From Dehalococcoidia bacterium (GTDB taxonomy: Bacteria; Chloroflexota; Dehalococcoidia; DSTF01; WHTK01), in contig DATLYJ010000087.1 in NCBI GenBank assembly GCA_035574915.1, forward strand, positions 1-47,024: a DNA stretch of 47,024 bases, given 5' to 3'. Position 1 is the stretch's first letter; every line of letters starts with the position of its first letter. The notes under the pieces were generated by a model. That model was not told where the DNA came from, searched no databases, and was given only the letters and a program-made list of their open reading frames with translations. Of the stretch, positions 1-47,024 are shown piece by piece. The position numbers and the translations under genes were made by a program.

Positions 1-1
1 C

Positions 2-82
2 AACGCCCCGGCTGCCGCACCCGCGCGGCGGAGGGCAAGGCCGGCTGCCGCCGACAGCGCCGACGACGCTAAGGAAAGCTAG
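2..82 (+). CDS. rplU: 50S ribosomal protein L21, C-terminal tail (partial)
   Basis: An open frame enters from the left edge and ends at TAG (80-82), two bases before the L27 start. The 26 visible residues are almost only Ala, Arg, Pro, Asp and Lys, so no domain can be recognised. L21 is assigned because rplU directly precedes rpmA in most bacteria and because L21 of several lineages carries a low-complexity Ala/Lys-rich C-terminal extension. The close spacing implies co-transcription with rpmA. The identity rests on context, not on sequence motifs. Confidence 0.55.
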
Positions 83-84
83 AG

Positions 85-351
85 ATGGCACACAAGAAAG
101 CTGGCAGCAGCACCAAGAACGGCCGCGACAGCAACTCCAAGCGCCTGGGCGTGAAGCGCTATGACGGCGAGGCCGTCCTGCCCGGCACCATCATCGTCCG
201 TCAGCGCGGCACCCGCATCCATCCAGGCGAGAACGTCGGCCTTGGGCGGGACTACACCATCTACTCTCGCATCGAGGGCCGCGTGAAGTTCGAGCCGTAC
301 GCGAAAGGCCGGCGCAAGCAGGTCTCCGTGTACGCCCTGGCGGAGTCGTAG
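85..351 (+). CDS. rpmA: 50S ribosomal protein L27
   Basis: L27 is a large-subunit protein whose flexible N-terminus reaches the peptidyl-transferase centre. The 88-residue product opens with [20 protein letters not shown], the family signature, and continues with [25 protein letters not shown], split here only by normal family variation (VRQRGT at about 38-43, GLGRD at about 52-56). Length is normal. It begins directly with MAHKK, so it lacks the cleavable N-terminal extension found in Firmicutes L27. The ATG at 85 follows the upstream stop by two bases, with GGAAAGCTAG as a weak ribosome-binding region, suggesting coupling to rplU. The L31 gene starts five bases after its stop. Confidence 0.97.
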
Positions 352-356
352 CTCGC

Positions 357-563
357 ATGAAGAGCGGCATCCACCCCAAGTACGTCGAAGCGACGATCAC
401 CTGCTCCTGCGGCAACACCTGGAAGACGCGCTCCACCAAGGAGAGCGTCCACCTGGACGTGTGCAGTAACTGCCATCCCTACTTCACGGGCGAGCAGCGC
501 ATCGTCGACACCGCGGGCCGCGTCGAGCGCTTCCTTAAGCGCTACCGCATCCAGAACCAGTAA
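357..563 (+). CDS. rpmE: 50S ribosomal protein L31, zinc-binding type
   Basis: L31 is a small protein at the subunit interface. The 68-residue product starts [20 protein letters not shown], as in the family. Four cysteines, Cys16, Cys18, Cys36 and Cys39 (the CSC and CSNC pairs), make the zinc-binding C+ form rather than the zinc-free paralogue. The conserved HPYFTGEQR segment sits at about 40-48 and the chain ends in a basic tail. It starts five bases after rpmA, so rplU-rpmA-rpmE form one unit. A C+ L31 can act as a zinc store in other bacteria; no paralogue is visible here. Confidence 0.96.
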
Positions 564-792
564 TCGAAGAGGAAGACTGACGGCCTCGCCAGCCCTCACC
601 GGCTGACCGACTTCGCCGGCTTTGGTCCGCGTGGCCTGTTGACCGCCCCACGCCAGGCCCCCGGTGCGGGGAGCGGCAACGCGTGTGCCCGAACGCCTGC
701 GGAGTAAGCCGGACTTAATGGCGTCAGGCCAAGTCGCAACACTTCCGCGACGATCCGTGCCTCAGTATTGATCCAGGTTGGGCGGGCGCTAA
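564..792 (+). other. Non-coding stretch between rpmE and the ABC importer
   Basis: No credible gene lies here. The stretch holds several GC-rich inverted repeats: CCGCCCC with GGGGAGCGG around 634-675 (one bulge), and around 688-730 the two overlapping options ACGCC/GGCGT and CCTG/CAGG, which could not form together. It may contain the L31 terminator and the leader of the importer operon. It matches no riboswitch consensus I can recall, and I see no poly-U tract. Confidence 0.35.
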
Positions 793-1581
793 GTGGTGAC
801 TTCCCGAGCAGAGGGCAACGGCGCCAGACCGGCGACTCGCCACGGTGAGCCGCGCATCCAGTTTGTCGATGTCTGGAAGCGCTTCGGGCACAACGAGGTG
901 CTACGCGGCATCACGAACCAGGTGTGGCAGCGCGAGAAGGTGGTGATCATCGGACCCTCCGGCTCGGGCAAGAGCACCCTCCTGCGCACCGTGAACCGCC
1001 TCGAGACCATAGAAAAGGGGCAGGTCATCGTCGACGGCATTGCAGTCCATGACAAGAGAACCAACATCAACGAGCTGCGCACGCATGTAGGCATGGTGCA
1101 GCAGGCCTTCAACCTTTTCCCACAGATGACCGTGCTGGACAACATTACCCTCGGGCCGCGCAAGGTCCGCAAGGAGAGCCGCGCGGTGGCCGAAGCCCGC
1201 GCCAGGGCGCTGCTGGAGCGCGTCGGCATCCCCGAGAAGGCGGACTCCTACCCGTCCCAGCTCTCCGGTGGCCAGCAGCAACGCGTCGCGATCGCCAGGG
1301 CTCTAGCTATGGAACCGGCAGTAATGCTGTTCGACGAGCCGACCTCGGCGCTCGACCCGGAGATGATCAAGGAAGTGCTGGACGTGATGCGCGACCTCGC
1401 GCACTCCGGCATGACGATGCTCGTCGTGAGCCACGAGATGGGCTTCGCCCGCGAAGTCGCCGACCGGGTCTGGTTCATGGCCGAGGGCGTAATCGAGGAA
1501 GAAGGGACGCCCGACGAGGTCTTCAGCCGGCCCAGGAGCGAGCGCACCCGGCGCTTCCTGAGCAGAATCCTTAGTCACTAG
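793..1581 (+). CDS. Polar amino-acid ABC transporter, ATP-binding protein
   Basis: This is the cytoplasmic motor of an amino-acid importer of the GlnQ/HisP/ArtP class (ABC family 3). The 262-residue protein has Walker [10 protein letters not shown] at 54-62, the Q-loop in [12 protein letters not shown], signature LSGGQQQR, Walker [14 protein letters not shown] and the switch histidine in VVSHEMGF. About 18 residues precede the usual family N-terminus, so the GTG at 793 is uncertain; no good Shine-Dalgarno is visible. The binding-protein gene follows after 15 bases and the permeases after that, so the operon encodes a whole transporter. The substrate (glutamine, glutamate, arginine, cystine or other) cannot be read from the ATPase. 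Confidence 0.93.
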
Positions 1582-1596
1582 GAGAAGGAGCTTACG

Positions 1597-2490
1597 ATGA
1601 AAAAAGGGTTACCAGCCCTCCCCCTGATAGCGTTCGCCGCGCTCTTCGCCCTCTTCGCCGCTGCCTGCGGCGACGGTGACGACGGCGACGGCCGAGGTGC
1701 GACGCCGGCAGCTCAAGCTCCGAGTTTCCCTGCCGGCTCCACCATGGCCCAGATCCAGCAGCGCGGCAGACTGGTCATCGGTGTTAAGTACGACGTCCCG
1801 CTATTCGGCCTGTTGGACCCCGTCACCCGCAGAGTCGACGGCTTCGACGTCGCCCTCGGGAAGGAGATAGCAAAGGCCCTCGGCCTGCGCGAAGACCAGG
1901 TCGAGTTCGTCGAAGCGGTGACGGCGAACCGCATCCCCTTCCTCCAGGAAGACAGGGTCGACCTCGTAATCTCCACCTTCACGATTACCGAGGAGCGCAA
2001 GCAGCAAATCGAGTTCTCTCGCCCCTATTACCAGGCCGGCCAGTCCATCCTCGTGCCAAAGAGCAACACGACGATCAACAGCGTGAACGACCTCAACGGC
2101 AAGCGCGTCTGCGCCCAGGCCGGCTCGACAAGCGAGCGGAACGTCGCGCAGCGGGCGCCTCAGGCGGAATTGCTGCCGTTACAGACGATCTCGGCCTGCG
2201 TGCAGGCTATGAAGGACGGCCGCGTCGACGCGGTCTCGACGGATGACATCCAGCTCGCCGGCTTCGCTGCGAACGACAACAGCCTGAAGCTGGTCGGCGG
2301 TCAGTTCACCAAGGAGCCTTATGGCGTCGGCATGAAGAAGGGCAAGACGGACATGCAGAAGTTCGTCGATGACGTGATCAACGAGATGCTGCGCGACGGC
2401 CGATGGGAGCGCATCTACAACCAGTACCTGGGCCGAGTGGAAGGCCTGCCCGCCGCCGCCCAGGCGAAAGCGGACCTGCCTTCGAGCTAG
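1597..2490 (+). CDS. Amino-acid ABC transporter substrate-binding lipoprotein
   Basis: This is the extracytoplasmic receptor of the importer, family-3 solute-binding fold. The 297-residue product has a lipoprotein signal with hydrophobic core at about 8-22 and lipobox AAAC, Cys24 being the predicted lipid-anchored residue, followed by an acidic Gly/Asp linker. The mature part begins GRLVIGVKYDVPLFG, and the family motif DLVISTFTITEERKQQIEFS lies near residues 125-145. A strong AGGAGAAGGAG precedes the ATG. A membrane-tethered receptor fits a cell with one membrane but does not prove it. It is followed by a 10-bp hairpin before the permeases, which may set receptor levels above those of the membrane parts. 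Confidence 0.92.
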   Translation: MKKGLPALPLIAFAALFALFAAACGDGDDGDGRGATPAAQAPSFPAGSTMAQIQQRGRLVIGVKYDVPLFGLLDPVTRRVDGFDVALGKEIAKALGLREDQVEFVEAVTANRIPFLQEDRVDLVISTFTITEERKQQIEFSRPYYQAGQSILVPKSNTTINSVNDLNGKRVCAQAGSTSERNVAQRAPQAELLPLQTISACVQAMKDGRVDAVSTDDIQLAGFAANDNSLKLVGGQFTKEPYGVGMKKGKTDMQKFVDDVINEMLRDGRWERIYNQYLGRVEGLPAAAQAKADLPSS

Positions 2491-2513
2491 GACGGAGCCC
2501 CGGCGTAACCGAG

Positions 2514-2558
2514 GCGCGGCCCTGTTCGCCCTGCACGAGGGCCGGTGGAGGGCCGCGC
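2514..2558 (+). terminator. Intercistronic hairpin after the binding-protein gene
   Basis: GCGCGGCCCT (2514-2523) and AGGGCCGCGC (2549-2558) are a perfect 10-bp inverted repeat. Inside it GCCCT/AGGGC (2528-2532, 2538-2542) adds a second short stem. There is no following U-run. Such a structure between a binding-protein gene and its permeases could be a partial terminator or a 3' stabiliser. Confidence 0.5.
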
Positions 2559-2606
2559 TGACCGCGGGCCGGGGGAGGGCGAAGAGAGATCGACTTCATC
2601 GCCGGC

Positions 2607-3290
2607 GTGATCGACCAGATACGTCAGCACTACCCGGAGCTGCTGCGCGGCTACCGCATGACGATCGTGCTCACCCTCGCGGCGATGACCCTGTCCGTCG
2701 CGCTCGGCGGCGTCCTGGCGCTCGCGCGCACGTCAGAGTCCCGGCCCCTGCGTATCATGGCGACGGCTTATGTCGAGTGGTTTCGTAACACGCCGCTGCT
2801 GGTGCAGCTCTTCTTCCTCTTCTTCGCCCTGCCCCGCCTGCCTCGCTTCGACTTGCCCGTCATCGGAGAGGTCACATGGCTGCTCTCGCCTTTCGAGGCG
2901 GCGCTCATTGGCCTCACGATGTACACGACGGCCTACACGACAGAGGCTCTCCGCAGCGGCCTCTTGTCGATCGACCGCGGCCAGACGGAGGCGGCGCGCG
3001 CCCTGGGGCTGACCTACATGCAGACCCGGGTCCATGTCGTGGTCCCTCAGGCCTTTCGCATCGCCATTCCGCTTCTCACCAGCATCTTCAGCGCCCTGTT
3101 CCGAAACACCGCCGTCGTCTCGGCAATCGGCGTGACGGAGCTGCTGGGGGCGGCAGACCGCATACAGCAGCAAAACTTCCAAACGTTCGAGCTGTTTACG
3201 GTGGCCGGAGTGCTGTACCTATCGCTGACCCTCCCGTTGGCCTACGCCTCCGCCCGGCTCGAACGCCGGGTCGCGAGGGCCACGGCATGA
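2607..3290 (+). CDS. Amino-acid ABC transporter permease (first of two)
   Basis: An integral membrane subunit of the HisM/GlnP class. The 227-residue product has about five hydrophobic helices, the first at about 16-38. The EAA-type cytoplasmic loop that docks with the ATPase reads SGLLSIDRGQTEAARALGLT, near residues 115-134. The YVEWFRNTPLLVQLFF segment is the usual family-3 permease signature. The start is taken as GTG at 2607; a GGGGGAGGG lies about 30 bases upstream, so initiation looks weak. The next permease overlaps it by four bases (ATGA). Confidence 0.92.
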   Translation: MIDQIRQHYPELLRGYRMTIVLTLAAMTLSVALGGVLALARTSESRPLRIMATAYVEWFRNTPLLVQLFFLFFALPRLPRFDLPVIGEVTWLLSPFEAALIGLTMYTTAYTTEALRSGLLSIDRGQTEAARALGLTYMQTRVHVVVPQAFRIAIPLLTSIFSALFRNTAVVSAIGVTELLGAADRIQQQNFQTFELFTVAGVLYLSLTLPLAYASARLERRVARATA

Positions 3291-4087
3291 TCCTCGGCGC
3301 GGGCTTTGAGCCCTTCCTCGACTGGCCTATCTGGCGCTTCCTCCTGGAGGGCTTCTGGCTCACCGTGCGCATCGCCGGCTACTCGATTTTTCTGGCCCTG
3401 GTGATCGGCATAACGATGGCGGTGGGGCGCCTGGCGCCGATACGGCCCGTGTCCCTTGCGTCCGCTACTTATGTCGAGGTCTTCCGTGCGACGCCGCTGC
3501 TGCTCCTCATCTTCTTCGTCTTCTTCGGTGCGGGGCGTCTGGAGGTTGCCTGGGTCCGCAACCTGCCTCTTGGCAGCGAGGTCGTCGACGCCCAGGGGCA
3601 CATCCTTCCCATTCCCTCGGTGGTGATAGCGCTCACGCTTTACAACAGCGCAGTCGTGGCGGAGATCACGCGCGCCGGCATCCTGTCGATCTCCCGGGGT
3701 ATCATCGAGGCTTCGCGCTCGCTGGGGCTCACGTACCTGCAGTCGATGCGCCACGTCGCCATTCCGATGGCCGTGCGCCGCATGGCCCCTGGCCTCGTGA
3801 GCCAGCTCGTGACGCTGTTCAAGGACACCTCGCTGGCCAGCATCCTGAGCATCCCGGAGCTCCTGCGCAGGGGCAAGCTGATTTACGACAACCCCCTCTA
3901 CGCCAATGCCCTCGAGACCCTCACCGTGGTGGCGATCATGTACTTCATCCCGGCGTACTGCCTGTCCTTGATCGCGCAGCGGCTGGAGCGCGGGCCGGAG
4001 CAGCGCGCGGCCGGCCGGCCGCCACCTCCCGTTCTGCCGGCGGACATGGCTCCGGCGCCGGGCGCACCTGCGATGCCCGCCCCTTGA
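3287..4087 (+). CDS. Amino-acid ABC transporter permease (second of two)
   Basis: The partner membrane subunit, giving a permease heterodimer. The open frame extends far upstream, but the ATG at 3287, overlapping the preceding stop as ATGA, gives the proper N-terminus and a 266-residue protein. The family signature YVEVFRATPLLLLIFFVFFG and the EAA-type loop RAGILSISRGIIEASRSLG are clear. The C-terminus carries a Pro/Ala-rich tail of about 30 residues after the last helix, unusual for the family and probably a disordered cytoplasmic extension. It ends the four-gene importer set. Confidence 0.92.
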   Translation: MILGAGFEPFLDWPIWRFLLEGFWLTVRIAGYSIFLALVIGITMAVGRLAPIRPVSLASATYVEVFRATPLLLLIFFVFFGAGRLEVAWVRNLPLGSEVVDAQGHILPIPSVVIALTLYNSAVVAEITRAGILSISRGIIEASRSLGLTYLQSMRHVAIPMAVRRMAPGLVSQLVTLFKDTSLASILSIPELLRRGKLIYDNPLYANALETLTVVAIMYFIPAYCLSLIAQRLERGPEQRAAGRPPPPVLPADMAPAPGAPAMPAP

Positions 4088-4153
4088 GGAGTGCTTCCTG
4101 GCGTCTACAGATGGGCCTGGTTAACCTGGATAGGACTCCATAGAGGAATTGAC

Positions 4154-4534
4154 GTGCCCCGCCTGCTCCCTGCGCTCGCCATCGCCCTCATCCTTGCCGC
4201 TTGCGGCGGCGGCGGTCCTCAGCCCGCCGACCTGACGCCGGGGCCACCAACCACAGACCTGCACCTCAAAGCCAGGGGCATGAAGTTCGACCAGCGCGCG
4301 CTCGCCGCGCCGGCGCGGACCGGCGTCAGCCTGACGTTCTCGAACGAAGATAGCGGCGTCCTGCACAACGTGGCCATTTACCGCGACAAGAGCGCGAAGG
4401 AGAAGGTCTACGCCACCCCGCTCATGGGCGGCAAGAAGGTCGAGTCCTACGAGTTCGAGACGCCCGGCCCGGGACAGTACTACTTCCGCTGCGACGCCCA
4501 CCCTGACATGCACGGCACGTTGTTCGTGCAATAG
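4154..4534 (+). CDS. Cupredoxin-domain lipoprotein
   Basis: A small secreted blue-copper-like protein. From GTG 4154 (GAGG 8 bases upstream) the 126-residue product begins with a lipoprotein signal ending LILAAC, Cys17 being the anchor, followed by GGGG. The frame is open to 4091, but that start would put 21 charged residues in front of the signal. The core has the four type-1 copper ligand candidates: His in VLHNVAIY, then Cys, His and Met in FRCDAHPDMHG, the C-X2-H-X2-M arrangement of plastocyanin-like proteins. Partners may be terminal oxidases or copper handling; nothing adjacent tells which. It lies 66 bases after the permease gene. Confidence 0.85.
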   Translation: MPRLLPALAIALILAACGGGGPQPADLTPGPPTTDLHLKARGMKFDQRALAAPARTGVSLTFSNEDSGVLHNVAIYRDKSAKEKVYATPLMGGKKVESYEFETPGPGQYYFRCDAHPDMHGTLFVQ

Positions 4535-4749
4535 CCACGTTGGTTCCCTACGACCGGCCAGCATCAGCCGCCGGGCCGGCGCCCAACGAATCCGCGACCC
4601 ATCCGGCAGGCAGCCGAGACGGCGGCGATAGGCCGCGGAGGACTCATCGTACGCGGCGGCTGTATCGTGAGGGGCAGCGCAGCCCGGCTATTCATGCGCG
4701 GGCTTGTGGCCGCGAGACGGCGAGAAAACACCGGCGGCGTCAGGCATGG

Positions 4750-5508
4750 CTACAGCCTGACGGGCAGTCCCCTCGCGGCCATGTACTCCTTCACCTCCCG
4801 CACCCTGTAGGTGCCGAAGTGGAAGATGCTCGCGGCCAGCACGGCGTCCGCCTTGCCTTCCAGCACGGCGTCGACCATGTGCTGGGGATGGCCCGCCCCG
4901 CCTGACGCGATCACGGGTACCTCCACGGCCTCCGATATTGCCCGCGTCAGCGGGATGTCGTACCCGTCAAGGTGGCCGTCAGTGTCCATGCTCGTCAGCA
5001 GGATCTCGCCGGCACCCAGTGCCACCACCCGCTTCGCCCACTCGACGGCATCCAGGCCAGTGGGGCGCCGCCCTCCGTGCGTGTACACCTCCCACTTGCC
5101 CTCCCCGACCGCCTTGGCGTCGATGGCTACCACGATGCACTGCGAACCAAAGCGCTCGGCGGAGCGCGCCACGAGGTAAGGGTCGGCTACCGCGGCGCTG
5201 TTGAAGGACACTTTGTCGGCGCCCAGTTCGAGGAGCAGGCGCGCGTCGGCCTCGCTGCGGACGCCGCCGCCGACGGTGAAGGGGATGAAGACGCGGTCGG
5301 CGGTGCGCTCCACCATCTCGTAAGTCGTGCGGCGGTCGTCGGAGGAGGCGGTTATGTCGAGGAATACGAGCTCATCCGCGCCCTCGGCGTCGTACAGGGG
5401 CGCCAGCTCCACCGGATCACCGGCGTCGCGCAACTCGACGAACGACACACCCTTCACGACGCGGCCGCGGTCGACATCGAAGCAGGGGATTACGCGCTTG
5501 GTGAGCAT
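4750..5508 (-). CDS. hisF: Imidazole glycerol phosphate synthase, cyclase subunit HisF
   Basis: HisF takes ammonia from HisH and converts PRFAR to imidazole glycerol phosphate and AICAR, the fifth step of histidine synthesis and the branch to purines. The 252-residue (beta/alpha)8 protein starts [20 protein letters not shown]; Asp11 and the Asp of VVAIDAK (about 130) are the catalytic pair. Phosphate-binding glycines appear as TVGGGVRS and ASGGAGHP. It is the last gene of the hisH-2TM-hisA-hisF unit, 66 bases after hisA. Length and motifs are normal. Confidence 0.96.
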
Positions 5509-5574
5509 CTCTCGGGCCCTGCGCCCGCCTCGCCCTCGCGCCCGCCAGGGACACGGGCGGCGGACAGGCCCGAC

Positions 5575-6300
5575 TCAATGGTGGACGGCGGCGAGGGCCT
5601 GGCGCAAGTCGAGGCTGCCGTCGTACAGGGCACGGCCGACGATCACGCCGTCGAGGCGCGGTATGCCCGCCGCCTCCTGGATATGCTCGATGGAGCCGAT
5701 ACCTCCGGCGAGTATCAACTCGACCCCGGGTGGCACGAGGCCGGCAAGGCGGCGCACGCCCTCGAAGTCGGGCCCGAGAAGGGTGCCGTCGCGCGAGATG
5801 TCCGTGTAGCTGACGAAGGCTGCGCCGGCCTCGACCACGGCGCGGACGAAGTCATCGACCGGAGGGCCGCTCCCGTCCTCCCAGCCCCGCACGGCGATGC
5901 GGCCGTCGCGGGCGTCCGCGCCGACGCCGACGCGGCCAGGATAGAGCAGGCAGGCTTCGCGCAGGAGCTCCGGGTCCTCGACGGCCGCCGTGCCGAGGTA
6001 CACGCGGTCGACGCCGGTGCTGAGCCAGGCCTCGATCGCTTCGAGGCTGCGGATCCCGCCACCCAATTCGACGGGGATGTCGACGGCGGACAGGATCGCC
6101 TCCACCGCGGCCGCGTTGGCCTGCTCGCCACTCCGGGCGCCGTCCAGGTCCACCACGTGCAGCCGCCGCGCGCCGGCGTCCTGCCAGCGGCGCGCCATCG
6201 CCGCCGGGTCATCGCCGTACGCCGTCTCGCGCCCGAAGTCGCCCTGGTACAGCCGGACGCAGCGGCCGCCACGCAGGTCGATGGCCGGGATCACTTCCAC
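5575..6300 (-). CDS. hisA: ProFAR isomerase HisA
   Basis: HisA isomerises ProFAR to PRFAR, the fourth step of histidine synthesis. The 241-residue half-barrel repeat protein starts MEVIPAIDLRGGRCVRLYQG, with Asp8 as catalytic base, and the second acid in GADARDG (about 129). ELGGGIR and LAGGIGS are the two phosphate sites. The start is GTG 6300; a second GTG two codons later is possible. It follows the 2TM gene by 19 bases and precedes hisF. PriA, the dual HisA/TrpF of actinobacteria, is a possible alternative that sequence reading alone cannot exclude. Confidence 0.95.
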   Translation of the reverse strand: MEVIPAIDLRGGRCVRLYQGDFGRETAYGDDPAAMARRWQDAGARRLHVVDLDGARSGEQANAAAVEAILSAVDIPVELGGGIRSLEAIEAWLSTGVDRVYLGTAAVEDPELLREACLLYPGRVGVGADARDGRIAVRGWEDGSGPPVDDFVRAVVEAGAAFVSYTDISRDGTLLGPDFEGVRRLAGLVPPGVELILAGGIGSIEHIQEAAGIPRLDGVIVGRALYDGSLDLRQALAAVHH

Positions 6301-6319
6301 CAGAGGACTACCGCGGAGG

Positions 6320-6706
6320 TCAGCCGCCGCGCTGCTTGCGCAGCTCGGCCTCGATCATCCTCTCCTCGGCCTCGCGGCTCCAGAGGGACGGGAAGACGAA
6401 GGTGCTCAGGGCCTGCCAGACCACGAAAGCGCCCCAGATACCGGCGATCCAGAGCGAGAACCCGAGGCCGCCACCGGCGAGAAGGTCGATTACCATCAGG
6501 GTGCCAACGATGGCGGCATACGTGGCCAGGTGCCGATAGAAGCCGAGTCGAGCGCGGACCTTGCGCTTCGCCCTGCGGTACTCGTCGTCCTCGTATTTCA
6601 TCTCCCGGCCCCACGGCCCGCGGCCCATCCGCAGGGCGAAGAATGGCAGCTCGATGTCGATGCCCTCGAAGCCTCTGTCCTTGTCACCCTGGTTTCCGCT
6701 GGTCAC
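6320..6706 (-). CDS. 2TM-domain membrane protein inside the his cluster
   Basis: A 128-residue protein with the 2TM domain pattern: a basic amphipathic lead-in RRAKRKVRARLGFYRHLATY, two hydrophobic helices (about 62-78 and 83-103) separated by a short Gly-rich turn, and a basic/acidic tail. This domain occurs alone or fused to signalling proteins; its biochemical role is unknown. GTG 6706 is preceded 9 bases upstream by a perfect TATAAT on the same strand, so it may have its own near-leaderless transcript. An internal Met36 just before the domain is an alternative start. It separates hisH from hisA. Confidence 0.8.
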   Translation of the reverse strand: MTSGNQGDKDRGFEGIDIELPFFALRMGRGPWGREMKYEDDEYRRAKRKVRARLGFYRHLATYAAIVGTLMVIDLLAGGGLGFSLWIAGIWGAFVVWQALSTFVFPSLWSREAEERMIEAELRKQRGG

Positions 6707-6715
6707 TCCAGGTCG

Positions 6716-6721
6716 ATTATA
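6716..6721 (-). promoter_or_regulatory. -10 box TATAAT ahead of the 2TM gene
   Basis: On the minus strand a perfect TATAAT reads 6721 to 6716 and the GTG start follows 9 bases later, so transcription would begin about 3 bases before the start codon. No -35 match is visible at 16-18 bases. Confidence 0.45.
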
Positions 6722-6730
6722 GGGCTCGGA

Positions 6731-7354
6731 TCACTCCGGCGGCCCGAGCGCGATACGCAAGAAGTTGGCGTAGAAGCGCAAACCCAGGTCGCCGCTCTTT
6801 TCCGGGTGAAACTGAGTCGCCACCACGTTGTCGCGGGCGAGGACGCTGGCGAAACGCACGCCATACTCCGTCTCGCCGGCTACCCAGGAGCGGTCCTCGG
6901 GATCAGGGTAGTAGCTGTGGACGAAGTAGAAGTACGAGTTGTCCGGGATGCCGTCGAAGACGGGGTGGTCGCGGGTCTGCTGCACCTGGTTCCAGCCCAT
7001 GTGCGGCACCTTCTGTCCGGACGGGAGCCGCCTGACCCGGCCGGGAATGACGCCCAGGCAGCGGTGCTCGCCGCCTTCTTCGCTCACCGAAAGCAGCGCC
7101 TGCTGGCCCATGCAGACGCCGAGGAACGGACGGCCGCTGTCAATGTACTCGCGGATTGGCTGCACCAGGCCGCCCTGCTTCAGGTTGCGCATCGTGTCGG
7201 CCGCCGCGCCCACGCCCGGGACGATGAGCGCTTCGGCGCGGTCGACGGCGCGCGCCTCACAGCTCACGAGGGGCTCATAGCCCTGGTGCGCGACCGCGCG
7301 CGCGACGCTCCGCAGGTTCCCCGCCCCGTAGTCGACGATGACGACCTGCTTCAT
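6731..7354 (-). CDS. hisH: Imidazole glycerol phosphate synthase, glutaminase subunit HisH
   Basis: HisH hydrolyses glutamine and channels ammonia to HisF. The 207-residue class-I amidotransferase begins MKQVVIVDYGAGNLRSV; nucleophile Cys81 sits in GVCMGQQ and the His183/Glu185 pair in QFHPEKSG completes the triad. The oxyanion strand PGVG is present near 47-50. No Shine-Dalgarno precedes the ATG; instead TGTTAGAAT lies 10 bases upstream, so the mRNA leader would be about 4 bases. It heads the hisH-2TM-hisA-hisF group. Confidence 0.96.
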   Translation of the reverse strand: MKQVVIVDYGAGNLRSVARAVAHQGYEPLVSCEARAVDRAEALIVPGVGAAADTMRNLKQGGLVQPIREYIDSGRPFLGVCMGQQALLSVSEEGGEHRCLGVIPGRVRRLPSGQKVPHMGWNQVQQTRDHPVFDGIPDNSYFYFVHSYYPDPEDRSWVAGETEYGVRFASVLARDNVVATQFHPEKSGDLGLRFYANFLRIALGPPE

Positions 7355-7364
7355 GGCTGATCTG

Positions 7365-7373
7365 ATTCTAACA
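7365..7373 (-). promoter_or_regulatory. Extended -10 promoter TGTTAGAAT of hisH
   Basis: The minus strand reads TGTTAGAAT from 7373 to 7365, an extended -10 (TGn plus TAGAAT), 10 bases before the hisH ATG. The same nine bases occur ahead of rpsA (20584 to 20576), supporting a real promoter element. Confidence 0.55.
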
Positions 7374-7417
7374 GCCGCCGGCGCCGGACTCCCGGCATCG
7401 CGCCGCCCGCGGGGCCG

Positions 7418-7912
7418 TCAATCGAGCATCAGCTGCATCGTCACGACGTCCAGCCAGCGGCCGAACTTGCGGCCTACTTCACGCTCGCGGCCCGCCTCTA
7501 CGAAGCCAAGCTGCGCATGAAGCTCGATGCTGGGCCGGTTCTCGCCCGTGATGCGGCCGAGTATCGTGTGGAAATGCCTCGCGCGGCCCTCGGCAATGAG
7601 CGCCTCCAGGAGGAGGCGGCCAATGCCCTGGCGGCGGCGGTCCTGATGCACGTAGACCGTGTCTTCGACCGAAAGGCCATAAGCCGGGCGCTCGTGGTAA
7701 CGCGAGAGACATCCGAAGCCCACGACCTCCTCGCCGTCGACAGCAACGAGGGCGCAATAGGGGTCCCGGTGACTTTCGAGCCATGCCATCTGGACTTCGA
7801 GCGACCGCGGCTCAGTGTCGAACGTGGCGACGCCGTTCGCCACCTCGTAGTTGTAGATGGCCAGCACGGCTGGCATGTCCTCGGCGCGAGCCGGGCGGAC
7901 GAAGACCTTCAT
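7418..7912 (-). CDS. GNAT N-acetyltransferase, phosphinothricin/amino-acid type
   Basis: A 164-residue acetyl-CoA-dependent N-acetyltransferase. The opening (VRPARAEDMPAVLAIYNYEV, then ATFDTEP) is typical of the PAT/MddA branch, which acetylates phosphinothricin or methionine derivatives. The acetyl-CoA loop is RRRQGIGRLLL near 92-102, and the downstream ENRPSIELHAQLGF motif is characteristic. The natural substrate is unknown; the assignment is to the family. Its ATG overlaps the stop of the upstream HAD gene, so they are co-translated, and hisH follows 63 bases later from its own promoter. Confidence 0.88.
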   Translation of the reverse strand: MKVFVRPARAEDMPAVLAIYNYEVANGVATFDTEPRSLEVQMAWLESHRDPYCALVAVDGEEVVGFGCLSRYHERPAYGLSVEDTVYVHQDRRRQGIGRLLLEALIAEGRARHFHTILGRITGENRPSIELHAQLGFVEAGREREVGRKFGRWLDVVTMQLMLD

Positions 7913-8661
7913 GGCCTTGTGGCCTCCAGCTCTTCGACCAGCGCCGGCAGCTCCTCGAGGCTGGCGATGGCGTAGCCAGCGAAGCGGGAGCGCCGCGTGC
8001 CATCGCGGTCCACCAGGACGGTGTGCGCCCCCGCCTCCGCCGCCCAGGCGAGCGCTTCTGGCGAGTCATCGACTACGACACAGGCGCCCGCTTCCAGGCC
8101 TGCGTAGGCGAAGGCCCTGCCGTAGTAGACGGGACCGGCCTTGAAGGCGTTGACCAGGTCGGGGCCAAACAGGTGCCCGAAGTAATCTCGCAGACCCATG
8201 CCGGTCAGGTAGCCGTGCAGCTCGCGCGACTCTTCGCCCGAAGCCGTATGGAGGGCATGGCCAGATGCCGCCAGGCGCCGGACCGCCGCGGGCGCATCGG
8301 CGAACCCGGAGCGGCAGCGTGAGGTCACGTACTCAGCTGCTGCGATGGCGATCGCCAGCGCTTCCTCCTCGTCCTCCGGCAGGGGTACGCCCACCTCGCC
8401 AGCCATCGCGGCCAGCCAGTCGAGCTGGTAGCGGCGGGACCAGGCGTGATAGGTGTCCACCAGCCCCTTACGGGCCTGATCGGCAAGCAGGCGGTCCCAT
8501 AGCCCCGCCACGAGCTTCGAGTTGGCCATCGACCAGTCGGAGGCGCTGCCGCCGAGGCGGGGCGGAAAGAACTCGCCGACCAGCCGCACCCATTCGTGGT
8601 GTCGTAGCTTGTTGTCGTTCATCACACCGCCGTCGTCGACGAAAACAGCCAGCCGAGGCAT
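7909..8661 (-). CDS. HAD-superfamily hydrolase
   Basis: A haloacid-dehalogenase-like hydrolase of about 250 residues. Motif I is FVDDGGVMND with nucleophile Asp9; the position two residues later is Gly rather than Asp, the D-x-G-G-V variant also seen in some HAD-IA members. Motif II is likely ALHTASGEE, the lysine region VNAFKAGPVYY, and motif IV VVVDDSPEA. An alpha-helical cap lies between about 20 and 130. The ATG at 8661 gives the natural N-terminus; a TTG at 8700 would add 13 residues. The substrate is unknown. A histidinol-phosphatase role is tempting near his genes but unsupported. Confidence 0.8.
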   Translation of the reverse strand: MPRLAVFVDDGGVMNDNKLRHHEWVRLVGEFFPPRLGGSASDWSMANSKLVAGLWDRLLADQARKGLVDTYHAWSRRYQLDWLAAMAGEVGVPLPEDEEEALAIAIAAAEYVTSRCRSGFADAPAAVRRLAASGHALHTASGEESRELHGYLTGMGLRDYFGHLFGPDLVNAFKAGPVYYGRAFAYAGLEAGACVVVDDSPEALAWAAEAGAHTVLVDRDGTRRSRFAGYAIASLEELPALVEELEATRP

Positions 8662-8702
8662 GCAGGCATGTATGCTGCCAGTCTGTTCGCCGCCAGGCAA
8701 GA

Positions 8703-9437
8703 TCAGCGGACGCTGGACGGGAGCGGCCCGGGCCCCGGAAGCCCGTCCGGCTCGGGAGTCTTGCCGGCGAGGACTGCGGCGACGCGGCGGTCGAGGCGCC
8801 GGGCCAACTCGCGGACTTCCGCCCTCACGTCATCGGCCCCGAAGCGCATCACCACGACCTGGCCCACTACGGGGCCTCTCTGGAAGCCGGCCATGGTCAC
8901 GGTCACGGTCGCCGGGCGGCTGAAGCCGAAGGTCTCCGCCTGCGCCAGGAGCCGGACGCTGACGCCGTAGCCCCGCTTGCCGGACGGCACCTCGAATTCC
9001 GCGAAGGAGTGCAGGGTGCCGAGGTCTGTGGTGCCTGAGACCTGGCGCTTCAAGTCCGCGAGGTGATCGGCCAGGTCCCCGGACGCGCCCTCCTCGCTGC
9101 GATACAGGGTCACGGAGCTGCCGAAGGAGAAGGCCCCACGCGCCCGGACGATAGCCTCGTCCGAGGTAAACGAGGCGAGGTATCGGAGCACCTTGCCGAA
9201 GCGCTGGACGTCCTCCGCCTCGTCCGGCGGGTCCGCCGACAAGGCGATGATGGCGACAGCGTCCTGCTCGCCCGCGTCCGGGGCTATCCGGGCCGAGGCA
9301 TACGCCGGGCCGAACTCCGAAAGCGGCAGAGCCATCGCTCGTAGCTGCTCGGGGCTCAGCCGCGCGCCTTCTTCGCCCTGCCAGGGCGAGCATCCAGCAA
9401 CGGCGATCACGGCCAGGAGTAGGACGAGTCGAACCAC
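8703..9437 (-). CDS. Predicted lipoprotein of unknown function
   Basis: From GTG 9437 the product is 244 residues and opens with a lipoprotein signal (VVRLVLLLAVIAVAGC, Cys16 as anchor). The open frame continues upstream to 9632, but that part is charged and lacks signal character. The mature part is mixed alpha/beta without motifs I recognise; it contains an RARGAFSFGSSVTLYRSEEG stretch and a long amphipathic helix near the end (RAEVRELARRLDRRVAAVL). No function can be proposed. A 32-codon frame overlaps its start (9407-9505). It lies 41 bases upstream of the HAD gene. Confidence 0.65.
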   Translation of the reverse strand: MVRLVLLLAVIAVAGCSPWQGEEGARLSPEQLRAMALPLSEFGPAYASARIAPDAGEQDAVAIIALSADPPDEAEDVQRFGKVLRYLASFTSDEAIVRARGAFSFGSSVTLYRSEEGASGDLADHLADLKRQVSGTTDLGTLHSFAEFEVPSGKRGYGVSVRLLAQAETFGFSRPATVTVTMAGFQRGPVVGQVVVMRFGADDVRAEVRELARRLDRRVAAVLAGKTPEPDGLPGPGPLPSSVR

Positions 9438-9505
9438 TTCAAGGGGATCATCGGCAGCGCGAACACCAATGCGATGGTGATGACGTTGGGCGCGGTTCGC
9501 GTCAC
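9407..9505 (-). CDS. Possible small membrane peptide (32 codons)
   Basis: A short frame starting at GTG 9505 encodes a peptide with one hydrophobic segment (NVITIALVFALPMIPL) and a short polar tail. It overlaps the start of the lipoprotein gene by 31 bases in another frame, which could couple their translation. The ribosome-binding site is poor (GGGAG abuts the GTG), and nothing else supports it. It may be chance. Confidence 0.22.
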   Translation of the reverse strand: MTRTAPNVITIALVFALPMIPLKWFDSSYSWP

Positions 9506-9580
9506 TCCCGCCGCGGCGTCTCGCCTGCAGGCCGTTTGTCCGTAGGTGGCCTTCCATTAAGCTCTGGACAGGCCTGCTAA

Positions 9581-11809
<2,229 letters not shown>

Positions 11810-11822
11810 CCTCTCGGGCCCG

Positions 11823-12008
11823 TCAGGCCACGCGCCGCACGCTGCGCGGCACGCGCTGGGCCGCATCTATCGGCGTGCGGCCGGCGCGCCGCCCGCATTG
11901 CAGGCAAACGAACTCCTCGTCGGTCTCGAGCAGGTCCCGGTACAGGTCGCCCCCGCAACGAGGACAGGCGCGCATCAGGAGGTTCGGCCTCCGCACGGTG
12001 CTCTGCAT
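11823..12008 (-). CDS. Small zinc-ribbon protein
   Basis: A 61-residue protein beginning at ATG 12008, preceded by an excellent GGAAGGAG five bases upstream. The frame is open further upstream to 12452, but the ribosome-binding site fixes this start. It contains CPRCGGDLYRD and, 15 residues on, FVCLQCGRR, a two-CxxC zinc ribbon of rubredoxin-like spacing, then a basic tail. Small ribbons of this kind act as nucleic-acid or protein adaptors; the role is unknown. It diverges from the trehalose synthase gene, sharing a 342-bp region rich in inverted repeats. Confidence 0.75.
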   Translation of the reverse strand: MQSTVRRPNLLMRACPRCGGDLYRDLLETDEEFVCLQCGRRAGRTPIDAAQRVPRSVRRVA

Positions 12009-12350
12009 GGTTGCTCCTTCCGTTAGGCGGGAGGTTGTCGTTTCGCGTGTCAACTCATTCTCGCGGGGAATCTCAGGATTCGAATCACTTCTGACGCCGG
12101 CGGTATAACTATTGTCTTTCTCTAACCTGGGAACGTATTCGGCCCGCGATTCGGCCGCGAATCTCCATCCCGTTTGGTCATCGAATCGCGCCCGCTTTCC
12201 ATAACGAATGCCGTCCCTGAACTCACTTCCAAGAGCGCGGCACAAGCGCTGGAATGCATCAGTTTGCAATGCGGAAAGCGCGCCCTGTACGCGCGTTGAT
12301 AGGGGCGCTACAGCATGATGCCAGTCGCGGGCTGAAGACAGGAGGGGAGT
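12009..12350. promoter_or_regulatory. Divergent intergenic region with GATTCG/CGAATC inverted repeats
   Basis: This 342-bp gap holds no gene I can support. It contains GATTCGAATC (12077-12086, a 10-bp palindrome), GATTCG-GCCG-CGAATC (12148-12163) and CGAATCGCG (12182-12190), the last an exact inverted repeat of CGCGATTCG (12145-12153). A plus-strand TATAAC (12104-12109) may be a -10 box for the synthase gene. The cluster looks like an operator. Confidence 0.45.
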
Positions 12351-13898
12351 ATGAAAGGCGTCTCGATCGGTGCAGCCGGCGTCACCCAGGAGTGTGTCAG
12401 GCAGCGGCCTCAACGCATCCTGATGGTCAGCAACCGTGCCCCCATCGTGCACGAGCGCGACACTGCCGGCGCCCTTGTCCGGCGGGCAACGGACGGCGGC
12501 GTGGCTACTGCCCTCTCTGCTGTGGCCGAGGCCGTAGACGTCGACTGGCTCGCCTGCGCGGGCAGCGAGGAAGACGCCGCCCTCGCACTCCGCGGCCAGC
12601 GGGTAAAGCTCGGGAATGCCAGCCGCCTCTCATACGTGGCGCCGCCGGCGCAGGCCTATGAGCTCTTCTACAACGCCTTCTGCAATCCTCTGCTCTGGTT
12701 TCTCCAGCACGGGATCTGGGACCAGTTGCAGGGCAAGAACACGGGCCTGAAGGCCCTGCACGCCTGGCAGCTCGGCTATCTGCCCGTCAACCAGCTTGTC
12801 GCGGAGCGCGTCGCTGAAGCCCTGCGCCGCCGCGTAGACAGGGTCATGTTCCACGACTACCACTTCTACGTCGCGCCGCTCTTCGTGCGGAACCTTCAGC
12901 CCAGGGCGTTCCTTCAGCACTTCGTGCACGTCCCCTGGCCCGACCCGGCGGAGTGGATGCGGCTGCCGCGCAAGATCCCGGACTCGATTTGCCGCGGCCT
13001 CCTCGCCAACGACCGCGTGGTCTTTCAGACCCCCGAGAACGTCGAGAACTTCCTCGCGACCTGCGACGAGCTCCTTCCAGACTTCCGCGTCGACTTCCGC
13101 AGGGGGGTGGTGAAGGGCAAGGAACGTGAAACGCGCGTCTGGGCGAACCCGATATCCGTCGACGCCGTGGACCTGCACCGGCGCCTCTTCTCGCCAGCGG
13201 CGCAGTGCGCTGCCGCGGCGCTCCTGCCCGAACTCGGGCCAAAGACGATCGTCCGTGTAGACCGCCTGGACCCGGCGAAGAACATCGTCGCCGGGTTCGA
13301 GGCGTTTGGCCACTTGCTCCAACGCCATCCCGAGTACCGCGGCCGCGTGCGCTTTCTTGCTTTCCTTCAGCCTTCGCGGGCCTCAATTCCGGAATACGCG
13401 GGCTACACCGCCCGGGTGGTCGCCGAAGCGGAAGAAGTCAACGCTACATTCGGCACGCCTTCATGGCAGCCGGTCAGGCTGTTCATCGGGCAGGACCGCC
13501 TGCGCGCCCTCACCGCCTTGCGCTTCTACGATGTCCTGCTGGTCAACTCGCTCGCCGACGGCATGAACCTCGTGTCAAAGGAGGGCGCGGTGCTGAACGA
13601 ACGCGACGGAGTGCTGGTGCTATCTCGCAGCGCCGGCTCCTACCGTGATCTAGCGCCGGGCGCGCTGGGGGTCGAACCAGGGGACGTCGCGGGGACTGCG
13701 GCAGCCCTAAACGAGGCCCTCGGCATGGACGCCGACGAACGGCGGCGGAGAGCGGATGCCCTGCGGGGCGTTGTCCTCGACCACCAGCTGAGCGGCTGGC
13801 TCAAGCGACAACTAGAAGACCTCGGCGTGCAGGACGAAGGTCAGGAGGACTCTCTGGCGCTTCACGGCACGCCGCGCCGCTTTACTCTCGCGGGCTAG
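12351..13898 (+). CDS. Trehalose-6-phosphate synthase-like GT20 glycosyltransferase
   Basis: A 515-residue retaining glycosyltransferase of family GT20, which joins a sugar nucleotide to a sugar or glycerol phosphate, giving trehalose 6-phosphate or glucosylglycerol phosphate. Visible motifs: SNRAPIVHE near 27-35 followed by DGGVATAL, FHDYHFYVAPLF, HFVHVPWPDPAEWMRLP, the donor-binding Arg and Lys of VDRLDPAKNI, and DGMNLVSKE. ACAGGAGGGG precedes the ATG. The HVPWP variant differs from HIPFP of OtsA, so acceptor specificity is open. No trehalose-phosphatase (OtsB) is adjacent. It converges on the PRC-barrel gene with seven bases between. Confidence 0.85.
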   Translation: MKGVSIGAAGVTQECVRQRPQRILMVSNRAPIVHERDTAGALVRRATDGGVATALSAVAEAVDVDWLACAGSEEDAALALRGQRVKLGNASRLSYVAPPAQAYELFYNAFCNPLLWFLQHGIWDQLQGKNTGLKALHAWQLGYLPVNQLVAERVAEALRRRVDRVMFHDYHFYVAPLFVRNLQPRAFLQHFVHVPWPDPAEWMRLPRKIPDSICRGLLANDRVVFQTPENVENFLATCDELLPDFRVDFRRGVVKGKERETRVWANPISVDAVDLHRRLFSPAAQCAAAALLPELGPKTIVRVDRLDPAKNIVAGFEAFGHLLQRHPEYRGRVRFLAFLQPSRASIPEYAGYTARVVAEAEEVNATFGTPSWQPVRLFIGQDRLRALTALRFYDVLLVNSLADGMNLVSKEGAVLNERDGVLVLSRSAGSYRDLAPGALGVEPGDVAGTAAALNEALGMDADERRRRADALRGVVLDHQLSGWLKRQLEDLGVQDEGQEDSLALHGTPRRFTLAG

Positions 13899-13905
13899 AT
13901 GGGGC

Positions 13906-14703
13906 CTATTCCCGCCGCGGCGAGGGTTCGCGCCAGTACTCCGGCAGCCCGTAGTGGGCGTGCAACCTCTCCTCGTACTCCCTGTCCAGACGCAGGTCCG
14001 GGGTGTACACGGGCGCGGCCTCGATCTTGGCCCGCGGCAGGTCCACGTGGACCTTACGGTCCGCCCAGCTTACGTACTCGATCCAGGGGACGCCGACCAG
14101 GTATTTCTGACCGCTCTGGAGGAACCCACCGCTATCGAGCACCAGGTAGCGGATCAGCCACGCCTCGTCATCGATAAGGAAGTCATCGACGCTTCCGAAG
14201 CTGTCGTCCGTTGCGCCGATCTTGTAACCGGCCACTTCTCGGGCGCTGTGAAGGTTCGGGTCGCCCTGAGAGGCCACATCCGCTGGCGTACCCGGCAGCG
14301 CCTCCGGCTCCGCCTTGCCCTCGAGGTACGCTTCAGGGGCGACGCCGACATAAGCTCCTGTGCCGATCAGGCCTCCGCCACCCCAGTAGTAGGGCCAGCG
14401 GTAGTAGTCGTGGTAGGCGATCTCGGCCTGACGGGACACGGGCCTGTCGGTGTCGATATCCGGGCTGTCCTTCACCTGCTGCTTCGTCAGCTGCACGTCA
14501 AGGGTTCGGCATTCCCAATCCAGGCCGCGCACGGCCACCGGGGCGATGAGGACCTTGCGTCCCAGGAGCCATGGTCCCGTGTCGATCACGAAGTAGCGCA
14601 CCGTCCACTGCTCCGCGTCGAAGAACACATCGCGGACCTTGCCGATCTCGCCGTCTGTTGCCTGAATGGCTATGCCCTGCGTGTCCTTGAAGCTGCGCAG
14701 CAT
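13906..14703 (-). CDS. Protein with two PRC-barrel domains
   Basis: A 265-residue soluble protein. The first PRC-barrel (about 1-70) opens MLRSFKDTQGIAIQATDGEI and contains GKVRDVFFDAEQWTVRYFVI; the second (about 155-225) repeats the pattern as GYKIGATDDSFGSVDDFLID with WLIRYLVLDSGG. They are joined by a Tyr/Trp/Gly-rich linker (YYRWPYYWGGGG). Such proteins are common in bacteria and often stress-linked; no molecular role is established. GGGAGGTGG seven bases before the ATG is a strong ribosome-binding site. Confidence 0.82.
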   Translation of the reverse strand: MLRSFKDTQGIAIQATDGEIGKVRDVFFDAEQWTVRYFVIDTGPWLLGRKVLIAPVAVRGLDWECRTLDVQLTKQQVKDSPDIDTDRPVSRQAEIAYHDYYRWPYYWGGGGLIGTGAYVGVAPEAYLEGKAEPEALPGTPADVASQGDPNLHSAREVAGYKIGATDDSFGSVDDFLIDDEAWLIRYLVLDSGGFLQSGQKYLVGVPWIEYVSWADRKVHVDLPRAKIEAAPVYTPDLRLDREYEERLHAHYGLPEYWREPSPRRE

Positions 14704-14863
14704 GGGCCACCTCCCTGCGGGTTCTCGACTCGACTATCGAGCACGCCGCGTAACAGGCGCCGGAAGGGAGGCCGCGGCGCCGTTTCAGCGCCGTCTAATG
14801 GCTAATGGCTAAAGGAGCGGCGCCACCTTCATACCGGGGAGGAGGGGGCGAGAAGGCGCGCGT

Positions 14864-16402
14864 CTAGGGCAGCGCAGAGCCTGCCGCCGATACCGGCGCG
14901 GCGCGGATGAACCCGCGGCCGGTATAGAAGAGGACCACGTCCTTGCCGCTCCGGCCCGGCGCGGCGCCGTCCACCTGGCCGCGGGCCACGTTCACCACGC
15001 GCACTTCCCGGTCGCGATAGATGGTCTTCGCGACGGCGTCCGGCCAGATATAGAACGTGTTCCAGATACCGTAGTAGATCACGATGCGAGCGCCGGGCGG
15101 GACTTCTGGCGCGGCCTCCTTGAGGCCCCGCGCCAGGATGCGGTAAGTCTCGGTATCGCGCGCAAAGGCGCGGTCGCGCTCCTGCGTGATGGAGGCGCCA
15201 ACGCTGGCGAGAAACACCAGGACCACGGCGGTCGCCGCGACCACAACGGACGAAGCGGGGAGGTTGCGGGCAACGAGGGTGCCGGGAAGGGTCCCCTTCA
15301 AGACCTCCACGCCCCGCACCGTAGCCCAGGCGACGATGATGGCAAACGGCACCGCCGCGAGATAGAGATAGCGCGCAGGCGCCAGCGGCGCGGTCCAGAG
15401 AGTGAAGGGCGCCAGGCCAAGGAGCACCCAGACCACGAGAAAGCGCAGCCTGTTGGTGCCGGTGATGAGCGCAATGCCGAAAACGCCCAGAGCAACCGCG
15501 CCGGCCGCCCACTGGTCAGGCGTGATCTGCCCGAACCCGATGCCGTCCTTCGCCGGCCAGACCAGCTTCGAGGTCAGCGCCCACAGATGCTCAGGCATCT
15601 GCGGCCCGAACTGGATCCGTTCGAACCCCGGGTCATTCTTCGTACCGATGAACTGTAGGGGCGTCAGGAGCAGCAGGAGCAGGACGTAAGGCAGGCCTCG
15701 CAGGAGCGCCCTCTTGATCCTGCCGCCAGCTTCTCCGTCAAAGGCTAAGCCGTATAGCGGCGCGAGGGGAGCGAGGGCGAGAGCGACCTCATCCGAGAGG
15801 CCGGCGAGTACGAAGAGGAGGAAGGAGGCCGCCTCGAGCCTCCAGCTCTTTCCCGCCATCGCGCGCTGCAGCACGACCAGCGATGCCAGAGCGAACAGCA
15901 CCGCCATCAGGCGCGGCGCGTTCGTAATCCAGGAGACGCTGACAACGTGGTTCGGGAACAGCGTGAGGAAGGCACAGGCGACGAGCGCTACGCCACGCCC
16001 GAAGCCGGCCTGCAGGCAGAAAGCATAGAGGAGGATGAGCGTCGCGACGAAGAAGGAGAGGCTAGCCACGTGGTAGGCGACCTCGTTCAGGCCGAAGCTC
16101 TCCCACATCACCAGGTAGTAGACCTCGCCCAGCGGCCGCCAGTAGACGTTCGTGTCCTGGAAGGTCAGCACCTCACCGAGGTGCTGCAGCGTCGGCACCG
16201 TGGCGAGGTCGATGAAGGCCAGGTAGTCGTCCCCGTGGAAGTAGTCGTCCAGAGTGGGCAGATTGACGCCCACGGCTATGAGACAGACGGCGAGCAAGGG
16301 CATGTGGCCGGCAAGCCGTCGCAACGACGCGAAACTGCCCCGGCGCAATCCGAGCGCCGAGGCAGTCCGTGTTGGCGCTATGGCCGTGGTGCTCAACCTC
16401 AC
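14864..16402 (-). CDS. Polytopic membrane protein, GT-C glycosyltransferase-like
   Basis: A roughly 512-residue protein with about ten hydrophobic helices and a soluble C-terminal part of about 90 residues. The first extracytoplasmic loop carries HGDDYLAF (about 57-64) and YWRPLGEVYY, resembling the acidic catalytic loop of lipid-phosphate-sugar-dependent GT-C transferases. The WTAPLAPARYLYLAAVPFA segment is typical of these proteins. GTG 16402 lies directly on GGAGAAGGAG, so the TTG at 16396 may be the true start. It ends a minus-strand run after clpC, 68 bases downstream. Assignment is to fold class only. Confidence 0.6.
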   Translation of the reverse strand: MRLSTTAIAPTRTASALGLRRGSFASLRRLAGHMPLLAVCLIAVGVNLPTLDDYFHGDDYLAFIDLATVPTLQHLGEVLTFQDTNVYWRPLGEVYYLVMWESFGLNEVAYHVASLSFFVATLILLYAFCLQAGFGRGVALVACAFLTLFPNHVVSVSWITNAPRLMAVLFALASLVVLQRAMAGKSWRLEAASFLLFVLAGLSDEVALALAPLAPLYGLAFDGEAGGRIKRALLRGLPYVLLLLLLTPLQFIGTKNDPGFERIQFGPQMPEHLWALTSKLVWPAKDGIGFGQITPDQWAAGAVALGVFGIALITGTNRLRFLVVWVLLGLAPFTLWTAPLAPARYLYLAAVPFAIIVAWATVRGVEVLKGTLPGTLVARNLPASSVVVAATAVVLVFLASVGASITQERDRAFARDTETYRILARGLKEAAPEVPPGARIVIYYGIWNTFYIWPDAVAKTIYRDREVRVVNVARGQVDGAAPGRSGKDVVLFYTGRGFIRAAPVSAAGSALP

Positions 16403-16470
16403 TCCTTCTCCGTACAGCGGGCTTGCCCCGAGCCCGGCCGGAGTAGTGTTGGGCTAGCCACTATCGCACG

Positions 16471-18945
16471 CTAGGTGCTGGAGGCGAGTGCCGGAGCCTC
16501 CTGCTTGGTAAGTACGACCTCCCCGGCGTCCGATACGTCGATCAGGACCGTGTCGCCGGGCCCGAAGCGCCCTTCGAGCAGCGCCTCGGACAGGCGGTCC
16601 TCGATCTCGTTCTGGATCACGCGGCGCAGCGGCCGGGCGCCGAAGACCGGGTCGTAGCCCTTCTCGCCGAGCCAGTCGCGCGCCCTGTCCGTCGCCTCCA
16701 TGCTGATGCCCTTGACCAGGAGGTTCTTGGACACCTCGCGCAGCTGGAGGTCGACGATCGAGCGGATGTGCTCCCGCGCCAGGGCGTGGAACACGATCTG
16801 GGCGTCGATCCGGTTGAGGAACTCGGGCCGGAAGACGCGCTTCAGCTCGTCCGTCACCTTCTCCTTCATGCGCTTGTACTGCTGCTCCGCCGTCTTCGCC
16901 TCCTCAGTCTTGACCGAGAAGCCCAGGGCGCTCTCGCGGCGGATGAGGTCAGAGCCGACGTTCGAGGTCATGATGATGATCGTATTGCGGAAGTCCACTT
17001 TGCGGCCCTTCGCGTCGGTCAGCGAGCCATCATCGAAGACCTGCAGCAGCATGTTGAACACGTCCGGGTGAGCCTTCTCGATCTCGTCGAGCAGGATCAG
17101 GCAGTAGGACTTGCGCCGGACGGTGTCCGTCAGCTGGCCGCCGTCGTCGTAGCCGATGTAGCCCGGAGGGGCGCCGACCAGCCGCGACACGTTGTGCTTC
17201 TCCATGAACTCGGACATGTCGAGCCGCACCATCGCGTCCTGGCTGCCGAACATGAACTCGGCCAGCACCTTCGGCAGGTAGGTCTTGCCCACACCCGTAG
17301 GCCCGAGGAACAGGAAGACGCCGATAGGCCGCCTTGGGTCCTTGAGGCCCGCGCGCGAGCGGCGGACGGCCTTGGTGATGGCCGTGATCGCCTCGTCCTG
17401 GCCGACCACCTTGGCGCGCAGCGCGTCCTCCATCTGGAGCAGGCGTTGCGACTCCTCGCTGGCGATGCGCGTGACGGGGATGCCCGTCCACATCGCCACA
17501 ACTTCGGCGATGTCTTCCTCGGTGACCTCGGGAAGGACGGACCCGCGCTCGACGTCCAGGCCCTCTTCCATCTTCTCGATGCGGTCCTGGAGCTTCAGTT
17601 CACGGTCGCGCAGCTCCGCGGCGAACTCGTACTGCTGCGCGGCGATCGCCTGGTCCTTCTCGCGTCGCAGGCTCTCCAGGCCGCGCACCGCCTCCTGCAG
17701 GGAGGGCGGGGTCGCGCTCTTGCGGATGCGGACGTGCGACGCTGCCTCGTCGACGAGGTCGATGGCCTTGTCAGGGAGGAAGCGGTCGGAGACATAGCGC
17801 GCGGCCAGCTCGGCAGCGGCCTTCAACGCCTCGTCCGTGATCTTCAGCTTGTGGTGCTCCTCGTACCGCTCGCGGATGCCCTTGAGGATCTCGATGGTCT
17901 CCTCGACCGTGGGCTCTTCGACGAGGATGGGTTGCAGGCGCCGCTCGAGCGCCGAGTCGCGCTCGATGTGCTTGCGATAGTCGTCGTTCGTCGTGGCCCC
18001 GATGCACTGCAACTCGCCCCGGGCGAGCGACGGCTTCAGTATGTTGGCGGCGTCGACCGCACCTTCAGCAGCGCCGGCCCCGACGAGCATGTGCATCTCG
18101 TCGATGAAGAGGACACAATTGCCGGAGGTCTTGATCTCGTCGATCACCTTCTTCAGGCGCTCTTCGAACTCACCGCGATACTTCGTGCCCGCGACGAGCG
18201 AGCCGATGTCGAGAGTGAGCAAGCGCTTTCCCTGCAGGGTCTCCGGCACGTCGCCGGCCACGATGCGGTGCGCCAGACCTTCGACGATCGCCGTCTTGCC
18301 GACACCGGGCTCGCCGATGAGGATCGGGTTGTTCTTCTGCCGGCGCGAAAGGATCTGGATCAGGCGCTGGATCTCGCGGTCTCGGCCCACGACGGGGTCA
18401 AGCTTGCCGGCCCGCGCCATCGCTGTCAGGTCGATGCCCAGCTGGTCGACCGTTGGCGTGCGCGTGCTGGCGCGGCCACCAGCAGGCGTGCTCTGCGGCA
18501 TGCTCTGGGAAAGGATGCGAGTCGTCTCAGTGCGCACGCGCTCCAGGCTGACGCCGAGCGACTCCAGCACCCCGAAGGCGATGCCCTCGCCCTCGCGGAC
18601 CAGGCCCAGCAGCAGGTGCTCTGTGCCGATGTAGCTGTGGTTGAGCCGGCGCGCTTCTTCGACGGCCAGCTCGATCACCTTCTTGGCGCGAGGCGTGAGC
18701 CCGATCTCCGTGTTGACCTGCTTCTCGCCGCGGCCAATGATGAACTCCACGGCGGAGCGGACCTTGCTCAGCTCGACGCCAAGGTTGTTGAGTACCTTTG
18801 CTGCTACGCCATCCCCCTCGCGAACAAGCCCGAGGAGGAGGTGTTCAGTCCCGATGAAGTTGTGATTGAACCGCTGGGCCTCTTCCTGGGCCAGCGTCAG
18901 TACGCGGCGCGCTCTCTCTGTGAACTTGTCGAATCGGTCTGCCAT
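16471..18945 (-). CDS. clpC: ATP-dependent Clp protease ATPase ClpC
   Basis: An 824-residue HSP100 unfoldase feeding ClpP, involved in stress proteolysis. Order: two Clp-N repeats ([20 protein letters not shown], then [18 protein letters not shown]), first AAA+ with Walker A GEPGVGKT at 211-218, a UVR/M-domain coiled coil around 420-470 ([20 protein letters not shown]), and second AAA+ with GPTGVGKT at 548-555, ending in ClpB-D2-type C-terminal sequence. The segment after the second Walker A reads [12 protein letters not shown] rather than the common ELARALAE. No ctsR or mcsAB is adjacent, so heat control may differ from Bacillus. It follows rpsA after a 120-bp gap with a possible own promoter. 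Confidence 0.96.
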
Positions 18946-18974
18946 AACGCTGCTAGCGCCCCCTTGCTGAATTC

Positions 18975-19004
18975 AGGTTAGCACGGGACAAATAGCTAGT
19001 CCAA
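18975..19004 (-). promoter_or_regulatory. Possible clpC promoter
   Basis: The minus strand reads TTGGAC, 18 bases, TAACCT (19004 to 18975), a fair -35/-10 pair 30 bases before the clpC ATG. Neither a CIRCE nor an HspR inverted repeat is present in the gap. Confidence 0.3.
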
Positions 19005-19065
19005 CCTGGGACAGACCCCGTTCGTTAAGCCTGCGTTTCCTCCAACCGCACTCTGAACGAGCCGC

Positions 19066-20520
19066 TTAGGCGTCCTCCGGCGGGGTATCAGAGGCAAGCT
19101 TCTCGTCCAGCTTCAAGGCCGCAAACGCGGCCGCCATCTGCGTCTGAGGCTCTTCGTCCTCCAATTGCCGGGCGGGCGCCTTCTCGGCTGCGGGCCGCGG
19201 CGTGCCATTAGTCGAGGAGGCAGCGCGCCTGGACTGCTGGGCGTCGAAGCGCTGCAAGATCGAGCGGTCGCCCGTCTCCTCCGCCACGGCCTCGAGCTCG
19301 CTCCGGACCTGCTCCCGGATGTGCTCGGGGACAAAGGTGACCTCGCCGTCCGGCCCGAACTCGAAGCCCATCATCTCGCCGCGCTCGCGCGCCTGCTTGA
19401 AAGAAAGGCCGATGCGGTGCCGGTCCGGCTCGATCCGCACCACCCGCAGCGGGACGATGTCGCCCACGTTCACTGCCTCTTTCGGGTGGTTGATCCGGCG
19501 GTCTGCCAGCTCCGATATGTGGATTAACCCTTCTACTGGTCCTTCAATTCTTGCGTAAGCGCCGAAGGTGACGAGCTTGGTAATCACGCCCGCCACGACG
19601 TCGTTTACATGGTATTTATCGACAATTGCCTTCCATTGCTCAGGCTGCGCCCGGCGGATGCTCAGGGCAATCTTTTTCGTGTCGGCGTCCACCTTCATCA
19701 CGTAGACGTCGACCTCGTCGCCGACCTTGAACATTTCCTCCGGCGGGCGGGCCCGGTCCCACGAGAGCTCGTTCAGGTGCACCAGGCCATCGGCGCCGCC
19801 AAGGTCGACGAAGACTCCGAAGTTGCGGATGGAGCTGATGCGGCCGCGGCGGACCTCGCCCTCCTGCAGTTCAGACAGCAGGCGGTCTTTCTGCTGGCTG
19901 CGCCACTCCTGGAGGGCGCCGCGCTCGGAAAGGATCACGCGGTTGCGGCGCCGGTTCAGCTCGATGACCTTGAGGCGCAGGGACTTGCCTACGGCCTGGG
20001 CCAGCGAACTGCCCGTCTCGTCGTTGCGGTCCGGGCGGAAGCCCACGAGCTGGGAGAGCGGCACGAAGGCGGCGACGCCCTCGACATTTACAAGCAGGCC
20101 GCCCTTGTTGTAGCCGGAGACCTCGGCCTCGAAGCTCTCGCCGTCCTCCAACCGCTGCTGCAGGAGGCGCCAGCCATGCTCGCCGCGCGCTCTGTCCAGT
20201 GAGAGAAGGATGTCGCCTTCCTGGGTCTCCGGCTGCAGTACGTACGCTACGACCTTCTGACCAATCTCGACGCGGCGAAGGGGCTCCGCGCCGAGAGAGT
20301 GCATTTCATTTGCAGGGATTACACCCTCAGACTTTGACCCAATATCAACGACCACCGCATCGCGGTTGATTGCGATAATCGTGCCTTCGATGACGTCTCC
20401 TCTCCGCAACGAGCGAATTGAGGATCGCTCCTCCGCCTCGAGCAAGGCCGCCATCGACATCATCGAATCGTCTTCGCCCGTATCTCCCCTCCGACCGCCG
20501 TTTCCGGTGGCGTTATTCAC
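19066..20520 (-). CDS. rpsA: 30S ribosomal protein S1 (four S1 domains)
   Basis: S1 binds mRNA and helps load it on the ribosome. From GTG 20520 the product is 484 residues; GGGAGGAAGAA about ten bases upstream supports this start or the adjacent TTG 20523, rather than the open frame to 20565. Four S1 OB folds follow one another from about residue 38 to 370 (GDVIEGTIIAINRDAVVVDI, then GESFEAEVSGYNKGGLLVNV, GEVRRGRISSIRNFGVFVDL, NDVVAGVITKLVTFGAYARI), then an acidic, Ala/Pro-rich tail. E. coli S1 has six domains, and four is usual in several Gram-positive-type lineages. An extended -10 (TGTTAGAAT) lies 56 bases upstream. Confidence 0.93.
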   Translation of the reverse strand: MNNATGNGGRRGDTGEDDSMMSMAALLEAEERSSIRSLRRGDVIEGTIIAINRDAVVVDIGSKSEGVIPANEMHSLGAEPLRRVEIGQKVVAYVLQPETQEGDILLSLDRARGEHGWRLLQQRLEDGESFEAEVSGYNKGGLLVNVEGVAAFVPLSQLVGFRPDRNDETGSSLAQAVGKSLRLKVIELNRRRNRVILSERGALQEWRSQQKDRLLSELQEGEVRRGRISSIRNFGVFVDLGGADGLVHLNELSWDRARPPEEMFKVGDEVDVYVMKVDADTKKIALSIRRAQPEQWKAIVDKYHVNDVVAGVITKLVTFGAYARIEGPVEGLIHISELADRRINHPKEAVNVGDIVPLRVVRIEPDRHRIGLSFKQARERGEMMGFEFGPDGEVTFVPEHIREQVRSELEAVAEETGDRSILQRFDAQQSRRAASSTNGTPRPAAEKAPARQLEDEEPQTQMAAAFAALKLDEKLASDTPPEDA

Positions 20521-20575
20521 CAATCTGTTCTTCCTCCCGCCGGCAGGCCCTGTTTCCGGGCCCAAGCGTCCGTAG

Positions 20576-20584
20576 ATTCTAACA
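20576..20584 (-). promoter_or_regulatory. Extended -10 promoter TGTTAGAAT of rpsA
   Basis: TGTTAGAAT on the minus strand (20584 to 20576), identical to the element before hisH. It predicts a leader of about 50 bases, long enough for the Shine-Dalgarno seen before rpsA. Confidence 0.5.
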
Positions 20585-20679
20585 TATGGGACTGCAATGG
20601 AGATCGGCCTTCAGGGCGCGAGAGCCCTGTTGGCCGCCGTCAGCTTGCCTGCCCCGGCGAGGGCGTCCCGCGCAGAAGT

Positions 20680-22128
20680 TCAGTTCTCGGCGGCCCCGTA
20701 GGACAGCACGACGGCAGGGCTGCCTTCGCGCGGCTTCGCCCACTCCGCGAGCCTCAGGCCGCCCAACCAGGCGATGCCGCCCGCGCCCTCGAAGACGGGG
20801 ATGGCCGCGCGCTCATCCCTCGGGACGCGCGCATCAACGAAGATGTCCTGCACCTTCTTCGTGCCGCTCATGCCGGCCGGCTGCATGCGGTCCCCGGCGC
20901 GCCAGCGGCGCACGCAGAGCTCCGGGCCCAGCGCCGCGGCGTCGGCCCGCACACTGGCGATCGCCCCGGCGAGCGGCCGATCGCCGGCAGCTACCACGAG
21001 GCCACCGAGCCTCGCTTCGCCCGGCACAGACAGTCGAACGCCCTCCGGCGGCAGGGGAGGCCTGGCCAGCGTCCCGCCCCTTCGCAGTATCAGGACGCCG
21101 GCCCGTGCCGCGGCCGTGACGCCGCGAGGCAGGTCGAGCCGGCGGCCTCCGGCCGGGCCGGTAGCAGCCCGCTCGACAGCCACGATGTGGCGCTCGTTGA
21201 AGCCCTGGAGGTCACCGAGAAGACGCAAGAGCGCCAGGCGGACCGCGTGGCGCCGGACTCCGGCGGGCATCGAACGCAGGCGCCTACGGTCCAGCGCGAT
21301 GCCCTCGCCGGACGGCGCGACGGCTTCCGCCGCAAGCTCCATGAGGGCGGCCTCGTCCTCTCGCGCGGCGTCAGCCAGGCGGGCCAGGGACTCTTCGATG
21401 CGGGGGTTGTAGCGCCGCAGCTCCGGCATGAGGTCGTTGCGGACCTGGTTGCGCAGAAAGGCGCGGGAGCGGTTGCTGGCGTCTTCGACCGGCTGCCAGC
21501 CGGATGCGCGACAGTAGGCCTCCGTTTCCTGCCGGCGCAGTCCTAACAGCGGGCGCACGAGCGTGAGGCCATCATGCCCGCCCGATGGCCAGCGCGACCG
21601 CGGATGCATGCCGCCGAGGCCCGTAAGTCCGGAGCCGCGCAGGATGTGCATGAGCACCGTCTCAGCCTGGTCGTCCAGCGTGTGCCCCACGGCCACGGTC
21701 GCCACGCCTCGTCCCTCGGCGACGGACGCCAGGAAATCGTACCGTGCCCGGCGTGCTGCTTCCTCCAGCGTCAGGCGCTGCTCCCGCTGCAGTCGCGCCA
21801 CGTCTCCGCCGCCGCTGACAAGCTCGACCCCGCAGCGACGCGCGAGCTCCCCGACCGCCCTCAGCTCAGTCCGGGAGGCCCTGGCGCCCCGGAGACGGTG
21901 GTCGAAGTAGGCGGCGATGAGCTCTAGCTTCCTGCGGCTGGCGAGCGCGGCAAGCGCGAGCAGCATCGCGCTGGAATCGGGCCCGCCGGACACGGCCACC
22001 AGCAGCCGGCCGTCCGGTGGCCACAGGGCCTGCTGGTCGCAGTACCGCGCGATGCGTCGCTGGATGTCGCGGCGCAGTTTCTCGGCTCCGCCGATTGGCC
22101 CCCTTGCTGCCCCAAATGTGCCAGTCAC
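20680..22128 (-). CDS. tilS: tRNA(Ile)-lysidine synthase TilS
   Basis: TilS converts C34 of the CAU-anticodon isoleucine tRNA to lysidine so that it reads AUA. The 482-residue protein has the PP-loop SGGPDSSAMLLAL near 49-61, AYFDHRLRG, and GHTLDDQAETVLMHILRGSG, the family signature, followed by the TilS substrate-binding and C-terminal domains (DRMQPAGMSGTKKVQDIFVD). The start is GTG 22128, six bases after TGCTACATT, so the transcript appears leaderless. hpt and ftsH, frequent downstream partners, are absent; rpsA lies downstream instead. Confidence 0.94.
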   Translation of the reverse strand: MTGTFGAARGPIGGAEKLRRDIQRRIARYCDQQALWPPDGRLLVAVSGGPDSSAMLLALAALASRRKLELIAAYFDHRLRGARASRTELRAVGELARRCGVELVSGGGDVARLQREQRLTLEEAARRARYDFLASVAEGRGVATVAVGHTLDDQAETVLMHILRGSGLTGLGGMHPRSRWPSGGHDGLTLVRPLLGLRRQETEAYCRASGWQPVEDASNRSRAFLRNQVRNDLMPELRRYNPRIEESLARLADAAREDEAALMELAAEAVAPSGEGIALDRRRLRSMPAGVRRHAVRLALLRLLGDLQGFNERHIVAVERAATGPAGGRRLDLPRGVTAAARAGVLILRRGGTLARPPLPPEGVRLSVPGEARLGGLVVAAGDRPLAGAIASVRADAAALGPELCVRRWRAGDRMQPAGMSGTKKVQDIFVDARVPRDERAAIPVFEGAGGIAWLGGLRLAEWAKPREGSPAVVLSYGAAEN

Positions 22129-22143
22129 CGTCCGAATGTAGCA
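22129..22143 (-). promoter_or_regulatory. Leaderless extended -10 promoter of tilS
   Basis: The minus strand reads TGC-TACATT (22143 to 22135), six bases, then GTG. The spacing matches ligA, eis and mogA. No Shine-Dalgarno is present. Confidence 0.5.
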
Positions 22144-22273
22144 GACGTAGAGTACCGCCGGCGGGACCGCGGACGCGCGGGGTGAAGACGTCCGGCAGGC
22201 AGACGCCTCCCTCTGCCTGTCAGCCGGCGGGCCTCGCCTGGGAGGACGCGTGAGCCTGCGCGAGCCCTGCAGC

Positions 22274-23023
22274 TCAACGCAGGAATGGAAGCTCCAGGAG
22301 TTCCGAAAGGTCCTGGATCAGGTGATCCGCCTCGTGGCTCTCCTCGGCCGTCGGCTCTCGCCCGTTGAGCTTCAGCACCGCCGTCATGCCCAGGGCTCGC
22401 GCGCCCCTGACGTCGTTCTCGAAGGAGTCGCCGACCATGACTGCTTCCGTGGCCGAAACGCCGAGGTCCTTGAGGGCGCGCTCGAAGACGGCTGCGTGAG
22501 GCTTGCGCCGGCCGACCTGCGAACTGCAAACGATGGCCTGGAAGTGCTGGCGGATTCCCAGTTCCTCGAAGTCCGCGCTCAGCGCCCCTGCCCCGTTGAG
22601 CCGGTTCGAAACGACCGCCATCGCCAACCCGCGCTGGCCTAGCCGCTCCAGCGTCGCTGCGGTGTCCGGGAACAGCGCCCGCCCGTACTCGCGGGCCGGT
22701 ACGTCCAGCGCCTCCCAGGCCGCGAGCAGCCACGGCGCCTCCAGCCTCGTGCCCTTCGCGGCCAGGAACTCGGCGAGGAGGCCCGGCCCGTTGGGCGCGC
22801 CCAGGGAGGCCGCCTCTTCCCCCTCCCGACGGCGGGCGAAGGACCAGAACTCGCTGCTGACCGCTAGGGGGTCCAACCGCACCCCGGCCTCGCTGAAAAC
22901 CGGCGCCAGCCGTCGCGCCTCCAGTTCCGTCAGGCGCGCGAAGTCGGCCTCGTCCCCCTTCCACCCCGGGGCATCGCCCCACAGCGTGCCGTCGAGGTCG
23001 AAGAGGACGGCGCGCAGGGCCAA
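22274..23023 (-). CDS. HAD-IA family phosphatase
   Basis: A 249-residue HAD hydrolase. Motif I is LFDLDGTLWGD with nucleophile Asp9 and acid/base Asp11; motif II is AVVSNR; the motif III lysine is in VGRRKPHAAVF; motif IV is VMVGDSFENDVRGA. A helical cap of about 90 residues suggests a small phosphometabolite substrate (phosphoglycolate-phosphatase or pyrophosphatase-like), which cannot be narrowed. Its start lies three bases after the stop of the alpha/beta hydrolase gene, so the two are co-transcribed. tilS follows from its own promoter. Confidence 0.88.
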   Translation of the reverse strand: MALRAVLFDLDGTLWGDAPGWKGDEADFARLTELEARRLAPVFSEAGVRLDPLAVSSEFWSFARRREGEEAASLGAPNGPGLLAEFLAAKGTRLEAPWLLAAWEALDVPAREYGRALFPDTAATLERLGQRGLAMAVVSNRLNGAGALSADFEELGIRQHFQAIVCSSQVGRRKPHAAVFERALKDLGVSATEAVMVGDSFENDVRGARALGMTAVLKLNGREPTAEESHEADHLIQDLSELLELPFLR

Positions 23024-23026
23024 GGG

Positions 23027-23893
23027 CTACCCTCGCCGCCCGTTCCCGCCCGCCGCGGCGGCTGCCGTCCCCGCCGGGACCACGCCGAGCAGGTGGCGGC
23101 GCAGGAACAGGTCGATGAGCGCCGCCGTCTGGCGGCCGTAGTCCGGCGCCGCGTCGAAGGCGTGCGGTTGTCCGCCGAAGACGTGCAGTTCTGCCAGAGC
23201 GCCTGCCTGGGTCAGCGCCTCATACATCTTGAAGCTGTCGCCGACAGGCACCGTCGTGTCCTTGTTGCCGTGCACCAGCATCGTCGGCGGGAAGTCGGCG
23301 CGCGCGTAGGTCAGGGGGTTTGCGGCCCGATAGTCCTCGTCCGAGGCGTCCGGGCCCATCAGGGCTGAAACCGCGCCCGCAACGCCCTGGCGTTCGTAGC
23401 GCCGGATAAGGGCCGTTGGCGGGTAGATGGCGACGCAGGCCCCCACCTCCGTGCTCACGCCCGGAGTGCCGCCCTCGCCGTCGAACTGTGGCATGTTGGC
23501 CGTCGCCGCGACCATCAGCGACAGGTGCCCGCCGGCCGAGTTGCCCGAGACGGCTATCTTGTCGGGGTCGATGCCGAGCCGGCCGGCGTTGGCCCGCATC
23601 CAGCGCAGCGCCGCCTTCACGTCGTGGAGTTGAGCCGGCCACTTCGCCTCGCCGGAGAGCCGGTACTCGGTAGATACCAGCGTGTAGCCCACGCGTCCCA
23701 GGAGAATGCCGAAGCCGCGTAGCTGCGTGCGGTCGCCGCCGCTCCAGCCACCGCCGTGGATGAGCAGGATGCCCGCCCGGTTCGACATGCCCTCCGGCGG
23801 CCGGTAGATGTCCAGCCGCAGCTCGCGCCCTCCGCCCGTCCCGAAAACGACGTCCATCTCGAAAGTCACGCGCCCCGCCGCTGCGTCAGTCAT
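23027..23893 (-). CDS. Alpha/beta hydrolase, esterase (HSL/BD-FAE type)
   Basis: A 288-residue carboxylesterase-like enzyme. ATG 23893 has GAGGAGGG five bases upstream, fixing the start although the frame is open to 24058. The oxyanion motif LLIHGGGW, the nucleophile elbow SGNSAGGH, the acid in VHGNKDTTVP and the histidine in QPHAFD make a full catalytic set. The start of the enzyme (DVVFGTGGGRELRLDIYRP) is typical of the BD-FAE group acting on esters of sugars or amides. The C-terminus is Ala/Gly-rich. There is no signal peptide. The upstream gap is shared divergently with rpsB. Confidence 0.88.
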   Translation of the reverse strand: MTDAAAGRVTFEMDVVFGTGGGRELRLDIYRPPEGMSNRAGILLIHGGGWSGGDRTQLRGFGILLGRVGYTLVSTEYRLSGEAKWPAQLHDVKAALRWMRANAGRLGIDPDKIAVSGNSAGGHLSLMVAATANMPQFDGEGGTPGVSTEVGACVAIYPPTALIRRYERQGVAGAVSALMGPDASDEDYRAANPLTYARADFPPTMLVHGNKDTTVPVGDSFKMYEALTQAGALAELHVFGGQPHAFDAAPDYGRQTAALIDLFLRRHLLGVVPAGTAAAAAGGNGRRG

Positions 23894-24119
23894 GTTGCCC
23901 TCCTCGCTGCCGCATTTTAGCGGCGCTAGGCGCAAAGAGCAGCGATGAGAGGGCCGACGAAGGAGATCAGAGAGGGGCAGGACAGGACGAAGGAGTGGCA
24001 CTGGCCAGCCGGCGCTCGCTTCGAGCGGGTCCACGGGCTGCAGGAGTGAGGCTTCCATTTTCTTGTCGTGGTGCCGTCTGCGTGCCCTGCGCTCGTGCCC
24101 TGTGCTCGCTCGCGCTGCC
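23894..24119. other. Divergent gap between the esterase gene and rpsB
   Basis: No gene is visible. A minus-strand TAAAAT (23919 to 23914) could be the -10 box for the esterase gene, giving a short leader carrying its GAGGAGGG. The 10-mer GACGAAGGAG occurs twice in direct orientation (23956-23965 and 23986-23995), 30 bases apart. Confidence 0.35.
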
Positions 24120-24128
24120 TGCTATACT
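24120..24128 (+). promoter_or_regulatory. Extended -10 promoter TGCTATACT of the rpsB operon
   Basis: TGC-TATACT fits the extended -10 form seen elsewhere in the window. It predicts a leader of about 125 bases before rpsB. No -35 match is seen. Confidence 0.5.
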
Positions 24129-24186
24129 TTTCTCCCGTAATCGCGCGCTATTCCCATTCAGCGCTTCGATTGAAAGTCAGCTTCGG

Positions 24187-24236
24187 TCAGCCGCCCGGTG
24201 CGCCGCGCGGGGCCGGGGCAATGAGCGGCGGTCTGA
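24187..24236 (+). promoter_or_regulatory. Stem-loop in the rpsB leader next to the ribosome-binding site
   Basis: TCAGCCGCC (24187-24195) pairs with GGCGG-t-CTGA (24227-24236) around a GC-rich loop, ending four bases before AAGGAGG (24241-24247). The position suits autogenous control by S2, known in some bacteria, but that is inference. Confidence 0.35.
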
Positions 24237-24259
24237 ACGCAAGGAGGACACGGTAGAGG

Positions 24260-25087
24260 GTGACCACGAGCACACGCACGACTGTTAGCATGAAAGCCCT
24301 GCTGGAAGCGGGCGCACACTTCGGCCACCAGACCAGGCGCTGGGACCCGCGCATGAAGCCCTTCATCTTCACCCAGCGCAACGGCATCCACATCATTGAC
24401 CTGCAGCAAACGGTGCGCCGTCTCGAAGAGGCGAGCGAGTTCATAAGCGACCTCGTGGCCAACGGCGGCACCGTGCTCTTCGTCGGCACAAAGAAGCAAG
24501 CCCAGGAGACCATCCAGGCCGAGGCCACCCGCTGCGGCATGCCATACGTGAACAGTCGCTGGCTCGGCGGCACCCTGACCAACTTCACCACCATTCAGGG
24601 CCGCATCGACCACCTCGTGCGCCTCGAAGACGCGAGCGAGCGCGGCGAGTTCGCGCGCATGTCCAAGAAGGACATCCTCAAGATCGAAGAAGAGATCATG
24701 CGCCTGAACCGCCACTTTGGCGGCATCAAGGAGATGACGAAGCTCCCGGCGGCGCTCTACATCGTCGACCCCAGCATGGAGTACATCGCCGTCTCCGAGG
24801 CGAACCGCGTCGGCATCCCCATCGTCGCGATGACCGACACGAACTGCAACCCGGAGCTCATCGACTACCCCATCCCCTCGAACGATGACGCCATTCGCGC
24901 CATCCGCCTCATCACCGCCCGCATCGCCGACGCCGTGCTCGAAGGCATGCAGCGGCGCGAGTTCGGCGCCGAAGGCGAGGAGTTCGAGTTCGCCGAGGGC
25001 CAGCGCAGCTACTCCGCCTCCCCCGATGAACCGACACCGGGCGAGCCCTCCGAGGCGGCCCTGGAAGCCGAAACGGAGACCGCCTGA
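24260..25087 (+). CDS. rpsB: 30S ribosomal protein S2
   Basis: S2 sits at the back of the 30S head and helps recruit S1. The 275-residue product has [20 protein letters not shown] near its start, [16 protein letters not shown], and [14 protein letters not shown], all family signatures; the C-terminus is an acidic extension of about 45 residues. GTG 24260 lies 12 bases after AAGGAGG; ATG 24290 is an alternative. Its stop overlaps the tsf start by one base (TGATG), so both are coupled. It heads the operon of translation and envelope genes. Confidence 0.96.
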
Positions 25088-25593
25088 TGCCTGACGTATC
25101 GATGGAGAAGATCAAGCAGCTCCGCGAGCGCACCAGCGCCGGGGTGATGGACTGCAAGCGCGCGCTGGAGCAGTCCGGCGGCGACATGGAAAAGGCGGAG
25201 AAGCTGCTCGCCGAGTGGGGTATGGCTTCCGCCAGCAAGAAGGCGCACCGCGTTACCGCCCAGGGGCTGGTCGAGAGCTACATCCACGCCGGCGGCCGTA
25301 TCGGCGTCATCGTCGAAGTTAACTGCGAGACCGACTTCGTCGCCCGGACGGACGAGTTCCGGAAACTGGCCCACGATATCGCCATGCAGATCGCGGCGCA
25401 GAACCCCATCGTTGTCCACGAAGAGGACCTGCCCGAGGGCTTCGAAGGCCTGCCGACCGAGGCCGTGCTGATGCTCCAGCCCTTCATCCGCGACCCGTCC
25501 AGGACGATCCGCGACCTGGTGAACGAGGCGATCGGTAAGACAGGAGAGAACATCCAGGTGCGCCGCTTCGCTCGCTTCGAGATTGGAGAGTAG
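25087..25593 (+). CDS. tsf: Elongation factor Ts, short form
   Basis: EF-Ts exchanges GDP for GTP on EF-Tu. The 168-residue product contains the UBA-like start (IKQLRERTSAGVMDCKRALE) and the core motif VNCETDFVARTDEF. E. coli EF-Ts has 283 residues; this one lacks the second core subdomain and coiled coil, as in the short Thermus protein, which acts as a dimer. The usual next gene, pyrH (UMP kinase), is missing; frr follows after 70 bases. Confidence 0.95.
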   Translation: MPDVSMEKIKQLRERTSAGVMDCKRALEQSGGDMEKAEKLLAEWGMASASKKAHRVTAQGLVESYIHAGGRIGVIVEVNCETDFVARTDEFRKLAHDIAMQIAAQNPIVVHEEDLPEGFEGLPTEAVLMLQPFIRDPSRTIRDLVNEAIGKTGENIQVRRFARFEIGE

Positions 25594-25663
25594 GCGGGCA
25601 GGCGCGGCTGGGAAGGAGCGCGGCGTCTCCGCCTCCAGCGGCGCCCGGACTTGAGGTTCGGCC

Positions 25664-26221
25664 ATGATCCAGGATGTCATCAGGGATGCCGAAGACCGGA
25701 TGAAGAAGTCGGTCGAAGCGCTTCAGCGCGAGCTGACCGCCATTCGCACCGGCCATGCCCACGTGGGCCTCGTCGATCACATCCGGGTCGATTACTACGG
25801 CACGCAAACGCCCCTGAACCAAATGGCCACGGTCGCGGCGCCGGAGCCCCGTCTCCTCACCATCCAGCCCTGGGACCGCAGCGCCCTAAGCGCCATCGAA
25901 AAGGCGATCCAGAAGTCGGACCTGGGCCTCACGCCCTCGAACGACGGCGTCATGATCCGCCTCCCCATCCCACCCCTCACGGAGCAGCGCCGCAAAGAGC
26001 TGATCAAGGTCGTCCACGCCCGCGTCGAAGAGGGCCGCGTTGCGGTGCGCAACGTCCGTCGCGACGCCGTGGAGAAGGTGCGGCGTATGGTCCATGACAA
26101 AGAAGCCTCGGAGGATGACCAGCGGAAGGCGCAGGATCAGCTCCAGAAGCTCACCGACAAGTACATTGCCGAGATCGATCAGCGAGGCAAGGCCAAAGAG
26201 GCCGAGCTGATGGAGGTCTAG
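25664..26221 (+). CDS. frr: Ribosome-recycling factor
   Basis: RRF splits the post-termination ribosome together with EF-G. The 185-residue product has normal length and the family pattern: [20 protein letters not shown] near 11-30, [31 protein letters not shown], and the charged helix with RNVRRDA toward the end. GAGG is present 11 bases before the ATG. It sits directly after tsf where pyrH normally intervenes. Confidence 0.96.
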
Positions 26222-26309
26222 CGAACGCCTTGACCTGCAAAACGACCTCCCGCCGCGGCTCGTCTGCCTGCGCCGGCAACGCGCCCAAGTCGACCCTCAT
26301 GGACGGACC

Positions 26310-27110
26310 TTGGTAGCGACAGCATCACCCAAAGCCGCCCCTACGGCCGCCTCCACCGCAGTGCAGCCGCCACGGCCGCTCCCGCGCCACGTCGCCATCA
26401 TCATGGACGGAAACGGGCGCTGGGCCGCGGAACGTGGCCTCTCCCGGCAGGCCGGGCATCGCGCTGGCACCGAGAACATCCGCCGCCTCATCGAGGCTTT
26501 CGCCGAGCGCGGTATCGAATACCTCACCCTCTATGCGTTCTCGACCGAGAACTGGGCCCGGCCCCGCCGCGAAGTCAGCACGCTTATCCGACTCCTCAGC
26601 CGTGTCCTGCAGCGTGAACTCGGGGCGCTGCATGAAAACGGCGTCCGGCTCTTGCACATCGGCTCGCTCGCTCCGCTCTCCGCGGACTTGCAGAGGAAGA
26701 TATGCGACGCCATCGAGCTCACCAAAGACAACAAGCGCATGACCGTCTGCCTGGCCTTCAACTACGGCGGCCGCGCCGAGATCGTGGAGGCGGCGCGCCG
26801 CATCGTGCGGGAAGGCATCCCCGCCTCCGAGATCACCGAGGACGTCATCGCCGCTCACCTCGACACCAGGGGCATCCCTGACCCGGACCTGATCATCCGC
26901 ACGGCGGGTGAGATGCGCCTATCGAATTTCCTCCTCTGGCAGGCCGCCTACGCGGAGTACTACTCGACGCCCACCTACTGGCCGGACTTCGACGAAGCCG
27001 AGATCGACCGGGCCCTGGCCGCCTACGCCTCGCGGGAGCGCCGCTTCGGCGGCCTGAAGCCCGTGAAGGCGTCGAAGGCCGCCCGCAACGGCCTCCACGC
27101 CAAGACCTGA
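26310..27110 (+). CDS. uppS: Isoprenyl transferase (undecaprenyl diphosphate synthase)
   Basis: A cis-prenyltransferase making the long-chain polyprenyl diphosphate carrier for cell-wall precursors. Motifs: [13 protein letters not shown] with the catalytic Asp, the glycine/arginine diphosphate site [33 protein letters not shown], and [23 protein letters not shown] 26310 gives 266 residues with a 25-residue Ala/Pro-rich lead; a GTG near 26360 would give a more usual N-terminus, so the start is uncertain. It lies upstream of cdsA with a 157-bp gap. Confidence 0.95.
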
Positions 27111-27267
27111 ACCACCGCCATGTCGCCCACATCCCGCCGCTGCGAGCCCGCCCGGGCGAAGCAACCGGTGGCGGCCGCTTGCGGGCGTCCCCTCCACTCA
27201 CGGGCCTCCGCGGAGCTTCCCGCCGCGAAGTCCCGCCACATTCGCCTTCGGCTTCGCGGAGCAGGGC

Positions 27268-28113
27268 ATGACTGAGACGGCGATGCCGCGGTCTTCCGGG
27301 CGGGCCGGCCTCTTCCGCCTCCCCAACCTCGCTCAGCGCGTCCTCACGGCTGCCGCCGGCATCCCCCTGATCATCGGCGCCGTCTGGGCCGGGGGCTGGT
27401 GGTTCGCCGCGGTCGTAGCGGTCGCCGCGGCCGTCGCGGTGCTGGAGGTCCAGGCCTCCAGGCGCCACCTGCTCAACCCTGTATCCTTGGCCGCTGCCGC
27501 GCTGGCAGCCCTGCTAGTGGTGGCGGCAAAGCTCGGCTTTGAGGACCTGCCCTGGGCGCTGGCGCTCGTTGCGCTCGTCCCTGCTGCCGCCATCGCCCTG
27601 ACTCGCGACCCGCGGGAGCAGGTCATCGACTGGCTCTGGGCAGTAGCTCCTGTCGTCTATATCGGCTGGCTGGCGGCGCACTTCGTCCTCCTGCGTGAGG
27701 CCCCGGACGGCCGCGACTGGGTCCTGGTCACCCTGCTCGCGGTCTGGATCGGCGATACAGGCGCCTATTTCGTCGGGCGGCCACTGGGCCGCCGCAAGCT
27801 GGCGCCGCACGTCAGCCCGGGCAAGACCTGGGAGGGCGCGGCTGGCGGCCAGATCGCCGGGTTCGCCGCCGTAGCCGGTCTCATGCAAGCCTTCGGCCTC
27901 GACGCCGACACCGTGCACGTCGTCGCGTTGGGACTGCTGGTGCCGGCCGCCGCACTCATCGGCGACCTGGCCGAGTCCGCGATCAAGCGGGGCCTGGGCG
28001 TCAAAGACAGCAGCGGCCTGGTGCCAGGCCACGGCGGCGTCCTCGACCGCCTCGACAGCCTGCTGTTCGCCGCCCCGACCGTATACTGGTACTTGAGATG
28101 GTTGGTCCTCTGA
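27268..28113 (+). CDS. cdsA: Phosphatidate cytidylyltransferase CdsA
   Basis: CdsA makes CDP-diacylglycerol from phosphatidic acid and CTP, the branch point of phospholipid synthesis. The 281-residue protein has about eight hydrophobic helices and the C-terminal signature: SAIKRGLGVKDSSGLVPGHG followed by GVLDRLDSL. WIGDTGAYFVGRPLGRRKL near 165-183 is also typical. Its last 16 bases overlap the start of dxr. Ala-rich composition is high even for this genome. Confidence 0.94.
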   Translation: MTETAMPRSSGRAGLFRLPNLAQRVLTAAAGIPLIIGAVWAGGWWFAAVVAVAAAVAVLEVQASRRHLLNPVSLAAAALAALLVVAAKLGFEDLPWALALVALVPAAAIALTRDPREQVIDWLWAVAPVVYIGWLAAHFVLLREAPDGRDWVLVTLLAVWIGDTGAYFVGRPLGRRKLAPHVSPGKTWEGAAGGQIAGFAAVAGLMQAFGLDADTVHVVALGLLVPAAALIGDLAESAIKRGLGVKDSSGLVPGHGGVLDRLDSLLFAAPTVYWYLRWLVL

Positions 28114-29267
28114 AGCCGAGCCGGGTAGCCGTCCTCGGCTCGACCGGGTCGATAGGCCGCCAGACCCTCGACGTCATCCGCGCGCACCCCGACCGCTTCC
28201 AGGTAGTCGGCCTCGCCGCCGGCAAAAACACCGAAGCGCTCGCCCGGCAGGTGGCCGAGTTTCGGCCCGCCATGGTCTGCTGTGCCGATGGCGACGCCCT
28301 CCGCGCGCACCTCGAGGCGCTGCCCGGGAGCATCAAGCCTCCCGAACGTGTGTCATTGAGCGCCATGGCCGCGGCCCCGGAAGCGGACATCGTCGTCTCC
28401 GCGATCGTTGGCGCCGAAGGCCTCCAGCCCACACTCGCCGCCCTCTCGGCCGGCAAGCCGGTCGCCCTGGCGAACAAGGAAGCGATGGTCATGGCCGGGC
28501 ATCTCGTGTCCGCTGCGGCCGCAAAGGGTGGCGGCGAGGTCCGCCCGGTCGACAGCGAGCACAGCGCCATCTGGCAATGCCTCGCCGGCCACGACCGCGC
28601 CGCCGTGCGCCGTCTCATCATCACCGCTTCCGGCGGCGCCCTGCGAGACCTGGCCCCGGACGAACTGCAAGCCGTCACGCCTGCACGGGCGCTCGAGCAC
28701 CCAACCTGGCTGATGGGCCGTCGCATTACCATCGACTCGGCGACGCTGTTCAACAAGGGCCTCGAGGTGATCGAGGCCCACTGGCTTTTCGGCATCCCAT
28801 TCGAGCGCATCGACGTCCTCATGCACCGCGAGAGCATCGTGCACTCGCTGGTCGAGATGAATGACGGTTCGCTCATGGCGCAGCTCTCCATGCCCGACAT
28901 GCGCCTGCCGATCCAGTACGCGCTCACGTACCCGGAGCGCCTGTCCCTCGACCTGCCGCGGCTCGACCTCGCGCGCCTCGGCTCACTGACCTTCGCCGAA
29001 GCTGACATGGAGCGCTACCCCTGTCTGGGCCTGGCCCTGGCCGCGGGACGGCAAGGCGGGACCGCGCCTGCCGCGCTTGCGGCCGCCGATGAGGAGGCAG
29101 TGGAGGCCTTCCTGGACGAGCGCCTCCCCTTCGTCGATATCCCCAGGCTGCTTGCCGATACTCTAGAAAGGCATACTCCGGTCGCCGTCCCCTGCCTCGA
29201 AGAGGTCCTCGAGGCCGACGCGGCCGCGAGGCGCTTCGCGCGGCGGTGGATTGCCTCCCGCAAGTGA
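28098..29267 (+). CDS. dxr: 1-deoxy-D-xylulose 5-phosphate reductoisomerase
   Basis: Dxr converts DXP to MEP with NADPH, the first committed step of the non-mevalonate isoprenoid pathway. The 389-residue protein has the NADPH site VLGSTGSIGRQTLDVI near 11-26, ALANKEAMVMAG, the metal/substrate site VDSEHSAIWQ, and PTWLMGRRITIDSATLFNKG. The start overlaps cdsA by 16 bases; a TATACT in the end of cdsA lies ten bases before the ATG and may be chance. It feeds ispG downstream and, through the prenyl diphosphates, uppS upstream. Confidence 0.96.
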   Translation: MVGPLKPSRVAVLGSTGSIGRQTLDVIRAHPDRFQVVGLAAGKNTEALARQVAEFRPAMVCCADGDALRAHLEALPGSIKPPERVSLSAMAAAPEADIVVSAIVGAEGLQPTLAALSAGKPVALANKEAMVMAGHLVSAAAAKGGGEVRPVDSEHSAIWQCLAGHDRAAVRRLIITASGGALRDLAPDELQAVTPARALEHPTWLMGRRITIDSATLFNKGLEVIEAHWLFGIPFERIDVLMHRESIVHSLVEMNDGSLMAQLSMPDMRLPIQYALTYPERLSLDLPRLDLARLGSLTFAEADMERYPCLGLALAAGRQGGTAPAALAAADEEAVEAFLDERLPFVDIPRLLADTLERHTPVAVPCLEEVLEADAAARRFARRWIASRK

Positions 29268-29307
29268 GTTTGCCGGACGGCAGAAATGCTGAAATGCTGA
29301 AAGCAGA

Positions 29308-30675
29308 ATGAACGTCATCCTCGAAAGCGTCCTGCCCTTCGTCGCCATCCTGGTCTTCCTCGTCGTCGTGCACGAGCTGGGGCACTTCGTTACGGCGAAG
29401 CTTTCAGGCGTGAAGGTGCTCGAGTTCGGCATCGGTTACCCTCCGCGCCTCTGGGGCTTCAAGTTCCGCGACACGGAGTACACCATCAACATCCTCCCCC
29501 TGGGCGGCTTCGTCCGCCTCCTCGGCGAAGAGGACCCGAGCGACCCGCACAGCCTGGCCGCCCAACCCGCCTGGAAGCGGCTTATCGTGATGGTCTCCGG
29601 TTCCTTCATGAACTTCCTCCTCGCCGTGGCCCTCTTCACCGTCGCGTTGATGATCCCGCGTGAATTGCCGGCCGGGCGGGCGCAGATCTCGCAGGTCGTG
29701 CCCGGCTCGCCCGCGGCCGAGGCCGGCCTCAAGGTCGGAGACATAATCGAGAAGATCGATGGCCGGGACGTGAAGAGCACGCCCGAGGCCAGCTACAACA
29801 TTCGTCTCCACCTGGGCGAGCGCATCCCGATACAGGTCAAGCGCACGGACCCCCTGACCGGTGAAAGCACCACTTACACGGCCTGGGTCAAGCCGCGCTG
29901 GGCGCCGCCGCCCTTCGTCTACACCGTCCAGCCCGGCGACACCGTAGACAAGGTCGCCTCGGCGACCGGCTTCGACCGCTTCTCCGTGCGCACGGCCGCC
30001 GGCATTGACTTCATCGTGCCAGCTGGCAAGGAGCTGGTGATCCAGGACGCAGGTGAGACCATCCGCTACACGCCCCGGGAGGACGAGACCGTCGACTTCA
30101 TAGCGCGCACCCTGCGCGTGAGCGAGGACCAGGTGGCGCTTGCCGCCGGCCTGCCTGACCAGAACGCCCTCAAGCCCGGTACCGAGCTGAAGTTCCAGCA
30201 GGGCGCCACCGGCATCCGCATTGGCCCCCAGTACCCGTTTACGGAGACGCGGTCAGAGGACCCGCTCTCCGCGCTGCGCCTCGGGGTCCGCCAGACGTTC
30301 GACTCCCTGAAGCTGGCGCGCAACGAGGTCATCGCCTGGATCAAAGGCGCCTCGACTCCGGCAGTGTCCGGCCCCATAGGGATTGCCCAGACCACCGGGG
30401 AGGTGGTGGAACAGGCCGGCTGGAAGAGCCTCGTGGACTTCGCCGCCCTGCTCAGCGTGAACCTGGCCATCCTCAACATCCTGCCCCTTCCCATGCTCGA
30501 TGGCGGGCGCATGGCCTTCGTGCTCATCGAGGTCATGCGCCGTGGCCGGCGCATCGCGCCCGCGAAGGAAGCGCTCATCCACCTCGTCGGCTTCGCCGCG
30601 ATGTTGATCCTGGTCGTCGTGCTCAGCTACTTTGACATCGCGAGGATCGTCCGCGGAGACAGCATCTTCAGGTAG
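29308..30675 (+). CDS. rseP: Site-2 metalloprotease RseP with PDZ and two LysM-like repeats
   Basis: An intramembrane zinc protease that cleaves membrane-bound regulators such as anti-sigma factors. HELGH at 22-26 and the LDGG motif with Asp398 supply the metal site. A PDZ domain spans about 120-195 (VVPGSPAAEAGLKVGDIIEKIDG). Unusually, residues 204-245 (VYTVQPGDTVDKVASATGF, PAGKELVI) and 253-296 (RYTPREDETVDFIARTL, LKPGTELKF) read as two LysM-like repeats before the last helices. They would face outside and could bind peptidoglycan. The 455-residue length exceeds the common 340-430 for this reason. Confidence 0.92.
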   Translation: MNVILESVLPFVAILVFLVVVHELGHFVTAKLSGVKVLEFGIGYPPRLWGFKFRDTEYTINILPLGGFVRLLGEEDPSDPHSLAAQPAWKRLIVMVSGSFMNFLLAVALFTVALMIPRELPAGRAQISQVVPGSPAAEAGLKVGDIIEKIDGRDVKSTPEASYNIRLHLGERIPIQVKRTDPLTGESTTYTAWVKPRWAPPPFVYTVQPGDTVDKVASATGFDRFSVRTAAGIDFIVPAGKELVIQDAGETIRYTPREDETVDFIARTLRVSEDQVALAAGLPDQNALKPGTELKFQQGATGIRIGPQYPFTETRSEDPLSALRLGVRQTFDSLKLARNEVIAWIKGASTPAVSGPIGIAQTTGEVVEQAGWKSLVDFAALLSVNLAILNILPLPMLDGGRMAFVLIEVMRRGRRIAPAKEALIHLVGFAAMLILVVVLSYFDIARIVRGDSIFR

Positions 30676-30741
30676 GCCGCGGTCAGGTAAAGTGAAGGGC
30701 AAGGATGCCCGGCCCGTCCACAGGCCACGAAAGGCTCAGGC

Positions 30742-31881
30742 ATGATTCCCGCGCCGCGCCGCAAGTCGAAGAAGATTTACGTCGGTGATGTCGCCGTCGG
30801 CGGCGACGCCCCGATCGTCGTGCAGTCGATGTGCAGCACCGACACCGCCGACGTCGCGAGCACCGTCCGCCAGATCCACGAGCTCGCCGAGTTGGGCTGC
30901 GAGATCGTCCGCGTCGCCGTCCCCGACAAGGAGGCGGCCGAGGCGCTTCCTGAAATCGTGCGCCAGACCCCGGTGCCCCTCATCGCCGACATCCATTTCG
31001 ATTACCGCTGGGCTCTCGCCGCGATCCGCGCCGGCTTCCACGGCCTGCGCCTGAACCCCGGCAACATCCGCGACCCCGAGAAGGTGCGCATGGTGGTCAA
31101 AGAGGCGAAGGAGCGCGGCATCCCGATCCGTATCGGCGTCAACGCCGGCAGCCTGCCGCCAATCCGCGCCCTGGCAGACGGCGAGATGCCGCCGACCATC
31201 GTCGAACGCATGGTCGAGGCCGCCCTCTGGGAGATCAAGATCCTCGAGGAGATGGACTACGACAACATCAAGATCAGCATGAAGGCCTTCGACGTGCCCA
31301 CGATGGTCGAGGCCTACCGCACGCTGGCGCCCATGATCCCTTATCCGCTGCACCTCGGCGTGACGGAAGCGGGGACGCCCCGCGCCGGCTCGGTGCGCAG
31401 CGCCATCGGTATCGGCATCCTCCTCTCGGAAGGCATCGGCGACACGATCCGCGTGTCGCTCGCGGCCGACCCGAAAGAGGAGATCCCCGTATGCTGGGAC
31501 ATCCTCAACAGCCTCAACCTGCGCCGTCATGGACCCACGCTGGTCGCCTGCCCGACCTGCGGCCGCATCGAGATCGAGCTGATACCGCTCGCCCACAAGG
31601 TCGAAGAGCACTTCGTGAAGCTGGGCAAGCCGATTACCGTCGCCGTTATGGGCTGCGTCGTGAACGGCCCCGGCGAGGCGAAGATGGCGGACATCGGCAT
31701 CGCCGGCGGCAAGGGCCGCGGCGTCATCTTCCGCAAGGGCCAGGTCATCCGCACCGTGGACGAGCCTGACTTCCTGACCGCCCTCATCGAGGAGGGCAAC
31801 CGCGTGATCGCCGAAATGGAGGGCCAGGAAGTCGCGCCTTACGCCGGCGACGACGCCCTCATCCCGATCACGGCGCTCTAG
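30742..31881 (+). CDS. ispG: 4-hydroxy-3-methylbut-2-en-1-yl diphosphate synthase IspG
   Basis: IspG reduces MEcPP to HMBPP in the MEP pathway using a [4Fe-4S] cluster. The 379-residue protein begins with PIVVQSMCSTDTADVASTV and contains IADIHFDYRWAL, GLRLNPGN, and the cluster ligands Cys270, Cys273 (ACPTC), Cys305 and Glu312 (MGCVVNGPGEA). It is the short bacterial form without the insertion of plant enzymes. It ends the + strand operon; proS, which often follows in related genomes, is absent. The 97-bp convergent gap after it holds CCGAC-AAA-GTCGG inside CAGAC/GTCTG, a plausible terminator stem. Confidence 0.96.
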   Translation: MIPAPRRKSKKIYVGDVAVGGDAPIVVQSMCSTDTADVASTVRQIHELAELGCEIVRVAVPDKEAAEALPEIVRQTPVPLIADIHFDYRWALAAIRAGFHGLRLNPGNIRDPEKVRMVVKEAKERGIPIRIGVNAGSLPPIRALADGEMPPTIVERMVEAALWEIKILEEMDYDNIKISMKAFDVPTMVEAYRTLAPMIPYPLHLGVTEAGTPRAGSVRSAIGIGILLSEGIGDTIRVSLAADPKEEIPVCWDILNSLNLRRHGPTLVACPTCGRIEIELIPLAHKVEEHFVKLGKPITVAVMGCVVNGPGEAKMADIGIAGGKGRGVIFRKGQVIRTVDEPDFLTALIEEGNRVIAEMEGQEVAPYAGDDALIPITAL

Positions 31882-31978
31882 GGCAAGCTCCGGTCAGACG
31901 CATCCCGACAAAGTCGGCTCGCGGGCGGTCTGAGGCATCGACGGCCGCAAGGGTTCTCCTGGACGCCTGCCCGCGGGG

Positions 31979-33211
31979 CTAGAAGTTATCGGCGCAGAAG
32001 GGCCGGTACTTCGTGCGCAGGGCGGCGTCCCAGCGCGGCAGCGCCGCTGCGTCGTGGACCTCAAGGCGGCCCATGCGCGCGGCCTCGGTAGCCGTGATCT
32101 GATTGAACGCGAGCATCGCTAGCGTGTTGACGTCCATCGTGACATCCGGCGCCCTGGTCAGCGTCGGCGCGCCGGGGTGTGAGGCGCTGGCGGTCAACGG
32201 GCGCACTTCGGCCTCCGGGCCGGTGACCATCTCCCAGACGCCCTCGTTCCAGGGCGCCATCGCATCGGCGACTTCGAAGCGCAAGACGGCCTTCTCGGGG
32301 TAAGGGCGCGACATCAGGGCCGCTGGCACGTCGATGACCCGCGCGAGCAGCCCGTCGCGCCACGATGCGCGCAGCATGCGCGGCTCAAGCAGCAGGTGCG
32401 GCAGCGGGTCGTCGGCAGGCACGGCCGGCCAGATGACTTCGCGCGCCAGCTCCATCCGCGAAAGGTACTGCCAGATGGCGCGATAACAGCCAATGTCCAG
32501 CCATACCAGGTCAGCGATCCTCACCTCCTGGCCCGGCCCCGGACCTTCGTAGCGGCCTTCGCCGCTACTGTAGACCAGATAGCCGCGCGCCTCGCCTCCT
32601 TCCTCGTAGACCACGATGGTCCGCGTATGCCCCGGCGGCGGCGGCGCCAGCACGTTCGCCTCCCACATCGCCCGGCCACGGTGCACGTAGCCGGTGCGCT
32701 CTTCCCGGAAGCGCCGGTAGAGGTCGACCAGAAGGCCGAACTCCTCGTCCTTCGAGACCTCGCGGAAGCTGCCCCTGGTTTCGAAGCCAGTCGCGAACTG
32801 AAGGTAGCGGGGCTCTACGCGGTAGCTGTAGTGGGTGGAGACGATGCCGTAGCCGAAGCGCTGGTAGATCGCAGCCTGGGAGGCGTAGAGGAGGGCCCAG
32901 GGCTGCTGCTTCGCCTCCTTCAGCCGGACGAAGTCCGTCTCCATGATCCGCCGCAGGTAGCCGCGGCGCCGGTAGATCGGGTTGGTCGAGACGCAGGTCA
33001 CTCCCGCGACGGGGACGGCGTTGCCATTGAAGCGCATGGTCAGCGGCCAGGCGCCGTAGGTCGTCGCCAGCCTGCCGTCCTCGAAGGCGCACAGCGTCCA
33101 CTCGGGCAGAAGGCCTTCGATCGGCCGGGAAGGGTCGAGGGCGAGGGCAGTCGAGACCGTCCGCACGAACTCACCCATCTCCTCCAGGCGGGCGGGCCGG
33201 ATTTCCAGCAT
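31979..33211 (-). CDS. Eis-family GNAT N-acetyltransferase
   Basis: A 410-residue protein of the Eis type: an N-terminal GNAT domain (CVSTNPIYRRRGYLRRIMETD carries the acetyl-CoA loop), a second GNAT-like domain, and a C-terminal sterol-carrier-like domain ending in a terminal Phe, as in Eis, where the chain end takes part in catalysis. The family acetylates amines, including lysine side chains and aminoglycosides in mycobacteria; the substrate here is unknown. The ATG lies six bases after TATACT with no Shine-Dalgarno, so the transcript is predicted to be leaderless. It diverges from sodN. Confidence 0.88.
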   Translation of the reverse strand: MLEIRPARLEEMGEFVRTVSTALALDPSRPIEGLLPEWTLCAFEDGRLATTYGAWPLTMRFNGNAVPVAGVTCVSTNPIYRRRGYLRRIMETDFVRLKEAKQQPWALLYASQAAIYQRFGYGIVSTHYSYRVEPRYLQFATGFETRGSFREVSKDEEFGLLVDLYRRFREERTGYVHRGRAMWEANVLAPPPPGHTRTIVVYEEGGEARGYLVYSSGEGRYEGPGPGQEVRIADLVWLDIGCYRAIWQYLSRMELAREVIWPAVPADDPLPHLLLEPRMLRASWRDGLLARVIDVPAALMSRPYPEKAVLRFEVADAMAPWNEGVWEMVTGPEAEVRPLTASASHPGAPTLTRAPDVTMDVNTLAMLAFNQITATEAARMGRLEVHDAAALPRWDAALRTKYRPFCADNF

Positions 33212-33223
33212 GGAGGGAGTATA
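33212..33223 (-). promoter_or_regulatory. Leaderless promoter of the Eis-like gene (TATACT-N6-ATG)
   Basis: The minus strand reads TATACT (33223 to 33218), CCCTCC, ATG. This is the same geometry as ligA. CCCTCC is not a Shine-Dalgarno. Confidence 0.55.
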
Positions 33224-33338
33224 TATGCCCTGGCCCGGCCGTGGGCGCGACCCCAGACCGCTGGCGAAGAGGCCGCCGCTGCGGGCTGCAAGACGCCGCT
33301 GGCCGTGGGTACGCGTGGCACAGAGGCAGGCGCGGCGC

Positions 33339-33344
33339 TATATT
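33339..33344 (+). promoter_or_regulatory. Possible -10 box of sodN (TATATT)
   Basis: TATATT stands out in a GC-rich region and predicts a start near 33351 and a leader of about 70 bases. No convincing -35 is present. Confidence 0.4.
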
Positions 33345-33419
33345 AAGAGCCGCGAGCGCTGCCGCTCGTCCCCGCCTTCGTCATTTGGCCCCGGTAGCAC
33401 CATTCTTTCGGGAGGAGAT

Positions 33420-33917
33420 ATGAACCTGCTCAGTCCTATGCTCCGCGCCCTCGACCGCCTCTCGCCGCCCGAGAGGGTCTCGGCCCACTGCGACATCCCC
33501 TGCGGCATCTACGACCCCCACGCCGCCCAGGTGGCCGCCCTCACGGTCCTGCGCATGAACCAGCTCATCAAGGCCCTCGACAGGTCGAACGCCGACCTGG
33601 CCGCGATGCAGATTGCGCGTTACACCCAGACCAAGGAGTCGCACGCCGAGCTCTGCAAGAAGGAACTCGACATCCTCTGGCACGACTACTTCCGGCCGGA
33701 GCACCTGGAGAAGTACCCGGACCTGCACACGAAGTTCTGGATGGCCAACAAGCTCGCCTCTCGCAACAAGCAGAGCATCGACGAGCAGGCGGCCAACGAC
33801 CTCCTGAACGCCGTCAACGAGATCGCCGAGATCTTCTGGGCGACCAAGAACGTCCCCACCCGCCGCGGCCCCTCGAACCAGACCGCGGGCGGCGAGTTCG
33901 TCTACCCCGCGAACTAA
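33420..33917 (+). CDS. sodN: Nickel superoxide dismutase SodN
   Basis: Ni-SOD disproportionates superoxide with one nickel per subunit of a hexamer. From ATG 33420 (GGGAGGAG immediately upstream) the product is 165 residues. HCDIPCGIYDP begins at His23; after removal of residues 1-22 this becomes the nickel hook, with His1, Cys2 and Cys6 (precursor numbers 23, 24, 28) as ligands. The rest is the four-helix bundle, including KESHAELCKKELDILWHDYF. An upstream open frame to 33210 is ignored because it would bury the pro-peptide. The next gene is the maturation peptidase. No nickel-responsive operator was recognised. Confidence 0.95.
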   Translation: MNLLSPMLRALDRLSPPERVSAHCDIPCGIYDPHAAQVAALTVLRMNQLIKALDRSNADLAAMQIARYTQTKESHAELCKKELDILWHDYFRPEHLEKYPDLHTKFWMANKLASRNKQSIDEQAANDLLNAVNEIAEIFWATKNVPTRRGPSNQTAGGEFVYPAN

Positions 33918-33947
33918 CGCCAGCGAAGGGACAGTCGCGCGCACGTA

Positions 33948-33970
33948 GGGGCAGGCCCGGTGCCTGCCCC
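33948..33970 (+). terminator. Perfect hairpin between sodN and sodX
   Basis: GGGGCAGGC (33948-33956), loop CCGGT, GCCTGCCCC (33962-33970): a perfect 9-bp stem 30 bases after the sodN stop. There is no U-run, so it may be a partial terminator or a 3' shield that keeps SodN in excess over its peptidase. Confidence 0.6.
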
Positions 33971-33986
33971 TGCAGGCGCTCCCTCC

Positions 33987-34388
33987 ATGAAGCGCCTCGT
34001 CCCCGCACTGGCAGCCCTGCTCGGGCTCGGCGCCATCGGCGCCATCGCGCTACTGCTGTCTACCCGGCGAATGGTCGTCGAAGGACGCAGCATGGAGCCG
34101 GAGTTCCAGCCTGGCGACCGCGTGCTCGTGAACAAGCTCGCCTACCTGCGCTCTGCGCCGGCGCGCGGCGACGTCGTCGTCGTGCAACGGGCCGGCGACG
34201 CCAGCCCGCACCTGAAACGCATCGCCTTCGTGCCCGGCGATGAGGTCGAGGCCGGAAGCGGCCGACGCCGGCTCGGCCCCGGCGAGTACTGGCTCCTCGG
34301 CGACAACCCCGCCGAGAGCACCGACAGCCGTCAACTGGGCCCGGCGCGCAGGGAGGAGATCGCCGGCAAGGTGCTCTTCAAGTACTGA
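33987..34388 (+). CDS. sodX: S26-family signal peptidase, Ni-SOD maturation (SodX)
   Basis: A type-I signal-peptidase-like serine protease expected to remove the 22-residue SodN leader so that the nickel hook can fold. The 133-residue product has one N-terminal membrane helix (about 5-25), the Ser motif VEGRSMEPEFQPGDRV, the general-base Lys in HLKRIAFVPGDEVE, and the LLGDNPAESTDSRQLGPA box. A GTG at 33960 is in frame but lies inside the hairpin, so ATG 33987 is preferred. Pairing with sodN is the standard arrangement and supports the role. Confidence 0.9.
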   Translation: MKRLVPALAALLGLGAIGAIALLLSTRRMVVEGRSMEPEFQPGDRVLVNKLAYLRSAPARGDVVVVQRAGDASPHLKRIAFVPGDEVEAGSGRRRLGPGEYWLLGDNPAESTDSRQLGPARREEIAGKVLFKY

Positions 34389-34462
34389 CGCCGCCGTCCT
34401 GACGAGGGCAGGCCTTCGGTCGCGGCGCGGCCGGCAAGGCCGGCGACAGGGCCCGGCCTGGA

Positions 34463-35899
34463 TCACGGGGCGCCGGACTGGAGGAGGCGGCTGGCCCGGC
34501 GCTGCAGCAAGATGACGGCGCGGCCAGCCGCTGGCGCCAGAAGCGCCAGCAGGGGAAGGTGGTAGCGGGGCTCGCCGAAGAAGACGATGTGCGCGAGAGC
34601 CCACAGGGCGAGGAACACGAAGGCGAAGCGCCGATAGTCCGGTGCGCACCGGGCGAGCCCGAAGGCCGCGAGTGCGAGCAGCGTTATGTATCCCGCGACG
34701 ATGAGCGCTTTCAGTGGAACCCGGGCCCCGTCAGGCAGCGGCGTTAGGCCGTAGCTATCGACCCAGGTAAGCGCGTCCGTATCCGGCCGCCACAGGGCGA
34801 CGACCTTGCGGGCCGCCAGCTCGGCCTCCCGCGCCGGATGCGAGAGCGCGTAATCCAGCGCCCGCTGCCGGCCTTCGTCGTTGAACAGGACCTCGAGCGC
34901 CTGGAAGTCGGGCGCCTGCTCTGACCAGAGGTCATGCGGCGTCTCGTAGCGGCCGCTCGCGTAAGGCGCATGGCCGACGCGCAGGTTGTAGCCGAAGTTC
35001 GTCGAGAGCAGCACCGGCGAGTCCAGGGCAAGGCTGCTCCTCGCCGCCCAGGGCGCGAGCACCGCCGCGGCCCCGAGGGTGAGCAGCGCGGTGCTCCGGG
35101 CGGCGAGCCTCGAGCCGCGGCCCTGCCAGAGGAGCAGCAGGGACCAGGCGGGCAAGAGCAGCAGCGCCTGCCCCCGCGCCAGTGCCGCCAACCCGACCAC
35201 GACCCCGGCTCCGAGCAGGCGCCCCGGGCTCCCGGCCTCCGTCCCGCCGGGGCCCCATGGAAGGAAAGCGAGGGCCAGGGCGAACAAGAACGTGAACCAG
35301 GTCTCCGACAGCAGCACCGGCGTCCAGGCGATCAGGCTCGGCGACAGCGCCACCAGGACGCCTGCGGCGAGCCCTGCCGCCGTCCCCCCGAAGCGCCGGC
35401 CCAGCCAGTACACCGGCACGACGGTCAGCGCGCCCGCGGCGGCGTTCAGGCCCCGCGCCAACCCGATGCCCTCGCCGAAGAAGGCGTAGCCCGCGGCGAG
35501 GAAGAAGGAGTAGCCGGGCGGGTAGAACGCCGTCGCCTCGCCGCCGGGTCGGAAGCCCTGGTCGGTGAAGAGGACTCTGTAACCGTCGCCTCGTGCCAGG
35601 CTGCGGGCAGTGGCGTCGTAATACTCGGCGTCGGAGAAGGGCGGAGGCACCGGCTGCGCCCACTCCGAGAACCAGAGGCGGAGCCCGAAGGCGAGCAGCA
35701 CCAGCCCCGGGAGCACTACGTAGTTACGCCGCGACAACCGCGAAACCAGGGACGCCACGGCGCCGAGCTTAAGGAAACGTCCTTGCGACGGGCGACTCAC
35801 GCGCAGGCCGCGAGGCGCTGCCGCGGCCCGTCGACCGCCTTCAGGCGCCCCCGCTGCTGCCGGCGGCAGCAAAGACGAAGAAACGGCCCCAGGGCGCAC
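34463..35899 (-). CDS. GT39-like membrane glycosyltransferase
   Basis: A membrane protein of up to 478 residues with about ten hydrophobic helices. The first loop has FSDAEYYDATARSLARGDGY, containing the acidic residue expected for a lipid-linked-sugar-dependent transferase (ArnT/PMT type), and AFYPPGYSFF follows. The first 47 residues are Ala/Pro/Arg-rich and unlike the family; GTG 35758 (Val48) may be the true start. The donor and acceptor are unknown; protein or lipid glycosylation at the outer membrane face is likely. It follows nuoB with a 107-bp gap. Confidence 0.75.
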   Translation of the reverse strand: MRPGAVSSSLLPPAAAGAPEGGRRAAAAPRGLRVSRPSQGRFLKLGAVASLVSRLSRRNYVVLPGLVLLAFGLRLWFSEWAQPVPPPFSDAEYYDATARSLARGDGYRVLFTDQGFRPGGEATAFYPPGYSFFLAAGYAFFGEGIGLARGLNAAAGALTVVPVYWLGRRFGGTAAGLAAGVLVALSPSLIAWTPVLLSETWFTFLFALALAFLPWGPGGTEAGSPGRLLGAGVVVGLAALARGQALLLLPAWSLLLLWQGRGSRLAARSTALLTLGAAAVLAPWAARSSLALDSPVLLSTNFGYNLRVGHAPYASGRYETPHDLWSEQAPDFQALEVLFNDEGRQRALDYALSHPAREAELAARKVVALWRPDTDALTWVDSYGLTPLPDGARVPLKALIVAGYITLLALAAFGLARCAPDYRRFAFVFLALWALAHIVFFGEPRYHLPLLALLAPAAGRAVILLQRRASRLLQSGAP

Positions 35900-36006
35900 C
35901 GGCCCTTGTGGATGTGGTCGGGAGCCGCGGGTTCAGCCATACCTCTGAGGGGATATGTTGCCACGGCCCCCGGCCGCACGCCGGAAGCCGGCTGACGACG
36001 GCTGCC

Positions 36007-36747
36007 TCAGGGCCTGAAGTAGCAGCGGCCTTCGTGGCCCCGCTCGGGAATGGGCGTCGGGCAGGCCCAGTCCGGGTCCGCGAGGTCGGTCGATGTGAAG
36101 CTCTTGTGGCAGTAGTGGCACTCCAGCAGCCGGCGGTCTACCGTGCCCGCGAAAGGCGGGAACAGCGACTCGAGCTCCAGGCGGACCGGGTCGCCGGGCG
36201 GGAGGAACTGCGAGAAGTCGCCCGTCGGCTCCGTCCGCGGCAGCCGTCCCTTGTCGGAAGCCTTGATCTTGTCCTGAAGCAGCATGAGCCCCGTGAGCAA
36301 CGACTCCGGTCTCGGCGGGCAGCCGGGTACGTAGACGTCCACCGGGATGATGAGATTGACGCCGGGGAGCGTGCTGTAGCCGAAAGCGAAAGGCCCGCCC
36401 ATTGTGGCACAACCCCCGAACGCGATAGCCCACTTCGGCTCCGGCATCTGCAGCCAGACGCGGCGCACGGACGGCGCCATCTTCCAGGTCACGGTGCCCG
36501 CGACGATCATGAGGTCCGCCTGCCGCGGCGAGGCGCGGAAGATCTCCGCGCCGAAGCGGGCGATGTCGTAGCGCGAGGTGGCCGTTGCTATCATCTCGAT
36601 CGCGCAGCAGGCAAGCCCGAACATCGCCGGCCACAGCGAGGACGAGCGCGCCCAGTTGAGGACATTGTCTACCGACGCGAGGAGGATGTTCTTCTCCAGG
36701 TCCTCTTCGACGCTGGTAGAGATGATCGGCAGGCTCTCGCTTCGCAA
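36007..36747 (-). CDS. nuoB: NADH-quinone oxidoreductase subunit B-like protein with Cys-rich tail
   Basis: NuoB carries cluster N2, the last electron carrier before quinone in complex I. Cys47, Cys48 (GLACCAIE), Cys113 ([10 protein letters not shown]) and Cys143 (PGCPPRPE) are the four cluster ligands. The only plausible start is TTG 36747. Residues from about 165 on are an extension with Cys210, Cys213, Cys229 and Cys242 (ECHYCH, WACP, RCYF), resembling a zinc site not found in standard NuoB. No other nuo gene is in the window. A -35/-10 pair lies upstream (36842 to 36814). Confidence 0.88.
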
Positions 36748-36761
36748 CCGTCACCCCCGTC

Positions 36762-36782
36762 CCTCTCGCCCTCGGGGAGAGG
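36762..36782. repeat. GC-rich palindrome in the nuoB leader
   Basis: CCTCTC-g-CCC-tc-GGG-GAGAGG, a near-perfect palindrome with one extra G. It resembles palindromic GGGGAGAGG-type repeats scattered between genes of many GC-rich bacteria. Only one copy is seen in this window, so a repeat family is inferred. Confidence 0.4.
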
Positions 36783-36813
36783 AGGAATGGACTTTTGGAA
36801 CCGCTCGCTTCGC

Positions 36814-36842
36814 ATTCTAGGTGGGGCCATCGGTAGGTACAA
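36814..36842 (-). promoter_or_regulatory. Promoter of nuoB (TTGTAC-N17-TAGAAT)
   Basis: The minus strand reads TTGTAC (36842 to 36837), 17 bases, TAGAAT (36819 to 36814): a good vegetative -35/-10 pair. The predicted leader is about 60 bases and contains the GC-rich palindrome. Confidence 0.6.
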
Positions 36843-37016
36843 CCGAAACAAGGCGCCTGCTTCTCGGCCCGGCGCAGCACGCGCGCCGGCCAGGCCCGCG
36901 CGTCAGCGCAGGCCTGGCCTCCGACTGCGCCTCCCGGCTCTCAGAGCAGGCCGCGTCCGGAGTGCGGCCGGCGGGACCTGACGGGCGTCCCGCCCGGCCG
37001 GGCCGCGTCTCCGGAG

Positions 37017-37421
37017 CTACGGCTGGATGGGGCAGAGGAAGTCCAGCGACGGCTGGCGCGTCAGCGTGATCGCGCCGTCCGCGGCCGCTTGCAGCACCTC
37101 CGTGGCGCTGTTCAGCCCCCCGTACGCAGCGATGTCGCCAGCGTCCACGTTGCCGGCCACGTAGACCTTCCAGCGGCCGCCGTGGTAGCCCGCGCCGCCC
37201 GGGGCAACGCCCGCGACGCCGCCGACGCCGGGCACCATGTACAGCGGGTCGGTGCCCTCCTTAGGCATGGCCGAGGGCGGCACCAGCGTGCGGACCATCT
37301 GGTTCTCGTACCACAGAGTGCCCATCGGCGGCGGCGCCGCCTCCACGGTCGTCGCCAGGACCAGCGCCAGGACGGCGCCAGCGCCCAGGGCGAGTGCGGT
37401 CCGGTCTCCTGTTCGGGACAT
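37017..37421 (-). CDS. Secreted protein of unknown function
   Basis: A 134-residue protein with a clear signal peptide: basic start, hydrophobic ALALGAGAVLALVLATTVEA, likely cleavage after VEAA. AAAGGAGGG six bases before the ATG is one of the best ribosome-binding sites in the window, so it should be well translated. The mature part is Gly/Pro/Tyr-rich (MGTLWYENQMVRTLVPP, GYHGGRWKVYVAGN) and ends LDFLCPIQP, with one cysteine. I recognise no family. It is separated from mogA and nuoB by gaps of about 90 and 270 bases. Confidence 0.7.
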   Translation of the reverse strand: MSRTGDRTALALGAGAVLALVLATTVEAAPPPMGTLWYENQMVRTLVPPSAMPKEGTDPLYMVPGVGGVAGVAPGGAGYHGGRWKVYVAGNVDAGDIAAYGGLNSATEVLQAAADGAITLTRQPSLDFLCPIQP

Positions 37422-37510
37422 GTCATCCCTCCTTTCGAGGGACGACGTTAGGGCGCGCTCCTTACGGGGCGCTTACCAGGATTACGGTTCTGAGTCGGTT
37501 GGCCGCGCGG

Positions 37511-38005
37511 TCAGGCTCGAGGATGCTGCTCGCCACCCTCGCCGCGCAGGAGTTCGACCGCGTGGGGGATCAGGCCGACAATGGCCTCCAGGCTCTCGCG
37601 CGCCCCCTTCTCGCTTCCCGGCAGGTTCACGATGAGCGTCTTCCCACGGGTCCCCACGACGCCCCGCGACAGCGCCGCCGTGGGCGTGCTGCGCCGCCCC
37701 ACCTCCCGCATGAGCTCTGCCATGCCGGGTACCTGCCGGTCGATGACGTCCAGCGTGGCCTCCGGTGTCACGTCCCGCGGCGCCAGGCCGGTGCCGCCGG
37801 TGGTCACGATCAGGTCCTCGCCGCCGTCTGCCAGGGTCTCGAGCAGTTCCGCGATCTCGTCGCGCTCGTCCGGGACAAGAGCGGTCTGGCGGACCTCGAT
37901 GCCCTGCCGGCTCAATATCTCGGCGACCGCGGGCCCGGCCGTATCGACACGCTCGCCGCGCGCTCCCTTGTCGCTGACCGTGATCACCGCCGCGCTGATG
38001 GCCAC
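37511..38005 (-). CDS. mogA: Molybdopterin adenylyltransferase (MogA/MoaB family)
   Basis: This family adenylates molybdopterin before molybdate insertion in molybdenum-cofactor synthesis. The 164-residue product starts ISAAVITVSDKGARGERVDT, has the catalytic-site glycine motif VTTGGTGLAPRDVTPEAT near 68-85, and GTRGKTLIVNLPGSEKGA toward the end. GTG 38005 follows TAAGAT by six bases, pointing to leaderless transcription. No other moa or moe genes are visible. MogA and MoaB cannot be told apart with certainty by eye. Confidence 0.9.
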   Translation of the reverse strand: MAISAAVITVSDKGARGERVDTAGPAVAEILSRQGIEVRQTALVPDERDEIAELLETLADGGEDLIVTTGGTGLAPRDVTPEATLDVIDRQVPGMAELMREVGRRSTPTAALSRGVVGTRGKTLIVNLPGSEKGARESLEAIVGLIPHAVELLRGEGGEQHPRA

Positions 38006-38017
38006 GCTCGCATCTTA
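38006..38017 (-). promoter_or_regulatory. Leaderless promoter of mogA (TAAGAT-N6-GTG)
   Basis: The minus strand reads TAAGAT (38017 to 38012), six bases, GTG. The geometry equals ligA, eis and tilS; the box is the weakest of the four. Confidence 0.4.
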
Positions 38018-38111
38018 AGCGATGCGGTGCGGCCCTGAGACATCTTGGCTCCAAGTCCTGCAGGGCCGGCGGGCGGGTTGCAGAAATGTGTAAACAAATG
38101 GTGATTATGTA

Positions 38112-38169
38112 TTGACAGCGTGGTAATCAGTGGTAGAGTGTGGGAGCTAGTGGGCAACTGTGAGGCGGG
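38112..38169 (+). promoter_or_regulatory. dcw promoter overlapped by an MraZ operator
   Basis: TTGACA (38112-38117), 16 bases, TAGAGT (38134-38139) preceded by TGG, forms the promoter. From 38120 GTGG recurs every 10 bases at 38120, 38130, 38140 and 38150, then GTGA at 38160. MraZ is known to bind direct repeats of this kind and to repress its own operon. The repeats cover the spacer, the -10 and the transcription start. Confidence 0.85.
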
Positions 38170-38207
38170 AGTGGGGCTCAAGTCATTCCCGTGGGGCAAC
38201 GGGGTCA

Positions 38208-38627
38208 ATGCTGTTTCTCGGCACATACCCTTACTCAATGGACGAGCGGGGCCGGGTCCCGATCCCACCCCGTTTCCGCGATGCCTTCCTGAGCGGCGTG
38301 ATCCTGACTCAGGGCTCGCCGGACAAGTGCGTGCGCATCTACCCCCTCTCGGGGTTTCAGGAGAAGGCAGACCTCTACATGGCGGAGCCGGTGACCCGGC
38401 GTCTCGGCCGGCTGATGCGGCGCAGCTTCTTCAGCGGCGCCTTCGACGCCCAGCTCGACCGGCAGGGCCGCGTGCTCATACCAACGCAGCTCCGCCGATG
38501 GGCGGGCCTCGACGGCGACGTCGTGGTCATTGGCATCGGCGACGGAGTCGAGATCTGGGACCAGGCCGCCTACGAGGAGGCGCGCGCGGCGGAGGAAGCG
38601 GAACTGGAGGCGCTCGAATCGGAATGA
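38208..38627 (+). CDS. mraZ: Transcriptional regulator MraZ
   Basis: MraZ is a ring-forming DNA-binding protein that represses the division and cell-wall cluster. ATG 38208 gives 139 residues, the family length; the frame is open to 38160, but that start lies within the operator repeats. The two AbrB-like halves each show the D-x-x-x-R motif: [11 protein letters not shown] near 11-21 and [11 protein letters not shown] near 79-89. Its end overlaps rsmH (ATGATG over the TGA). The operator upstream indicates autoregulation. Confidence 0.95.
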
Positions 38628-39574
38628 TGGCTACCGAAGAAGCCGTCGCCCATGAGCCCGTCATGCTGCGCGAGGTCCTCGCCGGCCTCAACGTCGTGCC
38701 CGGCGGCCGCTACGTGGACTGCACCGTGGACGGCGGCGGCCACGCCGAAGCGATCCTTTTCGCCTCGGCTCCCGGCGGCTCCGTCCTGGGCATCGACGCC
38801 GACGCCGACGCTCTTGACCGCGCGCGGCGCCGGCTATCGCACTTCGGGTCGTCCGTAGCGCTGGTGCACGCCAACTTCCGCGATGTCGACACTGTCTGCC
38901 GCGAACGCAGCTTCGTGCCTGTGAACGGCATCCTTTTCGACCTTGGGCTCTCTTCCATCCAACTCGCGAGCGCCTCCAGGGGGTTCAGCTTCATGCGCGA
39001 AGGGCCCCTGGACATGCGCTTCTCGCCGGACCAGGAGACTACCGCTTCCTACTGGGTGAACGAGGCGTCAGAAGCCGAACTGTCAGACTTGATCTGGCGT
39101 TTCGGCGAGGAGAAGGAGAGCCGGCGTATCGCCCGAGCCATCGTCCAGCGTCGTCCCTTGCAGACGACAACCGATCTAGCCAAAGCCGTCGAGCAGGCCG
39201 TGGGCCGGAGGCCTGGAAGTCAAACCCACCCCGCCACCAGGACTTTCCAGGCCCTCCGCATCGCCGTCAACCAGGAGCTAGCCACCCTGAGCGACGCGTT
39301 GCCTCGGGCCCTCGGCCTGCTCGGCTTTGGATCCCGGCTTGTGGTCATCAGTTACCACTCGCTTGAGGACCGCATCGTCAAGCAGTTCATTGCGCGCGAG
39401 TCACGGGACTGCATTTGCCCGCCCCGGCAGCCGGTCTGCACCTGCGGCCACAAGGCGACTTTGCGGCCCGTGACCAGGGGCGCGGTCACTCCCTCCCCGG
39501 AGGAAGTGGCCCGCAACCCGCGCGCCCGTAGCGCGAAGCTCCGGGTCGCGGAGCGGCTGCCGGCGGCCGCCTGA
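38624..39574 (+). CDS. rsmH: 16S rRNA (cytosine1402-N4)-methyltransferase RsmH
   Basis: RsmH (MraW) methylates N4 of C1402 in the ribosomal P site. Two adjacent ATGs (38624, 38627) overlap the mraZ stop; the product is about 316 residues. Motifs: [13 protein letters not shown], the SAM site [44 protein letters not shown] and [14 protein letters not shown]. Near the end [15 protein letters not shown] adds four cysteines, a cluster also found in many family members. ftsL follows three bases after the stop. Confidence 0.96.
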
Positions 39575-39577
39575 ATC

Positions 39578-40009
39578 ATGGCGACGCTCGACCGCCTCGC
39601 TCCACCCGTTGCTGCCCTTCCCCGCGAAGGGACCTGGACGCCCCGTCGCGCTATAGCCACCGCGGTCACCACCGCGGTGGCTATAGCGCTTCTCCAGGTC
39701 TTCCAGTCCGGGACCTTCGCCAACACCGGCGCCACCATCCAGCAGCTGGAGGCTGCGCGGACCGACGCCCGGGCTCGAGTCCACGATCTCGAGGCCGAGA
39801 TCGCGGCCCTCGCCTCGCTCGACCGCACCGAGCGCGCGGCGCGCGAACGTCTGGGCATGGTGCGGGCGACCAACATCACCTACATCGAGGTCGGCGTACC
39901 GGCCCCGGCAGGGCCGCTCCTGCCGCGCCCTGTCACCGACGCCACCCGACCAACAGAGGACAACAGGGCCTGGTGGGAGAAGATCCTGCAAGCCCTGCCG
40001 CTGCGATGA
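39578..40009 (+). CDS. ftsL: Cell-division protein FtsL-like
   Basis: A 143-residue bitopic protein: short cytoplasmic part, one membrane helix (about 24-44, AIATAVTTAVAIALLQVF), then a coiled coil (QQLEAARTDARARVHDLEAE) with RTERAARERLGMV, the usual FtsL/DivIC architecture, and a Pro-rich C-terminus. The position between rsmH and ftsI supports FtsL. The DNA encoding the first half of the helix is a perfect 19-bp inverted repeat (39648-39689), so the peptide AIATAVTTAVAIA is itself symmetrical, and two AUA codons are used there. Confidence 0.8.
   Translation: MATLDRLAPPVAALPREGTWTPRRAIATAVTTAVAIALLQVFQSGTFANTGATIQQLEAARTDARARVHDLEAEIAALASLDRTERAARERLGMVRATNITYIEVGVPAPAGPLLPRPVTDATRPTEDNRAWWEKILQALPLR
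39648..39689. repeat. Perfect 19-bp inverted repeat inside ftsL
   Basis: GCGCTATAGCCACCGCGGT (39648-39666), loop CACC, ACCGCGGTGGCTATAGCGC (39671-39689). Each arm is built from smaller palindromes, GCTATAGC and ACCGCGGT, so both also occur as direct repeats. It would form a very stable hairpin in mRNA or serve as a symmetrical protein-binding site. Confidence 0.9.
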
Positions 40010-40115
40010 TTCGACGACGGACGATTACGCGAGGGCAAGGAGCAGGTCAGGCCGCGCCCGGGCGCAGCTAGCCCTGTCCCTGGCCCGCGCTCCCGATTGC
40101 TCGGTGGGAGGGATC

Positions 40116-41861
40116 GTGCCGAAGGGTAACGGCAGCAGGTTCACCTGGCGCTTCGCCGCGCTCGTAGGCTTCCTCACGCTTGCCACCGCAGCGCTCGTCG
40201 TTCGCCTCGCCTTCATTCAGATCGTCCACCACGACCGCTACACTGTCGAGGCCCAGGCCGAGCACTTCCACAAGCAGCTCGTCCGCTCCAGCCGCGGCGC
40301 GATCCTGGACCGGAACGGGTTTCCGCTGGCCACGACGATCGACGCTTTCGACGTCTACGTCGACCGGCGCGCCTGGCGTGACGACGCCCCCGACCGCCCC
40401 CGCCGCGCCGCGTCAGCCCTTGCGCCCCTGCTGGGCAAGCCCGAACCGGCGCTCCTGGCGAGGCTCCTGGACACCTCCGAGGGCCCCGTGGGCCTCCTCG
40501 CCGACGGCATCGACTTCGAGGTAGGGCGAGCGATCCAGGACCTGGCGCTTCCGGGCATCTCCGTGGTTGCCGCGACCAAGCGCTATTACCCAGAGGGCGA
40601 CATCGCCTCCAGCCTCATCGGCTTCCTGGGCCGTGACCATTCCGGGCTCGCCGGGCTGGAAGCAGACCTCGACGACATCCTCAGCGGCACGCCCGGCGCC
40701 ATCTACTTCGAGCGCGACAGCATAGGCCGCCCGATCGCCTTCGGCGAAAGCCGCGTCGAGGCCGGCCGCCCCGGCGCCGACGTCCGCCTCACCATCGACC
40801 GCTACATCCAGCGCCTGGTGGAGGTCGAGCTCGACAAGCAGATCAAGGACCACCAGGCCAGCGGCGGCTCGATCATCGTCATGGACCCGAAGACCGGCGC
40901 CATCCTCGCCATGGCCAGCCGGCCGAGCTTCCGGCTCTCGCAGCTCAGCCTTGAGGGAGAGCCGCCGCTAGACCTCTTCCGTAACCGGGCGGTGACTGAC
41001 CTGTACGAGCCCGGCTCCGTGATCAAGACAATCACCATGGCCGCGGCCATCGACATGGGCCTGGTTACCCCCGGCACGACCTATTACGACAGCGGCACGG
41101 TCACGAAGGGCGGCTACACCTTCAAGAACTGGGACTTCAGCGCCAACGGCACCCAGACCATGGTCGAACTGCTCCAGAAGAGCCTCAATACGGGGGCTAT
41201 CTGGCTCAGCGACCTCCTCGGGGCCAACAACCTCTACGCCTACCTCAAGCGCTTCGGCTTCGGCGAGTCCACGTACTCCGGGCTCGGCGGCGAGGCGACC
41301 GGCCTGCTCCGCACCAACAAAGACAGCGGTTGGTACCCCTCTGACCTCGCAACGAACAGCTACGGCCAGGGCATGGCGGCGACGCCGCTCCAGGTCATCA
41401 CCGCCATCGCCGCCGTGATCAATGGCGGCAAGCTCATGCGGCCATACGTTATCCAGGAGGTAGACTCGAGCGAGGGGCGCCGCATTTACGAACCTGTTAT
41501 CGTCAGGCAGGCGATCTCGGAGGCTGCTTCCAGGACAATGGTCTCGATGCTGAACGAGGTTGTCGACGGCAACCCCGTGCACAAGGCCCGCATCCGCGGC
41601 TACCGGGTCGGCGGCAAGACCGGCACGACGCTCGTCTCGATTCCCACCGGCTACGCCCTCGACTCGACCATTGCCTCGTTCGTCGGCTTCGCCCCGGTAG
41701 AGGACCCGGCTTTCATCATGCTCGTCAAGATCGACCAGCCCCAGGATGACCCTCTCGGCGGCATTGTCGCCGCGCCGGTCTTCGGCAAGCTGGCGCCTCA
41801 AATCCTCGCCTACCTCAACGTCCCGCCCAGCACGGGCCCCGCCGTGCGGACGGCCCCTTGA
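40116..41861 (+). CDS. ftsI: Peptidoglycan transpeptidase FtsI (class B PBP)
   Basis: FtsI cross-links septal peptidoglycan with FtsW. GTG 40116 has GGGAGGG four bases upstream and gives 581 residues; GTG 40104 is less likely. One membrane helix (about 13-32) leads to the pedestal (SSRGAILDRNGFPLATT) and the transpeptidase domain, with Ser301-X-X-Lys304 (SVIK), Ser356-Leu-Asn358 and Lys501-Thr-Gly503. No PASTA repeats follow. The stop overlaps or abuts murF; murE, which usually lies between, is absent. Confidence 0.96.
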   Translation: MPKGNGSRFTWRFAALVGFLTLATAALVVRLAFIQIVHHDRYTVEAQAEHFHKQLVRSSRGAILDRNGFPLATTIDAFDVYVDRRAWRDDAPDRPRRAASALAPLLGKPEPALLARLLDTSEGPVGLLADGIDFEVGRAIQDLALPGISVVAATKRYYPEGDIASSLIGFLGRDHSGLAGLEADLDDILSGTPGAIYFERDSIGRPIAFGESRVEAGRPGADVRLTIDRYIQRLVEVELDKQIKDHQASGGSIIVMDPKTGAILAMASRPSFRLSQLSLEGEPPLDLFRNRAVTDLYEPGSVIKTITMAAAIDMGLVTPGTTYYDSGTVTKGGYTFKNWDFSANGTQTMVELLQKSLNTGAIWLSDLLGANNLYAYLKRFGFGESTYSGLGGEATGLLRTNKDSGWYPSDLATNSYGQGMAATPLQVITAIAAVINGGKLMRPYVIQEVDSSEGRRIYEPVIVRQAISEAASRTMVSMLNEVVDGNPVHKARIRGYRVGGKTGTTLVSIPTGYALDSTIASFVGFAPVEDPAFIMLVKIDQPQDDPLGGIVAAPVFGKLAPQILAYLNVPPSTGPAVRTAP

Positions 41862-41866
41862 CCGGC

Positions 41867-43225
41867 ATGCTGACCGCGGCAGAGCTCCGCCGAGCCCTGG
41901 GACCAGAGCTGCTCAGCGAGCGGCGCGGCGCGGCGCGCGTCTTCAGCGGCGTAAACAACGACTCCCGCAAGGTCCGGCCGGGCGAGCTCTTCGTCGCCCT
42001 CAAGACCGAGACCCGCGACGGCCACGACTTCGTCGCTCACGCGGTCGAGGCCGGGGCCGCCGGGCTCGTCGTCTCCCGCACCGTCGAGGCGCCCGCCAGC
42101 GTGTCCGTATTCCTCGTGCGCAACACTCAGACGGCCCTCGGCGAGATCGCGCGCTACTGGCGCTCCCGCTTTCTCCTCCGCGCGGTCGTGGTCACAGGCA
42201 GCGTGGGCAAGACGACCACGAAAGAACTGATCGCGGCCGTCCTCAGGAGCGAGCACGACGTCCTCAAGAGCCCGGCCAACTTCAACGACGAGGTCGGCGT
42301 CTCCATGACGCTGCTCCAGCTCGAGAGCCGCCACGACCGCGCCGTGATCGAGGTCGGGATGTTCGCCGAAGGCGAGATCCGCCGGCTCTGCGAGATCGTG
42401 AAGCCGGATATCGGCGTCGTGATGAATGTCGGCCCGGTGCATCTCGAGCGGCTCGGGAGCATCGAGGCAATCGCGCGGGCGAAATCGGAGGCCGTCCAGG
42501 ACCTTCCCTGGACCGGCAACGCCATCCTCAACCACGACGACCCGCTCGTGGAAGCGATGCGCGCGAAGACGAAGGCGCGGGTCATGACCTTCGGCCTGAC
42601 GCCGGGCGCGGCCATCCGCGGCACGAATGTCCGCAGCCGCGGCCTCGATGGCGTCGACTTCGAGGTGTCAGCGTTCGGGCGCACGCTCCAGGCACACTCG
42701 CCGCTTCCCGGGGCCGACCTCGTCCCGAACGCGCTCGCGGCGCTCGCCGTCGCCTTCGCCGACGGCATGTCGCTCGAGCAAGCCGTGAAGGCCCTGCGCG
42801 AGGCCCGGGTGCCGGCGCGCCTGCAAGTGAAGCGCGCGCGCTCGGGCGCGCTGGTGCTGGACGACTGCTACAACGCCAGCCCGGCCTCGATGTTCGCCGC
42901 CCTCGCGGTGCTCGCGGAGACTAAGGGACGCCACATAGCCCTGCTTGGCGACATGTTGGAGCTGGGGGCCGCGGAGGCCGATAGCCACCGCGCCGTCGGC
43001 CGCCGCGCGGCCGAGGTGGCGCAGGTGCTGTACACCGTGGGCACTCGCGCCGAGATGATCGGCGCCGCCGCCCGCGAGGCCGGCGCCCCCTGCGTCCGGC
43101 ACTTCGACTCGAAGGAGGAGGCCGCGGCCGCCCTCGCCCGCGAGGCGCGGGAGGGCGACGTAGTCCTGGTCAAAGCATCGCACGGGATGGCGCTCGAGAG
43201 CGTCGTAGCGGAGCTGGTGGGGTAG
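41867..43225 (+). CDS. murF: UDP-MurNAc-tripeptide:D-Ala-D-Ala ligase MurF
   Basis: MurF adds D-Ala-D-Ala to complete the stem pentapeptide. The product is about 452 residues from ATG 41867; TTG 41858, overlapping the ftsI stop, adds three. The ATP loop is VVVTGSVGKTTTKELIAAVL; KSPANFNDEVGVSMTLLQL, EVGMFAEGEIRRLCEIVKP and VLDDCYNASPASM are MurF hallmarks, the last separating it from MurE. mraY begins on the base after its stop. As the only ligase between ftsI and mraY, it leaves the third amino-acid step uncovered here. Confidence 0.95.
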   Translation: MLTAAELRRALGPELLSERRGAARVFSGVNNDSRKVRPGELFVALKTETRDGHDFVAHAVEAGAAGLVVSRTVEAPASVSVFLVRNTQTALGEIARYWRSRFLLRAVVVTGSVGKTTTKELIAAVLRSEHDVLKSPANFNDEVGVSMTLLQLESRHDRAVIEVGMFAEGEIRRLCEIVKPDIGVVMNVGPVHLERLGSIEAIARAKSEAVQDLPWTGNAILNHDDPLVEAMRAKTKARVMTFGLTPGAAIRGTNVRSRGLDGVDFEVSAFGRTLQAHSPLPGADLVPNALAALAVAFADGMSLEQAVKALREARVPARLQVKRARSGALVLDDCYNASPASMFAALAVLAETKGRHIALLGDMLELGAAEADSHRAVGRRAAEVAQVLYTVGTRAEMIGAAAREAGAPCVRHFDSKEEAAAALAREAREGDVVLVKASHGMALESVVAELVG

Positions 43226-44203
43226 ATGGTCTATGCCTGCGCCTGCGCCCTGGCCGCAATGGCAATCTCCCTCGCCGCTGGCAGGCCGATCGTGACCGCC
43301 CTGCGCCTGCTCAAGATCGGCAAGGCCGAGTCCGGCGAGGAGCCGGCCGAGTACGCGAAGCGCGCCGGCAAGCCGACGATGGGCGGCTTCATCTTCCTCG
43401 CCGGAATCCTGCCGGTCGGCGCCTTCATCGCCCTGGACCGCGACGGCGACATCTTCCTGCCCCTGGCGGCGATGGCCGTCGCCGCCCTCGCCGGCATGGC
43501 CGACGATGCCCAGACGCTTGTAGGCCGGCAACGTGTGACAGGACACGAACGCTGGCTCTGGCTGGTGAAATGGGGCGTACTGGTCGGTATCGGCCTTGCG
43601 GCCGCGCTCGTCCTCTACTATCAGCTGGACCTCCAGCACGCCGTGCTCCCGGCCTTCATCGGCGATAGCTACAGCCTTGGCCTGCTGTACATCCCTGTCG
43701 TCGTCGCCGTCTTCGTCGTAGCCGTAAGCGGCGCCCTGCCGACTGATGGAATGGACGGCCTGATGGCGGGTGTCAGCATCTTTGCCTTCCTGGCCTACGC
43801 CGTCATCGCTTTGAGCCAGGGCCAGGAAGCACTGGGCGCCTTCGCGCTGGCCGTCACCGGGGCCTGCGCCGGCTACCTCTGGTACAACGCCTCGCCGGCT
43901 ACGGTGATCATGGGGGAGGTCGGGGCGCAGGCGCTGGCCGTCGGCTGGGTGGTCGTTGCTTTCATGACCGGCTGGTGGCTCCTGATGCCAGTGATCGGCG
44001 TCATCTTCGTCGCCGAGGGCCTCTCGGACGTCATCCAGATTGCCTACTTCAAGCGGACGGGAGGCAAGCGCGTCTTCAAGATGGCCCCGATTCACTACCA
44101 CTTCCAGCTCTCTGGCTGGGCAGAGACTCAGGTCGTCACGCGGTTCTGGCTCGTCGGCGCGGCTGGCGCCCTGGCCGGCATCGCCCTGGCGCTGGCGGAG
44201 TGA
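43226..44203 (+). CDS. mraY: Phospho-MurNAc-pentapeptide translocase MraY, divergent
   Basis: MraY transfers phospho-MurNAc-pentapeptide to undecaprenyl phosphate, giving lipid I. The 325-residue protein has about ten helices, PTMGGFIFLAG, the Asp pair in MADDAQ, PTDGMDGLMAG and APIHYHFQLSGWAETQVV. Three strongly conserved features differ: the MGDxGS aspartate is Glu (MGEVGA), the HHH of the periplasm-distal loop is HYH, and the Asn of NLTDG is replaced (ALPTDG). Position between murF and murD supports MraY, but activity or substrate may be altered. The ATG directly follows the murF stop. Confidence 0.88.
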   Translation: MVYACACALAAMAISLAAGRPIVTALRLLKIGKAESGEEPAEYAKRAGKPTMGGFIFLAGILPVGAFIALDRDGDIFLPLAAMAVAALAGMADDAQTLVGRQRVTGHERWLWLVKWGVLVGIGLAAALVLYYQLDLQHAVLPAFIGDSYSLGLLYIPVVVAVFVVAVSGALPTDGMDGLMAGVSIFAFLAYAVIALSQGQEALGAFALAVTGACAGYLWYNASPATVIMGEVGAQALAVGWVVVAFMTGWWLLMPVIGVIFVAEGLSDVIQIAYFKRTGGKRVFKMAPIHYHFQLSGWAETQVVTRFWLVGAAGALAGIALALAE

Positions 44204-44204
44204 C

Positions 44205-45635
44205 ATGACGGTCGGCGACTGGCGCGGCAAGAAGGTTACGGTGATCGGCCTCGGCATCGAGGGCGAGGACATGGTGCGCTTTTTCGCGGCCCGCGGCGCC
44301 ACGGTCACGGCGAGCGACGCCAAGACTCGCGAGGCTCTCGGGGCGCGCGTCGAGGCCCTGGAGCGCCTTGGCGCCCGGCTCGCCCTCGGCCGTAACGACC
44401 CGGCCGATGTCGCCGGCGCCGACCTCGTCTGCGTCTCTCAGGGTGTTCCCCTCTCGAACCCGGCTGTCCAGGCCGCCAGGGCCGCTGGCACGCCCGTCGA
44501 GTCGATGACCAGCCTCTTCATGCGCTGGTGGCCCGGACCAATCGCCGGTATCACCGGCAGTTCGGGCAAGACCACCACCACTTCGCTCGTAGACGCGATC
44601 TTCACAGCAGCCGGCGTGCCGCACAGCCTAGGAGGCAACATTGGCGTGGGCCTTCTGTCGCTGCTCGACTCCTTACCACCAGGCGAGGGAGGACGGCTCC
44701 CGGAAGGTGCCGGGGCAGCCGGCCAGGAAGGCGCCCGGCGCTGGGCCGTCCTTGAGATCAGCCACAGCCAACTCACGCTCGTCCGTCGTAGTCCGGACAT
44801 TGCCGCTCTCCTCAACGTCACGCCGAACCACCTGGACCAGTTCACCTGGGAGGAGTACGTCGAGCTCAAGAGCCGCATCTTCTCCTTCCAGGGCCCGGAC
44901 GACACCTGCGTCTTCAACGCCGAAGACCCTGTCTCGGCCGATCTGCGGCGCCGCTGCCCTTCGCGTCAGGTCCTCTTCGGGATCGAAGCCGACCATCGCG
45001 GCGAAGGCGCCTTCGTCTCGGACGGCACGCTGATGTTGCGCCGCAATGGCGTCATCGAGCGCCTGTTCCCAGTCGAAAGCATCCTGCTGCGCGGCCGCCA
45101 CAACGTCGCAAACGTCGCCGCCGCGGCCGCGTTCGCCGCGGCCTGCGGCATCGAGTCCGGGCCGATCGTCGACGCCGTCCGCTCCTTCCGCGCGCCACCT
45201 CACCGCATCGAGTTCGTGGCGGAGGTCGACGGCGTCCGCTACTACAACGACAGCATCGCCACGACGCCGGAACGTACGCTCGCGGCGCTGCGTTCCTTCG
45301 AGGAGCCGGTTGTCCTGCTGTTGGGAGGCCGCGAGAAGCATCTCCCCCTGGAGGAGCTGGCTAGCGTCGCGGCAGTCCGTTGCCGGGCCATCGTCTGCTT
45401 CGGCGAAGCGCGCGACATCCTGGCTGCCGCGGTGGAGGGACACGGCAGGCCCGTAGAGCGCGTCGGGCAACTCCCCGAAGCGGTCGAGGCGGCCCGCCGC
45501 TACGCCAGGGCCGGAGACGTCGTCCTCCTGTCACCCGCCTGCACGAGCTTCGATGCCTACCCGAACTTTGAGCGCCGCGGCGAGCACTTCCGCGAGCTGG
45601 TCGGGGCGCTGGCGGCGCCGGGGGTGCGGCCGTGA
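44205..45635 (+). CDS. murD: UDP-MurNAc-L-alanine:D-glutamate ligase MurD
   Basis: MurD adds D-Glu to UDP-MurNAc-L-Ala. ATG 44205 begins one base after the mraY stop and gives 476 residues; the frame runs further upstream inside mraY but without support. N-terminal Rossmann motif VTVIGLGIEGEDMVRFF, ATP loop GITGSSGKTTTTSLVDAIF, EISHSQLTLV, LNVTPNHLDQF, and the C-terminal YYNDSIATTPERTLAALRSF and LLLGGREKHLPLEEL are standard. A Gly/Pro-rich insert (about 158-182) is slightly longer than usual. It overlaps ftsW by four bases. Confidence 0.96.
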   Translation: MTVGDWRGKKVTVIGLGIEGEDMVRFFAARGATVTASDAKTREALGARVEALERLGARLALGRNDPADVAGADLVCVSQGVPLSNPAVQAARAAGTPVESMTSLFMRWWPGPIAGITGSSGKTTTTSLVDAIFTAAGVPHSLGGNIGVGLLSLLDSLPPGEGGRLPEGAGAAGQEGARRWAVLEISHSQLTLVRRSPDIAALLNVTPNHLDQFTWEEYVELKSRIFSFQGPDDTCVFNAEDPVSADLRRRCPSRQVLFGIEADHRGEGAFVSDGTLMLRRNGVIERLFPVESILLRGRHNVANVAAAAAFAAACGIESGPIVDAVRSFRAPPHRIEFVAEVDGVRYYNDSIATTPERTLAALRSFEEPVVLLLGGREKHLPLEELASVAAVRCRAIVCFGEARDILAAAVEGHGRPVERVGQLPEAVEAARRYARAGDVVLLSPACTSFDAYPNFERRGEHFRELVGALAAPGVRP

Positions 45636-46819
45636 AGGTAACGCAGACCAGCCGCCTCAGGCCCGGCAAGCCGGACCGGGCCATCTTCGTGACCTCCCTG
45701 GCGCTGGTCGTGGTCGGCCTCGTATTCGTCTACAGCGCCAGCTTCGCCGTGGCCCTCTCCGCGTTCGGCGACATCAACTACTTCATCGTGCGTCAGACCT
45801 TCGCCGCGCTGGTGGGCCTTGCGCTCATGCTCGCGCTGATGCGCATCGACTACCACAGGCTGCGCCTTGCCAGCCCGGCGCTGATGCTGGTCGCGGTCCT
45901 GAGTCTCGCCGCCGTCCTCGTCGTCGGTGACGACAACTATGGGGCCCGCCGCTGGATATCCCTCGGCTCGCTTCCCCCGTTCCAGCCGAGCGAATTCGCC
46001 AAGCTGGCCATCATCGTCTACATCTCGGCCTGGCTGGCTTCGCGCGGCAGCCAGGTGAAGACCTTCGCCCTTGGCTTCGTGCCCTTCATCTTCATGGTCG
46101 GCGTTGTGGCGGCGCTGATCATTCTCGAGCCTGACACCGGCACCGCGACGATCGTCATCTTGACGACTGTGACGCTCTTCTTCATCGCCGGCGCCTCGAT
46201 TACGCACCTGTTCGCCCTGCTGGGTATCGGCGGAGTGACGGCGACGGTCCTCGTGTTCGCCCACAGCTACCGATTCGACCGCATCCTCTCGTTCGTCGCC
46301 GCAGAGGACGACCCCTCCGGCCTCGGCTTCCAGGTCATACAGCTGCTGATCGCGCTGGGCAGCGGCGGTGTGCACGGGCTGGGGCTAGGCGTCAGCCGCC
46401 AGAAGTTCTTCTACATCCCCGGCGCGCATACGGACGGCATCTTCGCGATAATCGGGGAAGAGGCTGGCTTCATCGGCGCCATGATGGTCATCTCGCTCTT
46501 CGCATATCTCTGCTACAGGGGGTTCCGCGTGGCGCTCAACGCCCGCGACGACTTCGGCGCCTACCTCGCGTTGGGCATCGTCGCCTGGATCGCCTTCCAG
46601 GCGCTCGTGAACATCGGCGGCGTTACGCGCTCCATCCCGCTCACCGGCATTCCGCTGCCCTTCATCAGCTACGGTGGCTCCGCCCTGATCGTGAACATGG
46701 CCGCCATCGGCGTCCTGCTGAGCGTGTCGCGCTACGGCAAGGACCAGGCCTACATCGAGCGGAATCGCCGGCAGCGCGGTCCCGCCACCGGAAAGTCCAA
46801 GGCGGTGGCCCCCGCATGA
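45632..46819 (+). CDS. ftsW: Peptidoglycan polymerase FtsW (SEDS family)
   Basis: FtsW is the septal glycosyltransferase that works with FtsI. The 395-residue protein has about ten helices, VFVYSASFAVAL in the first, GARRWISLGSLPPFQPSEFA in the large loop region, ILEPDTGTATIV with the catalytic-site Asp region, FFYIPGAHTDGIFAIIGEE, and GIPLPFISYGGSALIVNM. GTG 45632 overlaps the murD stop. RodA is the alternative family member, but the location among murD and murG favours FtsW. Confidence 0.94.
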   Translation: MKVTQTSRLRPGKPDRAIFVTSLALVVVGLVFVYSASFAVALSAFGDINYFIVRQTFAALVGLALMLALMRIDYHRLRLASPALMLVAVLSLAAVLVVGDDNYGARRWISLGSLPPFQPSEFAKLAIIVYISAWLASRGSQVKTFALGFVPFIFMVGVVAALIILEPDTGTATIVILTTVTLFFIAGASITHLFALLGIGGVTATVLVFAHSYRFDRILSFVAAEDDPSGLGFQVIQLLIALGSGGVHGLGLGVSRQKFFYIPGAHTDGIFAIIGEEAGFIGAMMVISLFAYLCYRGFRVALNARDDFGAYLALGIVAWIAFQALVNIGGVTRSIPLTGIPLPFISYGGSALIVNMAAIGVLLSVSRYGKDQAYIERNRRQRGPATGKSKAVAPA

Positions 46820-47024
46820 GGGTGGTCTTCTGCGGCGGTGGTACAGGGGGCCACGTGTACCCGGCCCTGACGGTTGCGCGCGCCCTGATGCAGCGCTGGC
46901 CGGTCACCATCCTGTACGTGGGCGTCCGCGGCAAGATCGATCAGGAGCTCGTGGCCCGCGAAGGCATCGACTTCAAGGCCGTGACCGCCCGCCCCCTGCG
47001 CACCGGCACGCTGCCGGGCACCGC
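46816..47024 (+). CDS. murG: MurG glycosyltransferase, N-terminal part
   Basis: MurG adds GlcNAc to lipid I to give lipid II. The 69 visible codons, cut by the window end, start at ATG 46816 overlapping the ftsW stop (ATGA). VVFCGGGTGGHVYPALTVAR is the family's glycine-rich lipid-phosphate loop, and VGVRGKIDQELVAREGIDF follows as expected. The cluster presumably continues with murC or ftsQ beyond the window. Confidence 0.95.
   Translation, partial: MRVVFCGGGTGGHVYPALTVARALMQRWPVTILYVGVRGKIDQELVAREGIDFKAVTARPLRTGTLPGT

Follow-up and report, generated by a model that had tools for sequence, protein, structure and literature searches.

Palindromic sequences in or near genes have been described in several groups of organisms. 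The RPE of Rickettsia are palindromic elements inserted in genes, and REP/BIME are palindromic repeats that occur in or near genes. In the mitochondria of Nematomorpha, palindromes are numerous, reach up to 284 bp, and both of their arms encode conserved protein regions (PMC6649704). Quasi-palindromes are also shaped by template switching (the Ripley mechanism), a process established for bacteria as well as yeast. Inside coding genes it homogenises the arms of inverted repeats and alters amino acids (Abraham and Hazkani-Covo 2021, PMC8604942). It also creates and maintains stems, and compensatory stem changes have been suggested to arise from it (Monttinen and Loytynoja 2022, PMC8794818).

Here, we describe a palindrome that lies inside the coding sequence of an ftsL-like gene from a genome of the Dehalococcoidia. 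As with the Rickettsia RPE and REP/BIME, the palindrome is associated with a gene; unlike them, it represents no insertion relative to homologues and has no second copy in the genome. It shares with the Nematomorpha palindromes (PMC6649704) the presence of perfect inverted repeats in a protein gene with both arms coding, but it is one 19-bp stem, located in a bacterial chromosomal gene cluster and in a variable protein segment. The closest resemblance is to the template-switch cases (PMC8794818, PMC8604942): the repeat is short and near-perfect, and its arms change together, also by multi-base and nonsynonymous changes, within a coding gene. Unlike those cases, the ftsL stem spans a genus-level split, and two species do not allow reconstruction of the ancestral state or of the copying event.

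We read the palindrome as an inherited coding stem-loop that predates the split of the family's two known genera and whose arms are maintained alike mainly by mutation, with a probability of roughly 45%. The ftsL hairpin is a fresh example of an already known phenomenon. It is also a compact natural case, in which one stretch carries both protein code and a stem, within an essential-gene cluster, with arms co-changing across a genus-level split.

The features of the locus, given as positions in the window (the whole stretch of 47,024 nucleotides that was analysed), are as follows:

38160–38627, plus strand: mraZ (Pfam MraZ, 1.9e-23)
38621–39574, plus strand: rsmH (mraW; Pfam Methyltransf_5, 5e-104)
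39578–40009, plus strand: ftsL-like gene (FtsL/DivIC family), 143 amino acids, between rsmH and the penicillin-binding protein (PBP) gene (open reading frame, Pfam DivIC PF04977, synteny)
39648–39666, plus strand: 5′ arm of the stem, ftsL codons 24–30 (R-A-I-A-T-A-V), paired in the mRNA fold
39667–39670, plus strand: loop CACC, 4 nt (sequence and mRNA fold)
39671–39689, plus strand: 3′ arm of the stem, ftsL codons 32–38 (T-A-V-A-I-A-L); the homologous arm in G001:C57 pairs too
40104–41861, plus strand: PBP gene (ftsI/pbpB type), downstream of ftsL (Pfam Transpeptidase, 5.5e-70; PBP_dimer, 9e-17); the true start may be GTG at 40116 rather than 40104

The genes follow the order mraZ-rsmH-ftsL-PBP-murF, murF being named by the sequence of its open reading frame and its position. 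The predicted product of the ftsL-like gene matches the DivIC profile (PF04977) over residues 52–102 with 1.5e-7 and 31.6 bits, against a cut-off of 28.9. This profile match and the dcw neighbourhood identify it as an FtsL/DivIC cell-division protein. Codons 24–38, which form the stem, encode the membrane helix RRAIATAVTTAVAIALLQV, as predicted by hydropathy and alignment. The mean hydropathy of this helix (2.01, against 2.44 ± 0.37) is low yet not out of range, so a marked loss of hydrophobicity was rejected. Programmed frameshifting was rejected as well on inspection by eye: there is a CCC-CGT run upstream, but the +1 frame stops within the stem and the run is missing at the corresponding codon of the related genome G001. 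An imperfect 35-nt inverted repeat (40029–40090, 77%) lies between ftsL and the PBP gene; it was discarded as a conserved palindrome because G001 does not conserve the intervening gap.

The palindrome itself is real. A preliminary description had reported perfect 19-bp arms around a 4-base loop at 39648–39689, and re-analysis gave exactly this: the 5′ arm GCGCTATAGCCACCGCGGT and the 3′ arm ACCGCGGTGGCTATAGCGC are 100% complementary over 19 bp. The nested self-complementary words reported there were also located, each twice, namely GCTATAGC at 39650–39657 and 39680–39687 and ACCGCGGT at 39659–39666 and 39671–39678. The same is true of the two uncommon AUA codons: ATA makes up about 6% of isoleucine codons in the aligned genes of this genome and two of them fall inside the palindrome. 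In a background of 317 kb (272 kb of other stretches of the genome plus the window), the ftsL palindrome ranks first in length among perfect inverted repeats with a loop of 3–20 nt; the runners-up have arms of 15, 14 and 14 bp.

A genome search allowing up to 2 mismatches found no second copy of a 17-mer of the palindrome and no other combined GCTATAGC-ACCGCGGT site. An insertion or a mobile palindromic element (RPE/REP/MITE) was rejected, as the sequence is single-copy and aligns to its homologues without gaps.

How surprising the palindrome is depends on the peptide. Its register pairs codon position 3 with position 3 and position 1 with position 2. In this register, alanine, threonine, valine and isoleucine codons (purine-pyrimidine-N) are mutually complementary, and chance estimates based on base composition therefore overstate the surprise. 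With the peptide fixed, draws from the codon usage gave a perfect 19-bp arm in about 0.15% of synonymous versions. A simple rule follows: where a genome is GC-rich, helices rich in these four residues are prone to form palindromes in this register.

The peptide is nevertheless unusual in its own right. All 13 pairs between codon positions 1 and 2 are complementary at the peptide level in this genome, and 10 of 13 are in G001. Among 77 other ftsL genes (11,140 in-frame registers) the value never exceeds 9, nor does it in 2,290 other registers in ftsL and the neighbouring genes of this genome. The unusual feature is the peptide and its codons in combination.

The comparison within the family relied on one other species, the Dehalococcoidia MAG Dino_bin34 (G001), which belongs to another genus and whose FtsL is 58% identical; a scan of genome contigs for further family members returned G001 alone, and viral contigs returned none. 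The homologous 42-mer of G001, GCGCGATAGTCGCAGCCCTCTTTGCGGCCGTGACTATCGCGC, forms a hairpin in the identical register, with 11 perfect outer pairs, 15 of 19 Watson-Crick pairs and 17 of 19 when G-U pairs are included. The stem is perfect in this genome only. From this genome to G001, three pairs are compensated. Pair 5 changes from T-A to G-C and pair 17 from G-C to C-G, both at codon third positions on either side, while pair 10 changes from C-G to T-A at codon positions 2 and 1. The change at pair 10 is nonsynonymous on both sides (Ala to Val and Ala to Thr). Two of the three compensations are thus synonymous, and two are double transversions without a G-U intermediate. Among the remaining pairs, 12 and 19 are G-U on the sense strand in G001, and 14 and 18 are broken.

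One of the two rare codons is also shared. Out of 11 ATA codons in the aligned genes, a single one is common to both genomes, and it lies within the stem at 39653, where it pairs in both with a rare T-ending codon.

These results indicate, from the comparison of the two sequences, that the stem was inherited and dates back at least to the separation of the two genera. A purely recent inverted duplication, one of the origins offered in the preliminary description, is accordingly disfavoured: the stem occurs in both genera, and its length is unchanged, with relatives at the order level aligning without gaps. The nucleotide alignment of sister ftsL genes proposed there indeed showed that the nearest relative retains the stem with compensated changes on both arms. 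The interpretation given there is partly supported. The same-register stem in G001 and the three compensated pairs, two of them synonymous, indicate that the palindrome has persisted over time, but the step from such compensation to selection is unsafe, because template-switch copying between arms gives the same pattern (PMC8794818, PMC8604942).

An assembly artefact is extremely improbable. Both genomes are many-contig drafts and G001 is labelled a MAG, but the frame and length match those of relatives without gaps, and the same-register stem is present in a separately deposited assembly of another genus. Binding of a dimeric or tetrameric regulator to the DNA, to which the perfect nested palindromes of this genome would be suited, is very unlikely too. 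The GCTATAGC and ACCGCGGT palindromes are lost in G001, where the half-site words diverge and the pairing of the arms persists, and the genome holds no second site at up to 2 mismatches.

Could the likeness of the arms in G001 result from composition and ancestry alone? Under this explanation, complementarity arises easily where a GC-rich genome encodes a helix rich in Ala, Thr, Val and Ile, G001 has part of it through common descent, and the two arms evolve uncoupled. The share of perfect synonymous versions given the peptide (0.15%), the peptide being partly common by descent, and the choice of this palindrome for being perfect are all in keeping with it. However, comparison of 3,732 aligned codons shows that, beyond codon bias, synonymous identity between the two genomes is retained at only about 16%. 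A null model with that codon retention gave P = 0.003 for at least 15 Watson-Crick pairs in G001 (0.006 counting G-U), and uncoupled descent from a perfect ancestral palindrome gave P of about 0.016 for G001. Plain inheritance thus fits poorly (P of about 0.003–0.016), because synonymous sites elsewhere are nearly randomised between the two genomes. Uncoupled descent evaluated for both genomes jointly at six wobble pairs gave P of about 1e-4, a value inflated by the choice of the window for its perfect stem; the fair coupling statistics are those for G001 only. Seven other hairpins with arms of at least 8 bp in the same aligned codons showed no such conservation (P from 0.31 to 1). Together with peptide complementarity of 13/13 and 10/13 against a maximum of 9 in the 11,140 other registers, this makes composition and ancestry alone an unlikely explanation. 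On this sequence evidence, the two arms have changed in concert.

Selection and mutational arm-copying compete directly as causes of the compensation; synonymous positions pair only with synonymous ones. In the case of selection, a family mRNA hairpin about 70 nt past the ftsL start codon would tune how the division-gene transcript is translated or processed, either by slowing ribosomes or by acting as a stabilising or RNase III-type stem; the compensations would serve to preserve it. The predicted folds are consistent with this. As isolated RNA, the 42-mer folds at −39.6 kcal/mol (z −10.4) in this genome and at −29.1 kcal/mol (z −6.1) in G001, where z is −3.5 against synonymous shuffles. The mRNA segment 39640–39697 folds at −41 kcal/mol with the arms paired, and the stem persists when the whole ftsL gene and its flanks are folded. 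The compensated synonymous pairs, the sole shared ATA falling in the stem, near-saturated synonymous divergence elsewhere and the tolerance of sense-strand G-U point the same way.

On the other hand, two of the compensations are double transversions, and the whole window has no Rfam match at gathering thresholds. The covariation is seen across two lineages, and the stem is absent from 77 ftsL genes of more distant class members. In the homologous register these average 5.7 Watson-Crick pairs, with a maximum of 9, and none of their 33,651 registers reaches 15 (maximum 14). A class-wide ftsL hairpin was rejected, as synonymous shuffles of 79 class ftsL genes showed no tendency to form one over the helix (mean z 0.02 at offset −42). 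We regard a selected hairpin as a serious but less likely alternative. Its stronger form, in which a family-specific stem-loop in the helix codons controls how much FtsL, or how much of the downstream division proteins, is made and has bent the helix towards Ala, Thr, Val and Ile for the sake of the RNA, seems doubtful. A ribosome pause for membrane insertion, raised in the preliminary description, is by reasoning unlikely: the stem consists of the helix codons, so the ribosome would be delayed before the helix is made.

Template switching is our preferred explanation. The arms of a quasi-palindrome would pair during replication, and the polymerase could then copy one arm off the other, mending mismatches in a single event. 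In ftsL such copying would be tolerated, as codons for Ala, Thr, Val and Ile complement one another in register and a membrane helix may accept their exchange. The strong mRNA hairpin that results may have a modest effect on the speed or processing of the transcript, but the explanation requires no function.

The locus has what template switching would lead one to expect, that is, a near-perfect, closely spaced inverted repeat (19-bp arms, 4-nt loop) and arms that change together between relatives (three compensated pairs, with 15 of 19 Watson-Crick pairs kept in G001). Further points favour the mechanism. Of the three compensated pairs, two are double transversions barred from the G-U route and one is nonsynonymous in both arms, features that both fit copying in a single event; the stem is perfect in one species only; and no other surveyed lineage of the class keeps a stem here. 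Several observations weigh against it. Mismatch intermediates in a long selected stem could also lead to these compensations; of the four non-Watson-Crick pairs of G001, two are sense-strand G-U, which slightly favours RNA; and a rare AUA codon is kept in both species. With two species, moreover, the events cannot be polarised, no template-switch footprint can be reconstructed, and mutational maintenance is not separated from RNA function. The same register, the coupled changes, the constant length and the absence from the rest of the class are observed; that the arms owe their likeness mainly to a mutational process is a reading we put at somewhat short of even odds.

The survey of the class also revealed other ftsL hairpins. 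In another family, four species of a single genus (L113, L093, L089 and L088) carry a different one, in the RPRSS..RRLLRG codons directly before the membrane helix and roughly 90 nt 5′ of the LLQV-equivalent codons; it did not turn up at this position in other genera. Its 12-bp arms (GCCGCGCAGCAG...CTGCTGCGCGGC) are perfect in three of the four species and contain G-U in the fourth, and the predicted energies range from −29 to −36 kcal/mol. In a single further case, the ftsL gene of L036 has a strong local stem (−31.9 kcal/mol) late in the coding sequence, about 207 nt past the LLQV-equivalent codon.
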